Positions 1 to 64,000 of a stretch of DNA of 64,000 bases are shown here, one piece after another. The position numbers were made by a program, and so were the translations under genes. The DNA is taken from positions 2,436,001 through 2,500,000 of the forward strand of contig NZ_OY761823.1 in the NCBI RefSeq assembly GCF_963664965.1, given 5' to 3'. Each line of letters begins with the position of its first letter. The stretch's first letter is position 1. The notes beneath the pieces were generated by a model. It searched no databases, was not told the origin of the DNA, and was given only the letters and a program-made list of their open reading frames with translations. The stretch comes from an uncultured Pseudodesulfovibrio sp. (GTDB taxonomy: Bacteria; Desulfobacterota; Desulfovibrionia; Desulfovibrionales; Desulfovibrionaceae).

Positions 1-16
1 ATGAGAGTTTTATTAG

Positions 17-52
17 CGCCCCGGCAGTGAGAACTGACCGGGGCGTTTTTTT
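17..52 (+). terminator. Rho-independent terminator of an upstream gene outside the window
   Basis: An 8-bp GC-rich stem (CGCCCCGG at 17-24, CCGGGGCG at 38-45) with a 13-nt loop is followed by seven T on the forward strand. It must end a forward gene lying left of the window. The convergent histidine kinase gene stops immediately beside it at 51, but the T run does not serve that strand. Confidence 0.85.
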
Positions 53-2639
53 AGGTTTCAGAGAATATCCGTTTGATGGCAATGGCGAGCTGTTCGAAGG
101 AAACGGGTTTTGAAATATAGTCATTCATACCGACTTTAAGAAAATTATCGCGGTCTTCCGGCATGGCGTGAGCCGTGAGGGCAATAATCGGGATATTGGA
201 TACATGTGCCATTTCCGGATATGTCCGGATATGTTTTGTCGTTTCTATTCCGTCCAGTATGGGCATTTGTATGTCCATGAAAATACAATCAAATTTATCC
301 GTATTAAGGGTTTGAAGCGCTTTCTCGCCATTGCTGACGCAGGTGGCCGTGTGTCCCATTTTCTTTAGCATGCGACTGATGGATATCTGGTTGACCCTGT
401 CGTCTTCAACGACCAGAATATGGAGCCCTGTAAGCTGTGGGCCAAGAGTTGCTTTCTGCGGCCTGTCCGCTATTCGCTTCTGAGTGGGGAGCTCCAATTG
501 GATCGTTATGTACATGGTGGTACCGACTCCCGCTTCACTTTCCACCGCGATGGAGCCGTTCATGTATTCGACCAGACTGCGAACGATGCCCAAGCCCAGT
601 CCTGTTCCTTGATACCGTCTGGTATATGTGCCGTCTACCTGAGTAAATGATTCGAATACATACGCTATTTTTTCGTCGGGTATGCCTATGCCTGTATCTG
701 AAATGATAAAGAGTACATCCTCCATACCCTGTTTTCTCGGAGTGCCGAGATGCTGGGCATACACACTGATTTTTCCCTGATCGGTAAACTTGACTGCATT
801 TCCCACAACGTTGAATAGAATTTGTCTGATTCGTATTTCGTCACCTATCAGGAGCTGAGGGAAACCTGGGGCCATATCCACGGATAGCTCGACTTCCTTT
901 GACTCTATCGCATGTTTGAAAAACTTGTAGATGGTTTCCAAAACTTCCTGGAATGAGAACAGTTCGTTGTGCAGGGTCAGTTTGCCTGCTTCGATTTGTG
1001 CGATATTCAGGATATCGTTAATTACGTTCAGGAGTACCTTGCTTGAACTGATGGCTGTCTCGATATATTCCGCCTGTTCAGGTGACAAGGATGTATCCCT
1101 TGTCAGTTGCAGCATACCGAGAATTCCGTTGAGAGGTGTCCGCAATTCGTGGCTCATGTTTGTCAGAAATTCCGTTTTGGCCAGACTGGCGGATTCGGCG
1201 TCCTGTTTGGCAGACATCAGAGCGTTCTGGATAGCTTTTCTTTCTGTGATGTCCTCTGCAACGCCTACGATACGGACCCTGATGCCTTTTTCATCATACA
1301 CCGGAAATGACTGCGCTCTGATCCAACGTTCACTGCCGTCAGGCAATAGAATACGAAATTCTTCATCAAGAACTCTTCCTTCGGTCTGAAGTCGTTCATA
1401 TGCCTCGGTTACCCTGAGCCGGTCTTCATTCATGATTGCAAGAAAAAAAGACTCTGGCCTGTCATACAGGGCTTCGCGGCTTCGTCCCCATATAATCTCA
1501 TATGAGGGACTGGCATACATGATTTTGTTGTCTGAAAGACTGCTAATCCAATAAAATTCATGGATGTTTTCAACTAATTGTCGAAACCGTTCTTCGTTTT
1601 CCTTTATTTCGAGTTCTCGAGTCTTGATTTGACCGATCATGCTGTCGAATTTTTTTTCAATTACGGCCAGTTCGACAAAGCTATCGGTTGTTTCATCCGA
1701 TTTGCGGTAACGTCCTTGGGCCGTCAGTTCAATTGACTCCGTAAAGTGAGCCAGAGGCTCGATAATGCTCTGGTGCAGCCGACGCTGAAGATTGTGTGCA
1801 AACATGAAGAACAGGCATAGAATGGTGGTTAATAAAGCGAGCAGTGGAGATAAAATGGGAAGGAATACATCGCTGACCGGTTTGGAGATGATGAGTGTCC
1901 AATCTGTTTGCGGAATACGGGAGGCTGTTCCAAGATAGTAGGTACCATCTTCTTCGTAAATAGTTGTGTATGACTGCTTTGATTGGATTTTTTTAAGAAT
2001 TGACAAATGCCCGATGTTTGCTTGCGTGGTTACGAGATTGTAGTCCGGATGGGAGATGAGATTGCCGTATGTATCGCACAAGACCAGTTGACCATCCTGA
2101 TCTGGGAGCAGTGCCTTCAGGTTCTGGTGCAGGACATTCAGTCCCAGTTCTCCAATCAGATAATTTCCGTTGGTGAGACGGATACCTATGTAGACGACAA
2201 GGTTGTGAGTCGCGGGAGAAAGGAGCGGGCGTGAGATGACCGTAGGGATCATGTCGATTTTGTTGATTATCGGTTGCATGGAGAGCAGAGTGCCGGTTTG
2301 TGGAGAGGCAGAAAGAATCTTTCCTTTTGGATCAAGGTAAAGCAGTCTTTCAAAGTGTTTGTATGCCTGTAGAAAGTTGCTCAAAACCCAGTTGTACCAG
2401 AATGGGTCGTATCGGGTGATGCTTGTGGAAAGAGAAGTGAGAGCTATTTGGGCATCATTGAGGTGAGATGAAATGTGTTGTCCTGTGGATTGTGTCAGGA
2501 TGGTGTTCTTGCTCTCAAAATTGTAGCTCTGTTGGTAGGCTGCATAGGCTCCAAGAAATAATATCAGACAGATCGTCGGAAGCAGAAGCCATAAGGTGAG
2601 GTTGCGTTGGACCAGATGTCTGAGAGAACGAGGCGGCAT
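51..2639 (-). CDS. Hybrid sensor histidine kinase (Cache-like, PAS, HisKA, HATPase, receiver)
   Basis: This 862-residue inner-membrane sensor has one membrane helix near residues 14-34, a periplasmic region to about 257 that resembles a double Cache sensor, and a second helix at about 258-281. These are followed by a HAMP-like linker, a PAS domain (about 350-470), a HisKA domain with phospho-accepting His497 in NMSHELR, an ATPase domain with the SDTGIG and GTGLGLG boxes, and a C-terminal receiver (about 738-860) whose phosphoacceptor should be Asp789 in FMDIQMP. The architecture indicates a phosphorelay whose output partner is encoded elsewhere, since no HPt or DNA-binding regulator lies nearby. 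It follows the binding-protein gene by 36 bases on the same strand, so the two are probably co-transcribed and the binding protein may present the ligand. Ligand unknown. Confidence 0.9.
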   Translation of the reverse strand: MPPRSLRHLVQRNLTLWLLLPTICLILFLGAYAAYQQSYNFESKNTILTQSTGQHISSHLNDAQIALTSLSTSITRYDPFWYNWVLSNFLQAYKHFERLLYLDPKGKILSASPQTGTLLSMQPIINKIDMIPTVISRPLLSPATHNLVVYIGIRLTNGNYLIGELGLNVLHQNLKALLPDQDGQLVLCDTYGNLISHPDYNLVTTQANIGHLSILKKIQSKQSYTTIYEEDGTYYLGTASRIPQTDWTLIISKPVSDVFLPILSPLLALLTTILCLFFMFAHNLQRRLHQSIIEPLAHFTESIELTAQGRYRKSDETTDSFVELAVIEKKFDSMIGQIKTRELEIKENEERFRQLVENIHEFYWISSLSDNKIMYASPSYEIIWGRSREALYDRPESFFLAIMNEDRLRVTEAYERLQTEGRVLDEEFRILLPDGSERWIRAQSFPVYDEKGIRVRIVGVAEDITERKAIQNALMSAKQDAESASLAKTEFLTNMSHELRTPLNGILGMLQLTRDTSLSPEQAEYIETAISSSKVLLNVINDILNIAQIEAGKLTLHNELFSFQEVLETIYKFFKHAIESKEVELSVDMAPGFPQLLIGDEIRIRQILFNVVGNAVKFTDQGKISVYAQHLGTPRKQGMEDVLFIISDTGIGIPDEKIAYVFESFTQVDGTYTRRYQGTGLGLGIVRSLVEYMNGSIAVESEAGVGTTMYITIQLELPTQKRIADRPQKATLGPQLTGLHILVVEDDRVNQISISRMLKKMGHTATCVSNGEKALQTLNTDKFDCIFMDIQMPILDGIETTKHIRTYPEMAHVSNIPIIALTAHAMPEDRDNFLKVGMNDYISKPVSFEQLAIAIKRIFSET

Positions 2640-2675
2640 GCTTGGTAACCTCTTGGTTGTTACGTTTTGGGGTAA

Positions 2676-3800
2676 CTATCGGACTTCAATTGTTTTAAAC
2701 TGTCCATTCTGAATGGTGGCAATAAAAGTATTTCTCTTTGTATCTCCAGAGGAATTGAGTCTGAAGTCACTGATGATGCCTGTAATGTTGTTGCTTGGAG
2801 CCATGGCGTCGACAAGCCCTTGAGCTGAACCGTCTGTTTTTTTCAGGCCTTCGGCCAAGGCCAATACCGCTTCATATCCGAATGCGGAAGCGAAGTTCGG
2901 GCGGCTTCCAAAACGCTGCTTATACAATTCCTTGAATTTGATGAATTCCGGTTTTGGATTATCGTCAGCATAGTTGATGGCAAAAATCATGTTTTCAACG
3001 TCCAATCCGCCCCACTGAACAAGCTTCTCTGTGTATGCCCATCCTGCCGAAAGTATATGGCTTTTCAGACCGATGGCTCGTATTCTCTGTGCGAGAGAAA
3101 CGACGTCTTGAGCAGGGCATACCAAAACAATCCCGTCGGGCTTTTTTTCTTTCAAAATCTGAATGACATGATCCCACCGGGTGGATTGGTTGGCTGAATA
3201 ATTGATACCTTCAAGAATATTACCACCGAATTGCTCAAAGCTCTTTGTGAAGCTGTCGGCGAATGAACGAGAGTAATTGATATTGTTCCTGTCATATATG
3301 ATGATGATATTTTTGATCTTCAGCGCCGATACTGCATATTCTGCCAGTTTCAGGCTGTTGTTGGCTGTATCATCGATGACTCTGAAAAGGGTGTCCTTTT
3401 TGTTTGACAACTCTGAACTTGCGGCGGTCGGCGAAACCATCACAATGCCGTTTGCCCTGCAAAAGGGCAGTGCGGCGATGGTTTGTGAACTTGTCATGTG
3501 ACCTATTATGGCGACTGCATTGGCCTTGAGCAGGGCCTTGTCAGCCGTGATTGCGCCTTCTGGTGTGTTGTGATCATCTTTTGCTATGAGTTGCAGTGGG
3601 CGACCGTTTATTCCCCCGGAGGCGTTGATTTTTTCAACTGCAAGCATGGCCCCATTTCGGCCTTGAACCCCGAGGTCGGACAGTTTTCCGGTAAGCTGAC
3701 CGGAAAATCCAATGATAATGGGGGGAGAGTTGTTGCATCCGCACACGATGGCAAAGCAGAGCCAAAGCAGCAGATCAAGAAGGCTTCGCATGCCTTTCAT
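2676..3800 (-). CDS. Branched-chain amino acid ABC-type periplasmic binding lipoprotein (LivK-like)
   Basis: This 374-residue protein belongs to the type I periplasmic binding fold used for branched-chain amino acids, amides and related ligands. The N-terminus has a hydrophobic stretch ending in VCGC, which fits a lipobox, so the mature protein should be a lipoprotein. The start of the mature part (IIGFSGQLTGKLSDLG), the GGINGRPL segment and the IGHMTSSQT segment are typical of this family. No permease or ATPase gene is adjacent. Instead the gene is followed at once by a hybrid histidine kinase on the same strand, so I infer a sensory role rather than uptake. A weak promoter candidate (TTGCTA, 16 nt, TAGGAT) lies on the reverse strand at 3852-3879. 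Confidence 0.85.
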   Translation of the reverse strand: MKGMRSLLDLLLWLCFAIVCGCNNSPPIIIGFSGQLTGKLSDLGVQGRNGAMLAVEKINASGGINGRPLQLIAKDDHNTPEGAITADKALLKANAVAIIGHMTSSQTIAALPFCRANGIVMVSPTAASSELSNKKDTLFRVIDDTANNSLKLAEYAVSALKIKNIIIIYDRNNINYSRSFADSFTKSFEQFGGNILEGINYSANQSTRWDHVIQILKEKKPDGIVLVCPAQDVVSLAQRIRAIGLKSHILSAGWAYTEKLVQWGGLDVENMIFAINYADDNPKPEFIKFKELYKQRFGSRPNFASAFGYEAVLALAEGLKKTDGSAQGLVDAMAPSNNITGIISDFRLNSSGDTKRNTFIATIQNGQFKTIEVR

Positions 3801-3947
3801 GTGTTCCTCTGTTTTTTGAAAGTGCCGTCTCGATATAGTTTTGACGACAATATCCTACCATATGGAAAATGGCTAGCAACTTGCGATTCATATATGCGTG
3901 ATCAAGGTAAAACTGCATATTGCAGGATGGCTAGATGCCAAAGGACG

Positions 3948-3976
3948 ACCATCTGCCGTGGCAGATGGTTTCATTT
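3948..3976 (+). terminator. Orphan terminator-like hairpin
   Basis: ACCATCTGCC at 3948-3957 is the perfect complement of GGCAGATGGT at 3960-3969 and is followed by a T-rich tract (TTCATTTTT) on the forward strand. No forward-strand gene lies before it: the region to its left is the promoter side of the reverse-strand binding-protein gene. It may end a small RNA or stop antisense transcription. Confidence 0.45.
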
Positions 3977-4023
3977 TTGTAGTAATATGGGCAGGAATCG
4001 GGAAAAAGCGGAAAATAGGGCAA

Positions 4024-4046
4024 TAAAAAACCGCTATGATAGCGGC
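4024..4046 (-). terminator. Terminator of ssrA
   Basis: A 6-bp stem (CCGCTA/TAGCGG, 4031-4045) with a three-base loop is followed on the reverse strand by TTTTTT. It lies 13 bases past the CCA end of tmRNA, where an intrinsic terminator is expected. Confidence 0.8.
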
Positions 4047-4058
4047 TATTTATTGTCA

Positions 4059-4442
4059 TGGTGGAGGCGGCGGGAGTCGAACCCGCGTCCGAGAACGATC
4101 AGCGCAAAGCGTCTACAGGTTTAGGTCCGGAATAAAGTTTCGCTCAGCAGATTGCTCCGGGCCAGACGGCCGCTGAACTAGTCCTCCTATTGTTTCGCGC
4201 CATGACCGAAGAAACCCAATCATGATGCTAGCCCTATGATTTGTCGATTCTATCCGCTTATAAGGCGTCAGCGGGAGAATCGTGACATCAATGTGTCATG
4301 GTGCAACTCTGCAATTAAGCAGCCATTGCGTAGTCGTAATTGTCGTTTGCAATTATCTTGTGGTCGATTTTTACGAGGCCATCGACCAACCTCGACCTGC
4401 AGCCTTGGCCTCAACTATCCCCGTCGAAACCAGTGCGCCCCC
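4059..4442 (-). ncRNA. ssrA: Transfer-messenger RNA (tmRNA)
   Basis: The RNA is about 384 nt on the reverse strand. The 5' end GGGGGCGCACUGGUUUCGAC is the standard tmRNA opening, and the 3' end carries a T-arm (GGGUUCGACUCCCGC) and CCA. The first seven bases pair with CGCCUCC before ACCA, with one G-U pair, forming the tRNA-like acceptor stem. The resume codon GCA lies at 4350-4348, and the encoded tag reads ANDNYDYAMAA, ending in UAA at 4317-4315. With the alanine from the charged tmRNA the full tag is AANDNYDYAMAA. It rescues stalled ribosomes and marks the nascent chain for proteolysis. The tag matches what I recall for Desulfovibrio. Confidence 0.97.
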
Positions 4443-4469
4443 ATTTCAAAGAACCATTCGGTCAAATTC

Positions 4470-4497
4470 TATATAGGTATATATGGATGCTTGGCAA
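4470..4497 (-). promoter_or_regulatory. Promoter of ssrA
   Basis: On the reverse strand TTGCCA (4492-4497) and TATATA (4470-4475) are separated by 16 bases. The predicted start falls about 20 bases before the mature tmRNA 5' end, consistent with a short 5' leader removed by RNase P. Confidence 0.6.
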
Positions 4498-4633
4498 CCC
4501 ATTTTGAGTCGTGAAACCAATTAATTCAATCAGCTCATGCTAGCCTATGTGAAAAATTGTCTTTCAGGCTTTTCTTGCGGCTTCAAACAGGGTGTCCTTT
4601 TCTTTCTTTGTACTTTTAGGTTATAATTAATTT

Positions 4634-6109
4634 ATGTCTGGACGTATATGCAGATTTTTTACCGAAGTTTTGCCGGGATTATTCCTGATTGTCTTGGTGG
4701 GATCAATGTTTGTGGTCTCATCGCATGCTGACGCCTCTGACCATCGAGCAGAGGTGGCATTTGATGACTATCCTCCTTATCATTATTGGATTGACGGTAG
4801 CCCTGTTGGGTTGAATATTGATCTCATTAATGAAGTGTATGCTCGTATCGGACTCAGGCCTCACTATGTCCGCCGACCATGGAAAAGGAGTTTGCAGGAA
4901 ATAGAAAGCGGGGAAGTGGGGGCGCTGTGTGCAGGAATGAAGACTCCTTCAAGAGAAAAATTTGCGTATTACCCATCTCGGCATTTGAGCCTTGAAACCA
5001 ATTGGGTCATATCCCTGGCTGACAGTGGGCTGAACGTGGTGGCTCTTGATGATCTGAAGAATCTCACCGTTGGGGTCGTAACGGGATATTCATACGGGCC
5101 GTCTTTTGATTCCATGGAGGGGGTCAGAAAGCATGAACGAAGAAATGAAAAGTCGTTGATCGAACTGTTAATGAACAAAAGGATTGACGTGATTGTCGGT
5201 TGTGATCTGGTCATCGACCATTTTGCGAAGATTCTTGGAGTTCAGGATCGACTCAAGTACCAGCTGAAGCTTTCCAGTGATCCATTGTATCTGATTTTTT
5301 CCAGGGCGGTTCCCGGTAATGACCAGATGAGTGAATCTGTTTCAAAAGCGCTGTCGACCATGGTTGTTGACGGTTCCTATCAGAAAATCATGCGGCGATA
5401 TTCCGGTATGCTCATGATGCCGACGTATTCGATTGCTTCAGATTACTGGCCTCCTTTCAGAATGAAGGGCGCCAATGGTGGTTTTGTGGGAATAGACAAG
5501 GACTTGATGGAAGAAATCGGCAAGAGGCTGGGGATGAAATTTGTATGGCATCACAAGCCATGGGCTCGTTGCCTCACCGATATGCGGGACGGTCTGACCG
5601 ATGTCATGACGGGGATTGCGTATACTGAGGAACGAAATGCCTATATTGCCTATAGTTCGTCATTTTATTGTGAATTGGGGCCGGCCTTTTATCTTCATGA
5701 TCGGTCGTTGGCGAATTCGATCAGAAAGTACGAAGACCTGTATGGCATAACTATTGGGTACACTAGAGGGTCAGCGTATTTTGAGCGTTTTGATTCTGAT
5801 GACAAGCTGAAGAAAAAGGCCGGGGCCAGAGAAAGGCAACTGATCGAAATGGTTCTTGCCAAGCGGTGGGATGCGCTTGTCGGTACGGACTTGCAGGTTG
5901 AGTATGACTTGGCTCGATTGGGGGTTAGTCAGAAACTGTTCAAGGCAAAGTTTACTCCGAAAGACAGAATAAAGTTGTATCTCGGGATTTCCAGACGCTC
6001 CAAGCTTCTCAGAAGGCTGCCAGATATCAATGCCGTTTTGGATCAGCTTATCAAGGAAGGGGGTGTTGAGAATATTGTTGATCGGCACCTACAAACTCTC
6101 GACAGATAA
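4634..6109 (+). CDS. Tandem periplasmic solute-binding protein (two SBP_bac_3 domains)
   Basis: This 491-residue protein starts with a signal peptide (hydrophobic run LPGLFLIVLVGSMFVV, cleavage near residue 33). It then carries two copies of the family 3 extracellular solute-binding domain, roughly residues 35-255 and 262-485. The duplication is visible: the first copy has FDDYPPYHYWIDGSPVG and RRPWKRSLQEIESG, the second has ASDYWPPFRM and HKPWARCLTDMRDG. Family 3 domains bind amino acids and similar small molecules. There is no transporter gene beside it, and no kinase or cyclase domain at its C-terminus, unlike related sensor proteins. TATAAT at 4622-4627 lies only 6 bases before the ATG and no strong ribosome binding site is visible, so the translation start is less sure than the gene. 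Confidence 0.82.
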   Translation: MSGRICRFFTEVLPGLFLIVLVGSMFVVSSHADASDHRAEVAFDDYPPYHYWIDGSPVGLNIDLINEVYARIGLRPHYVRRPWKRSLQEIESGEVGALCAGMKTPSREKFAYYPSRHLSLETNWVISLADSGLNVVALDDLKNLTVGVVTGYSYGPSFDSMEGVRKHERRNEKSLIELLMNKRIDVIVGCDLVIDHFAKILGVQDRLKYQLKLSSDPLYLIFSRAVPGNDQMSESVSKALSTMVVDGSYQKIMRRYSGMLMMPTYSIASDYWPPFRMKGANGGFVGIDKDLMEEIGKRLGMKFVWHHKPWARCLTDMRDGLTDVMTGIAYTEERNAYIAYSSSFYCELGPAFYLHDRSLANSIRKYEDLYGITIGYTRGSAYFERFDSDDKLKKKAGARERQLIEMVLAKRWDALVGTDLQVEYDLARLGVSQKLFKAKFTPKDRIKLYLGISRRSKLLRRLPDINAVLDQLIKEGGVENIVDRHLQTLDR

Positions 6110-6205
6110 GGGAATCTTGTTTGTCTATTCAGGTAACCCGTCAATACCACGTCCCGTGCAAGGCCTGCCAGTCACCTGATTAGAGGGGCGGTCCTTATTG
6201 CAAAT

Positions 6206-7090
6206 TCATGCGGGAAGATGAGAAAGGATGTGATCCATAAACAGCCTAACTCGGCGTGGAAGTTGGCTGGAGCCTGTCACCATGCTCACATCATGCACGA
6301 ATCCAGCGCTCCATTCCGGTAGCACACGCACCAATCGGCCAGCCTTTTCATCCGGCTCTGCGTCTCCCTCGCGAATCATGGCAACGCCATGTCCAGCCAA
6401 TGCAAAATCGAGACAGACTCCAACAGAGCTGAAAATATAATGAGGCTCCACTTCGACGACGACCTGCTTGTTGCCGTTGTGCATGGGCCAACGACAACCA
6501 AAGCGTTGCAAGACAATGCATGGTAGCCGGTGAAGGTCGGTTGGCTCATCGGGGATTGGGTATTGCTCAAGCAATGCCGGAGAAGCGTATAGATGCGGCT
6601 CAATGGTGAGTAGCTTTTGGGCAACGAGTGATGGGGCCACAGACTGACCCAAGAAAAAAGCAACGTCATATGGGGCCGTTCTCATGTCTACCGGATGCTC
6701 TACAAAGGTCAACTCAATTTGAATATCCGGCCAGCTTGTCGCGAAGTCCAGTATCGTCTGTTTCAACAACCGTTCATAAAGGTCGCGGAATATACATACA
6801 CGGATCAACCCGGACGGTTTTTGCATGTTCATGACCACAGAGTCGTAGGCCTTCTGAGTCTCTTCAAGAATAAAGCCGCAACGATCCAGAAGGTATGACC
6901 CGTTATCCGTCAGTTCAACATTACGAGTATCTCGGTAAAAGAGCTGCACCCCCATTCGCTCCTCCAACAGCTTGATTCGCCGTGAAAGAGTCGAAACGCC
7001 AATGCCCAATGTCTCCGCTGCCTTGGTAAAGCTTTTCTGCTTGGCAACCTCTACCAACAGGGGAACGTCGTTTAGAAATTTTTGCACCAT
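6206..7090 (-). CDS. LysR-family transcriptional regulator
   Basis: This 294-residue regulator has an N-terminal winged helix-turn-helix (about residues 5-65), with the typical run AKQKSFTKAAETLGIG followed by STLSRRIKLLEERMGVQLF. A C-terminal substrate-binding domain of the CrgA/AaeR type follows, with the familiar GLIRVCIFRDL opening after the hinge. It is transcribed divergently from the DUF169 gene, with 135 bases between the two starts, the classic arrangement for a LysR protein that controls its neighbour and itself. The inducer cannot be read from the sequence. Confidence 0.9.
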   Translation of the reverse strand: MVQKFLNDVPLLVEVAKQKSFTKAAETLGIGVSTLSRRIKLLEERMGVQLFYRDTRNVELTDNGSYLLDRCGFILEETQKAYDSVVMNMQKPSGLIRVCIFRDLYERLLKQTILDFATSWPDIQIELTFVEHPVDMRTAPYDVAFFLGQSVAPSLVAQKLLTIEPHLYASPALLEQYPIPDEPTDLHRLPCIVLQRFGCRWPMHNGNKQVVVEVEPHYIFSSVGVCLDFALAGHGVAMIREGDAEPDEKAGRLVRVLPEWSAGFVHDVSMVTGSSQLPRRVRLFMDHILSHLPA

Positions 7091-7148
7091 TATGCCCGTC
7101 CGTGGAATAGAGTTTTTTATTTACACGGGTTTATTTTGTCTGTGAGCA

Positions 7149-7157
7149 TGGTATAAA
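7149..7157 (+). promoter_or_regulatory. Extended -10 promoter for the DUF169 gene
   Basis: TGGTATAAA gives an extended -10 element (TG, one base, TATAAA at 7152-7157) about 70 bases before the DUF169 ATG. No good -35 is visible, which would suit a promoter that needs the divergent LysR activator. Confidence 0.45.
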
Positions 7158-7225
7158 AAGACAAATCCAAAGGCAATACTCCCGTCATTGAGCGGGAAAA
7201 CGTTGACCAATCAAAGGAGACAGAT

Positions 7226-8074
7226 ATGACGATGCAATCCATACTCGACGGCACCAGCACCTTCCTTGAATATCTTGGGATGGCAGAAGTTCCTTTCGGA
7301 GTTTACTATTCCGACACGCTTCCAGAGAACGCATACGGCCCTAAAAAGGGAACACCCATTTCGCGTGAGCTGGAGGACAAGCACGAATTGGACATGCAGG
7401 AAGTCATGAAAACGTTCTCCTGTGTGATGGGCAACATCTGGCTTGCGAGAAAGAAGAACGGAGCTGCCTTCATTTCTGCGGAAGAATACGGCTGTCCCGG
7501 TGGAGTGTACTACTGCTCCATGATGAAGCCTCACCTCAGGTTCATCGAACACTATGTTTCCACCGGGTTCGAGGGCACTCCCATGCACGGCGAGCGATAT
7601 ATGTCCAACCCCGATGCCATGAGGGAGTTTATGCTTAAGGTGAATCCCCGTGAGGCTACTGGCAAGTACTGCATCTTCAAGCCGCTCTCTCAATTCACGG
7701 ACGACCAGAAGCCAGAATTCGTCATTTTTTTTGCTCGCCCCGAGGTTCTGACCGGTCTCTTCACGCAAACCGTATTTACCACAGGCGACATGGAATGTGT
7801 TGTCTCGCCTTTTGGCGCAGGCTGCACCAATATGATCAGTTGGCCCCTCTACTATAAGGGACTGGGGCAGGAGAAGGCAGTCATAGGCGGTTTCGACCCT
7901 TCGGCCCGCAAGTTCATGAAGACCGATGAACTGACCTTTACGGTTTCTCTGGCTCTCTACGAAAAGATGTTGTCCGCATTGCCCGACTCCATGTTCGCCC
8001 ACGAAACAGATTGGAAGGGTGTCCGCAAGAAGGTAGAGCGCAGCGCCAAGGCTTGGGGGGAAGAGACGGAATAA
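7226..8074 (+). CDS. DUF169 family protein
   Basis: This 282-residue cytosolic protein resembles the uncharacterised DUF169 family (COG2043), which is common in anaerobes and archaea. Features that support the match are the opening LEYLGMAEVPFGVYYSD, the segment SCVMGNIWLARK, the Cys-containing stretch EYGCPGGVYYC, and the late segments PFGAGCTNM and KGLGQEKAVIGGFDPSARK. Several Cys residues (in SCVMG, YGCPGG, YYCSM, GAGCTN) are spread across it and might bind metal or a cofactor, but this is not established. The start has a good ribosome binding site (AAAGGAG, ending 7 bases before ATG). It is divergent from a LysR gene that probably controls it, and an intrinsic terminator follows. Function unknown. 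Confidence 0.8.
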   Translation: MTMQSILDGTSTFLEYLGMAEVPFGVYYSDTLPENAYGPKKGTPISRELEDKHELDMQEVMKTFSCVMGNIWLARKKNGAAFISAEEYGCPGGVYYCSMMKPHLRFIEHYVSTGFEGTPMHGERYMSNPDAMREFMLKVNPREATGKYCIFKPLSQFTDDQKPEFVIFFARPEVLTGLFTQTVFTTGDMECVVSPFGAGCTNMISWPLYYKGLGQEKAVIGGFDPSARKFMKTDELTFTVSLALYEKMLSALPDSMFAHETDWKGVRKKVERSAKAWGEETE

Positions 8075-8085
8075 CTCCAACTGGA

Positions 8086-8120
8086 ATCCTCAGTCCCAAA
8101 GTGGGGGCTGAGGATTTTTT
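8086..8120 (+). terminator. Terminator after the DUF169 gene
   Basis: The stem ATCCTCAG plus CCC pairs with GGG plus CTGAGGAT (8108-8115) and is followed by TTTTTT. It begins 11 bases after the DUF169 stop codon. Confidence 0.88.
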
Positions 8121-8380
8121 GTGCATCCCGGAGGCGAGGGGCAAATGCAGAATAATCTAGAGAGGGAGCCTCAGTGATCCTGCGGATTGCCCGTGAGGTG
8201 TTTGATCTTGGGGGTGTGTTTTTCCCTTCTTGCTAAGGCGTTCCGCATATTGGGAAAACAGGCATGGCGCGTTGTGGAGACTCAGACACGTTCGTCGATG
8301 TTGAGGATTCGATCAGGAGTCATTTGGTACACCGATTTGGTGCAGTCCGTGAAAGTCTTTCCGAATACCATGGAAAACCA
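8121..8380. other. Intergenic spacer with no recognised gene
   Basis: About 260 bases lie between the DUF169 terminator and the tRNA-Met terminator. Reading frames here are short and lack family signals. No repeat, attachment-like duplication of the tRNA end, or RNA motif was recognised. Confidence 0.5.
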
Positions 8381-8421
8381 AAAAAGAAAGCCTGTAAAAT
8401 CATCAAAGATTTTGCAGGCTT
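8380..8421 (-). terminator. Terminator of tRNA-Met
   Basis: A 14-base arm (8388-8401) pairs with 8408-8421 (GATTTTGCAGGCTT) apart from one G-U pair. On the reverse strand a T-rich tail follows, matching the A-rich bases at 8380-8387. It lies just past the tRNA-Met 3' end. Confidence 0.85.
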
Positions 8422-8433
8422 CCGTTTCAATCG

Positions 8434-8510
8434 TGGTAGCGAGGAGAGGACTTGAACCTCCGACTCTGCGGATATGAGCCGCATGCTCTAACCAACTGAG
8501 CTACCTCGCC
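8434..8510 (-). tRNA. tRNA-Met (CAU), elongator type
   Basis: A 77-nt cloverleaf on the reverse strand. The acceptor stem starts GGCGAGG and the CCA end is encoded. The D-arm is AGCTCAGTTGGTTAGAGC, the anticodon stem-loop is GCGGCTCATATCCGC with anticodon CAU, and the T-arm contains GGTTCAAGTCC. The first base pairs as G-U in the acceptor stem, unlike initiator tRNA with its unpaired 1-72. A tRNA-Ile2 with lysidine-modified CAU is the main alternative. Confidence 0.93.
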
Positions 8511-8538
8511 ACGTTTGTTTCGCTCAACGCGGAGACAG

Positions 8539-8567
8539 TGTATAGACCGACTTCTTCAGCTTGGCAA
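8539..8567 (-). promoter_or_regulatory. Promoter of tRNA-Met
   Basis: On the reverse strand TTGCCA (8562-8567) and TATACA (8539-8544) are separated by exactly 17 bases. The predicted start is about 20 bases before the tRNA. Confidence 0.7.
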
Positions 8568-8605
8568 GTGGAAAAAACAAAAAAGTTTCATTTTTTTGGA
8601 ATCAT

Positions 8606-9397
8606 TTATAAAAACATGAAAATCAGTGGAACGAGAATGAGGCGGTAGACCGCAAAAGGACGAAGCGTCAGCTTGCCCAGAAGGTATATGAAAGCCTTGA
8701 TCGCGATCCATGCGGAGATGAAGGATACACCAAATCCGACAGCCAGAAAGATGAGGTCGTCAACCTTGAACAGGCCGTAGCTTTTCATGAAGTCGTACCC
8801 TGTAGCGGCAAACATGATCGGGACAGCGGCTATGAACGAGTACTCCGCAGCAACGGTGCGTCGTATGCCGAGGAGCATGCCGCCCATGATGGTTGCAGCT
8901 GAACGGGAGAATCCCGGCCAAAGAGCGAGGCATTGGAACAGGCCAACACCAAGAGCCTGCATGGGGGTGATTTCGTCAAGAGTCGTGGAGCGCTCCGTTT
9001 TGTCCATGCCTTCAACTATGAATATGAGAATGGCTCCGACTGCGAGGGCGCAGGCGACAGTAAATGGACTGAAGAGGTAGGCCTTGATGTATTTATGGGT
9101 GGCCAGTCCTACGACCGATGCGGGCAGTGATGTGAGAAACAGGAGCCAGAGTCCTTTTTTCCCAGAAAAGGATTTTTCAGGATCGTTTTTCAGCAGGCCG
9201 ATGAAACGTTCCCAGTAAAGGGCTACGACCGCCAGAATCGCACCGAGCTGAATCACTATTTCGAATGTATCCGCTTTCGGGCCTGTGAAGCCGAGAAGAT
9301 GTCCTGTGAGAATGAGATGCCCGGTGCTGGAGACCGGCAGAAATTCTGTAAGTCCCTCAATAACGCCAAGTATGATCGCCACGTACCATGAAGCCAT
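8606..9397 (-). CDS. uppP: Undecaprenyl-diphosphate phosphatase
   Basis: This 263-residue integral membrane protein removes a phosphate from undecaprenyl pyrophosphate, recycling the lipid carrier for peptidoglycan and other wall polymers. Two family signatures are clear: ILGVIEGLTEFLPVSSTGHL near the N-terminus, with the catalytic-region Glu and Ser residues, and the PGFSRSAATIMGGMLLGI segment near residue 160. Length and about eight hydrophobic segments match BacA/UppP. The gene stands alone, divergent from the small gene at 9526. Confidence 0.96.
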   Translation of the reverse strand: MASWYVAIILGVIEGLTEFLPVSSTGHLILTGHLLGFTGPKADTFEIVIQLGAILAVVALYWERFIGLLKNDPEKSFSGKKGLWLLFLTSLPASVVGLATHKYIKAYLFSPFTVACALAVGAILIFIVEGMDKTERSTTLDEITPMQALGVGLFQCLALWPGFSRSAATIMGGMLLGIRRTVAAEYSFIAAVPIMFAATGYDFMKSYGLFKVDDLIFLAVGFGVSFISAWIAIKAFIYLLGKLTLRPFAVYRLILVPLIFMFL

Positions 9398-9525
9398 TAT
9401 GTCCCCGATTGAATAATGTTGAAACTGTATTGGAAAAGGGCCTAGCTCAAGAAACCGTGTCTTGCAACCCCTTGGAAGGTGGTGTATTTCCCTATGCTGT
9501 AAAGAAACACCACGGAGAAAAAAGT

Positions 9526-9708
9526 ATGACTACTATTATGCCTCAAAGCGAACTGACCCGTAAAGCCGTCGCCTGGATCAGCGAGATGCAGACTGCCGAC
9601 GAAAAGAAGGGGCTACAGAGCCTTATTGAAGAGGCGGCTGTGAGGTTCAATCTGGGCCCCAAGGATGTGGAGTTTCTCCAGCGTTTTTACAGGGAAAAGA
9701 AGGATTAG
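9526..9708 (+). CDS. Small conserved-looking protein upstream of lptF
   Basis: This 60-residue protein is mostly helical by eye (SELTRKAVAWISEMQ, then GLQSLIEEAAVRFNLG, then FLQRFYREKKD) and has no signal peptide or membrane segment. The frame stays open upstream to 9388, but the ATG at 9526 has a clear ribosome binding site (GGAGAAAA), whereas the upstream start overlaps the uppP start region. It ends 9 bases before lptF and is probably co-transcribed with it. I do not recognise a named family. Its function is unknown. Confidence 0.65.
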   Translation: MTTIMPQSELTRKAVAWISEMQTADEKKGLQSLIEEAAVRFNLGPKDVEFLQRFYREKKD

Positions 9709-9717
9709 TCCGTCCCA

Positions 9718-10887
9718 GTGAAACTTCTTCATCGTGAAATATTCAAAGAACTGCTGAAGCTGTTCGGCTTGACTGTGACCTGCCTGCTGGGATTGATTCT
9801 CATCGGGCGGATGTTGCAGTTGCGTTCATTGTTCCTCTCTCAGAACATCGGTTTTTTCAATATCCTTCAGCTATTCTTTTTTCTGACGCCTTTTTTCCTG
9901 TTGCTGGTGACGCCGATCTCCACCATGCTCAGTGTTTTTCTGACGTTCCTGCGAATGAGTACGGACAATGAATTGACCGCTCTCAAGGCCAACGGCGTCA
10001 GTCTTTATAAAATGCTGCCCGCGCCTGTCATTTTCTGCACGCTGTGCACTCTGTTCACCTTCGGAATCTCTTTTTGGGGATTGTCGTGGGGAATGGATAT
10101 GTTCAAGACCAAGCTGTATCATTTTGCACGCACTCATTCCAAGTTCGCACTTCAACCGGGTGTGTTCAATAAAGAATTCCCAGGACTTACCTTCTATGCT
10201 CATCAGGTGGACAACGAAAAGGGGGAACTGAAATTCGCCTTTGTCCGTGATGAGTCCGTCAAGGGAACTTCTGTCGTGATTGTTGCGCCGAAGGCACAGA
10301 TTGTTTCCAATCCGGAGAATGCGGAAGTCAAACTCATTTTCAAGAAGGGAAAGATATACCGTCAGAACAATGATGAGTTGAATATTCTGCGTTTTGGGAC
10401 GTATTCGGTCAAACTCGACCTTGGCAAGCTGCTCGGCGGTTTCAATTTCAGTGAACAGAAAGCCAAGGATATGCCGTTTTTCCGACTTCGCGAAATCAGG
10501 AATGATCCTTCGAAAGCACCGTATCAGACGCCTCGATTCCACCGGAAGGTCGATACCGAGTACTTCAAGCGGCTGACTCTGCCTTTGGGGTGTATCATTC
10601 TGGGTATGTTTGCCATTCCTATCGCCTATGTTTTCAGAGGGTTGAAGCAGCAATACGGACTTTTGCTCTCAATGGGGCTTTTCTTGGTCTATTACAGTAT
10701 GTTTTCCGTCGGTGTCAGTATGGGGGAATCAGGTTCTATTCCGCCCGTTTACGGTTTATGGGCTCCCAATTTTCTGTATATTTTCGTGGCAGTGCTTGGC
10801 GCAAAGTTCGCCAACGAAGAACGGACGTTCCCGCTTGTTGAGTGGATCGCACATCTTCGCAGCAAGTGGGTGAAGGTGGCATCATGA
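9718..10887 (+). CDS. lptF: LPS export ABC transporter permease LptF
   Basis: This 389-residue member of the YjgP/YjgQ family is half of the LptFG inner-membrane permease that, with LptB, extracts lipopolysaccharide for transport across the periplasm. It shows three N-terminal membrane segments (about 12-35, 45-75 and 95-120), a periplasmic beta-jellyroll-like domain (about 125-280), and three C-terminal membrane segments beginning at RLTLPLGCIILGMFAIPIAY. The motif TDNELTALKANGVS is typical for LptF. The start is GTG, with AAGGA inside the end of the preceding gene as its likely ribosome site. The stop overlaps the lptG ATG (ATGA), so translation is probably coupled. Confidence 0.93.
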   Translation: MKLLHREIFKELLKLFGLTVTCLLGLILIGRMLQLRSLFLSQNIGFFNILQLFFFLTPFFLLLVTPISTMLSVFLTFLRMSTDNELTALKANGVSLYKMLPAPVIFCTLCTLFTFGISFWGLSWGMDMFKTKLYHFARTHSKFALQPGVFNKEFPGLTFYAHQVDNEKGELKFAFVRDESVKGTSVVIVAPKAQIVSNPENAEVKLIFKKGKIYRQNNDELNILRFGTYSVKLDLGKLLGGFNFSEQKAKDMPFFRLREIRNDPSKAPYQTPRFHRKVDTEYFKRLTLPLGCIILGMFAIPIAYVFRGLKQQYGLLLSMGLFLVYYSMFSVGVSMGESGSIPPVYGLWAPNFLYIFVAVLGAKFANEERTFPLVEWIAHLRSKWVKVAS

Positions 10888-12026
10888 GACCTTTTCTGGG
10901 AATCGGCGTACTGAGTCGCTACCTTATTCGGCAGAATCTTTTTCTGATGATTATCTGTCTTGCTGTCGGCACCTGTATCTACCTGCTTTCAGATGTCTTT
11001 GACCGTCTTGATGATTTTATCCGTGCCGGACTTGGTGTCGAGACGATTCTTTTCTATTTTCTGGTTAAAATTCCAGTGATTGTGTCGCAGCTTATGCCTG
11101 CGATTTTCCTTCTGGCTATGGTTATCCAGATGGGGGTTTTGACCCGAAGCAAGGAGCTTCTCGCTTTGCAGGCGGGAGGGGTCTCATTTGCGTGGCTTAT
11201 TCGCTTTTTTTTGATTTATGGCCTTGTCTGGGGTGCCGGACAGCTTGTTTTTTCTCAGTTTCTCGGTGTGTTCGGAGAATATGAGGCGAACAGGATTTGG
11301 AAAGAGGATGTTCGCAAGAAACATCTGGATGAATTGAAAATCCATAAGTTGTGGTTCCGGGATGGGCCGTTTATCGTTCTTGCTGACGAGGCATTCCCCG
11401 GCAAGAGTCGAGCTACCGGAATTACCGTATACGAGTTCGCCACGGACAATCAGGAATTGATTCGCATTCTGACGGCGAAAAAGGCTCTTATCGATGATAA
11501 CGGCTGGGGGCTGCTGGATGTTCACGAACTCGACACAAGGACATTCCTGTCCGTCAACCGGCTGTCGCAGTTCCTGTCGGTTCGTCAGAATCTCAAGGCA
11601 TATGCTGCCGTTGAACTGAAAGGGGACAAAGCCCAATTGCCCTTGATGGAGCTTTCAAGGACGATCAAGAAGCTTGAGGCTTCGGGGTCGAATGTGGAGA
11701 TTCTCAGGACGGCATGGCACGGAAAATGGTCGTATGCCTTTTCCATCACCATCATGGCGCTGATGGCATTGATGCTGACGACTTTTTCGGAGAATGTTTA
11801 CGCGAATATCGGGCTTTCGCTCATCATTATCTTTGTTCAGTACGGCGTTCACGTAGTAGGAGCGACAGCAGGCGAGAAAGGCGTGCTGCCGCCCATTTTG
11901 GCTGCATGGCTCGGCAATATCATTATGGGTGGTGTTGCGTCGCTTCGGTTGGCGTGGGTCGCCTTGCCGGGGTTTCAGTCAACTCTTCGTGAGTGGCTGG
12001 TCGGTCTGCGACTGATTCGTTCCTGA
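10884..12026 (+). CDS. lptG: LPS export ABC transporter permease LptG
   Basis: The 380-residue second permease of the LptBFGC lipopolysaccharide exporter, also of the YjgP/YjgQ family. The opening LSRYLIRQNLFLMIICLAVG, the segment SKELLALQAGGVS, the periplasmic domain (about 120-270) and three C-terminal membrane segments all fit. I chose the ATG at 10884, which overlaps the lptF stop as ATGA; the frame is open further upstream but inside lptF. The stop codon directly abuts the stop of the convergent engB gene at 12027, and no terminator is seen between them. Confidence 0.93.
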   Translation: MRPFLGIGVLSRYLIRQNLFLMIICLAVGTCIYLLSDVFDRLDDFIRAGLGVETILFYFLVKIPVIVSQLMPAIFLLAMVIQMGVLTRSKELLALQAGGVSFAWLIRFFLIYGLVWGAGQLVFSQFLGVFGEYEANRIWKEDVRKKHLDELKIHKLWFRDGPFIVLADEAFPGKSRATGITVYEFATDNQELIRILTAKKALIDDNGWGLLDVHELDTRTFLSVNRLSQFLSVRQNLKAYAAVELKGDKAQLPLMELSRTIKKLEASGSNVEILRTAWHGKWSYAFSITIMALMALMLTTFSENVYANIGLSLIIIFVQYGVHVVGATAGEKGVLPPILAAWLGNIIMGGVASLRLAWVALPGFQSTLREWLVGLRLIRS

Positions 12027-12608
12027 TTATTCCCCGGCGTATTCCGCCAGAATATCCCAGAGCTTTTCTTCGCCCATTCCTGTTTTGCTGGAAAAAAGAA
12101 GTGGTTTTTTGGCTTGTTGCAAAATGTCCTGCCACTGGTTTTGCACGATGGAGCGTTCCTTCTGTTTCGGCTTGTCCGATTTGGTCAGGACCGGGATGAT
12201 TGGAATGCCCATGTTTCGAAGGTAGGATGTGAGCTCGAGGTCGAGCTTTTGTGGTTTGAGACGCGAGTCGAGCAGAACGGCAACGGCTTTGAGCTGTGAG
12301 TTGCCTTGGATGTAAGCGTCAATCAGTTTTGCCCATTTGGCGCGTTCTGTCTTGGAGCATTTGGCATAGCCGTAACCCGGTAGATCTACGAGAAAAAAAC
12401 CATCCGGATTGACTTTGTAATAGTTCAAACTGCGGGTTTTGCCCGGTTTCGAGCTGATCTTTGCCAGTTTTTTGCGACCTGCTAATCGGTTGACGAGAGA
12501 TGATTTTCCGACGTTGGAACGGCCGGCAAGGGCAATTTGTGCCTCATCAAAGTTCTCAAGTTGCTTGATTTCGTATATTGTTTTGACTAACTCGATGGTT
12601 CGGTTCAT
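12027..12608 (-). CDS. engB: Ribosome biogenesis GTPase EngB/YihA/YsxC
   Basis: This 193-residue small GTPase takes part in large ribosomal subunit assembly. All G motifs are visible: G1 in [12 protein letters not shown]2 threonine in [10 protein letters not shown]3 in DLPGYG and G4 in TKSD. Length is normal for the family. It is convergent with lptG and divergent from aroQ. Confidence 0.96.
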
Positions 12609-12712
12609 AAAGAAATACCGTTTTCGTGTTTGGATGTTTAAAAAGTAATGTTCTCTTTATTGCGGCTTCTAGTCAAGGCGCGAAAGCGGCAATCGGGATG
12701 TGCGGAGGCAAA

Positions 12713-13174
12713 ATGGGTAAACTCAGAGTATTGATTCTCAACGGCCCCAATCTGGGGTACATCGGCAAGCGACAGCCGGAAATTTACGGCTCGCAAACCA
12801 TGGATGACATGCCTGAAATTATTCGTCGGGTAATGGGAGATCGGGCTGTCGATGTCGTTACGACTCATTTTCAGTCCAATTCCGAAGGCGCTCTTATTGA
12901 CCGTCTGGAGTTGGCCCGCGAAGAGGGGATTGATGGCGTGGTTTTCAATGCCGGAGCGTATACGCATACGAGCCTTGCCTTGGCGGATTGTCTTGCGTGG
13001 ATCGAGGTGCCGTGCGTGGAAGTACATATCAGTAACATCTGGGCGCGAACAGATCAGCCGCTGCGGCAGCAAAGCCTGATGGGCGAAAGGTGTATCGGCG
13101 TGATTGCCGGATTCGGGATTCTGAGTTATGCCCTTGCTGTTGAAGCGCTGTATCAGCACATCAAAGGCGAGTAG
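12713..13174 (+). CDS. aroQ: 3-dehydroquinate dehydratase, type II
   Basis: This 153-residue dodecameric-type enzyme dehydrates 3-dehydroquinate to 3-dehydroshikimate, step three of the shikimate pathway. The family opening LILNGPNLGYIGKRQPEIYG contains the lid arginine (Arg20) and catalytic tyrosine (Tyr25). The later motifs VFNAGAYTHTSLALADC and VEVHISNIW hold the substrate-binding Asn and His residues. The usual NLN at the start is NLG here, a small deviation. The ATG at 12713 has GGAGG 4 bases upstream and is preferred over the longer frame from 12626. efp follows 54 bases later and is probably in the same transcript. Confidence 0.95.
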   Translation: MGKLRVLILNGPNLGYIGKRQPEIYGSQTMDDMPEIIRRVMGDRAVDVVTTHFQSNSEGALIDRLELAREEGIDGVVFNAGAYTHTSLALADCLAWIEVPCVEVHISNIWARTDQPLRQQSLMGERCIGVIAGFGILSYALAVEALYQHIKGE

Positions 13175-13228
13175 AAAGAGAAAAGCTGGTTCCCCGTGGT
13201 TTCGGGGATAAATTTATTGGGAGCAAGT

Positions 13229-13786
13229 ATGATTTCGACCAAAGATTTCAGGACCGGACTGAAAATTGAGATAGATGGAAAACCTTTTGAAATTGTTGAA
13301 TTTCAGCATTTCAAGCCGGGTAAAGGCGGTGCTATGGTTCGTACCAAGCTGCGCCAGATGAAGACAGGACAGGTTCTGGATAAGACTTTCCGTTCCGGTG
13401 AAAAGGTCAAAAAGCCGGATATGGTTTTTACCGAGATGCAGTACATCTATAAGGATGGAACGGACTTCGTTTTCATGGATTTGGAAACGTACGAGCAGAT
13501 GAACGTCGCTGGTGAGAATGTTGGTGAAAAGGGTGGCTACATCAAGGAAGGCGATACCGTTAAAGTTAACCTGTATAATGGGGAGCTTATCGGTGTTGAA
13601 CTGCCTGCAAACGTAACCTTGAAAGTTGCCCAGACTGATCCGGGCGTACAGGGTGACCGTGTGAGCAACGCAACCAAGCCTGCGACCCTTGAGACCGGCC
13701 TTCAGGTCAACGTACCGCTTTTCATCAATGAGGATGACCTCATCAAGGTGGACACCCGTAGCGGTGAATACCTTGGACGTGAATAA
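13229..13786 (+). CDS. efp: Translation elongation factor P
   Basis: This 185-residue three-domain factor relieves ribosome stalling at polyproline. The opening [20 protein letters not shown], the KPGKGGA loop with Lys32 at the position that is post-translationally modified in other bacteria, and the C-terminal signature [19 protein letters not shown] are all present. The ATG at 13229 has GGGAG about 5 bases upstream. Which modification enzyme acts on Lys32 cannot be told from this window. A strong terminator follows. Confidence 0.97.
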
Positions 13787-13819
13787 TCAGTACTTGCAAC
13801 TCTTTGTGAAAATTGCGTA

Positions 13820-13857
13820 AAAAGGTCATGGGCGGTTCGCTGTCCATGACCTTTTTT
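13820..13857 (+). terminator. Terminator after efp
   Basis: AAAGGTCATGG at 13821-13831 pairs with CCATGACCTTT from 13844, with a 12-base loop, and the arm runs into six T. It separates aroQ-efp from ftsK, which starts 18 bases later. Confidence 0.88.
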
Positions 13858-13874
13858 CAAAGTGGGGATTCTAC

Positions 13875-16106
13875 GTGGCTCGAAAGCAGATTAAATCGGC
13901 ACAGACTAAACGAAAGGGATACGGCAGAGAGTTTGCCGGTCTGTTTTTTCTTTTTCTTTCCGCTTTTCTTTTTTTGAGTCTGCTTTCATTTCATCCCAAT
14001 GATCCCAGTTTCAATCAGGCTGTTAGCAGCGACTGGAATGTTCAGAATGTCGTTGGTGTTGCCGGCTCCTACTGTGCAGGATTTCTTGTGGCCATGTTTG
14101 GCCTTGGGGCCATGGTTTGGCCTTTCTATTTCCTTTATATAGGTCTGGGAAGATTCGTCAGCAGGATTCGGATGTCCAAGACCCGTTGGGCCGGACTTGT
14201 CGGTTTGTTCATTGTTTTCGAGGCATGGGCCATGCATCCATGGATTGCCGATGTCCCTTCGGATGCATACGGGTTGATCGGCAGCGGATATCTGGGACGG
14301 GAAATCATTACTCGGTTTACCTTGCCGTATCTTCGTCCTGTTGGCGCTTTTCTGTTGTGGCTCTTTGTTACCATCGTCTCTTTTCAGGCGGTTGCAGGGT
14401 TCAGCTGGGCTTCAGTTTGGAGTCGTATTGTCGAATGGTGGATGCAGTACCGTGAAGGGGCTGCGGAGCGTGCCGAGATACGTCAGCAGAAGAAAGAGGC
14501 CAAGGCAGCTAAGAAGGCTGCAAAAGCGGAAGAGAAAGAGCCGCAGGAACCCATGGATATTCAATTTGTCGATCTTGAAGACGGCAGAGAGAATAAGTCG
14601 AAAAGTCAACAGAAGCCCAAGGCACAACCGAAAAAGCCGCAAAAGAAGGCGGCTCCTGTGCCGAAAAACACGGCAGGGGATGAACATCCAAGCACGGGTT
14701 TACTGACGGCTCCACCGGAGCAAATGACTACGCAGACTCCCGAAGTGTTGCAACCTTTGGCTGACCGTCTCAAGGAATGTTTGAATGATTTCAATGTGCA
14801 GGGTGAAATCAAGCGCGTCGTGCCCGGTCCGGTTGTCACCATGTTCGAGTTCAAGCCTGCTCCGGGTGTCAAAGTCAGCAAGATTGAAAACCTGACTGAT
14901 GACATTGCCTTGGCCCTGAAGGCCGAATCTGTTCGTATCGAAGCTCCCATCCCCGGCAAGGACAGTGTTGGGATCGAAATCCCGAACATTGATCGGGAGA
15001 CTGTGTACTTACGTGAAGTTTTGGAATCAAAGGCTTTTACGGATAGTTCGTCTCCGCTGACTTTGGCGCTGGGTAAGGACATCCATGGAACGACCCGCGT
15101 GGCTGATCTGGCCAAAATGCCGCACCTTCTGGTTGCGGGTGCCACAGGAGCCGGTAAGTCTGTCGGAATCAACGGTTTTCTGCTCAGCCTGTTGTACAAG
15201 GCCGGACCGGATAAGGTGAAGTTGCTTCTGGTTGACCCGAAGCGAATTGAGCTTGCGCCATATGCCGAACTGCCACACTTGGTTCATCCGGTCGTGACTG
15301 AGATGAATCTTGCCAAAAGCGCTTTGGAGTGGGCTGTTTTCGAGATGGATTGCCGTTACCAGAAGATGGCGCAGCTCGGCGTACGCAATATCGAGGGATA
15401 CAACAAGAAACTGACTGATATGGGCGATAATGTTCCCGAGGAATTCGCGCATATGAAGAGCATGCCGTATCTCGTCATTATCATTGATGAGTTGGCAGAC
15501 CTCATGATGACTGCTGCTAAGGATGTCGAGCAGTGTATCGTCAGGCTGGCACAGCTTGCCCGTGCAGCCGGCATTCACATGGTTTTGGCAACGCAGCGTC
15601 CGAGCGTTGATGTTGTGACAGGTCTTATCAAGGCCAACTTTCCAACACGAATTTCCTTCTTTGTCACCTCGAAGTTCGATTCCCGAACAATTCTTGATGC
15701 TGTCGGGGCCGAACGTCTGCTCGGACGAGGCGACATGCTGTTCAAGCCGAGCGGCGGCAAGTTGAAACGTATGCACGGTGCGTACGTTGATGAGACGGAA
15801 ATTGCACAGGTCGTGAATTTCTGGAAGGAACATGAGCCGCAGGAATTCGAACTTGATTTTGCTGACTGGAAAAAGGAAGCTAGCGGCCCCAACGGTTCCG
15901 CTGGTATCGGCCAGTCTGACGATCCCGTTTATGACGAGGCGGTACAGTTCGTGCTTGATCAGGGTAAGGCGTCTATCTCCCTGTTGCAGAGACGCTTCAG
16001 GATCGGGTTCAACCGTGCAGCCAGATACATTGAACAAATGGAAATGGACGGGATTCTCGGTCCACAGGAAGGCAGTAAGCCTCGCAAAGTACTTTCCAAA
16101 GAATAA
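13875..16106 (+). CDS. ftsK: DNA translocase FtsK/SpoIIIE
   Basis: This 743-residue protein anchors at the septum and pumps chromosomal DNA during division, activating XerCD at dif. It has four or five N-terminal membrane segments (about 20-185) and a charged Lys/Ala/Glu-rich linker (about 195-290). The RecA-like motor has Walker A GATGAGKSV (422-430) and Walker B IIIDELADLMM, and the C-terminal gamma winged-helix (about 680-743; SISLLQRRFRIGFNRAARYI) reads KOPS sequences. The start is GTG with GGGGA upstream. xerD lies elsewhere in this window (34.4 kb). lolA follows 12 bases downstream, so the two are likely one transcript. Confidence 0.96.
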   Translation: MARKQIKSAQTKRKGYGREFAGLFFLFLSAFLFLSLLSFHPNDPSFNQAVSSDWNVQNVVGVAGSYCAGFLVAMFGLGAMVWPFYFLYIGLGRFVSRIRMSKTRWAGLVGLFIVFEAWAMHPWIADVPSDAYGLIGSGYLGREIITRFTLPYLRPVGAFLLWLFVTIVSFQAVAGFSWASVWSRIVEWWMQYREGAAERAEIRQQKKEAKAAKKAAKAEEKEPQEPMDIQFVDLEDGRENKSKSQQKPKAQPKKPQKKAAPVPKNTAGDEHPSTGLLTAPPEQMTTQTPEVLQPLADRLKECLNDFNVQGEIKRVVPGPVVTMFEFKPAPGVKVSKIENLTDDIALALKAESVRIEAPIPGKDSVGIEIPNIDRETVYLREVLESKAFTDSSSPLTLALGKDIHGTTRVADLAKMPHLLVAGATGAGKSVGINGFLLSLLYKAGPDKVKLLLVDPKRIELAPYAELPHLVHPVVTEMNLAKSALEWAVFEMDCRYQKMAQLGVRNIEGYNKKLTDMGDNVPEEFAHMKSMPYLVIIIDELADLMMTAAKDVEQCIVRLAQLARAAGIHMVLATQRPSVDVVTGLIKANFPTRISFFVTSKFDSRTILDAVGAERLLGRGDMLFKPSGGKLKRMHGAYVDETEIAQVVNFWKEHEPQEFELDFADWKKEASGPNGSAGIGQSDDPVYDEAVQFVLDQGKASISLLQRRFRIGFNRAARYIEQMEMDGILGPQEGSKPRKVLSKE

Positions 16107-16118
16107 TCGGAGTTTTTC

Positions 16119-16811
16119 ATGACCAGATCTTTCACCCAAAGCGTTGCAATCGTGGCGTTTTGTCTTTTCCCGTTTTGTGCGATGGCAGCCGATTCGCTCC
16201 CCGTTGAAGAACTTCCGGATTTGATTCAGCAGCGTTACGAAACACTCAAGACGTTTCGGGCTGATTTTGTTCAGGAGTTGACCAACGTTGCAAGCGGTGA
16301 AGTAGAAGAGCGCACCGGTCACATCTGGTTTAAGCAGCCATCAAAGGTGCGCTGGGAAACCGTGAAACCGGAAAAGGAGTTGCTGATCGTTGGTCCTGAC
16401 TATGCATGGGATTACATCGAGGATGAACAGCTTGCCTTGAAATACAGCGTTGCATCCCTGCTGGATTCCAAGACAATTCTGCGTTTCATCTCTGGTCAGG
16501 CCAATCTCAAGGAAGACTTTGTCGTCAAGACCGAGTGGCAGGGCGCTGATGAAGTCCGTGCCAAGTGGGGCAAGGGTTTCAGCGTCATGCAGCTTGTTCC
16601 GAAAGAGGCCGAGCCGGGGATGGTGTTGGCGTATATCGGCGTTGAGCCTGACAGCGGTTTGCTGCGTCAGGTCATGATTGTCGATTTTTACGGCAATGGA
16701 AACGAATTGCGTTTATCCAACGTCGAGCTTGATGTGGATCTTCCCAAGGGAATGTTCACCTTTACACCACCGGAAGGTGTGCAGGTTGAGGACAATACTC
16801 AGGGGTTCTAG
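16119..16811 (+). CDS. lolA: Outer-membrane lipoprotein carrier protein LolA
   Basis: This 230-residue periplasmic chaperone accepts lipoproteins from LolCDE and carries them to the outer membrane. It has a signal peptide with an AMA-AD type cleavage site near residue 23. The LolA body is recognisable from TFRADFVQELTN, GHIWFKQPSKVRWE and the segment LIVGPDYAWDYIEDEQ. It follows ftsK by 12 bases. Its last four bases overlap the end of the convergent pseudouridine synthase gene. Confidence 0.93.
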   Translation: MTRSFTQSVAIVAFCLFPFCAMAADSLPVEELPDLIQQRYETLKTFRADFVQELTNVASGEVEERTGHIWFKQPSKVRWETVKPEKELLIVGPDYAWDYIEDEQLALKYSVASLLDSKTILRFISGQANLKEDFVVKTEWQGADEVRAKWGKGFSVMQLVPKEAEPGMVLAYIGVEPDSGLLRQVMIVDFYGNGNELRLSNVELDVDLPKGMFTFTPPEGVQVEDNTQGF

Positions 16812-17563
16812 GCGAGCTTGACTGCCTTCTTCAGGGCTGAAAGCTCTTTGTCGCTGAGTTCCCGCCATTTTCCGCGCTTGAGGTTTCCAAGTGCCAGAGG
16901 CCCTTGTTTGACGCGGTGCAGTCTCAGGATCGTCAGGCCGAAATCATCGCACATGCGTCGAATCTGACGGTTGATGCCCTGAATCAGGGTGAGTTCCAGA
17001 GTCTGATTTCCTGCGATTGCCTTTTTTCGTTCAACCTTGATGGGGGCGAGTTTTTCACCATCACTCAGTGTCATGCCGTTTCGCATTGTCTTGAGTGCGT
17101 GGTCGGAAACCGTGCCCCTGATGGTCACTTCATAGACTTTGGGCAGATGCCATTTGGGATGGGTGAGGCGATAGCAAAGATCGCCATCCGTTGTCAGCAG
17201 CAACAGACCTTCCGAGAAGTAATCCAGACGGCCGACCGGGAAGGGACGCATCTTCTGGATTTTGGCAGGGAGCAGATCGAGAACCGTTTCTCTGCCTTGC
17301 GGGTCTTTGGCTGTCGTTACGGTCTCAACCGGTTTGTGGAGCATGATCGTGATGTCGCTGCCGCCGGACTGGTCAAGACGGATGGTTTTGCCATCGACCG
17401 CGACCTTGTCGGAAGAAGTGACCTTGATGCCCGGGGAATCCGCCACGCTTCCATTGACAGTGACTCGACCTGCAAAAACAAGATCGTCGGCACCGCGTCG
17501 TGACGCGATGCCGCATTGTGCAATGAATTTATTCAGTCGAATCGGGCTATTATTCTCCGGCAT
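16808..17563 (-). CDS. Pseudouridine synthase, RsuA/RluB/E/F family
   Basis: This 251-residue enzyme converts a uridine in rRNA to pseudouridine. An S4 RNA-binding domain (IRLNKFIAQCGIASRRGAD, about residues 8-60) precedes the catalytic domain, whose GRLDYFSEGLLLLT motif holds the catalytic Asp and whose INRQIRRM motif is typical. The overall layout is RluB-like (23S rRNA), but RsuA or RluE/F cannot be excluded from sequence alone. I chose the ATG at 17563 because AAAGGA sits 8 bases upstream; an ATG three codons earlier would have no spacing from that site. Confidence 0.9.
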   Translation of the reverse strand: MPENNSPIRLNKFIAQCGIASRRGADDLVFAGRVTVNGSVADSPGIKVTSSDKVAVDGKTIRLDQSGGSDITIMLHKPVETVTTAKDPQGRETVLDLLPAKIQKMRPFPVGRLDYFSEGLLLLTTDGDLCYRLTHPKWHLPKVYEVTIRGTVSDHALKTMRNGMTLSDGEKLAPIKVERKKAIAGNQTLELTLIQGINRQIRRMCDDFGLTILRLHRVKQGPLALGNLKRGKWRELSDKELSALKKAVKLA

Positions 17564-17643
17564 TGGGTGCATCCTTTATGGCTGTTCTATTATGAGGTAG
17601 CCGGATGCATACGTGCAGTACCCGCTGACCATCAAGCGCGTTA

Positions 17644-18264
17644 TTAAACGCGAATGGTCTTGCTGGCAAGTTGGAAACTTGTCACCACGTCGAGCATGTT
17701 GGTTACCTGACCGACGCCGTTCTTTCCTGTCAGGCCAAAATGCTCAAGGCATGTGCCGCAGACGAGGATGGACACGCCATCTTCTTCAAGCTTTTTAAGT
17801 GTTTCCATGGCTGGGTTGCCGGGAACAGAGAGTTTTACTGCGCCATTGAGCATAATGATGCGCCAAAGCTCTTCGCCAAGTTCGTTGAGCGTGAGAAGGA
17901 AGTTCTGCATGAGCTTGGTTCCCAGTTCATCGTCACCGGAACCAATGACTTCGGAAGCGAGAAAAACAAGCGTCTTCTGGTCGCCCACCTGCGCCAACTG
18001 TGCGTTGTTCATTACTTCGCAGGCCTGACATTCAGCAGTTTTGTCGTCATTTTTGGTCATGGTGATGAGATATTCGCTGCCTACTTCTTCAGTGGCAACT
18101 TCATATCCTTGGGTTGAAGCGAATCGCGAAACGTTCTCTTTTGCGGCTTCATTATCTACTGTAATGGAAAAGATTTCCGGTGATTGTTCCTCAATCGTGT
18201 TCTTGCATTTCAAAACAGGCTGGGGGCAGGGCAGTCCCTGACAATCTATATGAATTTGAGGCAT
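17644..18264 (-). CDS. yedF: Selenium-metabolism protein YedF (TusA-like plus DsrE-like)
   Basis: This 206-residue protein joins an N-terminal TusA/SirA domain with the sulfurtransferase motif GLPCPQPVLKCK (Cys13) to a C-terminal DsrE-like domain (about 95-206) with a CGTC motif in ILVCGTCLEHFGLTG. This pairing is the 'selenium metabolism protein YedF' family, found in genomes that use selenium. A further Cys pair (ECQAC) lies in the linker. Biochemical function is not settled; a role in carrying reduced sulfur or selenium is inferred from the domains. No selD or selA is adjacent. The ribosome site AAAGGAG on the reverse strand supports the ATG at 18264. Confidence 0.9.
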   Translation of the reverse strand: MPQIHIDCQGLPCPQPVLKCKNTIEEQSPEIFSITVDNEAAKENVSRFASTQGYEVATEEVGSEYLITMTKNDDKTAECQACEVMNNAQLAQVGDQKTLVFLASEVIGSGDDELGTKLMQNFLLTLNELGEELWRIIMLNGAVKLSVPGNPAMETLKKLEEDGVSILVCGTCLEHFGLTGKNGVGQVTNMLDVVTSFQLASKTIRV

Positions 18265-18430
18265 ATGTTTTCTCCTTTTGAAAAGAGAACCATAGAGAAA
18301 GACACTAGGTCAAATCGATATAGTCAATCGAGCGTTGCGATTTGAGAGCAAATATCTATGTCGCGTGCGCTTGCCCTAATGAGAAAGTGTCTATAATAAA
18401 GGGAAAACATCGAAAAATTGTGAAGTATTT

Positions 18431-19078
18431 ATGAAAATTCCTATTGATCCGGCCAGCCTTTCTCCCCTTATCACAGGGTTATATAAAACATGGGTCAGAA
18501 CCATACGCTTTGAGCCTCATGGTCACTGGCAGACGATGCTTGATATGAATGCGGCAGGCGAGCCGGTTGTGCTTGCCTTGTGGCATGGTGAAATATTTCC
18601 GGTTACCGGTTACGGGAGCCAAATTACATCCAATCTCGTGACGTTCGTCAGTCAAAGCAAGGATGGCGAAATTATCGCTCGGGTATTGGAACGAATGGGA
18701 CACATAACGGTCCGGGGCTCCAGTACTCGTGGCGGAGTCAGGGCGTTGCTTCAGGCCAAGCGAATAATGGAAAAGAAAAACCGTATTGCGGTCTTCACTA
18801 TTGATGGTCCCAAAGGCCCTCGCCATAAGTCCAAAGATGGTGTTATTTTTCTGGCACAACGCGCAGGCGCAAAGATTATCCCTTTGCGTGGTTTCCCGGA
18901 AAAGAAAAAGGTTTTTGATAAGTCGTGGGACAAATTCGTTGTGCCGTATCCTTTCTCGCGTTGTCCGGTCTATGCCGGTGAACCCATGGAGGTCACCACG
19001 GAAAAGCTGACAGAGGAAGTCATGGCTTACGAAAGGGAAAGGCTGGAGCGACGAATGCATGAGCTTGAACCGAAGTGA
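18431..19078 (+). CDS. DUF374 / lysophospholipid acyltransferase family protein
   Basis: This 215-residue protein matches the DUF374 family, related to lysophospholipid acyltransferases. The segments VVLALWHGEIFPV, FVSQSKDGEIIARVLERMG and FTIDGPKGPRHKSKDGVI are typical; the His in LWHGE and the Asp in SQSKDGE take the place of the acyltransferase H-x4-D box. Such proteins are thought to act on lipid A or phospholipid at the inner membrane, but the substrate is not known. No obvious membrane helix beyond the weak N-terminal segment. A strong terminator follows. Confidence 0.85.
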   Translation: MKIPIDPASLSPLITGLYKTWVRTIRFEPHGHWQTMLDMNAAGEPVVLALWHGEIFPVTGYGSQITSNLVTFVSQSKDGEIIARVLERMGHITVRGSSTRGGVRALLQAKRIMEKKNRIAVFTIDGPKGPRHKSKDGVIFLAQRAGAKIIPLRGFPEKKKVFDKSWDKFVVPYPFSRCPVYAGEPMEVTTEKLTEEVMAYERERLERRMHELEPK

Positions 19079-19120
19079 AAAGGTTTCAAATTTCGGCTGT
19101 GAAAGACATAGCCATGCATT

Positions 19121-19162
19121 AGAAAGGGCAAATCCCATGAGGATTTGCCCTTTCTAATTTTT
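19121..19162. terminator. Strong terminator between convergent DUF374 gene and gcvT
   Basis: A perfect 15-bp stem (19121-19135 with 19141-19155) closes a 5-base loop. The forward strand has AATTTTT after it. The reverse side has little T tract, so it may serve gcvT only weakly. Confidence 0.85.
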
Positions 19163-19173
19163 CAGAATTGTTT

Positions 19174-20259
19174 TTAGTCGAGCTTTTTGCGGGCCGTGCC
19201 TTCCTTGTAGAAGGGCAGTGAGACCTTTTGAGCCTTGAGTTCGGTTCTGGCGGTCTTGACGAGGAATTCATCGTTGTCGGCGGCCTCTGCCTTGACATAG
19301 GCCAATGCCACGCAATGCCCCATGCTCGGCGCAAATGAGCCGCTGGTGACCCTTCCGACAGTTTCACCGGAAGGCAGCAGGATCGCGTCGTCATGACGGG
19401 CTGTGCGACGTCCGGCGATGGTCAGTGATACAAGCGATTCCTTGACGGTGCCGAGACCCGATTTGCCGATGTAATCGGATTCCTTTTTCAGGAAGAAGCC
19501 GGCACCTGCCTCGACAGGGGTGTGCGCTTCATCAAGGTCCTGACCGTAGAGCGGGTAGCCGATTTCAAGGCGCAGAGTATCGCGTGCGCCCAGTCCAACG
19601 GGTTCGACGCGTTCGTCTGCAACCAGTTTTTCCCAGACTTCGAGAGCCTTGTCCGCGGGCAGGTACAGCTCATACCCGAGTTCGCCGGTGTAACCGGTAC
19701 GGCTGACGATCATGGAAAAACCAAGAGCGTCGGTGGCTTCGAAGTTGAAATACTTGAGGTGCTTCCAATCCGCACCCATGAGCGCGTTCAGCACTTCAAG
19801 ACTTTCAGGTCCCTGAATATCTATTTTGGCGGTCTCGTCACTGACATCCGAGAGTTTCAGGTCGTTGGGCAGGTTGTCCTTGATGTGGTTGAAATCCTTT
19901 TCCCTGCATGCTCCGTTGACCACGAGCATGTATTCATCATCGGCGAGGCAGTAAATAATGAGGTCGTCGTTGATGCCGCCCGTTTCATTGAGCAGGAATC
20001 CATAGCGGCACTTGCCCGGAGCGAGGGTGTTCAGGTCGTGGCTGACGACTTTGTTCAGTGCGTCTTTTGCGCCGGGGCCGGACAACTCGAATTCTCCCAT
20101 GTGGGAGATGTCGAAAATTCCGGCTTTGGAGCGGGTGTGGTTGTGTTCGATGATGATGCCTTTATACTGAACAGGCATGTCAAAACCTGCGAAAGGAGCC
20201 ATTTTTGCGCCGTTTTCGCGGTGCCAGTCAGTCAGCGGTGTGGTTGCGAGTGAGTCCAA
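19174..20259 (-). CDS. gcvT: Glycine cleavage system T protein (aminomethyltransferase)
   Basis: This 361-residue enzyme transfers the methylene group from the aminomethyl-lipoyl H protein to tetrahydrofolate, releasing ammonia. Typical segments are LTDWHRENGAKMAPFAGFDM, FDISHMGEFELSGPGA, SRTGYTGELGYELY and GLGARDTLRLEIGYPLYG, the last holding a key folate-binding region. The start codon is TTG, but an excellent ribosome site (AGGAGG) lies 5 bases upstream, so the start is secure. It follows the 579-residue gene by 24 bases on the same strand. The H and P protein genes are not in the window. Confidence 0.96.
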   Translation of the reverse strand: MDSLATTPLTDWHRENGAKMAPFAGFDMPVQYKGIIIEHNHTRSKAGIFDISHMGEFELSGPGAKDALNKVVSHDLNTLAPGKCRYGFLLNETGGINDDLIIYCLADDEYMLVVNGACREKDFNHIKDNLPNDLKLSDVSDETAKIDIQGPESLEVLNALMGADWKHLKYFNFEATDALGFSMIVSRTGYTGELGYELYLPADKALEVWEKLVADERVEPVGLGARDTLRLEIGYPLYGQDLDEAHTPVEAGAGFFLKKESDYIGKSGLGTVKESLVSLTIAGRRTARHDDAILLPSGETVGRVTSGSFAPSMGHCVALAYVKAEAADNDEFLVKTARTELKAQKVSLPFYKEGTARKKLD

Positions 20260-20283
20260 TTTTTCCTCCTGAAGGTATTGTGA

Positions 20284-22023
20284 CTAAAAAGCGCCAGGAT
20301 TGCCGGAGCTGGATGTCCGTGATTTCCTGATGGAGCGGAATTCATCGAGCAGCGCGACCAGACGCTGATACATTTTTCTGATTTCAAGTCCGTATGGTGA
20401 GAGTGTGCTTTCCTTTGCATTCACGTACTTACGGAGCAAATACGGGTCTGAAAGAACGTCTCCGCCGATAATCAGAACCTTGATGACCAATTTGTCAAAA
20501 TAGTTAACAATTTCAAATTTCAATTCGCTGAGAATGCCGGTCATTAGTTCAAGCATGCGATGGTATGAAACCGGCTCGCCCTTATACTGCCTATGCCGTA
20601 AATCTTCAAGGACCCGGATTTTGCGTGCCTGTTGAATCTGACTGTATCTCGACCAGACTTCCTGATGCAGTTCATAGTGTTCGTTGAAGACATCATAATG
20701 ATCTGGGGCAAGAAGGTAGCCGTCGAGTACACGGACAACCTGAGCATAGTATTCCTCGGAATAGTCAGCTATGCGGTGCATGTGCTTTGAAAGCCATGAG
20801 TAGAGGACTTTCAGGCGGTTTTCATGGGTGTCGGTATTTTGGATGACTTCATTGCGTTTGTACGTGATCCTGACACGATATTCACCTCGTACAATATCGT
20901 TGAGACGCAGGAGCATGTTCTGGACATTCTGAATGATGTTCAGCGAGTCGATGATTCGCCCGTTGATAGGGTGAATGACTTCCTGTTTCAGCACGGATAA
21001 TGCCCTGTCTTCTCGAACGTTTTTGGGGCTGTATTCGTGTTGCTGGTACGTGACACGCAGGATGACGACACGTTTTTTCCGGTCTACGAAATATCCCAGA
21101 TCATCAAGCATCGCGATGGTTTCTTTCTGGTTCTTGTTGATCTGGACAAGAGCGAGTTTCTCAATACGCGGATATTTGCGGAGCCGTCTGGGCGTGTCGG
21201 CTGGCGGAGACATCATGGTCGTGATGGTTCTGTCGCTTTGGCCGAGCACCCTGACGATAAACCGTTCCTTTTGCCGAAGAAGCCGTATGGCGAACATGGC
21301 CGAGGACGTCCGGCGTTCGGATACGATGGGGAATCCGTGGAGCTCCATCATGAACTGATAGACGAAGAGGCGGTTGCATTCGTACATCAGATTGTTGCCC
21401 GGTTTGAATTTCCCGATCTTGAGGCCGAATTGTTTCAGTTCGCTGTCAAGATTGGACGGGAGTGATGCGTACATGCCTTGAAGAGTGAATTGACCGGATT
21501 GGTCATGGGCAAGTACGTGCGCTCGTTCAAGCTCCAGAAGAAACGGCAGCATGTTTGCGTAGTTTTTGAGAGAACAGATATCCTTATCTTCAAATTCCTT
21601 CAGAAAATCAGGATGATGCCTTTTAGGAAGGCGGCTTTGAAAGGTTCGGATATTGGACGCAATGACGTTTTCTTCCAGTGCACAGCCTTCCTGCCTGTGC
21701 ATGTCTTCCCAATCAGTGAGGGAGTGCAGGGCGTCGTATTGAAAAATTTCATGGAACGAATTCATGGGCCGCTCAAATGCGACCATGCTGAATCCCGGCA
21801 ATGCTTTGTATTCATAAAGGTCAACTTCAAACGAGGGAAGCAGTTCCCTTACTTCGACCAGAGGGTAGGAGTCGACTTCAAAGTATGGCCTGAGCAAACA
21901 GTGCTTGATGTGGTTGAAATCAAGAAAAGCCTTGAGTTCTTCCAGTGAACTCAGGTGTAGAGCACTCCTTTTACGAGCATATTGGCGATACTCAGGGGCC
22001 TGAGTGAAGGCTTTTTCCCACAT
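20284..22023 (-). CDS. Conserved-looking protein of unknown function, 579 aa
   Basis: I do not recognise this family. The 579-residue protein has no signal peptide or membrane segment and is rich in charged residues, with long probable helices. Notable stretches are NHIKHCLLRPYFEVDSYPLV near the N-terminus, an Arg-rich RQKERFIVRVLGQSDRTITT segment near residue 265, and a helical C-terminal half (for example RIADYSEEYYAQVVRVLDGY). Codon use and the intact frame show it is a real gene. It is immediately upstream of gcvT on the same strand (24 bases), so the two may be co-transcribed, but no link in function is evident. Confidence 0.72.
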   Translation of the reverse strand: MWEKAFTQAPEYRQYARKRSALHLSSLEELKAFLDFNHIKHCLLRPYFEVDSYPLVEVRELLPSFEVDLYEYKALPGFSMVAFERPMNSFHEIFQYDALHSLTDWEDMHRQEGCALEENVIASNIRTFQSRLPKRHHPDFLKEFEDKDICSLKNYANMLPFLLELERAHVLAHDQSGQFTLQGMYASLPSNLDSELKQFGLKIGKFKPGNNLMYECNRLFVYQFMMELHGFPIVSERRTSSAMFAIRLLRQKERFIVRVLGQSDRTITTMMSPPADTPRRLRKYPRIEKLALVQINKNQKETIAMLDDLGYFVDRKKRVVILRVTYQQHEYSPKNVREDRALSVLKQEVIHPINGRIIDSLNIIQNVQNMLLRLNDIVRGEYRVRITYKRNEVIQNTDTHENRLKVLYSWLSKHMHRIADYSEEYYAQVVRVLDGYLLAPDHYDVFNEHYELHQEVWSRYSQIQQARKIRVLEDLRHRQYKGEPVSYHRMLELMTGILSELKFEIVNYFDKLVIKVLIIGGDVLSDPYLLRKYVNAKESTLSPYGLEIRKMYQRLVALLDEFRSIRKSRTSSSGNPGAF

Positions 22024-22201
22024 GGCGTTGTTCCGTTGTCAAATTGGCAAAAGGTGTAGGTCTTTGAGGCGATTGTATCCGTCAAATGGTATACTTTTAT
22101 TGTTTGAAATTCAACGGCTTTCGTGGATATGATTGATTATTGTTTTGTATAAATGAAAGAGGGAAAGATTCATTGTTTGTGTGAATAATAGGCTTGAATT
22201 A

Positions 22202-22230
22202 TTGACACTATGGAGTTGTTGAGGTATTGG
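22202..22230 (+). promoter_or_regulatory. Promoter of the DUF6485 gene
   Basis: TTGACA at 22202-22207 and TATTGG at 22225-22230 are 17 bases apart. The predicted start lies about 48 bases before the ATG at 22285. Confidence 0.5.
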
Positions 22231-22284
22231 CAACTTTGTTTTGGGGGGTTGTTTACCGGTAAATTCACAGCGGGGGCGTGAATA

Positions 22285-22488
22285 ATGAAAAAGAAAGATC
22301 AATGCCCAAGGGCAAAAATCAATGAGCAGTACTGTACGTGTACATATAACTGCGACAAACATGGCATTTGTTGCGAATGTCTCCATTATCACAGACAACG
22401 TGGCGAGATTCCAGCCTGTTTCTTCACTGCTGAAGAAGAAAAAACCTATAATCGCACCATCGAGTTTTTTATTCAGCGACGCTCATAG
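22285..22488 (+). CDS. Small Cys-rich protein, DUF6485-like
   Basis: This 67-residue protein contains seven Cys (in [23 protein letters not shown] and PACFF), plus His residues in DKHG and YHRQRG, suggesting a metal- or Fe-S-binding knot. The pattern [17 protein letters not shown], followed by [13 protein letters not shown], resembles what I recall of the DUF6485 family of anaerobes. It is a single gene with its own promoter and terminator. Function unknown. Confidence 0.75.
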
Positions 22489-22508
22489 TGTGTTGAATCA
22501 GAAATTGC

Positions 22509-22537
22509 AAAAAAGGCGGTTCCGGCCGCCTTTTTTT
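22509..22537 (+). terminator. Terminator after the DUF6485 gene
   Basis: AAAGGCGG pairs with CCGCCTTT around a short loop and runs into a seven-T tract (22531-22537). It separates the small gene from the inositol-phosphatase gene that starts 15 bases later. Confidence 0.88.
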
Positions 22538-22551
22538 ATGGGAGAAGTCAT

Positions 22552-23340
22552 ATGACACTTGATCGAAAATCAGTGATGGACCAGTTGATTGCCGCCACTG
22601 TGAAAGCTGGGGACATGGTCAAGACCGCTGCTGTAAAGCAGAAGAAAATCAGCCATAAAGGTCGTATCGACCTTGTCACGGAAACAGATGTGGCTGTTGA
22701 GAGCATGTTGAAAGGTGAACTCGATGGGTTGGTTCCGGGAGCCAATTTCCTGGCCGAGGAATCGGCAAGCGATGCGAGTCTTGGTGAGTTTACCTGGATA
22801 ATTGATCCCATTGATGGAACGACCAACTTTGCACATGGCCTCCCGTTTGTTGCAAATTCAATTGCCCTTTGGCATCGGGACCGGATTGTTCTTGGCGTGG
22901 TCAATCTTCCGTTGTTGGGCGAGATGTTTACGGCGATTGAAGGAGAAGGGGCTTTTTTGAACGGCAATCCGATTTCTGTTTCAGCAACGGTGGAAATGGA
23001 AGAATCACTTATTGCTACCGGATTCCCGTATGCCATCGAGGATCATCTCGAAACCGTTCTTGCTCATCTCAAGGTTTTATTGCCGCTGACACAGGGGATA
23101 CGACGGCCCGGATCTGCTGCGCTTGATCTGGCCTATGTTGCCTGTGGGAGGTATGACGGTTTTTACGAGAGTGCGCTGAATCCGTGGGATACCGCAGCAG
23201 GAACCTTGCTTGTCACAGAGGCTGGTGGGTGTATAAGTGAATATGATGCAGCGACCGGGTATCGCTTGGGAGCAAAGAGCATTCTGGCCACCAACGGCAG
23301 GATTCATGAGACCCTGAGTGGATTGCTTGCGCTCGATTAA
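22552..23340 (+). CDS. Inositol monophosphatase family protein (SuhB/CysQ-like)
   Basis: This 262-residue magnesium-dependent phosphatase shows all three family motifs: the EE metal ligands (Glu69-Glu70 in FLAEES), IDPIDGTTNFAHG (Asp85, Asp88) and NPWDTAAG near residue 210. Substrates in the family include myo-inositol-1-phosphate, fructose-1,6-bisphosphate and PAP; the sequence does not decide between them. SuhB-like use is most likely given LVTETDVAVE. Its end overlaps the convergent Nudix gene by 4 bases. Confidence 0.92.
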   Translation: MTLDRKSVMDQLIAATVKAGDMVKTAAVKQKKISHKGRIDLVTETDVAVESMLKGELDGLVPGANFLAEESASDASLGEFTWIIDPIDGTTNFAHGLPFVANSIALWHRDRIVLGVVNLPLLGEMFTAIEGEGAFLNGNPISVSATVEMEESLIATGFPYAIEDHLETVLAHLKVLLPLTQGIRRPGSAALDLAYVACGRYDGFYESALNPWDTAAGTLLVTEAGGCISEYDAATGYRLGAKSILATNGRIHETLSGLLALD

Positions 23341-23879
23341 CCGCCGTCGCTGAGCAGTCCCGCTTCCCAAAGCGTTACCAGATTGGGTGTGAGAAGCTCC
23401 CTGAATTCCTTGATGAGACAAGTCAGTTCTTCGCGTGAATAATAATATCCCTCGGAGACGTTGTCCGGGTTGGGGGTGATAGGCTGGACGTTTTTACTGA
23501 TGGAAAAGATTGTTATCTGTTCAAAGCCGGTCGCAGGGCAGGCTTCAAGTTCCCGTACTCGGACAAGGTTATCTGTTTTCAGGTTGAGTTCTTCCCGAAG
23601 AGTTCTGATGGCGGCGCTATAAGTGGATTCGCCGACATGAGGATGCGTACGCGCAGAGACATCCCAACGGCCGGGAAAGAACTGCATCATGTTATTGCGT
23701 TTTTGGAGATAGATTTTTTTTTCGGGATTGAAGATGAGTATTTGAACTGACCGATGGCGGAGCAACTGTCTGTGCACCGTGTCTTTTGACAGCACGGCAA
23801 GCGGCCTGTTGTCGTCATCCATGATTTCGACAAGTTGATCCTTAGTGGGTTTTACAGATGTTTTTTTGGAAATAATCAT
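23337..23879 (-). CDS. Nudix hydrolase, IPP-isomerase/YfcD-like
   Basis: This 180-residue protein has the Nudix fold, with the box region SARTHPHVGEST followed by AAIRTLREELNL (about residues 75-100). The HP...GES arrangement resembles isopentenyl-diphosphate isomerase and YfcD-like proteins. The box departs from the consensus: the expected first Gly is Thr, and the RExxEE part reads RTLREE, so the first Glu is Thr. The active-site Cys of the isomerase (in the CCSHP segment) is also not present. A Nudix hydrolase with changed metal binding, or a non-catalytic homologue, are both possible. Substrate unknown. Confidence 0.85.
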   Translation of the reverse strand: MIISKKTSVKPTKDQLVEIMDDDNRPLAVLSKDTVHRQLLRHRSVQILIFNPEKKIYLQKRNNMMQFFPGRWDVSARTHPHVGESTYSAAIRTLREELNLKTDNLVRVRELEACPATGFEQITIFSISKNVQPITPNPDNVSEGYYYSREELTCLIKEFRELLTPNLVTLWEAGLLSDGG

Positions 23880-23976
23880 GGTGAAGGGTTGGAAGTTTTT
23901 GATTTGAACTGTAAGTGTGTATACACTTAATACTTGGATTTTTCCAGCGCGGAAGAGCGCTGTTTAAGGATGGAAA

Positions 23977-24420
23977 ATGGAAAACGAGGTTGTCCAGCTT
24001 GGTAAGGCGGATCTTGATGAATTGATTGAACTGGAGAAGCTTTGTTTTGCCTATAGTTGGACGCGTGACCAGTTTTTGCTTGGGCTTGAAAGGGGCGCGT
24101 ATGTTATTTTGGGGGTTCGCCAAAATGCAAAGATTGTCGGATACATAGCTTTTTCCATGATCGATGACGAGATGGAAATACTTAATTTGGCGGTTCACCC
24201 GAATTGTCGAAGGGGAGGGCTGGGATCTCGACTGCTGAAGCGGGCCTTTGAAATCTGTCGTGCAGGGGGAATTACCAAGAGTTTTCTGGATGTGAAGGTT
24301 TCCAATAAACCGGCAATCGATTTGTATAAAAAATTCGGGTATTCACAAATTGGTGTACGGAAAAAGTATTATCCGGATACAAAGGAAGATGCGTTGCTGT
24401 TCAGGTACGATTTCAGATAG
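23977..24420 (+). CDS. rimI: Ribosomal-protein-alanine N-acetyltransferase RimI
   Basis: This 147-residue GNAT acetyltransferase probably acetylates the N-terminus of ribosomal protein S18. The acetyl-CoA site appears as VHPNCRRGGLGSRLLKRA, following EILNLAV, and the later LDVKVSNKPAIDLYKKFGY segment is typical of RimI. Another GNAT substrate cannot be excluded. The ribosome site AAGGA lies just ahead of the ATG at 23977. It is 31 bases upstream of pgk and is likely part of that transcript. Confidence 0.88.
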   Translation: MENEVVQLGKADLDELIELEKLCFAYSWTRDQFLLGLERGAYVILGVRQNAKIVGYIAFSMIDDEMEILNLAVHPNCRRGGLGSRLLKRAFEICRAGGITKSFLDVKVSNKPAIDLYKKFGYSQIGVRKKYYPDTKEDALLFRYDFR

Positions 24421-24451
24421 AAACTGTATTCAAACGCAAGAGGATGGGAAT

Positions 24452-25654
24452 ATGAAAGCGATTGATAATATGGATATTAATGGGAAGAAGTTGTTGATTC
24501 GTGTTGATTTCAACGTGCCGTTGGACAATGGGGTCATAACGGACGACAACCGGATTCGGGCGGCGATTCCTACTTTGAAATATGCATTGGACAATGGTGC
24601 GTCCGTTATTTTGTGCGCCCATCTGGGAAAGCCCAAGGGAAAGGTTGTTCCGGAACTCTCCCTCGCGCCAGTCGCCAAAAGGACTGGTGAATTGTTGGGA
24701 GTCGACCTGCCGCTTGCGCCTGATTGCATCGGCCCTGAAACCGCTGCCATGGCCTCCGATTTGGAGCCGGGGCAGGCCTTGATGCTGGAAAATCTTCGTT
24801 TCAACCCGGAAGAAACAGGTAAGACCGCAGCGGAAAGAGGGGATTTCGGACAGAAGCTTGCTTCCATGGCTGACATCTATGTCAATGACGCCTTTGGGGT
24901 GGCCCACAGGGAGAACGCTTCGGTTGTTGATGTTCCCAAACACGCGACTCAGTGTTGCTGCGGTTTTCTTCTTAAAAAGGAACTTGAGTTTCTTGGCGAT
25001 GCCCTGTCCGATCCAAAGCGACCGTATACCTGCATTTCGGGTGGTGCCAAGGTCTCAACAAAGCTCGGAATTTTGAATAATCTGCTCGGGAAGGTCGATG
25101 ACATCATCATTGGTGGTGCCATGGCCAATACGTTTCTTCTTGCTCAGGGGCTCGAGGTTGGCAATTCTCTTGTAGAGACAGATTTGATTGCTGATGCCAA
25201 GTCGATAATGGAAAAGGCGGGCAAACTCGGATCCAAGCTTCATTTGCCTGTGGATTTCGTTTATGCTGCAACGCACACAGCTACAGAGGCTGAGGGCGTT
25301 TGCGATGCGGACAATATCCCGGAAGACGCCATGGTCCTTGATATCGGACCCAAGTCCGCCGAGTTGTTTGTACAGGTCGTCAATCGCTCTCAAACCATTG
25401 TCTGGAACGGACCTATGGGCATGTTTGAGACGCCCGCATTTGCCGAAGGATCGTTTGCTGTCTGTCGGGCGGCTGCGGAACTTGAAGATGCCCTGACAAT
25501 TGTCGGTGGAGGAGATACTGACGCAGTTGTTCATCTTCTGCATCTTGCTGATAAGTTTAGTTTTATATCAACAGGTGGCGGATCTTTCCTTGAATTTCTC
25601 GAAGGAAAGGAACTCCCGGCATTCAAGGCTTTAAAGGAGTGCTTGAACAAATGA
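24452..25654 (+). CDS. pgk: Phosphoglycerate kinase
   Basis: This 400-residue glycolytic enzyme transfers a phosphoryl group between 1,3-bisphosphoglycerate and ADP. The opening KKLLIRVDFNVPLDNG is the PGK signature. CAHLGKPKGK, ENLRFNPEE, VNDAFGVAHREN and the C-terminal nucleotide-binding GGGDTDAV with STGGGSFLEFLEGKELP are also present. I chose the ATG at 24452 with AGGATGGG upstream, rather than the longer frame from 24350, which runs into rimI. The stop overlaps the tpiA start as ATGA. Confidence 0.97.
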   Translation: MKAIDNMDINGKKLLIRVDFNVPLDNGVITDDNRIRAAIPTLKYALDNGASVILCAHLGKPKGKVVPELSLAPVAKRTGELLGVDLPLAPDCIGPETAAMASDLEPGQALMLENLRFNPEETGKTAAERGDFGQKLASMADIYVNDAFGVAHRENASVVDVPKHATQCCCGFLLKKELEFLGDALSDPKRPYTCISGGAKVSTKLGILNNLLGKVDDIIIGGAMANTFLLAQGLEVGNSLVETDLIADAKSIMEKAGKLGSKLHLPVDFVYAATHTATEAEGVCDADNIPEDAMVLDIGPKSAELFVQVVNRSQTIVWNGPMGMFETPAFAEGSFAVCRAAAELEDALTIVGGGDTDAVVHLLHLADKFSFISTGGGSFLEFLEGKELPAFKALKECLNK

Positions 25655-26406
25655 AAAAGTTAATGGCTGCCAATTGGAAGATGTACAAGACGTGGGACGA
25701 AGCCCGGGCAACGGCTCAGGAATTGGTTGATCTGGCGGCATCCAAGCTGCCTGAAGATCGTGAAGTCCTCATTTTTCCTCCCTTCACGGCGATTCGGGCT
25801 GTGTCGGATGCATTTGCCGATGCTGACGGTTTTTCTGTTGGAGGACAAGACTATTATATCAAGGAAGAGGGCGCTTTTACTGGTGAAATCGCCCCCCGAA
25901 TGTTGCTCGATGCAGGTGCCGAGTTTGGCCTGACAGGACATTCGGAAAGGCGTCATGTGCTTGGTGAGAACGATGAGTATATTGGGGAGAAGACTGCATA
26001 TGGTCTTACTTCCGGCCTGAAAGTCGTTTTTTGCATTGGCGAAAAAATCGAAGAGCGGAAAGCTGGTAAAGTTGAGGAGGTGCTGGAGCATCAACTGCGT
26101 GTCGGTTTGAAAGATGTTCCGCGCGATATCAACCCGGAAAACATCAGTGTAGCCTATGAACCTGTATGGGCGATCGGCACTGGAGAAGTGGCTGGTGTTG
26201 ATGAAATTCTTGAAGCACACGCATTTACTCGAAAAATATTAATTTCTATCTTTGGCGAAAAAGGCAATGATATCAGGATATTGTACGGAGGAAGTGTTAA
26301 GCCGGCCAATTGCGGTGAGATTATTGCACTTGACAATGTCGACGGAGTGTTGGTAGGTGGCGCGAGCTTGCAGAGCGAAAGTTTTTCTCAGATCGTGCTG
26401 GCCTGA
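25651..26406 (+). CDS. tpiA: Triosephosphate isomerase
   Basis: This 251-residue TIM-barrel enzyme interconverts dihydroxyacetone phosphate and glyceraldehyde 3-phosphate. Catalytic residues are visible: Lys in AANWKMYK, His in LTGHSERR and Glu in AYEPVWAIGTG; the phosphate loop includes ILYGGSVKPAN and LVGGASL. The ATG at 25651 overlaps the pgk stop, and GGAG lies 13 bases upstream. secG follows. Confidence 0.97.
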   Translation: MKKLMAANWKMYKTWDEARATAQELVDLAASKLPEDREVLIFPPFTAIRAVSDAFADADGFSVGGQDYYIKEEGAFTGEIAPRMLLDAGAEFGLTGHSERRHVLGENDEYIGEKTAYGLTSGLKVVFCIGEKIEERKAGKVEEVLEHQLRVGLKDVPRDINPENISVAYEPVWAIGTGEVAGVDEILEAHAFTRKILISIFGEKGNDIRILYGGSVKPANCGEIIALDNVDGVLVGGASLQSESFSQIVLA

Positions 26407-26449
26407 TGCTGCAAGTTTACTGAAATAAGCCAGTAAAAGGGATAAGATT

Positions 26450-26797
26450 TTGGAAACGTTAGTAATTGTTATTCATGTATTGGCCTGCATCTTCCTGATC
26501 GGCGCAGTTATGCTTCAGTCCGGTCACGAAGGCATGGGAGTCATTTTCGGCGGTGGCAGCAGCACTATGTTCGGCAGCTCCGGCGCGGGAGGACTTCTGG
26601 TTAAAGTAACCGCAGGTTTGGCAACTGTATTCCTTGTTACTTCCCTGACATACAACATCATGACCGGCAACAGAGTGTCCGATCAGGATTCCATCATGAT
26701 GCAGGGCAAGGAAACGGTCCAGCCGATCGTTCCGGCTGACCAGCAGAAGCCGGCTATCCAGTTCAAGGATACTGGTGACGACGCAAAGAGCGAATAG
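26450..26797 (+). CDS. secG: Preprotein translocase subunit SecG
   Basis: This 115-residue inner-membrane protein joins SecYE and aids translocation. It has two membrane helices (about residues 2-20 and 50-70) around the conserved loop MLQSGHEGMGVIFGGGSSTMFGSSGAGG. The C-terminal extension is hydrophilic. The start is TTG, with AAGGGA 8 bases upstream. The pgk-tpiA-secG-tRNA-Leu order is compact, and the tRNA begins 15 bases after the stop. Confidence 0.94.
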   Translation: METLVIVIHVLACIFLIGAVMLQSGHEGMGVIFGGGSSTMFGSSGAGGLLVKVTAGLATVFLVTSLTYNIMTGNRVSDQDSIMMQGKETVQPIVPADQQKPAIQFKDTGDDAKSE

Positions 26798-26812
26798 CTC
26801 AAAGCAATAGAT

Positions 26813-26899
26813 GCCGAGGTGGTGGAATTGGTAGACACGCTGTCTTGAGGGGGCAGTGGAAGAAATTCCGTGGGGGTTCGAATCCCCCCCTCGGCACCA
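26813..26899 (+). tRNA. tRNA-Leu (GAG)
   Basis: An 87-nt class II tRNA with a long variable arm (GCAGTGGAAGAAATTCCGT region). The acceptor stem GCCGAGG pairs with CCTCGGC, followed by A and an encoded CCA. The anticodon loop TTGAGGG reads CTC/CTT codons, and the T-arm is GGGGGTTCGAATCCCCC. It sits 15 bases after secG and may be processed from that transcript. Confidence 0.95.
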
Positions 26900-26908
26900 C
26901 GATTATAA

Positions 26909-26948
26909 AAGGGTTGTAGCTGACAAGCTGCAACCCTTCCTCTTTTTT
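26909..26948 (+). terminator. Terminator after tRNA-Leu
   Basis: A 13-base arm (AAGGGTTGTAGCT, 26909-26921) pairs with AGCTGCAACCCTT (26926-26938) apart from one mismatched position and is followed by CCTCTTTTTT. It closes the pgk-tpiA-secG-tRNA-Leu unit. Confidence 0.88.
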
Positions 26949-27035
26949 AGCCAGTTGCTGATTATTCTTAACACCTGCAAACGGATTACAAGACAAGATT
27001 TGTACGCATTTTGGAAGCGTTCAAAGTCTTGGTTA

Positions 27036-27076
27036 AAACGCTCTTCTTCAAATGGGAGGGCGTTTGTGTTTTTTCT
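27036..27076 (+). terminator. Orphan terminator-like hairpin
   Basis: AAACGCTCT (27036-27044) pairs with AGGGCGTTT (27057-27065), with one G-U, around a 12-base loop, and is followed by GTGTTTTTTC. It lies about 90 bases after the tRNA-Leu terminator with no gene between them, so it may be a second-line terminator or the end of a small RNA. Confidence 0.45.
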
Positions 27077-27398
27077 GTAATTCGCTCTAATTTTCAATAT
27101 CAAAGTAGTTGATGAAAATTGTAGTTGCTGCGCCTGCGAGGTTAGGTATTCTTTCGAATTGATTTTACTCTTTTATTGGTACCGGATGAGCCTTTTCCCG
27201 CGTTTATATCCTGATTTGGCTTACTCAGTTTGAAATCGTTTCAGCCGTTCTGACTTGAGTCGCTTGTTAAAGTTTTTACAGTTGTGGGAAGTGGTGTCTG
27301 TTTCGGGATAGGTGCGAATTCGTGTTAGATGGCAGAATTCATGAATCTGATTGCATTGGTAATCAGTGGAAAAGTGACATTTCAATCAAATAATAATC

Positions 27399-27448
27399 GT
27401 CAGCATTCAATTGTTATGATTAAAAAAAGGTCAGCATTGAATGCTGAC
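27399..27448 (-). repeat. GTCAGCATT direct and inverted repeats, reverse-strand terminator-like hairpin
   Basis: GTCAGCATT occurs at 27399-27407 and 27430-27438, and its complement AATGCTGAC at 27440-27448. The second and third copies form a perfect 9-bp palindrome with one central base. On the reverse strand this palindrome is followed by a seven-T run (27422-27428), so it looks like a terminator, but no reverse-strand gene lies upstream. It is about 50 bases before the BMP-type gene and could also be an operator. Confidence 0.55.
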
Positions 27449-27498
27449 AGAGGAATGAAAACGTTTGTTGAGCAAAATTTTGGAAATGGGAAGTTGGG

Positions 27499-28494
27499 AT
27501 GATTGTAAGGCGTTTGCTGTTTGTTTTTGTCATACTGTTCAGTTGTTCTTTTCCTTGCCACGCTGAAGAGTTCAAGCCTGTTGTCGTCTATCATCTGAAT
27601 ATAGAAAAGAACCCCTATAATGTTGCGATCCATAAAGGGGTGGAGCAATTTGTCGCCAAGACCGGCAAGCACTGTGACGAGGTCATTGTGAGCGACAAAA
27701 CAAATGATTATGTGGCCGAAATAGAGCGACTGGCACAGCAGGGGTATTCCCCGATTTTTCTGCTTTACGGAGCGCATTATCCTAAAGTGGTCGAACTTGC
27801 GCGCAAATTTTCTACAACCCGGTTTATTGTTTTTGATTGGGTTTGGGATGAACCGAATCTGTATTCCTTTACGCTGTCCACTCATGAGGGAGCCTTTTTG
27901 GCCGGTGCTTTGGCTGCCATGGCGACAAAGAGCGGAATTCTCGGATTTGTTTCCGTGTCTGACATGCCAGCCCTGCGCCGTTTCCTCTGCGGGTATGAGC
28001 AAGGGGCTCGGCATATCAAGCCGGACATCAAAGTACTATCCGGTTTTATTGGACAATATCCCGGTTCCTGGTTTGATTCTGAGGCGACAGCGTCAATGGC
28101 GAACAAATTGATGGATCAGGGGGCTGATGTTCTATTTCAGGTCGCTGGAGGTGCGGGACCTGCCGTACTTGAAGCCGCAGCCAAGAGGGGAAAGCTGGGG
28201 ATTGGTGTGGACTTGAATCAAAATGGCCTTTTCCCGGGGCATGTGCTGACGTCGATGCTCAAGCGGACAGATATGGCTGTTTTTGCAGCGTTAATGTTGG
28301 CCAAACGAGGAATCTGGCGTGACAACTTGAAGCGGCTTGGACTTGCTCAGGGAGCTGTGGATGTCGTTTTCGATGAGAATAACAAGTCAATAGTCTCAAA
28401 GGAAATGCGTGAACGCATTGAGAGAATCAAGCGGGAAATCGTGTTGGGTTCAATTGTTGTTCATGATTATGAAATGGATCTGAAGTGTCCGTAG
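27499..28494 (+). CDS. BMP/PnrA-family periplasmic binding protein
   Basis: This 331-residue protein has a signal peptide (LLFVFVILFSCSFPCHA, cleavage near residue 22) and a type I periplasmic binding fold of the basic membrane protein (BMP/Med/PnrA) family, whose known members bind nucleosides. The family features THEGAFLAGALAAM, QVAGGAGPAVLEAAAKRG and GIGVDLNQNG are clear. The Cys of the signal region is not in a convincing lipobox, so the protein is probably soluble. No ABC transporter genes follow. The diguanylate cyclase gene begins at its stop codon, so the pair is probably one sensory unit. Confidence 0.87.
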   Translation: MIVRRLLFVFVILFSCSFPCHAEEFKPVVVYHLNIEKNPYNVAIHKGVEQFVAKTGKHCDEVIVSDKTNDYVAEIERLAQQGYSPIFLLYGAHYPKVVELARKFSTTRFIVFDWVWDEPNLYSFTLSTHEGAFLAGALAAMATKSGILGFVSVSDMPALRRFLCGYEQGARHIKPDIKVLSGFIGQYPGSWFDSEATASMANKLMDQGADVLFQVAGGAGPAVLEAAAKRGKLGIGVDLNQNGLFPGHVLTSMLKRTDMAVFAALMLAKRGIWRDNLKRLGLAQGAVDVVFDENNKSIVSKEMRERIERIKREIVLGSIVVHDYEMDLKCP

Positions 28495-28499
28495 GCAAT

Positions 28500-29660
28500 A
28501 TGTTTGATCGGAGCAAAATTCATAGTGTAACGCTGTCGATTCTTTGTGCACTTGTCGTGGGCCTTTTGGTTCCGCTCGGTGTTGGAATGGTCATTTCATT
28601 CAATACCGAGAGAGATCATCTCAAGGATGTACTGTTTCACTATCAGGATACCGCATTGGAAAGTTTGGCCCAAGGCGTTGAAGACGATCTTCTTTCCTTT
28701 TCTCCAGACGGGGCTCTTGATGTGGCCAATGTGTTTTTCAAAGATGAAAGGGTTGTCAGTATTGCTGTGTACTCCTCAGTCTTTGAAATGTTTTTGGTGC
28801 AGATAACCAAGCAGACATCTGCTCAGCGATATACGTCTCATTCACTTCGAAAAACAATCATAAAGAACGGTGAAAATCTTGGGTACGTGGAAATTGCTAT
28901 TGATTATGGATGGATAGAGCCCGTCATGGATGTATCCAGAAAGCGTACCGTGGCTTTGTTCCTTACGATGTTTGTCGGGGTGATGGTGCTTATCATTCCA
29001 TTTTTGTATTTTAGAATTCTAAAGCCGTTGAAACGCCTTTCGGAACAGGCAAATCAACTTTCCAACGGAGATTTGGAATATTCCTGTGAATGGAGAGGAA
29101 AAAACGAGTTTTCCATTTTGGGCAGGACGTTGGAGGATATGCGGATCAAGCTGAATGCCAATTTCAACCACATCCTGAAAATGGCTGTTACCGATGAGTT
29201 GACAGGTATTGCCAACAGACGTGCCTTTTTTCAGGAAGCTCAGAAATTGCTGGAATTATGCAAGCGGCACTCTCATTCATTTTCATTGGCGATTCTTGAT
29301 ATTGATTGGTTCAAGAAGATCAATGATAACCATGGACATACCATAGGTGATGATGTGTTGAGGGAGTTTGCACAACTCATTGCCGGGAGGGTACGCAAAA
29401 CAGATGTTTTTGCCCGATATGGTGGCGAGGAGTTTGTGCTGTGTATGCCGGAAACGTCTCTTCCCGCTGCTTTGGGATTGCTTGAGAAGTTGAAAAGGGA
29501 GCTTGCGGAACATGAATTCCCGCATGGTGAAAAGTTGACCTTCAGCGTTGGCTTGGCTGAGATTACAGATGATTCGTCATTGGCTTCTGTTTTGGAACAA
29601 GCTGATCTGGCTTTGTATGATGCGAAACACAAAGGACGCAATCGTATTGTGACAGCTTAG
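28500..29660 (+). CDS. Membrane diguanylate cyclase (HAMP-GGDEF)
   Basis: This 386-residue protein has two membrane helices (about residues 8-30 and 150-172) enclosing a short periplasmic domain, then a HAMP linker and a C-terminal GGDEF domain. The active site is GGEEF, and an RxxD inhibitory site (RKTD) stands five residues before it, so a product-inhibited cyclic-di-GMP synthase is expected. Substrate features such as LAILDIDWFKKINDNHGH and TDELTGIANRRAF are intact. A GTG at 28485 in the same frame, overlapping the previous gene, is the alternative start. Together with the adjacent BMP protein it likely converts a periplasmic ligand signal into c-di-GMP. Confidence 0.92.
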   Translation: MFDRSKIHSVTLSILCALVVGLLVPLGVGMVISFNTERDHLKDVLFHYQDTALESLAQGVEDDLLSFSPDGALDVANVFFKDERVVSIAVYSSVFEMFLVQITKQTSAQRYTSHSLRKTIIKNGENLGYVEIAIDYGWIEPVMDVSRKRTVALFLTMFVGVMVLIIPFLYFRILKPLKRLSEQANQLSNGDLEYSCEWRGKNEFSILGRTLEDMRIKLNANFNHILKMAVTDELTGIANRRAFFQEAQKLLELCKRHSHSFSLAILDIDWFKKINDNHGHTIGDDVLREFAQLIAGRVRKTDVFARYGGEEFVLCMPETSLPAALGLLEKLKRELAEHEFPHGEKLTFSVGLAEITDDSSLASVLEQADLALYDAKHKGRNRIVTA

Positions 29661-29670
29661 AAATATGGTA

Positions 29671-29711
29671 AAAAAAACGCCCGGTAACTCTTGAGTTCCG
29701 GGCGTTTTTTT
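29671..29711. terminator. Bidirectional terminator between the cyclase gene and the TPR gene
   Basis: ACGCCCGG (29677-29684) pairs with CCGGGCGT (29698-29705), and AACTC with GAGTT inside it, giving a long stem. It has A residues on the left and seven T on the right, so both convergent genes can use it. Confidence 0.9.
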
Positions 29712-29715
29712 GTGT

Positions 29716-31824
29716 TTAGAAGGGATAAACGAGGGTGCTGGCTGCCTTACCCTTGGATTTTGTTCCCATCTTTTTATCGATGGCGGCGATTCGGGCTTTG
29801 GCGGCTTCGCGTTGCTCTTTTCTGTCAGCGCGTTTGACGACGGTTTTGAGCATTCGTTTTGCGGTGTCGTATTTTCCTTGTTTCTCATAGATGATTGAAG
29901 CTCTGTACATGGCGGTCAGTGCCCAGATGTTTTCCTGAGGGTACTGCCATGCGAGTTTGAGATAGTAATCCAGCGCTTTATCTGTATTCCTGACGGCCTG
30001 TTCGCCTTCACCGAGCCAGAAAAGCGTTTCAGCCTGAAGGGTGGTTGTCATATTCGTTCTATTGTTCCACATGGCCATCAACTGTTCTCGTGCTGCGGTG
30101 AAATTGCGGCGTTGCTGATAGAGCAAGGCCATGCGTAATCGTGTCATGACAGGGATCGGCGCATTCAATTCATTCATTTTGCTGAAAGTCTTTAGCGCCG
30201 TGTCAATACGTCCTGAATCAAGCTCGAGACGGGTTTTCACGTCAAGCCATACCATCTTGTGAGTGGTACTCAGGTTCGTGATGTCCAACTGATTGAGATA
30301 GAAGGCCCCAAGCTGCAAATGTTTTGCCCGGACAGCCTGATCTGCGAGATGCAGCAGGCAACTGACACCGAAATCCGTTTCTTTGAACAGAAATGCTGAC
30401 CGTTTGGCCAGTTCGTTGGTCGGCTTCTTGTCAAAGGCCTGTTGCCAGTTGGCAAGAAGAAGCAGTTTGTCCAGCGGCCAGTCACGCTGTGACAGTTTTT
30501 CCAGTTTGTCCGCAGGAACCGAAATCCAGAAGGGGGCTTGATCGGAAGAGTCTGTAACATGGCCTGCCGCACCAAGCAGTGCGGAAAAAATAGGATATAT
30601 CTTGAAAGCTTCAGATGGGTTTGAAGGAAGGATTGCATCCAGATTTTCGTTGAAAACCAATGCGCCAGCCAATTGGATGGCGAATGGGAGTTGTGTTTTG
30701 TCGACTTTGTTCCAGGCGTTGGCCGAAGCAGACCCATTACCATTGGACAAGGACAGAGCGAGCTTGAAACTATTAAGTAATACAGCTGTTTGTTCTGAAA
30801 TCAACATGGAGCCGAGTTCGTTGTCGATGGCCTTGTTGGCTTCTTCGGATGACATTGAAAGAAGATTATTTCTGAACTTTGTCCACGGTCCTGATTCTGG
30901 ATTTCCAAGAACCCACGGTGCATGGGAGGCAGAGTAGGGGGCCAGCAGATTGCCTTGCCAAAAGGCCGTTGCTTTTAGGTAATTGCCGGTATCAAAAGGC
31001 GTTAAGTCTTTCGGCAATTGCTTGGTATCAAAGAATGTTATGAAAGATTGCCAGAAACTCTTCACAGGCTCCTGGCTGATGCCGGACAGCGAGTCGATCG
31101 CCGCATCATATTTTTCAAGCGAAACGAGAGCAAGGGCCTGAGCGATGAGCGAGGTGTCTGCATCGGTTACAAAGGGCGCTATGGGAAGACCGTCCGCTCC
31201 GACTTGGGGCGCTTCCGGTGCTTTTGGTGAAATGGCGTCGGCAGGGGGATTCAGGACAGCATTGGCCTTTTCCCAATATGTGTCATCCCAGACACTCTGT
31301 CCGATAGCCAGAATGTTTTCCAACGCTTCTTTCTGCGGGCCTCTGGAAAACGAGTGATTGGCGACGTATGCCCAGTACATTTTGAGCCAGACATCTTTCC
31401 AGATGGTCTGCAACCCTGTTTCATTTTTGAATTTTTCACGTTTCTCGCCGGGGTCAGTCATGAATTTGGACGCCTGAGTGAACCAGAGAACGGCCTTTGA
31501 AAGATCGCCGAGAGCGCGATGCGCCTGACCGCCGATCCACAATCTTTCGGCTTCCGTGGCGTTGTCGGCGAACGTGGAGGTCATTTCCACCAGCTCGAGA
31601 GCCTTGTTGGGTGAATTGAGGTTCAGATAGACTTCAGCTCGTTTCAGGATGACCTCAGGAGAGTCGCTGTTCGTTTCCTTGGCATATTCCTGTTCAAGTC
31701 GATCCCATGCACCATATTCTTGCAACCAGTTTTCAAAAGTTGTTTTGGGTGCTGCATGGGCGAAGTGTGCACCGAGTACAGAAAGGATGAAAGCCTGGGT
31801 CAACAGAGAGAAAATTTTCTTCAT
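29716..31824 (-). CDS. Periplasmic TPR-repeat protein, 702 aa
   Basis: This 702-residue protein has a signal peptide (FILSVLGAHFAHAA, cleavage near residue 25). Tetratricopeptide-like helix pairs are clearest near residues 55-130 (SPEVILKRAEVYLNLNSPNK, then RLWIGGQAHRALGDLSKAV) and 560-680 (AETLFWLGEGEQAVRNTDKA, then MYRASIIYEKQGKYDTAKRM). The middle is less regular, and a Pro-rich linker lies near residues 195-215. It is likely a periplasmic scaffold for protein contacts, perhaps in envelope assembly, but no partner is indicated by the neighbours. It is transcribed alone. Confidence 0.8.
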   Translation of the reverse strand: MKKIFSLLTQAFILSVLGAHFAHAAPKTTFENWLQEYGAWDRLEQEYAKETNSDSPEVILKRAEVYLNLNSPNKALELVEMTSTFADNATEAERLWIGGQAHRALGDLSKAVLWFTQASKFMTDPGEKREKFKNETGLQTIWKDVWLKMYWAYVANHSFSRGPQKEALENILAIGQSVWDDTYWEKANAVLNPPADAISPKAPEAPQVGADGLPIAPFVTDADTSLIAQALALVSLEKYDAAIDSLSGISQEPVKSFWQSFITFFDTKQLPKDLTPFDTGNYLKATAFWQGNLLAPYSASHAPWVLGNPESGPWTKFRNNLLSMSSEEANKAIDNELGSMLISEQTAVLLNSFKLALSLSNGNGSASANAWNKVDKTQLPFAIQLAGALVFNENLDAILPSNPSEAFKIYPIFSALLGAAGHVTDSSDQAPFWISVPADKLEKLSQRDWPLDKLLLLANWQQAFDKKPTNELAKRSAFLFKETDFGVSCLLHLADQAVRAKHLQLGAFYLNQLDITNLSTTHKMVWLDVKTRLELDSGRIDTALKTFSKMNELNAPIPVMTRLRMALLYQQRRNFTAAREQLMAMWNNRTNMTTTLQAETLFWLGEGEQAVRNTDKALDYYLKLAWQYPQENIWALTAMYRASIIYEKQGKYDTAKRMLKTVVKRADRKEQREAAKARIAAIDKKMGTKSKGKAASTLVYPF

Positions 31825-32185
31825 AGGTTTTGTGCGTCGGCATGACGTCTTTTTTGTTTGATCAAAAACTCTTTAGCAGGCTCGGTGAAAACACTCAATC
31901 CATGAAAGCTCGTGTCCGACTTGAAAGAGGGCGGAAAACACGGATTGAGAGATTCATCCAGATGTATATTTGTTAAAAGTTTACATAATTTACATTATGA
32001 GACATTTGTATAACAACTTGGAATTAAAGCCATTAAAGCCACTTTAAGTTTTTGTTTCTGTTCTTGGTCTGAGATTGTTTGTTTTGGAAATCGATTCTAA
32101 GGCATTTTGAAGTGTTTCCTTGATTCATTGCCTATTCGAGATATCTGTCGTTCGTCTGAAATGATTCTGGGCAGAAATCGGCCAT
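31825..32185. other. Intergenic region with a possible structured leader
   Basis: About 360 bases of AT-rich DNA upstream of the TPR gene. It contains a nested inverted repeat: 31894-31901 with 31942-31949, and inside it CGTGT/ACACG and CCG/CGG. It also has a short direct repeat, ATTAAAGCC twice, near 32020-32040. No coding frame, known riboswitch motif or tRNA was recognised. Confidence 0.45.
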
Positions 32186-32217
32186 AAAAAAGCGGTCCGG
32201 TAACTTACCGGACCGCT
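32185..32217 (-). terminator. Terminator of the dapL-folK-YHS unit
   Basis: AGCGGTCCGGTAA (32191-32203) is mirrored by TTACCGGACCGCT (32205-32217), and six A on the left give a reverse-strand T run. It lies about 28 bases past the stop of the YHS protein gene. Confidence 0.9.
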
Positions 32218-32244
32218 CTATCAGCGATATTTTCAGTTATTTCT

Positions 32245-32529
32245 CTACTTGTCGTCGTTGTCCGTTTCCACGGTTGTGGCGCCAAGTTGCTTCATGAATT
32301 TGTCACGACATTCATAGGAACAGAAAACGTGTACCTTTTCCCCTTCCCTGACACGGATATTTCCGTCTTTTTCGACATACGTGCCGCAGATGGGGTCCTT
32401 GACCATCTCGCCGGAAGCGACTTTGGCCTTGATGTCCTGATCCTTTTCCACTTCCCGCTTTTTCTTGTCGCCCATGAAGAGCTTGTAAACCAGGAAAAGT
32501 GCTACACCGATGACGATGAACTTCAGCAT
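32245..32529 (-). CDS. Membrane-anchored YHS/TRASH-like metal-binding protein
   Basis: This 94-residue protein has one N-terminal membrane helix (FIVIGVALFLVYKLF), a Lys/Glu-rich linker, and a C-terminal YHS-type domain with Cys in KDPICGTYV and VFCSYECRDKF. The three Cys resemble the TRASH/YHS metal-binding pattern, and the anchored form resembles PP0621-type proteins. It probably faces the cytoplasm or periplasm as a small metal sensor or carrier; this is inference. It follows folK by 22 bases. Confidence 0.78.
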   Translation of the reverse strand: MLKFIVIGVALFLVYKLFMGDKKKREVEKDQDIKAKVASGEMVKDPICGTYVEKDGNIRVREGEKVHVFCSYECRDKFMKQLGATTVETDNDDK

Positions 32530-32551
32530 GAAGCGCTCCGAGTTTGAAGTG

Positions 32552-33064
32552 TTACGACGATTGCCAGATTCTGTCTTCTTCCATACGGAAATCTATCGCG
32601 TCAAGGGCCTCGTCTATGGTCGTGCCGTCCGGGAAAACGAAATCAGGAGCTATTTCCTTCAAGGGAACGAGCACAAACGCCCTTTCCTTTGCCCGTGGGT
32701 GCGGCAGAGTCAGGAACTCGCCCTCCTCGACGACGTCTCCCCAGGATATGATGTCCATATCCAGTGGTCTCGGACCTCCGGGGACCAGACGTTCCCTGCC
32801 CAGCTGTGCCTCAATGGCCGTACATGTGGACAGAAAACCTTGCGGTGACCATATCTCGGCATCAATTTCCAGCTTGATGACCTGATTCACGAACCACGGC
32901 TGATCCTTGACCTCGCCTTGCGGTTCGGTTCGGTAACTGTTCGAAATGGCTTGCAGCCTTATTTCGTCTCCATATGTCTCAAGCCGCGTCAGAGCCTCGT
33001 TGAGGTTCGATTCGGGGTCGCCCTCGTTGGAACCAAGGCTGACGTAGCAGATTACAGTTTCGAT
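32552..33064 (-). CDS. folK: 2-amino-4-hydroxy-6-hydroxymethyldihydropteridine pyrophosphokinase (HPPK)
   Basis: HPPK transfers pyrophosphate from ATP to the pterin precursor of folate. The frame contains CYVSLGSN near its start, SYRTEPQGEVKDQPWFVNQV, the signature GPRPLDMDI and LPHPRAKERAFVL. A start at the GTG at 32890 would give only 112 residues and lose the N-terminal SLGSN strand, so the true gene must begin upstream. The frame is open to 33082 but contains no ATG, GTG or TTG between there and the SLGSN motif. An AUC codon at 33064 (or 33073, just after AGGAGG at 33078-33083) is the best candidate, giving about 170 residues. It overlaps the end of dapL. Confidence 0.85.
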   Translation of the reverse strand: METVICYVSLGSNEGDPESNLNEALTRLETYGDEIRLQAISNSYRTEPQGEVKDQPWFVNQVIKLEIDAEIWSPQGFLSTCTAIEAQLGRERLVPGGPRPLDMDIISWGDVVEEGEFLTLPHPRAKERAFVLVPLKEIAPDFVFPDGTTIDEALDAIDFRMEEDRIWQSS

Positions 33065-34218
33065 ATTCTGGATACGGCCTCCTCAAGCAGATCGTTGTTG
33101 ACGGTCAGGGAGATGCGGAAATATCCTTCTCCCGGAGTCCCAAAGCCGTTGCCGGGGGTGAGAACGACGCCTGTCTGTTTCAGAACGTTGGTCACGAATT
33201 CCGACGAAGTGAAGCCTTCGGGGGTATTGCACCACATGTAGAAAGCGGCGTCAGGCACGCGGTGCCTGATTCCTGCCTTGGTCAATGCAGCGCTGACAAC
33301 ATCGCGTCGTTCCTTGTAGATGGCGCGAAATTTCTCGGCATACGGTTCGCCCTGCGTGAGCGCGGCGACACCCGCTTCCTGGACTGCCTGAAAGATTCCA
33401 GAGTCCACGTTTTCCTTGATCTTGCCAAGTCCTGCGATGAGGCTGCTGTTGCCGACCGCCATGCCGACACGCCAGCCGGTCATGTTGTATGTCTTGGACA
33501 AGGAATGGAATTCGATGCAGACATCTTTGGCCCCTTCGCATTCCAGAATGGAAATGGGCTTGTTTGCCGGATCATAGTAGATTTCTGTGTAAGCGGCGTC
33601 AGAAACGACGATTACGTTGAATTCCTTGGCTTTTTCTATCAGGCGATCGTAAAACTCTTTGGTTGCTGTGGCGGCTGTCGGGTTGTTCGGGTAGCAGACA
33701 AAAATCATTTTTGCCTTGGCCCATGTGTCGTTGTCTATTGCGTCAAGGTCAACGAGAAAATCATTTTCCTCAAGCAGCGGCAGATATTCGACTTCCCCGC
33801 CTGCGAAGTTGGTCGCAATGCCGTAAACCGGATAGTTCGGAGTAGCGACGAGTGCGAGGTCTCCGGGGTTGATGTACGCCAAAGGAAAGTGTGCGATGCC
33901 TTCCTTGGAGCCGATAAGGCTGACAACTTCAGTGTTGGCGTCCAGATCGACGTTGAAACGTTCCTTGTACCAGTTGGCAACGGCCTCACGGTAGCTCATC
34001 ATGCCCACATAGGACGGATATTGGTGATTGACCGGCTTTTTGGCCGCTTCATACAATGCATCGATAATGAAATCCGGTGTAGGAAGGTCTGGATCACCGA
34101 TGCCGAGACTGATTATATCCATGCCTTGAGCGGCAACTTCTGCCTTGGCTTTGTCGATGGCCGCAAAAAGATACGGCGGAAGTGTTGAAAGCCGGTCGGC
34201 TAATTTGAATTCTGACAT
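33052..34218 (-). CDS. dapL: LL-diaminopimelate aminotransferase
   Basis: This 388-residue class I/II PLP aminotransferase probably converts tetrahydrodipicolinate directly to LL-diaminopimelate, with glutamate as donor, for lysine and peptidoglycan. The opening FKLADRLSTLPPYLFAAIDK and the start region SLGIGDPDLPTPDFII match the DapL type. The PLP lysine is in FHSLSKTYNMTGWRVG, and CYPNNPTAATAT is the usual cofactor loop. The ATG has AAGGAGAG upstream. lysA, the last step of the pathway, is at 43.3 kb. folK starts inside its last codons, so the two are translationally linked. Confidence 0.93.
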   Translation of the reverse strand: MSEFKLADRLSTLPPYLFAAIDKAKAEVAAQGMDIISLGIGDPDLPTPDFIIDALYEAAKKPVNHQYPSYVGMMSYREAVANWYKERFNVDLDANTEVVSLIGSKEGIAHFPLAYINPGDLALVATPNYPVYGIATNFAGGEVEYLPLLEENDFLVDLDAIDNDTWAKAKMIFVCYPNNPTAATATKEFYDRLIEKAKEFNVIVVSDAAYTEIYYDPANKPISILECEGAKDVCIEFHSLSKTYNMTGWRVGMAVGNSSLIAGLGKIKENVDSGIFQAVQEAGVAALTQGEPYAEKFRAIYKERRDVVSAALTKAGIRHRVPDAAFYMWCNTPEGFTSSEFVTNVLKQTGVVLTPGNGFGTPGEGYFRISLTVNNDLLEEAVSRISKL

Positions 34219-34422
34219 GTTTCTGCTCTCCTTCAGTAAACTATGGAAGAACTTTCATAAATGCGGTGTCAGTGCCTGTCAATCGGAACCGTGAGTCCCT
34301 AATGGTCGTTCGACGTCTTTTGAATTGAAGCAAAATAGCTGTTAATTCTTGATGTTGCTTTATTTGCCTTGATTCATTTATTGATTTGATACAATTTAAG
34401 TCAAGGTTGAGATTAAATAAGT

Positions 34423-35343
34423 ATGAAGAATTCCATCTCCGACAAAAACGATCTTCCCACTCATCGTTGGGTGGATAGGTATCTTGAGCATATCCTTATA
34501 GAAAAAGGTCTTTCTGAGAACAGTCTTTCCGGCTATTCGCAGGATTTGGCTTCGTTATTGGCCTTTCTGAGCGCCAAATCATTCCGTCTCGAGGAGTTGA
34601 CTGATCAAACCCTGTTTCTCTACCTTACGTATTTGAGAGCCAAGGGGTTGAAAAGTCGTTCGCTGGCAAGGCATCTTTCCTCTTTGCGTGGTTTTTTTTC
34701 ATACGCTGTTGCTGAAAAATGGTATAAGGAAGATCCAGGACATTTACTTGAAAATCCAAAACTTCCCAAGAAGTTACCGGAATTTTTGACTCGTGCCGAG
34801 ATTGCGCGGATTCTGGATTTGCCTGATGGAAGCACGAAGCTTGGCATGAGAGATAAAGCAATGCTTGAACTTTTGTATGCCGCAGGTTTACGTGTTTCCG
34901 AGTTGATTCAGATGAAAGTTCTGGATTACGATGCACAAGTCGGATTGCTTCGGGTTTTCGGTAAAGGTTCAAAGGAGCGGCTTGTACCGATACATTATAC
35001 GGCGCAGGACGTGCTGAACCGTTACTTGAAACAAACCCGTCCGTCTTTCAAACCTGCGGAAGATTACATGTTTCTCAATAGGTCCGGCAAAGGGCTAACT
35101 CGTCAGGGAGTGTGGAAACTGATCAAGAAATTTGCGGCAAAGGCAGAGATTAAACGAAGCATTTCACCGCACACTTTTCGACATTCCTTTGCAACGCATC
35201 TGCTTGAAGGCGGTGCGGATTTACGAACCGTTCAACTGCTTTTGGGACATGCGGATATTTCGGCTACGGAAATTTATACGCATATTCAATCGGGAAGATT
35301 GAAAAACATACATCAGGAATATCATCCTCGATCTGGAATTTAG
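34423..35343 (+). CDS. xerD: Site-specific tyrosine recombinase XerD
   Basis: This 306-residue recombinase resolves chromosome dimers at dif with its XerC partner under FtsK control. An N-terminal SAM-like core-binding domain (about 15-100) is followed by the catalytic domain, with Arg in AAGLRVSEL, Lys in GKGSKERLVP, His and Arg in SPHTFRHSFATHLLEGGAD, His in LLGHADIS, and the nucleophile Tyr in TEIYTHI. Length and the HxLR pattern favour XerD over XerC or a phage integrase. It stands in a housekeeping context, ahead of the nucleotidyltransferase gene. Confidence 0.92.
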   Translation: MKNSISDKNDLPTHRWVDRYLEHILIEKGLSENSLSGYSQDLASLLAFLSAKSFRLEELTDQTLFLYLTYLRAKGLKSRSLARHLSSLRGFFSYAVAEKWYKEDPGHLLENPKLPKKLPEFLTRAEIARILDLPDGSTKLGMRDKAMLELLYAAGLRVSELIQMKVLDYDAQVGLLRVFGKGSKERLVPIHYTAQDVLNRYLKQTRPSFKPAEDYMFLNRSGKGLTRQGVWKLIKKFAAKAEIKRSISPHTFRHSFATHLLEGGADLRTVQLLLGHADISATEIYTHIQSGRLKNIHQEYHPRSGI

Positions 35344-35352
35344 CTGAAATAT

Positions 35353-38031
35353 ATGACAAAAAATTCAAAAATCAAAGCTCATACAGTTATTACCGCTCAT
35401 GCCAACGCGGATTTTGACGCTTTGGCAAGCATGGTAGCTGCAAGCAAGTTGTACCCGGACGCAGTGCTTGTGTTTCCCGGAAGTCAGGAGAAGAATCTCC
35501 GCAATTTCTTTATTGAAAGCACCACATATCTTTTCAATTTCAAGGCATTCAAGGATATCGATCCGAAATCCGTTGAGCTTCTTGTCGTGGTTGATACCCG
35601 TCAACGCTCCCGGATACCTCACGTTCGTCCGGTTTTGGACAATCCGGACTTGCGTATACATCTTTACGACCATCATCCTGATACGGATGATGATCTTGTC
35701 TCTGAAAAGAGTATTGTCAAGGATTGGGGTTCTACTGCCACCATTCTCATATCCGAGATACGTGCCCAAAATCTCTCCCTGTCTTCTGAAGAAGCCACCC
35801 TTCTCGGTCTCGGGATATATGAGGATACCGGCTCATTCGGCTTCAACACGACGACTCCTCATGATTTTGAGGCTGCAGGTTGGCTCAAAAGCCAGGGGAT
35901 GGATCTTGAAGTCATCTCCGACCTGCTGTCCCGTGAATTATCCGCAGAGCAGATCACCAATCTTGGAGAGCTCCTCCAAAATGCTAGTAATTATGACATT
36001 CATGGCATTGACGTCGTCATTACCGAAATATCAACTGACAAGTTCGTTCCGGATTTCGCCCTTCTGGTTCATAAGCTCATGGATATGGAGTCGATCAAGG
36101 TCGCCTTTGCTCTTGGCCGTATGGGGGACAGGATTCATCTTGTCGCGCGATCTAAAAACCCTGATGTGAATGTCGGACAGATATGCTCATCGCTGGGTGG
36201 CGGCGGCCATGCCGTGGCGGCCTCCGCTACGGTCAAGGACAAAACGCTGTCAGAGGTTCGTGACGATCTGTTTGCCCTTCTCTACTCCCAGATCAATCCG
36301 GAGATTGTCGTAAAGAATCTTATGTCCAGCCCACCTGTCATTATTGAGGATGACAGAAGTATGAACGAGGCCGTGGAGCTCATGACCCGTTATGGACTCA
36401 AGGATGTGCCGGTTGTCTCTGCGGGGACCATGCTGTGCGTCGGTATCATGGGGCATAAAACCGCTGACAAAGCCGTTTCTCACGGGCTTGGAGAAATGGG
36501 CCTCAGTGAATACATGAGTCAGAAGTTTGATACGGTCGAAGCCAAAACGGATTTGTATCGTGTCATGGAGATTATTCTCGGCAACAGGCAGCGCATGCTG
36601 CCGGTTGTTGATGGTGAAAAACTGGTCGGTGTCATTACCCGAACGGATTTGATGAATATGCTCATCGATGAGCCTGCCAGAATTCCCGACTCCCTGCTTC
36701 CGGATCGTCGTCGTGAACGAAATATCGGTTCCATGGTCAACAACAGACTGCCTCAGGCCATGTTGGATTTGCTCAAGGCCGCCGGTGATTTGGGAAATGA
36801 ACTGGGCTGGGAAGTCTACGCTGTCGGCGGATTTGTTCGTGATATTCTGCTTGGACGGCCAAATCTTGATTTGGATCTGGTGGTTGAGGGAGACGGTATT
36901 TCCTTTGCCCGTAAGCTGGCATCCCGACTCGGTGGCCGTGTCAAGGCTCATACGAAATTCAAGACCGCTGTTGTTGTTTTGGATGACGGCCAAAGGGTCG
37001 ATGTAGCCACGGCTCGACTGGAATATTATGAATACCCTGCCGCCCTTCCGACCGTTGAGCTTTCTTCCATCAAAATGGATTTGTATCGGCGCGATTTTAC
37101 GGTAAATGCACTCGCCCTCCGCATCAATCCTGGTCGGTTCGGACAGTTGGTTGATTTCTTTGGTGCGGAGCGCGATATCCGCAATAGAACTATCCGCGTG
37201 CTTCATTCTCTCAGTTTTGTTGAAGATCCAACAAGAATTCTTCGGGCCATCCGATTTGAGCGTCGATTTGATTTTCAGATCGGCGGTCAAACCATGCGTC
37301 TCATTAAAAATGCCCTCAATCTGGAATTGTTCAGCAAGTTGTCCGGCACTCGAATAATGCATGAACTCCAGTGGATCATGGATGAAGAGGACCCGATCTC
37401 CTGTCTTAACCGGATGGAAGAGCTCGGCATCATGGAGGCTATTCATCCCCTATTGAAGCTCAAGCATGATCGTGTGCAGGTACTGATGGAGCTTTCGAAG
37501 GTTCATAATTGGTATAAGTTGTTGTACCTTGAACCTGAAATCGAACCTTGGAAGCTGTATATTCTTGGCCTGACCATGGGGATCAAGCGTGATCAAATAA
37601 CTCAGGTTACAAAACGCCTGCATTTTACGAAAAAGGAAGAAAGGGATTTCTTGCAGCTTCGCAATCAAATTGGTGACGCGCTTATGAAATTGATGGGGTG
37701 GAAGGAAGGAAAATCCAAGTTAAGTCGATTATATGCCATACTTCACCCGATCCCTGTGGAGGGGATTCTTTTTTTGATGGCACGTAGCAAGAAGGAACAC
37801 ATCAGAAGAAACATTTCTCAATATCTTGCGAGATTGCGTTACATTAGCATTGATGTTTCCGGTAATGATTTGAAGGAGATGGGGCTTGAGCCAGGGCCTG
37901 TGTATTCGCTTATTCTTGATAAGTTGATGACTGCCAAAATTGACGGAACAGCAGAGACTCGCGCCCTACAGTTGAAATTGGCAAAACATTTGAGCAGGAC
38001 TCTGGCGAGTGACAGTGATAGTGAGTCGTGA
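35353..38031 (+). CDS. DHH-CBS-tRNA nucleotidyltransferase/poly(A) polymerase fusion
   Basis: This 892-residue protein has three parts. Residues about 1-305 form a DHH phosphoesterase with HANADFDALAS, DTRQRSR and DHHPDTD (DHH at 106-108), and a DHHA1 end, LGGGGHAVAASA. Residues about 315-450 form a CBS-domain pair. Residues about 465-890 form a class II nucleotidyltransferase, with GGFVRDILLGRPNLDLDLV as the metal-binding site and the RRDFTVNALAL and EDPTRILRAIRFERR motifs of CCA/A-adding enzymes. In related bacteria such fusions act as A-adding enzymes that work with a separate CC-adding enzyme; whether that holds here is not known. It follows xerD by 9 bases. Confidence 0.93.
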   Translation: MTKNSKIKAHTVITAHANADFDALASMVAASKLYPDAVLVFPGSQEKNLRNFFIESTTYLFNFKAFKDIDPKSVELLVVVDTRQRSRIPHVRPVLDNPDLRIHLYDHHPDTDDDLVSEKSIVKDWGSTATILISEIRAQNLSLSSEEATLLGLGIYEDTGSFGFNTTTPHDFEAAGWLKSQGMDLEVISDLLSRELSAEQITNLGELLQNASNYDIHGIDVVITEISTDKFVPDFALLVHKLMDMESIKVAFALGRMGDRIHLVARSKNPDVNVGQICSSLGGGGHAVAASATVKDKTLSEVRDDLFALLYSQINPEIVVKNLMSSPPVIIEDDRSMNEAVELMTRYGLKDVPVVSAGTMLCVGIMGHKTADKAVSHGLGEMGLSEYMSQKFDTVEAKTDLYRVMEIILGNRQRMLPVVDGEKLVGVITRTDLMNMLIDEPARIPDSLLPDRRRERNIGSMVNNRLPQAMLDLLKAAGDLGNELGWEVYAVGGFVRDILLGRPNLDLDLVVEGDGISFARKLASRLGGRVKAHTKFKTAVVVLDDGQRVDVATARLEYYEYPAALPTVELSSIKMDLYRRDFTVNALALRINPGRFGQLVDFFGAERDIRNRTIRVLHSLSFVEDPTRILRAIRFERRFDFQIGGQTMRLIKNALNLELFSKLSGTRIMHELQWIMDEEDPISCLNRMEELGIMEAIHPLLKLKHDRVQVLMELSKVHNWYKLLYLEPEIEPWKLYILGLTMGIKRDQITQVTKRLHFTKKEERDFLQLRNQIGDALMKLMGWKEGKSKLSRLYAILHPIPVEGILFLMARSKKEHIRRNISQYLARLRYISIDVSGNDLKEMGLEPGPVYSLILDKLMTAKIDGTAETRALQLKLAKHLSRTLASDSDSES

Positions 38032-38149
38032 TGAAAAGCGGTTTCCTGCTTGCCCTGCGAGGACAAGCCGTGTAGGAAAAATTAGCCGTTGATGCCTGAA
38101 TATTCAGTATCAATTCATATATTACTAAAAATATTATTTGAGAATTCAT

Positions 38150-38638
38150 ATGGATGTTTTGTGGGCGCCTTGGCGTCTTGATTATATACTTGGTCCGAAG
38201 CCCGATGAATGCGTGTTCTGTATCCCTGATGACACCTCAGAAGATGAAGAACGCTGCATACTTGCCCGTGGAGAACATTGCTTTGTCATCATGAATAAAT
38301 TCCCGTATAATAACGGGCATCTCATGGTGACGCCATACAGGCATGTCAGCAACCTCACGGATCTTTCCCTCGAAGAATCCAACGATTGCATGTTGTGGCT
38401 CAGGCGTTGTACTGAAATTTTGGAAAAGGCGTTCAGTCCTCAAGGTATCAATATGGGGCTGAATCTTGGCGAAGCCGCAGGAGCTGGCATTGCCCAGCAT
38501 CTGCACTTCCAGATAGTTCCCCGTTGGAACGGGGATGCTTCATTTATGGCTGTTTTTGGGGAAACTACGGTCATTCCCCAGCATTTGTTTTCAACTTACA
38601 GCAAGCTGCGGCCGCTGTTTGATGCAATAACATCTTAA
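38150..38638 (+). CDS. HIT-family nucleotide-binding protein
   Basis: This 162-residue protein has the histidine-triad signature QHLHFQIVPRW near its middle, plus WAPWRLDYI at the start, CVFCIPDD (a likely zinc-binding Cys pair) and NKFPYNNGHLMV. This resembles the HIT group related to Ap4A phosphorylase. It would hydrolyse or transfer a nucleotide from a dinucleoside or adenylated substrate. The ATG at 38150 is preferred over an in-frame TTG four codons earlier. Its natural substrate is not known. Confidence 0.9.
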   Translation: MDVLWAPWRLDYILGPKPDECVFCIPDDTSEDEERCILARGEHCFVIMNKFPYNNGHLMVTPYRHVSNLTDLSLEESNDCMLWLRRCTEILEKAFSPQGINMGLNLGEAAGAGIAQHLHFQIVPRWNGDASFMAVFGETTVIPQHLFSTYSKLRPLFDAITS

Positions 38639-38648
38639 GGAGTAGTCC

Positions 38649-39008
38649 ATGCGTTTTATTAAAGTTTTGTTTCTTTTGGCCCTTTTCGTCTTCTCCATCC
38701 TGTTCTTCAGTCAGAATAACGATGTTCTGCTACAGAGCCTGACGTTGAAGTTGGAAATACCTTACGCCATGACGCTCCACTCCATCCCTCTGCCTTTTGG
38801 TGTTCTTATTCTTGCTGCTTTTGTTGCCGGTTCCATCCTGACCATGTTCTACTTTGCCGTAGACAAGGTTCGTGCCGGTTCCAAGTTGAAGGAATGTAAG
38901 ACCCGTATGGCCAGCCTCGAGCAGGAACTGAATTCTCTGCGTAACATGCCTATCAGCGAAGAACAGCCTTATGCTTCTGCTGAAGAGAAGAAGGAAGAAG
39001 AAAACTAA
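38649..39008 (+). CDS. lapA: LapA-domain membrane protein
   Basis: This 119-residue protein has two membrane helices (about residues 4-21 and 44-68) followed by a charged coiled-coil (KLKECKTRMASLEQELNSLR) and a Glu/Lys-rich tail. That is the layout of LapA (YciS), which works with LapB to tune LpxC levels and lipopolysaccharide synthesis in enterobacteria. A TPR protein of LapB type follows 11 bases later, which supports the call. The ribosome site AAGGAG precedes the ATG. Confidence 0.85.
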   Translation: MRFIKVLFLLALFVFSILFFSQNNDVLLQSLTLKLEIPYAMTLHSIPLPFGVLILAAFVAGSILTMFYFAVDKVRAGSKLKECKTRMASLEQELNSLRNMPISEEQPYASAEEKKEEEN

Positions 39009-39019
39009 ACGGAATTCAT

Positions 39020-40171
39020 ATGATCTGGAAGCTGTTCAATCGCAAGAAAGGGTTTAAACACGACCATAATCTCAGGGCTACTCAGAATCCTGTGGGCGGT
39101 GAAGCGCCGCCTATTCAGGATACCCGTGCGGCAATTGAAGAATTAAGTCAGGTTGTTAAAAACGACCCTGAAGCGGTTGAGATTTATCTTGCTTTGGGAA
39201 GCCTGTATCGTTCGCAGGGCGAGATTGAGCGAGCCATCCAGATCAGAAACAGTCTTATAGTCAGGCCGGGTCTTGAACGTGAGTTCAAGGCCCGTGCCTA
39301 TTTTGAACTGGGACGGGATTTTCGGCGGGCCGGATTTCTTGACCGTGCGGAAAGTGCTTTTCTGGAGGCCCGCTCCTATGGGCATGATTCCACAGCCATT
39401 CATTATGAAATGGCCCGTCTTTGTGCAGAGCGCGGTTTTTTTGAAAAAGCTGCCGAGTCTTACGGACAACTCGACCTGCCCTTGTTGCAAGCTCATTATC
39501 TTGTGCGCTTGGCCATGGACTGCTTTGAAGAAGGATCGGACTCTCAGGGGCATCGAGCTCTTCGGCATGCCATTCGTGCATATCCCGGTGCGGTTGAAGC
39601 ATGGCTTGAACAATTGATTCAGGCATACAAGAACGGTAATGCGAAAAAACTCGCCGACATCTTGAAAGATGCGCTGAAAAAAGTGGAACCGGGATTGCGG
39701 TTTGTCCTTCTCGAAGGTGTGTTGCAGCTTCTTGCCAAGGCTGATCGGGAAAAGACGAATGCGGAGAACGATGCTACCCAGTGGGCAAAGGCTTGTTCGG
39801 ACAAGGATGTCGTTTCAACGATCATGCCGGTTATCGAGTCGCAAGACCCGGATGTTCTCCTCCTTTATTACGGTGCCTCATTTCTTTTGCGGATTGACGA
39901 TCAGGAGAATGCCAAGGCGTGGCTTGAAAAAGCACTCGTCCTTCAGCCTGATTTCTGGTTGGCCCGTCTTGAGTTATTCGAGCTTTCAAAAGACGATCAG
40001 ACTTTGACTCCTTTTTTCAAGGAGCAACTTTCCTTTTTCATGGGACGTGCCCGTAAGGTGCGTCGGTTCTTTTGCCGTAGATGTGGATTGAAGCGCGATC
40101 AGATTTTTTTCAACTGTCCGCGTTGCCATAGTTGGCATTCCATTGCCTTTCGTACTGATTTTTCTCAATAA
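39020..40171 (+). CDS. lapB: LapB/YciM-like TPR protein with rubredoxin-type C-terminus
   Basis: This 383-residue protein contains TPR helix pairs (about residues 35-340; for example EIYLALGSLYRSQGEIERAI and RAYFELGRDFRRAGFLDRAE) and a C-terminal metal-binding rubredoxin-like knuckle with CRRCG and CPRC. That pair of features identifies LapB (YciM), which regulates LpxC proteolysis and LPS assembly. Unlike Escherichia coli LapB, a clear N-terminal membrane helix is not seen (MIWKLFNRKKGFKHDHN is polar), so it may depend on LapA for membrane attachment. The ATG is 11 bases after lapA. Confidence 0.86.
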   Translation: MIWKLFNRKKGFKHDHNLRATQNPVGGEAPPIQDTRAAIEELSQVVKNDPEAVEIYLALGSLYRSQGEIERAIQIRNSLIVRPGLEREFKARAYFELGRDFRRAGFLDRAESAFLEARSYGHDSTAIHYEMARLCAERGFFEKAAESYGQLDLPLLQAHYLVRLAMDCFEEGSDSQGHRALRHAIRAYPGAVEAWLEQLIQAYKNGNAKKLADILKDALKKVEPGLRFVLLEGVLQLLAKADREKTNAENDATQWAKACSDKDVVSTIMPVIESQDPDVLLLYYGASFLLRIDDQENAKAWLEKALVLQPDFWLARLELFELSKDDQTLTPFFKEQLSFFMGRARKVRRFFCRRCGLKRDQIFFNCPRCHSWHSIAFRTDFSQ

Positions 40172-40192
40172 AACATCAAGTTATACTATCCA

Positions 40193-42823
40193 GTGTCAAA
40201 ACCGAAACTGACGCCCATGCTTGAACAGTACCTCCGTTTCAAGGAGGAAAATCCAGGCTGCCTGCTTTTTTTCCGCATGGGTGATTTTTACGAATTATTT
40301 TTTGAAGATGCGGAAACCGTTGCCAGGGCTGTTCAGATAGCCCTGACAAGCCGTAATCCCAAGGACGCCAATCCTATTCCCATGTGCGGCGTTCCCCATC
40401 ACTCAGTTGAGCCCTATCTCAGCCAGCTTCTTGAAAAAGGATACAAGATCGCGATTTGTGATCAGATTGAAAATCCAAAGGAAGCCAAGGGGTTGGTCAA
40501 GCGCGACGTCACGCGGGTGCTGACGCCGGGGACTGTTGTTGAGGATTCCAATCTCAAGTCCAAGGAAAACAATTTTCTTGGGGCAATGTATTGGGATTCC
40601 AACAAGGCAGCCGGAGGAATTGCCTGGGTTGATTTCTCGACCGGTCAGTGGACGGGACTTCACAGTCGGCGTGAGCCGGAATTGTGGCAGTGGCTTGTAA
40701 AAATAAATCCTCGGGAAATCTTGCTTCCACAGGGAAAAAAGGTGCCGCCGCAATATGGAGAACTGTCTGGACAGGTAACATTCGTCCAGCCGGGGGCCTA
40801 TTTTGACGTGTCGTCATCTGAAAACAAGATTGTCGAGTTACAGGGAACTGCCGATTTAGCGAGCCTTGATTTGGCAGACAAGCCGGAGCTGGTGCGATCA
40901 TGCGGTGCCCTGCTGACATATCTGGAACATACGCAAAAAGGTGATCTCGGCCACTTGGGCGAGTTCAAACCACTCAATCTTGGAAAGCATTTGCTTCTGG
41001 ATGAAGTTACTGAACGAAATCTTGAAATTTTCCGGCGACTTGACGGGAAAACCGGTAAAGGAACCTTGTGGAAGGTTCTTGACCGAACCATGACCCCGAT
41101 GGGGGGCCGTCTGCTGGAAGCGCGTCTGCGTCAGCCTTGGCGGGATATCACTCCTATAGAAAAAAATCTGCAATGCGTTTCCTTTCTTTTTGAAAGAGAT
41201 CAGTTGCGGGCCGGATTGCGACAGGCGCTTGATTCTGTTTACGATCTTGAGCGGCTCTCCACTCGTGTCGTTCTGGGGCGTGCTGTTCCCAAGGATTTTG
41301 TCGCACTGCGTCAAAGCCTCCCCATGCTTCCGAAATTACAGACTTTGTTGAAAAATGAAGACGTTGAATCCGCTCCTGCATTGCGGAAACTGCTCAGAAA
41401 GTGGGATAACATGGAAGACCTGTCTACCCTGCTTTCAACAGCTCTCGTGGATTCTCCGCCCCCGGTCATCACTGATGGCGGGCTTTTTCAAAAAGGGTAT
41501 GACAGCCAACTGGATGAGTTCATTGAACTCAATGAGCATGGTGAAGACAAGCTGAAAGCGCTTCACGAAAAAGAGTCTGCTGAAAGCGGTATTCCCAAGC
41601 TCAAGCTCGGATACAACAAGGTTTTCGGCTATTATTTTGAGATTTCAAAGGTTTATCAGGGGCAGGTTCCTGAACATTTTATCAGGCGACAGACCTTGGT
41701 TAATAGCGAGCGCTATATCACTCCGGGACTCAAGGAGCTTGAAGACAAGATTATTTCGGCCTCCGAAGAGCGCAAGGCACTTGAATACAAACTTTTTCAG
41801 GCGTTGCGTGAACGTCTTGCGGCGGCGCGAAATCGTTTTCTGTTTATGGCTGATGTCGTTGCCGCCCTTGATTACTGGCAGGGGTTGGCAGAGTCGGCCA
41901 GAATTAATGAATGGTGTCGTCCCGAATTGCATGACGGTATGGAGATCGAAATTGAAGCGGGCCGTCATCCGGTTGTTGAAGATGCCATGGGAGCTTCCAA
42001 TTATATTCCCGGCAACCTCTCCATGGACAAGGATCGGCGTATTCTTTTGATTACCGGGCCGAATATGGCTGGTAAATCAACCGTTCTGCGTCAGGTCGCG
42101 ATTTTTGCAATCATGGCGCAAATCGGCTCTTTCGTTCCTGCGCGTACTGCCCGACTCGGTGTTGCCGACCGTGTTTTTTCACGGGTTGGTGCTTCGGATA
42201 ATCTTGCTCAAGGTCACTCCACTTTCATGGTCGAGATGACTGAGACTGCACGAATTTTGCGACAGGCCACCAAGCGAAGCCTTGTCATTCTTGATGAAAT
42301 CGGACGCGGCACCAGCACGTATGACGGCCTTTCCCTCGCGTGGGCGGTGGTCGAAGAGCTTTCTACGCGTGCTCGTGGTGGCATCAGGACGCTTTTTGCT
42401 ACGCATTATCATGAACTGACCGCGCTTGAAGGCAAGATTGAAGGATTGCGAAATCTCAATATTGCGGTCAAGGAGTGGAAAGGCGATATCGTGTTTTTAC
42501 GGCGGCTTGTCCCCGGCCCTGCGGATCGCAGTTACGGTATTGAAGTCGCCAAACTCGCCGGAGTCCCCAGAGGGGTTGTTGAACGTGCGAGGGAAATCCT
42601 TGCGAATCTCGAAGAAAAATCGCAGGATAACCGCTCGAAGGGAGCTGTAGAACGAGCTTCACAGACGCTTCTGCCGGGATTCGGTGCGCCGCCCATTGAG
42701 ATTAGCCAGGAATTGACGGAACATCCGATCATTACACAGATGGTTGAACTTGATATTGACGGCATGACACCGATTCAGGCCTTAATGCTCCTCAATCAAT
42801 GGAAAGATATGTTGAAGGGATAA
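40193..42823 (+). CDS. mutS: DNA mismatch repair protein MutS
   Basis: This 876-residue ATPase recognises base mismatches. The N-terminal mismatch-binding motif FFRMGDFYELFFEDA includes the Phe-x-Glu wedge. The C-terminal ATPase has Walker A GPNMAGKST, Walker B ILDEIGRGTSTYDGLS and FATHYHEL. The last 25 residues (HPIITQMVELDIDGMTPIQA) match the MutS tail. The start is GTG, with a weak ribosome site; an ATG at 40214 is an alternative. It is full length. The lipoprotein gene follows one base after the stop. Confidence 0.97.
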   Translation: MSKPKLTPMLEQYLRFKEENPGCLLFFRMGDFYELFFEDAETVARAVQIALTSRNPKDANPIPMCGVPHHSVEPYLSQLLEKGYKIAICDQIENPKEAKGLVKRDVTRVLTPGTVVEDSNLKSKENNFLGAMYWDSNKAAGGIAWVDFSTGQWTGLHSRREPELWQWLVKINPREILLPQGKKVPPQYGELSGQVTFVQPGAYFDVSSSENKIVELQGTADLASLDLADKPELVRSCGALLTYLEHTQKGDLGHLGEFKPLNLGKHLLLDEVTERNLEIFRRLDGKTGKGTLWKVLDRTMTPMGGRLLEARLRQPWRDITPIEKNLQCVSFLFERDQLRAGLRQALDSVYDLERLSTRVVLGRAVPKDFVALRQSLPMLPKLQTLLKNEDVESAPALRKLLRKWDNMEDLSTLLSTALVDSPPPVITDGGLFQKGYDSQLDEFIELNEHGEDKLKALHEKESAESGIPKLKLGYNKVFGYYFEISKVYQGQVPEHFIRRQTLVNSERYITPGLKELEDKIISASEERKALEYKLFQALRERLAAARNRFLFMADVVAALDYWQGLAESARINEWCRPELHDGMEIEIEAGRHPVVEDAMGASNYIPGNLSMDKDRRILLITGPNMAGKSTVLRQVAIFAIMAQIGSFVPARTARLGVADRVFSRVGASDNLAQGHSTFMVEMTETARILRQATKRSLVILDEIGRGTSTYDGLSLAWAVVEELSTRARGGIRTLFATHYHELTALEGKIEGLRNLNIAVKEWKGDIVFLRRLVPGPADRSYGIEVAKLAGVPRGVVERAREILANLEEKSQDNRSKGAVERASQTLLPGFGAPPIEISQELTEHPIITQMVELDIDGMTPIQALMLLNQWKDMLKG

Positions 42824-42824
42824 A

Positions 42825-43271
42825 ATGATTCGCCCCTTGTTTTTCAGATACCTGCTTGTTGTTGTTCTTATTGCCCTTTCCGGTTGTGCATTGGGTAAGA
42901 AAGAATGGCCTGCCGCACAAAAAAGTGAAGACACATTCAGTCTTGAATTGACTCTTGCAGATCGGCAGGCACGCTGTCTTATGGTGAATGTAGTAGTCAG
43001 CGGAGCTATCGAGCGTCTCTACAGTGCAAGCATACAGTACGAAGTTGTGGGCGACGGTGAAGGCGAAGGATGTATAGGCTGCCCTTTCATTCCGCGTGAT
43101 GCCGTTCATTTTACCCGTCATGAGAAAGGATTTTATCTTCAGGGGAACAAGCTGAAGTTGAGTTTTTGCGGTTTTGACCCGGATAAGGAATACCGTTTCC
43201 GGATCGCTGGTAAGAGCGAATTGTCAACCGCTCCGTTGGTTTATACCGACGTTTTTATCGCCACGCCATAA
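42825..43271 (+). CDS. Putative lipoprotein between mutS and lysA
   Basis: This 148-residue protein begins with a signal sequence that ends in the lipobox LSGC (FFRYLLVVVLIALSGCAL), so it is probably a lipoprotein. The mature part is beta-rich by eye, with a Cys pair in EGCIGCPF and another Cys in SFCGFD. I do not recognise a family. It starts one base after the mutS stop and lies 21 bases before lysA, so it is probably co-transcribed. Confidence 0.75.
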   Translation: MIRPLFFRYLLVVVLIALSGCALGKKEWPAAQKSEDTFSLELTLADRQARCLMVNVVVSGAIERLYSASIQYEVVGDGEGEGCIGCPFIPRDAVHFTRHEKGFYLQGNKLKLSFCGFDPDKEYRFRIAGKSELSTAPLVYTDVFIATP

Positions 43272-43292
43272 TGCACTGAAGGAGAGAGACAG

Positions 43293-44531
43293 ATGCATCA
43301 TTTTGAATACCGTGACGGAAAGCTTTTCGCTGAAGAGGCGAACGTCACAGATCTTGCCGAGAAGTTCGGCACCCCATTGTATGTTTATTCCGCGGCCACG
43401 TTCAGACGCCATTTCAAGGCGTTTGATTCCGCATTTTCCGGTCTGGATCATTTGACCTGTTATTCGGTCAAGGCAAACTCCAACCTTTCCGTATTGAAAA
43501 TGCTCGCAGAAGAAGGTGCGGGAATGGATATCGTCTCAGGCGGAGAACTGTATCGCGCCCTCAAAGCAGGTGTTGCTCCGGAGAAAATCGTCTATTCCGG
43601 TGTCGGAAAACGACCTTCCGAGATCAAGGAAGCTCTTACTGCCGGCATCCTGATGTTCAATGTCGAATCAGTTGCCGAACTTCGCAGGATAAACGAAGTT
43701 GCAAAGGAAATGGGAGTAGTTGCGCGAGTCAGCTTCCGTATCAATCCGGATGTCGACCCACAGACCCATCCCTATATTTCCACCGGCATGAAGAAGAACA
43801 AGTTTGGTCTGGACATTGACAGTTCGCTTGAGGCGTACAAGCTTGCCGCGGAACTGGAAAATGTCGAACCGATCGGCATGGATTGTCATATCGGTTCCCA
43901 GCTTACAAGCATTGACCCATTCCTTGAAGCTCTTGAAAAGCTTTTGAATTTTTACCAGAAACTCAAGGGATTGGGCATCGAAATCAAATACCTCGATCTC
44001 GGTGGCGGACTCGGTATTCCTTATGATGAAGAAGAACCGCCCCACCCTACCGAATTCGGCAAGGCGCTCATGGACAAGCTCGCCGATGTTCCGTTGACAG
44101 TCATTCTCGAACCCGGCCGGGTTATTGCGGGCAATGCGGGCATCATGATTACCGAGGTTGTCTACACCAAGTCCAACCCGTCCAAGAACTTCCTGATTGT
44201 CGATGCGGCAATGAACGATCTGATCCGTCCGAGTTTGTACAGCTCTTACCATCGAATTGACGAGGTGGAGCAGCGTGGGCGTGACAATCAGGAATATGAT
44301 GTTGTCGGTCCCATTTGTGAATCCACTGACTTTCTTGCTCGTGATCGGGAGCTTCCCGGCATTGAGGAAGGCGAACTGCTGGCAGTCTTTTCTGCCGGTG
44401 CTTATGGATTTACCATGGCATCCAATTACAATTCGAGGCCGCGTGCATGCGAATTGATCGTGGATGGTGACAAGGTCATTGTGGCGCGAAAACGTGAGTC
44501 CTACGAAGATCTGATAGAAAAAGAACTCTAA
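43293..44531 (+). CDS. lysA: Diaminopimelate decarboxylase
   Basis: This 412-residue PLP enzyme decarboxylates meso-diaminopimelate to lysine. The PLP lysine is Lys60 in YSVKANSN. Other features are GSQLTSIDPF, the phosphate-binding glycine-rich DLGGGLGIPY, EPGRVIAGNAG and PICESTDFLARD with the catalytic Cys. The ribosome site GGAGAGAG precedes the ATG. A terminator follows the stop, separating it from rsmE. Confidence 0.96.
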   Translation: MHHFEYRDGKLFAEEANVTDLAEKFGTPLYVYSAATFRRHFKAFDSAFSGLDHLTCYSVKANSNLSVLKMLAEEGAGMDIVSGGELYRALKAGVAPEKIVYSGVGKRPSEIKEALTAGILMFNVESVAELRRINEVAKEMGVVARVSFRINPDVDPQTHPYISTGMKKNKFGLDIDSSLEAYKLAAELENVEPIGMDCHIGSQLTSIDPFLEALEKLLNFYQKLKGLGIEIKYLDLGGGLGIPYDEEEPPHPTEFGKALMDKLADVPLTVILEPGRVIAGNAGIMITEVVYTKSNPSKNFLIVDAAMNDLIRPSLYSSYHRIDEVEQRGRDNQEYDVVGPICESTDFLARDRELPGIEEGELLAVFSAGAYGFTMASNYNSRPRACELIVDGDKVIVARKRESYEDLIEKEL

Positions 44532-44536
44532 CAGCA

Positions 44537-44571
44537 AAGGGCCGGGAGTTCGCTCCCGGCCTTCTTTTTTT
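44537..44571 (+). terminator. Terminator after lysA
   Basis: GGCCGGGAG (44540-44548) pairs perfectly with CTCCCGGCC (44553-44561) around the tetraloop TTCG, and a T-rich tail follows. Confidence 0.93.
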
Positions 44572-44585
44572 GAGGCTAGAACCTG

Positions 44586-45326
44586 ATGGCGCGACTCAAT
44601 ACTTTTTTCCTTTCTCCGGATAAATGGCCAGCCGAACCCGGTGAATCTGTCCTTCTTGATGGAACAGAGGCGCGTCATATGCTGACAGTCCTTCGAACCG
44701 ACAAGAATCAGACGGTTCGTCTGTTCAACGGTCAGGGCAACGATGGTCTTTTCCGGGTTGAAAGTGTTTCCAAGCGGAAGGCGGTTCTGGAGACGCTCGA
44801 ACTATCCAGTCATGCATTGCCTTCATCGGGAGTGGCGCTGGCAATCGGTTGGGGGAAATCCAAACGGCGAAACTATTTTTTTGAAAAGCTTGTTGAATTG
44901 AAAGGGGTTGGAGTCGCTTTCTGGAAGGCGCACCGCAGTCAGGGAAGCCTACCTTCAGACTCCAAGGATGCTTGGAATGAAAAATGTTTACAGGCTGCCA
45001 AGCAGTGTGGAAATCCTTATCTTCCAGACATCAGAGTTCTGACAAACGGATTGGATGAGTTGATCGAATATGCTCGTGAATTTGACCAATGCTTTCTGGC
45101 TTGGGAATCTGATGAAGCAACAGTGCCGCTTTCTCCAGCGGCTTTGAGTAGAGGTAAAAATCTTGTCATAATCGGGCCGGAAGGCGGTTTGGAGCAGAAA
45201 GAGGCGCAAAAACTTATTGATGCAGGCTGTCGACCTGTCACTCTCGGAGACAGTATTTTGCGATGGGAAACAGCTGCAAGCTATTGTCTGAGCCTTGCAC
45301 ACTGCGCCCGACAGGAAAAGAAATGA
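44586..45326 (+). CDS. rsmE: 16S rRNA (uracil-1498-N3)-methyltransferase RsmE
   Basis: This 246-residue SPOUT-fold enzyme methylates U1498 of 16S rRNA. The PUA-like start (LDGTEARHMLTVLR), the segment AIGWGKSKRRNYFFEKLVEL and the C-terminal knot motifs IIGPEGGLEQKEAQK and LGDSILRWETAASYCL are diagnostic. Its stop overlaps the rarA ATG as ATGA. Confidence 0.94.
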   Translation: MARLNTFFLSPDKWPAEPGESVLLDGTEARHMLTVLRTDKNQTVRLFNGQGNDGLFRVESVSKRKAVLETLELSSHALPSSGVALAIGWGKSKRRNYFFEKLVELKGVGVAFWKAHRSQGSLPSDSKDAWNEKCLQAAKQCGNPYLPDIRVLTNGLDELIEYAREFDQCFLAWESDEATVPLSPAALSRGKNLVIIGPEGGLEQKEAQKLIDAGCRPVTLGDSILRWETAASYCLSLAHCARQEKK

Positions 45327-46546
45327 AGTTACAAATAGAAGATACCCAGCCTCTTGCTGACCGAATCAGGCCGCGAAATCTGGATGATTTTGTCGGTCAG
45401 GGACATATTCGAAACCGAATAGAAGCCTTCATCAAATCCAAGCGGTTGCCGAGCCTGCTGTTGTTCGGGCCTCCCGGTTGCGGCAAATCAACGCTTGCCA
45501 TGCTTCTTGCGAAGTTGACCGGCAAGAAAAGTCTTCGCGTCAGCGCTCCTGAAGCCGGTTTGACCGCCCTTCGCAAAAAGATGCCGGGGCATGATATTTT
45601 GATCCTTGATGAGTTGCACCGTTTTTCCAAGGCACAGCAGGATTTCTTCCTACCTATCTTGGAATCCGGTGAGATAACCCTTCTTGCGACAACAACGGAA
45701 AACCCTTCTTTCAGCGTGACGCGTCAGCTGCTTTCCCGGCTGCATGTCCTCAGATTACGTACGCTGAGTCGTGAAGAGTTGGTTCAGGTTGCTCAGCGCG
45801 GTGCGGAAGAGCTTTCGCTTGATCTGGAAGAGGAGAGCAGAAAGCTGTTGGCAGCAATGGCAGGAGGTGATGCTCGTACCCTTTTGAATTTACTTGAGTA
45901 TACCGCGGAGCTTCCCAAAGAACAGCGGTCGCCGGAGAATCTGAAGGAATCATTGCCGGAAATTGTCGTTCGTGGTGATCGTGATGGGGATTCGCATTAC
46001 GAGTTGGTATCTGCTCTTATCAAATCCATTCGGGGAAGTGACCCGGATGCCGCTCTATATTATCTCGCCTGCCTGATCGAAGGTGGTGAGGACCCGCGCT
46101 TCATTACCCGTAGACTGATTATCTCTGCATCTGAAGATATCGGACTTGGTGATCCGCAAGCTCTTTCCCAAGCCGTTTCCTGCCATCAGGCCATCGAAGC
46201 CATTGGCATGCCTGAGGGATTCATTCCTATGGCACAGACCGCAGTGTATCTGGCTCTGGCTCCCAAGAGCAACAGTACCTATGCCGCATACCGCACTGCT
46301 CAAAAAGAAGTGCGGGAAAACGGCCCGCATCCTGTTCCCCTTCATCTGCGAAACGCAACTTCTTCATTACAGCGGGAATGGGGCTATGGGCGAGGCTATC
46401 TGTATCCTCACAATTTCCCGAAATCATGGGCCGATCAGGATTATTTGCCCAATGAATTAAGTGGTCGCAAATTTTATCATCCCAAAACTCAGGGGGAGGA
46501 AGCAAAGCTTCTAGCCTGGCTGCGACAGTTTAGAAAGGATATATAA
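45323..46546 (+). CDS. rarA: Replication-associated recombination protein A (RarA/MgsA)
   Basis: This 407-residue AAA+ ATPase acts at stalled replication forks. The opening DRIRPRNLDDFVGQGHI, Walker A FGPPGCGKST (about 48-57), Walker B LILDELHRFSKAQQDF and the sensor segment LATTTENPSFSVTRQLLSR are typical. C-terminal features include SEDIGLGDPQAL, AVYLALAPKSNSTY and YLPNELSGRKFY. The ATG at 45323 overlaps the rsmE stop. A 17-bp hairpin follows, but with few T. Confidence 0.95.
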   Translation: MKLQIEDTQPLADRIRPRNLDDFVGQGHIRNRIEAFIKSKRLPSLLLFGPPGCGKSTLAMLLAKLTGKKSLRVSAPEAGLTALRKKMPGHDILILDELHRFSKAQQDFFLPILESGEITLLATTTENPSFSVTRQLLSRLHVLRLRTLSREELVQVAQRGAEELSLDLEEESRKLLAAMAGGDARTLLNLLEYTAELPKEQRSPENLKESLPEIVVRGDRDGDSHYELVSALIKSIRGSDPDAALYYLACLIEGGEDPRFITRRLIISASEDIGLGDPQALSQAVSCHQAIEAIGMPEGFIPMAQTAVYLALAPKSNSTYAAYRTAQKEVRENGPHPVPLHLRNATSSLQREWGYGRGYLYPHNFPKSWADQDYLPNELSGRKFYHPKTQGEEAKLLAWLRQFRKDI

Positions 46547-46560
46547 CTTGCTGATTTAAT

Positions 46561-46597
46561 AGAGAAGGCCTCAACTTGCAAAGTTGAGGCCTTCTCT
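46561..46597. repeat. 17-bp perfect inverted repeat between convergent genes
   Basis: AGAGAAGGCCTCAACTT (46561-46577) is the exact complement of 46581-46597, with a 3-base loop. Neither strand has a convincing T tract next to it. It sits 14 bases after the rarA stop and 26 before the convergent glycosyltransferase stop, so it probably blocks transcription in both directions, perhaps without a classic U tail. Confidence 0.75.
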
Positions 46598-46623
46598 CGT
46601 TGTAAAGTGTTACTTTAACTTTT

Positions 46624-47895
46624 TCAGGAGCGCTTTTTATACATTTTTTGCCATTCATCCAAAAAAAGTATGGCCGTATCCAATTCGGATAAAACGCCCT
46701 GCTGTTGTCTGACGGCCCACACCAAATCTTCAAAAGAAACATTTTCCGGCAGGCTGAGGCGACCGAGCAAATCTCGTATTTTTTTCTGTAATTCGACGGG
46801 CAACTCATTGAGAAAGTCGGATGCTTGATTTCTGGGACGAGGCCAGTCTTTCATGCGTGATGCCGTGAAATCAATGAGCGTACGCATACGGGCCGTGTAT
46901 GTGTGGTCCTTCAAGACCCGTTCTCTGCCTTTTTGAATGAAAGCCTTACATTCTTCCGGATTATTGAGATAATAATCAATTTTTTCGAGGAGTTCTTCGA
47001 TCGAACTGAATGTAGCCAGTTCATCATCCTCAAAAGCTCCATCAAAAAGGGTACGCTTGTCCACAAGCTGGAAAGCACCGCAGGCTGCCAATTCGAATGT
47101 TCTCGGATTGATAAAGTCTCCGAATGTAACCAGTTCTTTTGCCTGAACACTTGAATGCAGGTTCAGGTTGATCTTTGTGGCATTGAATATTTTGACACAC
47201 TCTTCCGGTGAAACACGGGCACCTTTCATCTGAACCAGTCGTTCGAGAACATGGTCATCGTCCCACTCTGTACCCCATATCTTGAAATCATGGTTGACCA
47301 GTTCCCTAAAGGCTACACGACGGTTCGCATACCCTGCCCCCATGAAGGAAACATCAGAACCGAATTTTCGTTTTTCAATCGATGTAAGCTCCAGCGGCTT
47401 ATGGAAATTTTGATCAGCCGCAAGCGGAAGGTAAAGGCCGTTCGGTTGTCCTATTTCAGCCAGCTCGGAAAGGAACGGTTCTTTTTGGATGACGGCAAAA
47501 ATATCATAAAACGGGGCAAAGGATTTCCAGTAGGTAAACAGCCGAAAGTCTTCGACAAACCACATTGCCGTGGTCACTCCGTCACGACGGAGTCGTTTGA
47601 GAGCCTGATGGTTGAGCGGAGCCTGCGCCATGGCAAGCACCATATCCGGTTCAAATGTCTCTACTTTGGCGAGCACGGACTGGCTGACGACATTGAGGAA
47701 GGAATTCTGGAGGTAATCGAGTCTGTCGGCAGTGACCTTCAGGTTTTTCAGCGAATTGTAGGCGGAGTTGAATTCCGGTGACTCAAACACCTCGACAAGA
47801 TGCCCTTCTTCTTGCAGTGCGGATGCAACGTATCTTCCGATGGGAAGCGAACCGCCATAGAGAGGCAAAACAACAAGTATGCGAAGTTTTTCCAT
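46624..47895 (-). CDS. CgeB/DUF3880-type glycosyltransferase
   Basis: This 423-residue protein has the two-domain GT-B layout. The N-terminal part (ILVVLPLYGGSLPIGRYVA, MVLAMAQAPL, TAMWFVEDFRLFTYW) matches the DUF3880/CgeB type. The C-terminal part contains INLNLHSSV, NPRTFELAACGAFQLVD and ERVLKDHTYTARM, as in spore-maturation CgeB-like glycosyltransferases. It likely adds sugars to a surface structure such as LPS or flagellin. The ATG at 47895 is preferred; the in-frame TTG upstream overlaps the previous gene. It directly follows the GT9 gene on the same strand. Confidence 0.85.
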   Translation of the reverse strand: MEKLRILVVLPLYGGSLPIGRYVASALQEEGHLVEVFESPEFNSAYNSLKNLKVTADRLDYLQNSFLNVVSQSVLAKVETFEPDMVLAMAQAPLNHQALKRLRRDGVTTAMWFVEDFRLFTYWKSFAPFYDIFAVIQKEPFLSELAEIGQPNGLYLPLAADQNFHKPLELTSIEKRKFGSDVSFMGAGYANRRVAFRELVNHDFKIWGTEWDDDHVLERLVQMKGARVSPEECVKIFNATKINLNLHSSVQAKELVTFGDFINPRTFELAACGAFQLVDKRTLFDGAFEDDELATFSSIEELLEKIDYYLNNPEECKAFIQKGRERVLKDHTYTARMRTLIDFTASRMKDWPRPRNQASDFLNELPVELQKKIRDLLGRLSLPENVSFEDLVWAVRQQQGVLSELDTAILFLDEWQKMYKKRS

Positions 47896-47896
47896 A

Positions 47897-49150
47897 TTAT
47901 AATCCAAGGGTTGCGCTTGGGATAGTGTTGGCTATCCAGTCTTTTTCCCGGTAAATTTCCTGTGCGAACATCTTGTCCAGATCAGATGTTTTCCCGCCCT
48001 TCCCCGTAAGATATTGCATGATGAATTCCCTAAATTTGTTTCGTGACATGGCATCCGGATCGTTGCCTGCCGTTGGGACATATATTTGCCCCAGTTCGTC
48101 AAATTCGGATTTGAATGCAGTCATGCCGTTTGGTAGATGCTCTTCTTTTTGAGTGGCGAGAAAGCGGAGAAATCTTGAATCGGCAAATGGGGTAAGGCAC
48201 TTTGTATCGAAACAGCAAGGGGTTGTTTCAAGACATGGCAGGCAGTCGGTAACCGCTTGATATACCGTATGTCCCAGGCCGTACGGACCGGTTTCAAAGC
48301 ACCAGGCGGAAGAAAGGAAAAAGCCGGTAACCGGAGTGCCGAGATGGGCAGCAAGGTGCATTGTGCCGGTGTCTGGAGTCAGCAGAACGTCCAGAGAGTC
48401 CACGATATCAACCAGATTTGCCCAATTGGTCTTTCCGGCCAGATTGGTTGTTTTGTCTTGAACTGATGCTGGAAGGCTCTTGAGCAGCGCTTGGCCCGCT
48501 GCCTGTTCGGAAGGTCCGCCGAGCAACGAAATTTTTTGCGCCTTTTGCGTCTGAGCAAGCGTCGCAGTGATTTGGGATAATACTTCGACAGGTAGAGAGC
48601 GGCGTGATTCCCGACCCGCAAGAACGACACCTAAGCCGCCGCCATTGGGGGTGGCCGGTGGGTTGACTTTTTCAGGGGCAACCATGTCGTTTCGATATCC
48701 ACCCCAGAAATCGACGAGATTGATGGCGATACGGCGGCGGTTGGCCCATCTCATGGCCATGGTGGGCCAGAGGCCGATTATTTCCTGTCCGTTATGCCAT
48801 GCATATCCTTCAATTTGTTCAGGACTGAATAGTGAAGCCATTCGAAAGTTGAGACCTGAAAAATTCAGATTGAATACCTTCTCAAAATTGAACGTCTTTA
48901 ATGCTCTGAACGTCTCGCTGTTGCCCGAAAGCATGGCCTGTATTGCTTCCGCTCTATCCAAACCTGTACCGTGGGCTGTTATGGAGTGAACCGTGACGCT
49001 GGGGTAAACCAATTCCGCCAACGATTTCAGCGAAGTATCCACACAAAGGTGGACAGAAGCTCCTTCTTCGGCACAAAGCGTTGTCAGAAGCCGTTTGGTC
49101 TGAATAAGATCCCCGAAACGGGCCAATTGTATGACTAGGTAGTGTTTCAT
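47897..49150 (-). CDS. Glycosyltransferase family 9 (heptosyltransferase-like)
   Basis: This 417-residue GT-B enzyme resembles ADP-heptose:LPS heptosyltransferases. The N-terminal HYLVIQLARFGDLIQTKRLL and the C-terminal donor-site motif LLTPDTGTMHLAAHLGTPVTG are family signatures. A Cys-rich segment (DCLPCLETTPCCFDTKC) follows the donor site, and the C-terminus extends about 70 residues past the core. Other GT9 substrates are possible. It is paired with the CgeB-like gene, two bases downstream, for surface glycan synthesis. Confidence 0.88.
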   Translation of the reverse strand: MKHYLVIQLARFGDLIQTKRLLTTLCAEEGASVHLCVDTSLKSLAELVYPSVTVHSITAHGTGLDRAEAIQAMLSGNSETFRALKTFNFEKVFNLNFSGLNFRMASLFSPEQIEGYAWHNGQEIIGLWPTMAMRWANRRRIAINLVDFWGGYRNDMVAPEKVNPPATPNGGGLGVVLAGRESRRSLPVEVLSQITATLAQTQKAQKISLLGGPSEQAAGQALLKSLPASVQDKTTNLAGKTNWANLVDIVDSLDVLLTPDTGTMHLAAHLGTPVTGFFLSSAWCFETGPYGLGHTVYQAVTDCLPCLETTPCCFDTKCLTPFADSRFLRFLATQKEEHLPNGMTAFKSEFDELGQIYVPTAGNDPDAMSRNKFREFIMQYLTGKGGKTSDLDKMFAQEIYREKDWIANTIPSATLGL

Positions 49151-49250
49151 CGTATGTCCAACGTCAAATTCTTATCGTAATTCGGGCAGATATTGCAAGA
49201 ACCGGGCAATTCCCGTTTTACATGTTTGACACCATTGGTTATCAAGACAC

Positions 49251-49928
49251 ATGCGATATTACCCAATCTTCGTAAACTTGGACAAAAAGGCCTGTCTCGT
49301 CATCGGTGCAGGTGAAGTCGGCAGACGAAAAATTCAGTCTCTGATAGATTCCGGGGCTGGGCATGTGACGATTATCGATACACAGCCTGCTCCGGCGGAA
49401 ATGTCCATGACATTGGAGCTTGATAATGTCGACTTTTTTTGCCGGGAATTCCTGGACAGTGATCTGGATGGAAAATTTCTTGTCATTGCCTGCACTTCCA
49501 GCGAAAATGTCAACCTTCGCATCAGCCAGTTATGTGACGAACGGGGGATTCTGTGTAACATCGCCGACCTGCCGGAAGCGTGCAGTTTCATTGTCCCGGC
49601 GACCGTGAAGCGTGGGGATTTGACTCTCGCCATTTCCACTGCGGGCCAGAGTCCTGCCATGACCAAGCGTATTCGCCGTGAATTGCAGGATTATTTTGGT
49701 GATGAATATGCCGTTTTGCTGACAGTTATGGGCCGGATTCGGCCTTTGATGCTTGAGCTTGGGCTTGAAACGAAGAAAAACACTGCTGTATTCAGGGCAT
49801 TGGTCAATTCGGACCTTTTGTCGGCGATAAAAGAGCAAAAACTTGACGTCTGCCGGGAAATTCTTAAAGACTCTTTGCCCCAACCGTTGCACGCCAACAT
49901 TTCGGAGCTGTTAGATGGGCTTGTTTGA
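49251..49928 (+). CDS. Precorrin-2 dehydrogenase / sirohydrochlorin ferrochelatase-type protein
   Basis: This 225-residue protein matches the Met8p/CysG N-terminal family, which oxidises precorrin-2 to sirohydrochlorin with NAD and may insert iron. The Rossmann motif VIGAGEVGRRKIQSL, CREFLDSDL, NIADLPEACSFIVPA and the region TVKRGDLTLAISTAGQSPAM are diagnostic. Desulfovibrio make heme from sirohydrochlorin by the alternative pathway, so it can serve both siroheme and heme. Its stop overlaps the hemX-like gene, and hemA follows. Confidence 0.93.
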   Translation: MRYYPIFVNLDKKACLVIGAGEVGRRKIQSLIDSGAGHVTIIDTQPAPAEMSMTLELDNVDFFCREFLDSDLDGKFLVIACTSSENVNLRISQLCDERGILCNIADLPEACSFIVPATVKRGDLTLAISTAGQSPAMTKRIRRELQDYFGDEYAVLLTVMGRIRPLMLELGLETKKNTAVFRALVNSDLLSAIKEQKLDVCREILKDSLPQPLHANISELLDGLV

Positions 49929-50727
49929 AGTTCTTCATATTTTCATCATAGCATTATATGCGCTCGGCACCCTGCTTTTCCTGACAGGTGTCGGTACGGA
50001 CAATGACCGACTGAAAAAGACGGCCATTCTGTTTGCCGTAACCGGGTTCACGCTGAATACGGTAGACCTTTCAATGGTCTTGTTGCGTGACACAGCAGCG
50101 CTGTATGCGGGAACGTTTTATTTCAACATTCTCGCCTGGTGCGTGATGGCGGTTTATTTCTTTCTTTGGTGGAGGCTGCGTCTTGAGTTTCTGGCCATCA
50201 CCGCCCTTCCGCTTGCCCTGCTTCTTTTTGTTTCTTCGTTGGCTCTCGGCGGTATCCGGGTCATCATGCCGCCGGAACTGACCGCCCTTTTCTTCGGCCT
50301 GCACATCGGCAGTCTGGTTTTGACTCTGGGTGTGCTGATAATGGCTTTCGGAGCAGGAATCGCCTTCATTCATTACAACAATAAATTGAAAAACAAGGCC
50401 GGACTTGCAAGCATGGGTAAGGACGTTCCTTCGCTGGACAAGTTCGACACCGTGAACCGGTGGGCTGTCATGTTCGGCTTTCCGCTGTATACACTTGGTT
50501 TGTTTTCAACTTTTTTCTGGTACTGGATAGCTCCCGACAAACAGTTTGTCTGGGATGTCATGAAGATTGGTTCTTTTGCTGTCTGGTTCCTGTTCGCATT
50601 TCTGTTTCATCAGCGAATGGTGCTTGGCTGGCGTGGGCGTAAACCCGCCATTCTCGCCATATGGGTGTTCGCAGGCATGTGTGTTTCCCTCATTCATCAT
50701 ACGATTACTTTCAAGGCTCTGCCATGA
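49915..50727 (+). CDS. HemX/CcsA-like cytochrome c assembly membrane protein
   Basis: This 270-residue protein has about eight membrane helices and belongs to the CcsA/HemX (cytochrome c assembly) family. His residues at the ends of helices (FGLHIGSLVL, FIHYNNK, FLFHQRM, LIHHTITF) could bind heme. The sequence FFWYWIAPDKQFVWD stands where the WWD-type segment occurs. Its position between precorrin-2 dehydrogenase and hemA, with overlaps of 14 and 4 bases, is the HemX arrangement. The exact role, such as HemA level control or cytochrome maturation, is not proven. Confidence 0.88.
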   Translation: MGLFEVLHIFIIALYALGTLLFLTGVGTDNDRLKKTAILFAVTGFTLNTVDLSMVLLRDTAALYAGTFYFNILAWCVMAVYFFLWWRLRLEFLAITALPLALLLFVSSLALGGIRVIMPPELTALFFGLHIGSLVLTLGVLIMAFGAGIAFIHYNNKLKNKAGLASMGKDVPSLDKFDTVNRWAVMFGFPLYTLGLFSTFFWYWIAPDKQFVWDVMKIGSFAVWFLFAFLFHQRMVLGWRGRKPAILAIWVFAGMCVSLIHHTITFKALP

Positions 50728-52097
50728 ATAGAACAATAATTCTCATAGGCCTGAATCACCGAACCGCAGGGGTCGAGGTGCGCGAGAAATTCGCCTTGAC
50801 CGATGTGGAAAATTTCGAAAAAGGCCTGATGGCGCATTGCCCTGTCAGGGAATGTATGGCTCTTTCCACCTGTAACCGGGTGGAAATAGTCGCTGTGTCC
50901 AAACGTGTGCCGGATCGTGAAGCGCTGGATTCCATTATTCAGTACTGGGCTGGTATCTGCGGTGGTTCTGCCGAATTGCTGGTAGACAATATCTACCAGT
51001 ATACCGGTCTTGAAGCGGTTGAGCACCTGTTCACTGTCGCATGCAGTCTCGATTCCATGGTCATGGGCGAACCTCAGATTCTCGGGCAGCTCAAGGACGC
51101 ATATCGGACGGCTGTGGATCGCGGAACCGCCAAAACAATCGTCAATCGTCTGCTGCACAAGTCCTTTTCCGTTGCCAAGCGGGTACGGACTGAAACGGCT
51201 ATCGCTTCGAGTGCCGTTTCCATCAGTTTTGCGGCTGTTGAACTGGCGAAGAAGATTTTCGGCGCTCTCGACGGCACGCGTGCAATGCTCGTCGGTGCAG
51301 GTGAAATGGCTGAACTCGCCGCGACGCATCTTTTACAGAACGGCGTTCAGGACATCATTATCGCCAACAGGACGCTTTCCCGGGCACGTGAATTGAGTGA
51401 AAGTCTTGGTGGTGAGGCCATACAGATCGAAAATATGGCTGACAGGCTGCATGAGGTGGATATTGTCATCAGTTCCACCGGCTCTCCCGTTGCCGTCATC
51501 AAGGCAAAAGATGTCAAGAGCGTTTTGAAAAAGCGGAAGAACAAGCCTATGTTTTTCATTGATATTGCGGTTCCCCGTGATATCGATCCGGACGTCAATA
51601 GTCTGGACAATATCTATCTGTATGACATCGACGACCTGAAAGAGGTTGTCGAAGACAATATGGCCCAGCGTCAGGAAGAAGCTGCCAAGGCCCGCATGGT
51701 TGTCGAGAGTGAAACCGTGACGTTCGGGAATTGGCTCAAATCGCTGGAGTTGCAACCCACGATTGTTGACCTCGTTGATAAGAGTGAGGAAATAGCCTTC
51801 CGTGAACTGACAAAAACATTGAAGAAAATCGGTCCGGTCGATGAAAGAACTCGCAAGGCTCTTGAGACGCTCGTTCTTTCTGTCGGGCGCAAGTCCCTGC
51901 ATGAACCGATCTGTTTCCTGAAGCGTCGAACGCAGGAAGAAGGTTCTGCCGAGCGCTTTATCGATCTGGCACGCCGCATGTTTAATCTTGATGATGAAAA
52001 AGTACCGGATACGGCCCATCTTGACCGTAAGATCGGCACCTGTCGTCCGGAAGACATTGAACAGCTTATTGACGCTTCCAAAAACAAGGAACAGTAA
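50724..52097 (+). CDS. hemA: Glutamyl-tRNA reductase
   Basis: This 457-residue enzyme reduces glutamyl-tRNA to glutamate-1-semialdehyde, the first step of tetrapyrrole synthesis. The catalytic Cys50 lies in CMALSTCNRVEI, preceded by GLNHRTAGVEVRE. The NADPH site is MLVGAGEMAELAATHLL, and the spinal helix and dimerisation domain follow. The ATG at 50724 overlaps the HemX stop (ATGA). The C-terminus is longer than usual by a polar segment (about 30 residues). It is followed by an unknown gene starting on its stop codon. Confidence 0.96.
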   Translation: MNRTIILIGLNHRTAGVEVREKFALTDVENFEKGLMAHCPVRECMALSTCNRVEIVAVSKRVPDREALDSIIQYWAGICGGSAELLVDNIYQYTGLEAVEHLFTVACSLDSMVMGEPQILGQLKDAYRTAVDRGTAKTIVNRLLHKSFSVAKRVRTETAIASSAVSISFAAVELAKKIFGALDGTRAMLVGAGEMAELAATHLLQNGVQDIIIANRTLSRARELSESLGGEAIQIENMADRLHEVDIVISSTGSPVAVIKAKDVKSVLKKRKNKPMFFIDIAVPRDIDPDVNSLDNIYLYDIDDLKEVVEDNMAQRQEEAAKARMVVESETVTFGNWLKSLELQPTIVDLVDKSEEIAFRELTKTLKKIGPVDERTRKALETLVLSVGRKSLHEPICFLKRRTQEEGSAERFIDLARRMFNLDDEKVPDTAHLDRKIGTCRPEDIEQLIDASKNKEQ

Positions 52098-52444
52098 TGC
52101 GAACATATTTGATTGAAGACCTGTATGACGATGCGTATGAGAAAATCACGAATGCATTGAATGAGTTGAAGCTGAACGGTCCGCTTGAAGGCATTTACTA
52201 CCTGCCGTTGCCGGAAAAGCTTCTACAGCAGGAGCAGATAGACCACATGGATGAGTGCGGTCCGTATTTCATGGCATTGGAAACCGTCAAAGGCGTTGAA
52301 GAGCATTCTGTCCGTCTGGAACTTCTCGTTCGTGGCAGAAACAAGATTCGTTGTTCCTGTGTATGTTATGCTACTCCGGAACAACGCAAACACATGATCG
52401 AGTATCTTGACCAGTTCATCGAGGAGCTCGAGATTTCCGTCTAA
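52097..52444 (+). CDS. Conserved-looking protein of unknown function in the heme-tilS unit
   Basis: This 115-residue soluble protein begins on the last base of the hemA stop (TAATG) and ends two bases before tilS, so it is part of the operon. It has an acidic N-terminal helix, a PLPEKLLQQEQIDHMDECGP segment and a Cys pair, CSCVCY, near residue 88. I do not recognise a named family. The Cys cluster and context would suit a small redox or metal-linked protein, but this is only a guess. Confidence 0.7.
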   Translation: MRTYLIEDLYDDAYEKITNALNELKLNGPLEGIYYLPLPEKLLQQEQIDHMDECGPYFMALETVKGVEEHSVRLELLVRGRNKIRCSCVCYATPEQRKHMIEYLDQFIEELEISV

Positions 52445-52445
52445 C

Positions 52446-53456
52446 ATGACGAAAATACCGTCCGATATCCCCGCAACCATTCAGGATGTGCCCCCCAAAT
52501 GGGCGCACTTCTGTCTGCATGTCGAAAAGTTCATTCGAAATGATCTTGGATTTGACCTGACAGGGAAAACAATCATTGCGGGAGTGTCCGGCGGTGTTGA
52601 TTCAACGGCCCTTCTGCTGGTCCTTCATTATCTCGCACAAAAGAATCGCGGACGGCTAATCTGTGCACACCTGAATCATCAGCTCAGGCCGGAAGCGGCT
52701 GATGACGCTGACTGGGTCAAGGCTGTGTGCGACCGACTGTCCATCCCTTGCTCGTTTCGTTCCGTTGATGTTCTATCCATGGCTCAAAAGGCCGGTATCG
52801 GACTTGAAGAGGCTGGCCGTGATGCCCGATATGTTTTTTTCGAAGAAGTCCGGGAACTGCATGGGGCTGACATTATCGCTTTAGGCCATCACCTTGGCGA
52901 TCTTTCAGAGGACATTCTCATGCGGCTTATCCGGGGAACCGGCTGGCCCGGACTGGCAGGTATGCCGGGAATTGACGAAAGACGCCATCTGATGCGTCCT
53001 TTTCTGCTTGTTCCAAAATCGCAACTGATAGAATTCCTGACGGCACTTGAAGTCATCTGGCGAGAAGACGCGTCAAATGCCGATCCGGCATGGACCCGTA
53101 ATAGGGTCAGGCATGATATTCTTCCTCTCCTGTTAAAAGAAAACCCACATTTTTCAGAATCACTGGCCCGTCTATGGAAAATCGGAAAAATTGATCAGGA
53201 ATTCTGGGCGGAAAGAACTTCTGATGTGAGCGAGGTTGTTTCTGCCGAGCGATTGAACTCCTCACATCAGGCCGAACGCCTGCGTCTTTACAAGGCCGCA
53301 TTGAGTGCCTTGAATGGCGGGCAGGCCTTGGCTGATACCCTCTTTAAACTTGATGCGGCATGGCAGGAACAACGGTTTGGGGCGGTATTCCAGTTTCCGG
53401 GTAAAAAAACAGCAACAATCACTACTTCGGGTGTTGTTTTCGCTGCCAAGGATTGA
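52446..53456 (+). CDS. tilS: tRNA(Ile)-lysidine synthase
   Basis: This 336-residue enzyme adds lysine to C34 of tRNA-Ile(CAU), allowing it to read AUA. The PP-loop SGGVDST (48-54), AHLNHQLRPEAADDADWV, EAGRDARY, ALGHHLGDLSEDILMRLIRG and EDASNADPAWTRNRVRHDILP are diagnostic. The C-terminal part is short compared with the E. coli enzyme, which is common outside the gamma-proteobacteria. The ATG at 52446 is two bases after the previous stop. Confidence 0.95.
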   Translation: MTKIPSDIPATIQDVPPKWAHFCLHVEKFIRNDLGFDLTGKTIIAGVSGGVDSTALLLVLHYLAQKNRGRLICAHLNHQLRPEAADDADWVKAVCDRLSIPCSFRSVDVLSMAQKAGIGLEEAGRDARYVFFEEVRELHGADIIALGHHLGDLSEDILMRLIRGTGWPGLAGMPGIDERRHLMRPFLLVPKSQLIEFLTALEVIWREDASNADPAWTRNRVRHDILPLLLKENPHFSESLARLWKIGKIDQEFWAERTSDVSEVVSAERLNSSHQAERLRLYKAALSALNGGQALADTLFKLDAAWQEQRFGAVFQFPGKKTATITTSGVVFAAKD

Positions 53457-53550
53457 CTTCCTCTGATGCGCGGTATAAGAGCATGTGATCTTTTGCACAA
53501 TGTGCTGAGGTGTCCCATGACATCTCACTTATTCATCAGGAGGAGTTTGT

Positions 53551-54216
53551 ATGAATATTCTGATTTTCGGGCCCAACGGCTCCGGTAAAGGCACTCAGGG
53601 CACTCTGGCCAAGGACAAATACGGTCTGGATCACATCGAATCCGGCGCCATCTTCCGCAAGCATATCGGCGGCGGCACCGAACTCGGCATGAAAGCCAAG
53701 GAATACATCAACAAGGGCGAACTCGTTCCTGATGATATCACCATTCCCATGGTTCTCGACGTACTTGCCAGCTCTACCAACGGTTGGCTGCTCGACGGTT
53801 TCCCGCGTTCCCTGGTACAGGGTGAAAAGCTTTGGGAAGCCCTGCAGAAAGACGGTGTGAAACTCGACTACGTTATCGAGATCAAGCTGCCCCGCGAAAT
53901 CGCCAAGGGTCGCATCATGGGCCGTCGTCTCTGTGAAAACAATCCCAATCACCCCAACAACGTCGGCATTCCGGTCATCGCTCCTGATGGCGACAAGTGC
54001 CGCGTGTGCGGTGGTGCCCTGTCCGCTCGTGACGACGACCAGGACGAAGGCGCAATTGATGTCCGTCACAACATCTACTACGATGAAGAGACCGGCACCA
54101 TGGCTGCCTGCAACTTCTACAAGAACATGAAGGACGGCGGTTTCAAGTACATTGAGCTCGACGGCGAACAGTCCATCGACGCTATCAAGGAATACTTGAT
54201 GAGCCAGCTCTCTTAG
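53551..54216 (+). CDS. adk: Adenylate kinase
   Basis: This 221-residue enzyme interconverts AMP, ADP and ATP. The P-loop is GPNGSGKGTQ (7-16) and the AMP-binding segment is DGFPRS. The lid region holds MGRRLCENN and CRVCGGALSARDDD, whose Cys residues suggest a metal-stabilised lid. The ribosome site AGGAGGAG is strong. Codon use is markedly biased, as expected for a highly expressed gene. A terminator follows. Confidence 0.94.
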   Translation: MNILIFGPNGSGKGTQGTLAKDKYGLDHIESGAIFRKHIGGGTELGMKAKEYINKGELVPDDITIPMVLDVLASSTNGWLLDGFPRSLVQGEKLWEALQKDGVKLDYVIEIKLPREIAKGRIMGRRLCENNPNHPNNVGIPVIAPDGDKCRVCGGALSARDDDQDEGAIDVRHNIYYDEETGTMAACNFYKNMKDGGFKYIELDGEQSIDAIKEYLMSQLS

Positions 54217-54238
54217 TTCCTTATCTCTGGAACGTTCA

Positions 54239-54275
54239 AGGCCCTTCTGACAGCTTGTCGGAAGGGCCTTTTTCT
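54239..54275 (+). terminator. Terminator after adk
   Basis: AAGGCCCTTC (54239-54248) pairs with GAAGGGCCTT (54261-54270), with an inner TGAC/GTCG extension, and a T-rich tail (TTTCTTTG) follows. Confidence 0.88.
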
Positions 54276-54294
54276 TTGTGGTCGGAATTTCCTT

Positions 54295-54969
54295 CTAATG
54301 AATAATATACATGTAATTTGGAAGCTTGAATGTACGCACCGCATACCCCCCGTCCAAATCGCTTTCCTGATCGCCGACATTGGCGATGATTTGATATTCA
54401 TCCTGCTCGCTGAGTTGTTTGCGTACTGCGGTCTTGTATTGTTGAGCCGATTTCTTTTCGTCAAATTTTTCCCGGAAAAACAGTCTTGTCCATTGGGTAT
54501 ACCCTTCTTGCTTGAGATTTTTGATTGTCTGTTGCCGTACAGAAGCTTTACGACCGGTAATGATAAACACAGTAAGCTTTTTACTGACTGCATAGCCATA
54601 AAGAGTTCTAACAGGTTCGATTGCCGGGGCTTTAGACAAATTGACCCAATGACGCCAGTAGCGTGGCCTGAAGTTGAAGCCCATCTCCTTTTCTGCCTGA
54701 TAGTTGCTGAGAAGCGTTTCATCTATGTCAAAAACGATTGCAGGCTTGGTGTATTTGCCTGATGCCAAGGTTTCTTCAATATGCTTTCTCAGGTCATTGA
54801 CGATGATCTTGATGTCATGCAGATACTGTCCGTTTGCGTGGTAAGTTTCAACCGCTGCTCGTGCTTGCTGGATATTGACAAGTTCAGGTTGAACTGATCT
54901 TGCCGTACAACCTGTTGCCAGCAGAAAGATGATGAGCGTAGCCCCAAGTCTGCATATCCGGTGAAGCAT
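54295..54969 (-). CDS. HAD-superfamily class C acid phosphatase lipoprotein
   Basis: This 224-residue protein has a lipobox (LLATGC, Cys21) and a class C nonspecific acid phosphatase domain of the HAD superfamily. The nucleophile motif is AIVFDIDETLLSN. The later motifs are TVFIITGRKASVRQQ and IIANVGDQESDLDGG, the latter with the metal-binding Asp pair. Related e(P4)-type lipoproteins release phosphate from nucleotides at the cell surface. It sits between convergent adk and the secF terminator and is probably transcribed alone. Confidence 0.87.
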   Translation of the reverse strand: MLHRICRLGATLIIFLLATGCTARSVQPELVNIQQARAAVETYHANGQYLHDIKIIVNDLRKHIEETLASGKYTKPAIVFDIDETLLSNYQAEKEMGFNFRPRYWRHWVNLSKAPAIEPVRTLYGYAVSKKLTVFIITGRKASVRQQTIKNLKQEGYTQWTRLFFREKFDEKKSAQQYKTAVRKQLSEQDEYQIIANVGDQESDLDGGYAVRTFKLPNYMYIIH

Positions 54970-55006
54970 GATTTTTCTCCGTTAAGTGGATTGTTTCCAA
55001 TCAATA

Positions 55007-55042
55007 ACAAAAAAAGGGAAGGACCGTTAGGCCCTTCCCTTT
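55007..55042 (-). terminator. Terminator after secF
   Basis: AAAGGGAAGG (55013-55022) pairs with CCTTCCCTTT (55033-55042), and a run of seven A on the left gives a reverse-strand T tail. It closes the yajC-secD-secF unit 20 bases past the secF stop. A T tract on the right makes it usable in both directions. Confidence 0.88.
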
Positions 55043-55064
55043 TGTTTTTCAGAATGAAGCGTAA

Positions 55065-56132
55065 TTAGGCTTCAGCTTCCTTCTCTGCCATGGAGCCGGG
55101 GCCGAATCCCATGAGGATCGGGCTGGCGACAAAGATCGAAGAGTACGTACCGACGCCGATACCGATAAGCAGAGCCAGAGCAAAGTCGTGAATGACACTG
55201 CCGCCGAGTACGAACAGGCACATCACGACCAGCAAGGTGGTCAGTGAAGTCATGATCGTACGGGAGAGCGTCTGGTTGATGCTTCGGTTGATAATCTCGG
55301 CAAAGGTGTCATTGCCCTTCTGAGCAATGTTATTTTCGCGGATACGGTCAAAGACGATGATGGTATCGTTGAGCGAGTAACCGATGATGGTCAGCAGCGC
55401 GGCGATGATGGTCAGATCGAATTCCTTTCCAAGAATCGAGAATATGCCCACGGTAATCGTCACGTCGTGAATCAATGCGGCAACAGCCCCAAGCGCATAA
55501 TTGAGCTTGAGGTACCAGCACAGTCCCACGGTGATCGCCAGAGCCAGAATCGTCAGCCAGCCCATATCAAGGCCGAGCATGCCGAGTGCGTAGATGGAGC
55601 CGCCAAGAGCCGCAGCCATGATACCTGCAACAGTCCAGCGTTGTTCGAAGCGGCCGGAGATATACACAGCAATGATGAGAACTGCGTAGAACAGAGCCTC
55701 AAGAGCTTTTGTGCGTAAGTCTGCACCGACCTTCGGGCCGACCATTTCAAGACGTTGTATCTCAAAATGAGCGCCGTCGAGATTGGCTGTGAATGCCTTG
55801 GTCACTTTGTCTCGAACTTCCTGTGAGGATATGTCCGAGCTGGAGGTACGAATCAGGTATTCGTGGTCTCCTTCCATGCCTAGGGTCTGTACCACCAGAC
55901 CGGGGAGCTCTGCGCCCTTCATGGCATTTTTCAGCTCCTTGACGTCGGTGTCCTTGTCGACTTTGACCTGAACGATCATGCCGCCCGCAAAGTCGATGCC
56001 GTATTGAGGGCCGCCCTTGATGGCAAGGGAGGCCACACCGGCCAGAATGATGATCGCCGAAATGATGAAGGCGATCTTTCTGAAACCGATGAAGTCGATT
56101 TTAGTATCGGGTTTTATTAATTGAAGTCCCAT
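55065..56132 (-). CDS. secF: Protein translocase subunit SecF
   Basis: This 355-residue inner-membrane protein uses the proton motive force with SecD to pull proteins through SecYEG. Six membrane helices are present, with an N-terminal FIGFRKIAFIISAIIILAG helix, the QYGIDFAGGMIVQVK signature, a periplasmic domain (about 40-135), and the RND-like motif IIGYSLNDTIIVFDRIRE near residue 250. It begins 10 bases after the secD stop. Confidence 0.96.
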   Translation of the reverse strand: MGLQLIKPDTKIDFIGFRKIAFIISAIIILAGVASLAIKGGPQYGIDFAGGMIVQVKVDKDTDVKELKNAMKGAELPGLVVQTLGMEGDHEYLIRTSSSDISSQEVRDKVTKAFTANLDGAHFEIQRLEMVGPKVGADLRTKALEALFYAVLIIAVYISGRFEQRWTVAGIMAAALGGSIYALGMLGLDMGWLTILALAITVGLCWYLKLNYALGAVAALIHDVTITVGIFSILGKEFDLTIIAALLTIIGYSLNDTIIVFDRIRENNIAQKGNDTFAEIINRSINQTLSRTIMTSLTTLLVVMCLFVLGGSVIHDFALALLIGIGVGTYSSIFVASPILMGFGPGSMAEKEAEA

Positions 56133-56142
56133 GATCGTCCCC

Positions 56143-57738
56143 TTAGATGCTCAGCTTGGCGCTTTCGGAGCGGCTTTTATTGTACAGGTCGAACAGGATG
56201 CGCGACACGAAGATGGCCGTGAACATCGAAGTGATGATGCCGAGAGTCAAGGTGACTGCAAAGCCTCGGATCGGCCCGGTACCGAACTGGTAGAGGATAA
56301 TGGCCGCGATGACCGTGGTCACGTTGGCGTCAAGAATGGTCAGTGTAGCGCGGCTGTATCCTTCTTCAACAGCAGCACGGGCTGACAATCCTCGCCTGAG
56401 TTCCTCGCGGATACGTTCGAAGATGATGACGTTTGCGTCAACAGCCATACCGATGGTCAGGATGATACCTGCGATACCCGGCAGGGTCAGGGTCGCGCCG
56501 AACGCGGCCAAGCCACCGAGGATAAGCATGATATTCAGGCAGAGGACAACGTCTGCCACGAAACCTGCGAAACCATAATAGACGAGCATGAATACAAGTA
56601 CGAGAGCCATACCGATGACAGCGGACATGATGCCGTTGTCAATGGATTCCTGCCCAAGGGACGGGCCGACGGTGCGCTGTTCCAGAATGACGACCGGAGC
56701 AGGCAGTGAGCCGGCTCGAAGTACAACGGCCAGATCGCGGGCTTCTTCCTTGGTGAAGTTGCCGGTGATGGAGGCGCGTCCGCCGCCGATCTTTTCCTGA
56801 ATGACCGGGGCTGAGTAAACCTTGCCGTCAAGCACGATAGCCATGCGTTTGTTCACGTTTTCGCCAGTGAGGTTCGCAAAGATCGAACCGCCGCGGGAGT
56901 TGAACGTGATTGAAACATACGGCTGGTTCCAGGAATCAAGCAGGACCTTGGCGTCGGTAATGTATTCACCGGTCAGCACGGCATCCTTCTTGAGGACGAT
57001 CGGAGATTCCGCGTAGGAACCGTCAGCCATCTTGGTCATGAGGACGGACAGTTCGCGGCCGGGGGCGAGGATGCCCTTGACGGCCTTCTCGATATCAGCG
57101 GTGTCATCCACCATCTTGAATTCGAGATGCGCGGTCTGTCCAATGATCTTGATGGCGCGTTCGGGATCCTGAAGTCCAGGCAACTGCACCTGAATGCGAC
57201 TGCCCTGCTGCTTGCGGATATCCGGTTCAGCCACACCGAACTGGTCAATGCGGTTTCGGATAGTCTTGATGGCCTGATCCATTGTCAGCTTGGTCATCTC
57301 ATCCTTGTACTGAGGAGGTACAGCGAGGAAGTATTTGACTTTTCCGCCGTCCATCGTCTCAGTCGCTTCGACTGTAAATGAAGTATACTGATCAATGACT
57401 TTTTCAAAAGCCTCTTTTTGGTCACCCTTGAGAAGAACAATCTCAACGCGTGTGTCGGACAGCACGTTGGGGCGAAGAGCAAAAATATTTTCGTCACGGG
57501 CGGCGGCCTTGAGGTCGTCGCCGAGGCGGGCCAGATTGTTCTGCATGGCAGTGTCCATATCGACGCCCAGCGTCAGATGGATACCGCCTTTCAGATCGAG
57601 GCCGAGATTGACGGATTTGCCCGGTAAGAACTTACCGAGCACAGACCCTTCGACGCCGGGAATGGACGGCAGCATGTATGCCAATCCAAGGGCCAGGACT
57701 ACAAGGGTGGTGATGATTCTCCAGCGCAGACTCTGCAT
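56143..57738 (-). CDS. secD: Protein translocase subunit SecD
   Basis: This 531-residue partner of SecF has an N-terminal membrane helix, the NLGLDLKGGIHLTLGVD signature, a large periplasmic domain including VKYFLAVPPQYKDEM, TIRNRIDQFGVAEPDI and the RGGSIFANLTGENVNKRMAI segment, and five C-terminal membrane helices with GMAVDANVIIFERIREELRR. The length is normal for non-enteric SecD. Confidence 0.96.
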   Translation of the reverse strand: MQSLRWRIITTLVVLALGLAYMLPSIPGVEGSVLGKFLPGKSVNLGLDLKGGIHLTLGVDMDTAMQNNLARLGDDLKAAARDENIFALRPNVLSDTRVEIVLLKGDQKEAFEKVIDQYTSFTVEATETMDGGKVKYFLAVPPQYKDEMTKLTMDQAIKTIRNRIDQFGVAEPDIRKQQGSRIQVQLPGLQDPERAIKIIGQTAHLEFKMVDDTADIEKAVKGILAPGRELSVLMTKMADGSYAESPIVLKKDAVLTGEYITDAKVLLDSWNQPYVSITFNSRGGSIFANLTGENVNKRMAIVLDGKVYSAPVIQEKIGGGRASITGNFTKEEARDLAVVLRAGSLPAPVVILEQRTVGPSLGQESIDNGIMSAVIGMALVLVFMLVYYGFAGFVADVVLCLNIMLILGGLAAFGATLTLPGIAGIILTIGMAVDANVIIFERIREELRRGLSARAAVEEGYSRATLTILDANVTTVIAAIILYQFGTGPIRGFAVTLTLGIITSMFTAIFVSRILFDLYNKSRSESAKLSI

Positions 57739-57800
57739 GAAAACTCCCTTAATACAACAAGTTACAGCCGGAATTAACTGCCTTTTTCAAACACAAGAAC

Positions 57801-57832
57801 GGACCGGGCCACATTCATGCGTGGTCCGGTCC
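57801..57832. repeat. 12-bp hairpin in the yajC-secD gap
   Basis: GGACCGGGCCAC (57801-57812) pairs with GTGGTCCGGTCC (57821-57832), with one G-U pair and an 8-base loop. It lies inside the operon, 62 bases before the secD ATG and 32 after the yajC stop. Only a short T stretch follows on the reverse strand, so it may be an RNA processing or stability element or a weak attenuator. Confidence 0.7.
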
Positions 57833-57863
57833 GCATAGAAGTCCTAATTCCAGGCTGTCAAGC

Positions 57864-58220
57864 CTACTTCTTCTTTTTGGTGTCTGCTACGGGAACGCCG
57901 TCTTTGTCGGCGACGAAACCGCGCTTGATAACTACGTTAACGCCCTCGGCAATCTCAACAGTGAGAGTGTCATCATCGATGTCGACGATGGTGCCGCGGA
58001 TGCCGCCGTTGGTCCACACTTTGTCACCCTTGGCCAGGGCGTCCAGCATGGCTTTGTGCTGCTTTTGCTTCTTCTGCTGCGGGCGGATGAGAAGGAAGTA
58101 AAAAATGGCAAACATCAGGACCAGCATCGGAAGCGGGCCGCCGAGAATGCCGGCCGCGCCACCGGCTTCACCGCCACCGGCTGGCGGAGCCATTGCGTAG
58201 GCTACGGAATCGAAGAACAT
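57864..58220 (-). CDS. yajC: Preprotein translocase subunit YajC
   Basis: This 118-residue protein has a single membrane helix (LPMLVLMFAIFYFLLIRPQ), the family signature RPQQKKQKQHKAMLDALAKGD, and a KVWTNGGIRGTIVDIDDD segment. It binds SecDF. The N-terminus is Gly/Ala-rich. It lies 45 bases after the glutamate synthase GXGXG gene, with no terminator between them, so partial read-through is possible. Confidence 0.94.
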   Translation of the reverse strand: MFFDSVAYAMAPPAGGGEAGGAAGILGGPLPMLVLMFAIFYFLLIRPQQKKQKQHKAMLDALAKGDKVWTNGGIRGTIVDIDDDTLTVEIAEGVNVVIKRGFVADKDGVPVADTKKKK

Positions 58221-58265
58221 GGGTTCCTCCCAAACAGGTTATGAATTTCAGTCGTCCTAAAGCTA

Positions 58266-59027
58266 TTAGCAGGGCACGTACAGGTTAGCGTACGGGCGAT
58301 GCGAAAACGGACGAATTTTCACGAAGTTCTCGCTCATTATTTCCTTGCTGTCCAGCTTCAATTCTTTGGCGTAATCCTTGGCGAGTTCTTCAATAACCTT
58401 CAGGTCCTCGGAATCACAGGGTTGAGCATGCAACCCCGGTCCCAACTGTCCTTCCGGCACCTCGCCGCGTACGTAGATGACGCCGCCATGCATTCCCGTT
58501 CCGAGACTTCGTCCCGCAACAGGCGCATCAGGCTTACCAGAAAACATACCCAAGAGCAAAATAATTCCGCCAGCCATATACTCACCGAGGAAGTCTCCGG
58601 CTTTGCCGCCAATGACGATTTTCGGCTGATGATCGAGATAGGCTTTCATATGAATTCCGACACGATAACCGACGTCTCCCTGAATGAATATCTCGCCTCC
58701 ACGCATGGCGTATCCGATAACGTCACCGGCAAGTCCTTCAATAACAATACGCCCTTCGTCCATGGTGTTACCCACGCCGTCCTGTGCATTGTTGTGAATA
58801 CGAACATATGGTCCGCGCATGAACGCTGCAAGATCCTGTCCCGGAACGCCGTGGACATCAAAGCGAAGATCGCCTTCCAGAGCGGTGGCTATATAACGTT
58901 GTCCGTTGCAGTCCTTGATAACGAAGTCCGTGACGCCATCTTTGACGAGTGCGCGAATTTCTTCATTGAATTGCTTGTAATATGTACCCTTTGCGGAGAG
59001 GGTTTTTTTCTTTCTCTTGGCCGTCAT
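58266..59027 (-). CDS. Glutamate synthase GXGXG-domain subunit (GltB3-like)
   Basis: This 253-residue protein is the stand-alone version of the C-terminal right-handed beta-helix of glutamate synthase alpha subunit. Repeated G-containing turns are visible: NNAQDGVGNTMDEGRIVIEG, GDVIGYAMRGGEIFIQGDVG, GGKAGDFLGEYMAGGIILLLG and GTGMHGGVIYVRG. In fused glutamate synthases this domain has a structural role around the ammonia tunnel. It is the last gene of the five-gene operon and starts one base after the amidotransferase stop. Confidence 0.9.
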   Translation of the reverse strand: MTAKRKKKTLSAKGTYYKQFNEEIRALVKDGVTDFVIKDCNGQRYIATALEGDLRFDVHGVPGQDLAAFMRGPYVRIHNNAQDGVGNTMDEGRIVIEGLAGDVIGYAMRGGEIFIQGDVGYRVGIHMKAYLDHQPKIVIGGKAGDFLGEYMAGGIILLLGMFSGKPDAPVAGRSLGTGMHGGVIYVRGEVPEGQLGPGLHAQPCDSEDLKVIEELAKDYAKELKLDSKEIMSENFVKIRPFSHRPYANLYVPC

Positions 59028-59028
59028 G

Positions 59029-60126
59029 TTAATCCTCCAGATCCACGATAACGGGTTCGCCCGCCTTGGGCATCCACACTTTGTCCAGTTCAGGGCAGAC
59101 TTCGCGCACTGCTGATTCTTCGCTCGACATGAAGATCATGTCGTCTTTTTCGGCAACAAGAAGCGGCCTGAGCTTGATACGGTCATTCAGTCCCATGAGA
59201 CGGGTGTTGTCCGCCACGAGAATGGCAAACGGACCGTTGAGCATGCCCGGACCGTAGGTTGCGCGCAGTGTAGTGTACAGTTCCTTGTCCTCGGGATTCA
59301 TCTTTTCGATTTCATCCCAGAAAGGCGGTGCAAAACACTTGGCTGCCATTTCCCACGACAAGCCGTGTTTGCGGATGAGCATGTCGAGTTCATAGGCCAC
59401 GACTTCCGTATCAGTCATCATGGTGCAGAGATAATCATGCTCGCACAGGTAACGGCGGTTGATTCCGTAAGAGGATATTTCACCATTGTGAACGATGGAC
59501 CAGTTCAGGATGGTGAACGGGTGCGCTCCACCCCACCAGCCCGGAGTGTTCGTCGGGAAACGGTTGTGGCCGGTCCAGATGTACGCCTTGTATTCTTCCA
59601 GCCGGAAAAAGTCGGCAATATCTTCAGGAAATCCGACGCCTTTGAAGGCGCCCATGTTCTTGCCGCTTGAGACGACGAATGCGCCGGGGATGGTCGTGTT
59701 GATCTTCATGACCACGGCAACGATGTAATCTTCCTCGGCCAGTTCCGCGAATTCGTTGACTGGCTTTTCCGGAACGGTCACGAAATAACGATTGAACATC
59801 GGCGGATTGGGGATGGCCGGTGTTCTCCTCGTCGGGATCGGTTCGAAAAAATGCAGGTCAAAGTAGGCCCGGAGCATCTTTTCCGAGTTTTCGATGGCGC
59901 TGTCATCGTCACACATCATGTGGAAACAGTATTGGTCCGCGTGATCCGGGTAGATGCCGTAAGCGGCAAAACCACCTCCGAGGCCGTTGCCTCGATCATG
60001 CATGCAGGCCATGGCCGATATGGGCATTTCACCCGGAATCAGACCGCGCTTCTTGTGAATGACGCCGAATATGCCGCAGCCGGATATATCCTTTTGGAAA
60101 TCGTAATATCTTTCTGGTGCTTTCAT
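59029..60126 (-). CDS. Class II glutamine amidotransferase subunit of glutamate synthase (GltB1-like)
   Basis: This 365-residue protein matches the glutaminase domain of glutamate synthase. The catalytic Cys is in ISGCGIFGVI (Cys17), so a 16-residue N-terminal propeptide must be removed to give an N-terminal Cys. Other class II features are HDRGNGLGGG, WTGHNRFPTNTPGWWGGAHP, NWSIVHNGEISSYG and MMTDTEVVAYELD. It would release ammonia from glutamine for the FMN subunit. It is 11 bases downstream of the oxidoreductase gene. Confidence 0.9.
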   Translation of the reverse strand: MKAPERYYDFQKDISGCGIFGVIHKKRGLIPGEMPISAMACMHDRGNGLGGGFAAYGIYPDHADQYCFHMMCDDDSAIENSEKMLRAYFDLHFFEPIPTRRTPAIPNPPMFNRYFVTVPEKPVNEFAELAEEDYIVAVVMKINTTIPGAFVVSSGKNMGAFKGVGFPEDIADFFRLEEYKAYIWTGHNRFPTNTPGWWGGAHPFTILNWSIVHNGEISSYGINRRYLCEHDYLCTMMTDTEVVAYELDMLIRKHGLSWEMAAKCFAPPFWDEIEKMNPEDKELYTTLRATYGPGMLNGPFAILVADNTRLMGLNDRIKLRPLLVAEKDDMIFMSSEESAVREVCPELDKVWMPKAGEPVIVDLED

Positions 60127-60137
60127 TTACTACTCTC

Positions 60138-61424
60138 TTAGTCCGCTTCTTCCCAGCCGGGATTCCACGTTTCCTTGAAGAAATCATCGGGCCACATCAG
60201 TACGTCCGGCTCCCCTGCCATTATCTGTTTTTTGGCATCTTCCGGTACAGCCATCTGGAACTTGACAAACGCGGTGTACATGCCTGCCATGTCAATGTCT
60301 CCGACAAGGACATACCCGACCAGATGGTCATTCTGGAATACCAGCTTGCGGTAGCTTTTCTTCTTTTCATCCAGATGGACGGCCACTTCATAGGAAGCGT
60401 CATCTTTTGGCGGGTTAACCGTTCCGACTGAAATGGTGGGCAGGCCGTAGAAGCTGATTGAGTTCATGGCGAGACTGCCCTTGAACTCGATATTCGTACC
60501 CGTCATGTTCTTGCCCGCACAGAATCCCTGATTATAGGCGTTGGTCCAGATCGGAATCACGCGGTCATCACCGAAAAGCAGGTCTTTGGCCTGAGCCACA
60601 TCACCTGCGGCGAATACGCCCTTGGCACTGGTTCGCATATGATCGTCAACCTTGATGCCGCGATCAACTGCGATGTCGGATTCCTTGGCGAGATTGTAAT
60701 TGGGGATGACACCGATGGCGATAACCACCACGTCGGTCTGAAGAAAATCTCCATCTGTAAGGTGAACACCTTTCAGTTCACCGTCCGCATCTCGCTGAAT
60801 TTCTTTGGCAGTGACACCACATCTGACGTTCAGGCCGACCTCGGCAAGACGTCCTCCGGCCAGCGAGGCGGCATTCTCGTCAAATGCAAGGCTGAGTATG
60901 CGGGGGGAAAGTTCCAGAATGGTCACATCCACACCGCGGTCAAAGAGGGATTCACCGGCTTTCAGGCCAATCAGCCCGCCACCGATGACAACCGCCCTTT
61001 TTATGTTCCGGGCCTTGGAAATCAAGGTCTGGGCATGTTCGAGATTGGTGAAGTTGTAGACATCCTTTCCTTCGCTTCCGGGAATGGGAGGAGTAAACGG
61101 AATGCCTCCGGTTGCGATGAGCAGGTTCTCATATTCAATGCTCTCGCCTTTATCTGTCTGGACTGTTTGGGCCTTGGTGTCGATTGATTCCACACGAGTG
61201 CCGAGTTTCAGAGTGACATTGCTTTTCCCGTAAAAATCTTTGGGACGCAGAGCCAAACGCTCCGGACCGATTTTTCCTGCAAGTAGATAGGAAATGAGCG
61301 GCCGTCCGTAAGCCGGAGAGTCTTCAGCGCCGATGACAAGGATTTCATTTTCCGTATCAACCTTGCGAATGCCTTCGATAGCCCCGATGGAAGCAACGCC
61401 ATTGCCGATGATGACATATTTCAT
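60138..61424 (-). CDS. FAD/NAD(P)-dependent oxidoreductase of the glutamate synthase operon
   Basis: This 428-residue flavoprotein resembles NirB/rubredoxin reductase-type enzymes. It has FAD-binding GNGVASIGAIEGIR near residue 7, the NAD(P) Rossmann motif VVIGGGLIGLKAGESL near 145, a second FAD contact GVFAAGDVAQ, and a C-terminal domain of about 110 residues ending in EETW-like acidic sequence. It lies between the polyferredoxin and amidotransferase genes, so it probably passes electrons between NAD(P)H and ferredoxin for glutamate synthesis. The nucleotide specificity is not settled. Confidence 0.88.
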   Translation of the reverse strand: MKYVIIGNGVASIGAIEGIRKVDTENEILVIGAEDSPAYGRPLISYLLAGKIGPERLALRPKDFYGKSNVTLKLGTRVESIDTKAQTVQTDKGESIEYENLLIATGGIPFTPPIPGSEGKDVYNFTNLEHAQTLISKARNIKRAVVIGGGLIGLKAGESLFDRGVDVTILELSPRILSLAFDENAASLAGGRLAEVGLNVRCGVTAKEIQRDADGELKGVHLTDGDFLQTDVVVIAIGVIPNYNLAKESDIAVDRGIKVDDHMRTSAKGVFAAGDVAQAKDLLFGDDRVIPIWTNAYNQGFCAGKNMTGTNIEFKGSLAMNSISFYGLPTISVGTVNPPKDDASYEVAVHLDEKKKSYRKLVFQNDHLVGYVLVGDIDMAGMYTAFVKFQMAVPEDAKKQIMAGEPDVLMWPDDFFKETWNPGWEEAD

Positions 61425-61434
61425 AGTAGCTCTC

Positions 61435-61881
61435 CTACCGTTCCTCGAATTTCAAAGCCGCGTTCGGGCATGCAGCAACACAGGCGGGGCCTTCTTCCCT
61501 ACCCTCACACAGATCGCATTTGACGATCTTGCCTTCGGTGGGATGCCGTCTGATAGCGCCATAGGGACAGGCCATCAGGCAGGACCAGCACCCGACGCAC
61601 TTATTGCGGTCGTAGACGGTCCGGCCGGTTTCCGGGTCTTTGTGCAGACCGCCGGAAATACATGCGGCCACACAGGACGGCTCATCGCAATGCCGACAAC
61701 TGATGGCTACACAGGTGTCGCCCTTTTCAAAGACTCTCTTGCACGGTGACAAGCCGTCCTTGCCGCGCTCTTCGCGGTAGGCGATAATCAGGTCTTTGCT
61801 TTTTGAATGAGCGGTAATGCAGGCCAACTCGCAGAGATGGCAGCCAATACAGTAATTTTTATCCGGATACACTCTTTTCAT
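61435..61881 (-). CDS. Four-cluster 4Fe-4S ferredoxin-type protein
   Basis: This 148-residue electron-transfer protein belongs to the HycB/DmsB-type polyferredoxin group. Four Cys groups are seen: CIGCHLCELAC, CRHCDEPSCVAAC, CVGCWSCLMACPYGA, and CDLCEGREEGPACVAACP, enough for four [4Fe-4S] clusters. No twin-arginine signal is present, so it is cytoplasmic. It lies between the FMN synthase subunit and the FAD oxidoreductase and likely wires them together. Confidence 0.92.
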   Translation of the reverse strand: MKRVYPDKNYCIGCHLCELACITAHSKSKDLIIAYREERGKDGLSPCKRVFEKGDTCVAISCRHCDEPSCVAACISGGLHKDPETGRTVYDRNKCVGCWSCLMACPYGAIRRHPTEGKIVKCDLCEGREEGPACVAACPNAALKFEER

Positions 61882-61893
61882 GATGTTCTCCGT

Positions 61894-63420
61894 CTATCGT
61901 CCGGCGTGTTTGATGCCGAGAATGTCGAGTTCAGTGTCTGAAAGACCTACGCCACGCAGTTTGTCGCGATTGCCGCGCAGGCTTTCAATGGAGTTGAGTC
62001 CCATGCCGCCGAGCATTTCCTCGATTTCATGGCCCCATGCACGAATCAGGTTCGTGAGTTTCTTGGCCGCAATATCGGGGTTTTGGCGTTTGGACAGCTT
62101 GGGATCGTTGGTAGCGATACCCCAAGGGCATTTACCTGTGTAGCATCGACCGCAAATGGTACAGCCCACAGCAATCAAGGTGGCGGTGCCGATGTATACG
62201 GCGTCCGCGCCCAGAGCGATTGCCTTGATGACGTCACCGGCGCAGCGGATGCCGCCAGCGGCTACAACGGATACGTTGTTGCGGATACCTTCGTCACGCA
62301 GTCGCTGGTCAACCTGGGCCAGAGCGAGTTCGATGGGAATCCCCACGTTGTCGCGGATCATGGCAGGTGCCGCTCCTGTACCGCCACGCATGCCGTCCAC
62401 AGTGATGATATCTGCGCCAGCCCGTGCAATGCCGGATGCAATGGCTGCGACATTGTGTACAGCAGCAATCTTGACGGAAATCGGCACCTTGTATTCAGAC
62501 GCCTCTTTCAGGGCGTAAATGAGCTGAAGCAGGTCCTCAATGGAGTAGATGTCATGATGCGGTGCCGGAGAAATCGCATCGGAACCAATAGGAACCATGC
62601 GGGTTTCAGACACCTTGTCATTGATTTTTTCACCGGGAAGATGACCGCCGATACCGGGTTTTGCGCCTTGCCCGACCTTGATTTCAATGCCGGCTCCGGC
62701 TTTCAGATAATCGAGATGCACGCCGAATCGACCGGATGCAACCTGAACGATCGTGTTCTTTCCATACTTGTATAATGACTTGTGCAGTCCGCCTTCACCG
62801 GTGTTGTACGCTGTTCCGGTTGCAGTTGCGGCGCGGGCCATGGCGCGGTGCAGATTGAAGTTGATCGCACCGAAGCTCATGGCTGCAAACATGATGGGAA
62901 TATCAAGTTCAAGCTGGGGAGTCAGCTTTGTCTTGAGTTCCGGCTTGCCGTTTTTGCCGGTTACGATGTTGATCTTCTTGGGCTTGGCTCCAAGGAAGGT
63001 CTTGAGTTCCATTGGCTCGCGAAGCGGATCGATGGAGGGGTTGGTAACCTGGCTTGCATCAAGAAGCATGCGGTCCCAGTAAACAGGAATGTCAACAGGC
63101 GATCCCATACCGGCGAGGAGCACCCCGCCAGTGTCGGCCTGTTTATATATGTTTTGAAGGAAAACAGGACGCCATAGGCTGTTTGTCCTGAACTCCGAAG
63201 GTTTCTTGCGAATGTTGAGGGCCGCTGTGGGACAAAGGGCTTCGCAGCGATGGCAGCCGATGCATTTGGTGTTGTCATGCATGACTTTCTGCCTATTTTC
63301 GTCCCAGTAATGGGCTTCGTAGGAACACTGTCGGACGCAAACCTTGCAGTTGATGCAAAGGTCTTTGTCTCGGTCAATGCAAAACTCATGGTAGTTTTTA
63401 TTGACGGGTTGGAACAGCAA
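61894..63420 (-). CDS. Glutamate synthase FMN subunit with N-terminal ferredoxin domain (GltB2-like)
   Basis: This 508-residue protein has an N-terminal two-cluster ferredoxin domain (CINCKVCVRQC and CIGCHRCEALCP, about residues 20-65) fused to the FMN-binding glutamate synthase TIM barrel (about 150-460). Key barrel features are FGAINFNLHRAMARAA, YNTGEGGLH, GQGAKPGIGGHLPG, VDGMRGGTGAAP and the 3Fe-4S-type CTICGRCYTGKCPWGI. It would reductively aminate 2-oxoglutarate using ammonia from the amidotransferase. The start is TTG, with AGAGG about 7 bases upstream. It is the first gene of the operon. Confidence 0.93.
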   Translation of the reverse strand: MLFQPVNKNYHEFCIDRDKDLCINCKVCVRQCSYEAHYWDENRQKVMHDNTKCIGCHRCEALCPTAALNIRKKPSEFRTNSLWRPVFLQNIYKQADTGGVLLAGMGSPVDIPVYWDRMLLDASQVTNPSIDPLREPMELKTFLGAKPKKINIVTGKNGKPELKTKLTPQLELDIPIMFAAMSFGAINFNLHRAMARAATATGTAYNTGEGGLHKSLYKYGKNTIVQVASGRFGVHLDYLKAGAGIEIKVGQGAKPGIGGHLPGEKINDKVSETRMVPIGSDAISPAPHHDIYSIEDLLQLIYALKEASEYKVPISVKIAAVHNVAAIASGIARAGADIITVDGMRGGTGAAPAMIRDNVGIPIELALAQVDQRLRDEGIRNNVSVVAAGGIRCAGDVIKAIALGADAVYIGTATLIAVGCTICGRCYTGKCPWGIATNDPKLSKRQNPDIAAKKLTNLIRAWGHEIEEMLGGMGLNSIESLRGNRDKLRGVGLSDTELDILGIKHAGR

Positions 63421-63802
63421 GACGGTTACCTCTTTCAGTTTGTTGCCAAAAAAGTCATCTTTTCGTCAAAATGAATCAATTGGCTTTTCCGTTTTTTTAC
63501 AATTCAGGCAAAAGCCTGAGCGTTATTGGAAGAAACAAAAAAGCATATCCACCTACAGCGTGTCAAGAAAAGTTTTAAACCACTGTATTTAAATGGAAAA
63601 AACATTCTTGTATACATGTTCATTTTTGTCTAACCGCAACGAGACAATAATATAACACGTCGAGTTGCCTGCCAATTATTAACGGCAGAACATGAAATCG
63701 CGGGTATGACGTTTCCAGAAAACGGCAGCATGGCGCGCTTTGCGAAGAGCATGACAGCAATGTAAGCTTGACATGCTTCCATAATCTGCATAAAGGATTC
63801 TC
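63421..63802. other. Divergent intergenic region between gltB2 and the Phe leader
   Basis: About 380 bases hold the promoters of both the reverse glutamate synthase operon and the forward leader. A reverse-strand TTGACA (near 63555) has no well-placed -10. A forward TTGCGA (63740-63745), 17 bases before TAAGCT (63763-63768), is a weak promoter for the leader. A small hairpin, TCAGGC/GCCTGA, lies near 63507. No gene was seen. Confidence 0.45.
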
Positions 63803-63892
63803 ATGAACACAAACCAGAACCGCTTTAGCTTCTTTTTCTTTTTTAGCTTTCGCTTTTTTAGAAGCGCCTGCGGTCTTGGGGTGTGTGTATAA
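63803..63892 (+). CDS. pheL: Phenylalanine-rich leader peptide (attenuator control peptide)
   Basis: A 29-codon frame starts at ATG 63803, with AAAGGA 5 bases upstream, and ends TAA at 63892. It encodes nine Phe codons among residues 8-19, including five in a row (SFFFFFS) and FRFF. The rest is short and polar at the start and Gly/Cys/Val-rich at the end. This is the pattern of the PheL leader peptide, in which ribosome stalling at Phe codons reads the level of charged tRNA-Phe. The gene symbol is by analogy with E. coli pheL. The controlled gene lies past the window end. Confidence 0.88.
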   Translation: MNTNQNRFSFFFFFSFRFFRSACGLGVCV

Positions 63893-63958
63893 CTGAAAGA
63901 GGTTGAATCACATCAATAACAAGGGCCGCAGGCGTATAGCCGGCGGCCCTTTTGTTTT
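63865..63958 (+). promoter_or_regulatory. Phenylalanine transcription attenuator (antiterminator and terminator)
   Basis: CGCCTGCGG (63865-63873), just after the Phe codons, is the exact complement of CCGCAGGCG (63926-63934), giving the antiterminator. The same 3' bases overlap the terminator stem GGGCCGC/GCGGCCC (63923-63929 with 63943-63949), which is followed by TTTTGTTTT. A ribosome stalled on Phe codons would free the first arm and prevent termination. The last bases of the window hold AAGGAGAG, a ribosome site for the controlled gene. Confidence 0.88.
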
Positions 63959-64000
63959 ATCCGCCGATCATACGCCCAGTCCGCAGATCAAGGAGAGAGG

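Follow-up and report, generated by a model that had tools for sequence, protein, structure and literature searches.

At the 3′ edge of a 64-kb window (the whole 64,000-nt stretch analysed here) from an uncultured Pseudodesulfovibrio, we uncovered a short Phe-rich ORF with two mutually exclusive, covarying hairpins. We are confident that these elements constitute a ribosome-mediated attenuator, which would sense charged tRNA-Phe and control the genes for an accessory protein and a predicted Na+/phenylalanine importer, and that they represent one member of a re-coded family of such attenuators in Desulfovibrionaceae. When Phe is scarce, the ribosome is predicted to stall in the Phe run and mask region 1, leaving region 2 to pair with region 3 ahead of the synthesis of region 4; the terminator would thereby be blocked and the symporter transcribed. 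When Phe is plentiful or the leader is untranslated, region 2 would be held by region 1, the 3:4 terminator would form and transcription would stop. Across the family, the sensing codons match the controlled gene and are those of Phe alone, of Tyr alone, or of both together, in some cases joined by Trp.

Architecture of the leader

The leader ORF (63803-63892), which translates as MNTNQNRFSFFFFFSFRFFRSACGLGVCV, carries the nine Phe codons in a 29-residue frame that had been recognized in a first-pass annotation of the sequence (Table 1). Nine Phe in 12 codons is the maximum among the 1258 short ORFs (12–45 aa; 678 on the plus and 580 on the minus strand) of the 64-kb window, three of which, the leader ORF included, reach at least six. 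Another Phe-rich short ORF, at 13846, was rejected as a leader: it overlaps, in another frame, the start of a 743-aa gene that by eye is FtsK-like. In relatives, Phe is retained in the leader while TTT and TTC are swapped.

Downstream of the Phe run, CGCCTGCGG (63865-63873) is the perfect 9-bp complement of CCGCAGGCG (63926-63934). This pairing had been noticed in the first pass, and the predicted antiterminator helix is larger than was then given, joining 63864-63877 with 63922-63935 in 14 bp, three of them G-U, with an additional inner helix. The 9-bp antiterminator and the terminator are mutually exclusive, one strand being shared between them. The overlapping GC-rich terminator and its T tail lie where they had been placed; the stem arms (63921-63933/63939-63951) contain an A.G mismatch at 63930/63942, which is perhaps why a consensus terminator scan of 63600-64000 returned no sites. 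Thermodynamic folding, which had been suggested as a check, turned the segment 63790-63960 into the 1:2 hairpin and the terminator, a structure more stable than those of all 200 dinucleotide shuffles (z = -4.65).

Table 1. Features of the attenuator and of the genes downstream of it
Feature	Coordinates	Strand	Remarks
-35 element TTGACA, predicted leader promoter	63768..63773	+	
Alternative -10 CATAAA	63789-63794	+	script pick; 4/6 matches, spacer 15
-10-like TAAAGG	63791..63796	+	predicted; 3/6 matches, spacer 17, 6 nt before leader ATG
Possible Shine-Dalgarno AAGGA	63793-63797	+	overlaps -10-like TAAAGG
Leader peptide ORF	63803..63892	+	ATG 63803 to TAA 63892; 29 codons, 9 Phe; conserved in relatives
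Region 1, protector strand for region 2	63806..63832	+	duplex -26.2 kcal/mol, z -3.95 vs shuffles
Predicted ribosome stall region	63824..63859	+	Phe codons 8, 10-14, 16, 18, 19
Region 2	63862..63887	+	core 63865-63873 pairs with region 3
Region 3	63921..63934	+	common to antiterminator and terminator; core 63926-63934
Terminator stem-loop (3:4)	63921..63951	+	GC-rich; one internal A.G mismatch
Terminator T tract	63950..63958	+	
Ribosome-binding site AGGAGAGAGG of first regulated gene	63991..64000	+	
Accessory gene, 46 aa	L003:2003-2143		NF045580
Symporter gene, 535 aa	L003:2144-3751		PF00474

When the ribosome is placed in the model on codon 9, 14 or 16 of this leader, region 2 is accessible and the 14-bp antiterminator forms; placed on codon 19, it covers part of region 2. 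The ribosome-free full transcript folds into the 1:2 hairpin and the terminator; the ribosome-free transcript in which region 4 is not yet made still prefers 2:3 pairing, and with a ribosome on codon 14 even the full transcript folds as the antiterminator.

The regulated genes

The regulated gene was expected beyond the window, and it indeed begins there, with an ATG at 64003, just outside the edge. Its predicted identity as part of a shikimate/prephenate dehydratase operon or pheST did not hold: in place of pheA or pheST there are genes for a small accessory protein and a symporter, the latter a predicted Na+/phenylalanine importer. The 46-aa ORF scores 52.4 against NF045580 (symporter small accessory protein; cut-off 35), and the 535-aa protein 172 bits against PF00474 (sodium:solute symporter; curated cut-off 22.8). 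The latter falls under the cut-offs of the NCBIfam superfamily model TIGR00813 (168 against 184), the PutP equivalog TIGR02121 (194.1 bits against 515.5) and the PanF equivalog TIGR02119 (173.8 against 328.05); hence, homology gives no substrate. Among the best 80 of 191 GTDB loci, its closest named relatives are from Pseudodesulfovibrio (89%). The symporter gene is followed on the same strand by genes for a dUTP diphosphatase and then an acetylornithine-type transaminase; as neither belongs to the aromatic pathway, we take the regulated unit to be the accessory protein and the symporter. On the other side, the attenuator is adjoined by a divergent gene cluster on the minus strand (59029-63420 of the window), where a 508-aa ORF (61894-63420) shows a partial match to the glutamate synthase large subunit (278 bits; cut-off 1047) and ferredoxin-type stretches.

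Phyletic spread of the symporter leader

Matches to the symporter at E <= 1e-150 are found in 27 of the 119 genomes of the family. An aromatic-rich leader followed by a terminator is present at 20 of the 30 symporter loci that were read, and none was found at the other 10. By the cut-offs of our script, 16 of these leaders are of the Phe type, three of the Tyr type and one is “mixed” (L012, F7 Y1 W2). Among the named GTDB loci (best 80 of 191), leaders were recovered at 12 of the 78 scanned, L041 and L073 having been left out for absence of upstream sequence; four of the 12 repeat genomes of the 30-locus set. They come from Pseudodesulfovibrio, Desulfovibrio, other Desulfovibrionaceae, Halodesulfovibrio, Salidesulfovibrio and Desulfonauticus. 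Three further loci (L103, L106 and L114), with a short ORF and a terminator and four to five aromatics in 12 codons, are weaker and were not counted as leaders. No leader was detected in the scanned relatives of the Desulfarculus, Desulfomonile, Spirochaetes and Omnitrophota types, some of which had short upstream sequence. A search at the gathering threshold for T-boxes, which might have confirmed the substrate independently, returned none in 19 loci of symporter relatives, three of them from Bacillota, the only matches being to the fluoride and nhaA-I riboswitches. One nhaA-I match lies 3′ of a distant symporter relative (L094:5014-5075, minus strand).

In Halodesulfovibrio, tandem copies of the symporter are preceded by different leaders, MNKLNTNFFFAFFGFRG... 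with Phe and MNTINHHMNSYFYAYYGYRV... with Tyr. The four Tyr-leader symporters, next to which two Phe-leader copies branch, form a single clade (support 99/97) and have in common 15 residues, F298Y included, that are absent from all 24 Phe-leader copies. Profile alignment to SGLT1 places position 298 in the helix bearing the sugar-site lysine.

Covariation and the behavior of the switch

We aligned 52 leaders, 26 from symporter and 26 from aro loci, using MAFFT. Left out of this set were L134 and L138, in which the script found no T run, and L143, whose peptide is identical to that of L140, as well as, from the symporter half, L024, L034 and the repeat genomes L038, L043, L046 and L054. The comparison with relatives, which the first-pass annotation had called for, revealed both conserved Phe codons and covariation in both stems. 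In the antiterminator, 95.0% of 439 cells are paired, as against at most 41.8% in slid controls, and 18 cells show double changes across the 52 sequences. In the terminator, 91.9% of 676 cells are paired (slid controls at most 60.2%), with 34 double-change cells and eight pairs with double changes. For both helices the percentage paired, the double-change cells and the covariation score exceed those of 500 out of 500 shuffles. Other counts are less distinctive: the number of antiterminator pairs changed on both sides (three) was equally high in 37 of 500 shuffles, that of antiterminator pair types (nine) in 111 of 500, and that of terminator pair types in 72 of 500.

An individual case is the column pair 20-104 (UA 33, CG 9, AU 4, UG 3, other 2; n=51), which displays 13 double changes and is broken in two leaders, L009 and L010. 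Column 104 is A, G or T against U, C (or U) and A, respectively, in region 2, and is mismatched or unpaired in the terminator of 38 of the 52 leaders. Thus, it covaries with region 2 despite being unpaired in the terminator, which suggests that the 2:3 helix is selected for itself.

In the folding analyses of the 52 leaders, region-2 sites were chosen by best complement, a choice that is biased toward pairing and that also fixed the start of the aligned segments. With region 4 unmade, 2:3 pairing has P > 0.5 in 49/52 leaders for a ribosome stalled at the aromatic codons, and still in 41/52 for one at the stop codon. Since 2:3 is favored before region 4 even in the unstalled configuration, the fed state needs 1:2 pairing to be made first or restored: the 1:2 helix would form first, or re-form behind the ribosome. 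Across the leaders, 1:2 pairing is moderately supported, beating shuffles (z < -1.64) in 31/52 and having P > 0.5 in 30/52. Equilibrium folding was set aside as a proof of the switch, as it flips in only 3/52, and the state preceding region 4 was used instead: in the full transcript at equilibrium, with the ribosome at the aromatic codon that opens the run, the terminator is kept in 49/52. That the terminator prevails in the full transcript even in the stalled state argues for a kinetic switch.

Promoter and start of the leader RNA

In 73 of the 78 leaders (symporter 26/28, aro 29/29, solitary 18/21), a TTGACA element (at least 5/6 matches) is located 35–39 nt upstream of the ATG, compared with 52 of the 1346 plus-strand ATGs and two of the 50 long ORFs of the window. 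A -10-like hexamer with at least three matches accompanies it in 66 of the 77 leaders with a -35 element, and ends 5–10 nt before the ATG in 63; these matches are weak, mostly 3–4 of 6. A consensus sigma-70 scan returned no promoter for this strand, and thus not that of the leader, the -10 element of which is weak. The positions of the two elements would place the RNA start at or near the leader ATG. Further, a Shine-Dalgarno-like tetramer precedes only 8/78 leaders versus all 20 start codons identified for ADTH synthase genes in 29 loci; the corresponding figure for long ATG ORFs of the window, with the longest start taken, is 18/50. We therefore propose, from this spacing, that in many members the leader ORF is probably leaderless. 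This does not hold throughout: in the 16 aro leaders that come from other genera, the TTGACA lies mostly farther away, at 52–66 nt in 14 and at 35 and 32 nt in one leader each, and half (8/16) have a Shine-Dalgarno-like tetramer. In the window leader, where AAGGA overlaps the -10 element, either route of initiation could be usable.

Sister attenuators and the match between codons and genes

In the same genome, a 38-base terminator stretch, 90% identical to that of the symporter leader, occurs upstream of an aro operon. This operon starts with genes for an ADTH synthase, DHQS II and a chorismate mutase-prephenate dehydratase, and goes on with genes whose best matches are prephenate dehydrogenase (119.5 bits against a cut-off of 273), anthranilate synthase I (442 against 518) and trpA (202 against 102). 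Its leader, MNITTTLPAYFSNFYFGYWFTRACGSGECAL, contains Phe, Tyr and Trp codons. A third member, with the leader MMHNISARFFFFFSFFRNACGIGVH and its Phe codons, is found upstream of a solitary ADTH synthase gene. For another ADTH synthase copy, the third (369650-370429), inspection of 350 nt revealed no leader rich in aromatics. These sister leaders stand before genes for the supply of the very amino acids that they encode (aro and ADTH synthase). Thus, the earlier surmise that aromatic amino acid synthesis is under translation-coupled control in this group is supported by the attenuators of the aro-pheA-tyrA-trp operon and the solitary ADTH synthase.

A covariance model built from the 52 leaders (26 symporter, 26 aro) matches 103 of the 119 family genomes at E <= 0.001; in a 297-genome sample of the phylum, 24 genomes match at E <= 1e-5, 11 of them Desulfovibrionaceae. 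In the genome of the window, there are 12 matches at E <= 1, two of which are, by position, antisense to real members, and none of the matches L150-L154 has an aromatic-rich leader ORF. In another family of the phylum (genome G160), a match (L201:1440-1600, E 3e-16) is associated with a TTGACA 38 nt 5′ of a short ORF that is not aromatic-rich; the downstream gene codes for a 369-aa transporter, which scores 57.8 bits (cut-off 300) against the model of the aromatic amino acid exporter YddG.

In our first set of ADTH synthase loci, 29 of 30 have DHQS next to the synthase and a leader holding all three aromatics, and at the one locus without DHQS a leader was not found. Forty further model matches comprise 16 DHQS-linked loci with mixed leaders (nine with Trp, seven with Phe and Tyr only) and 20 synthases that, as far as the sequence was read, have no adjoining DHQS and carry Phe (13) or Tyr (7) leaders; one (L158) sits before an unrelated gene. 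At the remaining three loci, L157, L159 and L160, a model match and a short ORF with two Trp codons and other aromatics precede separate trpE-like genes; these are possible, weakly supported Trp members of the family, labeled Trp by cut-off. With fixed cut-offs, the totals for the loci read are mixed leaders in 45/45 DHQS-linked operons and Phe (14) or Tyr (7) leaders at 21/21 solitary ADTH synthases. For these counts the short ORFs were picked for their aromatic content, and the model includes a portion of the leader, which makes such ORFs easier to find without dictating the kind of aromatic residue in them. In the ADTH synthase tree, the Tyr type is confined to one clade and the Phe type occurs in at least two.

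The Trp codons can be examined separately in 40 aro operons followed over 7–14 kb (the 16 DHQS-linked loci among the forty further matches, 20 from the 29 of the first set, and four of a further genus). They are present in all 21 operons with trpE versus 11 of the 19 without it (Fisher p 0.001), or 10 of the 19 when the last 11 residues are excluded (Fisher p 0.0003), both values being uncorrected for ancestry. The 11 leaders with a Trp codon and no trpE in the stretch read are L211, L213-L216, L219, L221, L223 and L226-L228; their Trp codons could reflect either a lag in evolution or a genuine influence of Trp on the common pathway.

Alternative explanations

The attenuator might be real and respond to Phe only as a starvation signal, the symporter carrying some other cargo, such as a peptide, a monocarboxylate or a compound from the breakdown of Phe. 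We regard this as unlikely, though still to be taken seriously, given how far the symporter lies from the characterized families (194 against 515.5 for TIGR02121, 174 against 328 for TIGR02119) and the lack of a leader in 66 of the 78 named relatives, three of which (L039, L105 and L107) had less than 200 nt upstream. However, such a cargo fits poorly with the retention of the Phe leader across several genera, and would make it hard to explain why a tandem paralogue with 15 fixed residues, F298Y among them, carries a Tyr leader.

The other two alternatives concern the leader itself. A nascent-peptide arrest of the TnaC kind, in which the peptide would sense a free amino acid inside the ribosome, could account for the conservation of the C-terminal part of the peptide within the genus. 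Yet this very part coincides with RNA region 2, where, almost throughout the alignment, the codon varies between TGC, AGC and CGC in step with A, T and G in region 3 (the exceptions being G-U pairs, and mismatches in L009 and L010); moreover, the aromatic residues, be they Phe, Tyr or a mixture, differ according to the gene, as codon sensing predicts, so that we give peptide arrest little credence. That the ORF is merely a chance T-rich stretch ahead of an ordinary terminator is suggested by the T-richness of Phe codons and the adjoining terminator. We consider the odds of this to be negligible against the extremity of the Phe run among the 1258 short ORFs, the preservation of Phe through TTT/TTC changes, the covariation of both helices and the model matches in 103/119 family genomes. 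We accordingly retain the tRNA-Phe-sensing attenuator as our preferred reading.

Relationship to known systems

The attenuators of the enterobacterial pheL/pheA and pheST combine a Phe-rich leader ORF with a mutually exclusive antiterminator and terminator, and the first-pass annotation had accordingly called the present element pheL-type. This label stands with regard to the Phe-codon leader and the mutually exclusive, covarying hairpins, and fails with regard to membership in Rfam Phe_leader, which we take to be RF01859: the window leader had no match to it up to E = 1, the only hits being the sub-threshold SNORA76, BjrC68 and P15, and none to the Rfam T-box. While the leader-ORF and exclusive-hairpin logic is the same as in enterobacteria, here a symporter is controlled, the core of region 2 is part of the ORF and precedes the stop codon, and many leaders have no Shine-Dalgarno sequence. 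Deducing a transporter's substrate from its RNA leader likewise has a precedent in work by Vitreschak from 2004, which reportedly predicted histidine and other transporters from attenuators or T-boxes; our case differs in concerning another lineage, the sodium symporter family and a Phe/Tyr pair of paralogues.

Our search of mainly open-access literature, which is weak as evidence of absence, gave no description of these leaders among the papers listed; nor do the accessible portions of PMC2965389, PMC3766115, PMC5343134 and PMC1262725 describe them. The nearest published statement that emerged is an entry in Table 7 of PMC1173090, which lists, with Merino's website as its source, a putative attenuator preceding the aroA'-aroB'-pheA-aroF-tyrA-trp supraoperon of Desulfovibrio vulgaris. 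This is probably a member of the aro-operon attenuators described above; the entry, in the part of the paper available, gives no leader peptide, codons or Phe/Tyr/Trp specificity, and no symporter or solitary synthase. As far as the available text of PMC9031893 goes, the leaderless polycysteine short ORFs of mycobacteria (Canestrari 2020, cited therein) act on the translation of the next genes. They resemble the present leaders, for which leaderlessness is predicted, in sensing an amino acid through a run of one codon, and differ from them in that a terminator is present here.

Implications

The mechanism proposed here is known in kind; what is new is its target, the switching of codons, the Tyr-coded members and the probable leaderless start. 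On balance, we favor the scenario, taken as a whole, in which one ancestral attenuator was copied onto several genes of Desulfovibrionaceae and re-coded for Phe, Tyr or mixtures, perhaps with Trp, such that the leader reads out the function of the gene, with the Pseudodesulfovibrio side being leaderless. On that side the leader ORF would begin at the RNA 5′ end or a few nt from it, and the deeper genera would retain an untranslated leader, often with a Shine-Dalgarno sequence. Were this joint scenario true, the symporter pair could be named as Phe and Tyr importers, the ADTH synthases would be split into Phe- and Tyr-governed isozymes, an attenuation-governed counterpart of the AroG/AroF of E. 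coli, and the family would include tyrosine-specific ribosome attenuators. It also raises the questions of whether a leaderless leader ORF can operate in a transcription attenuator, and of how region 2 can be shielded when the ribosome translates through its core before reaching the stop codon. The family would offer a natural set of attenuators in which the RNA switch stays constant and the sensing codons vary (Phe, Tyr or mixtures), and its leaders would furnish testable predictions of substrate for the orphan sodium symporters and the duplicated ADTH synthases of sulfate reducers.
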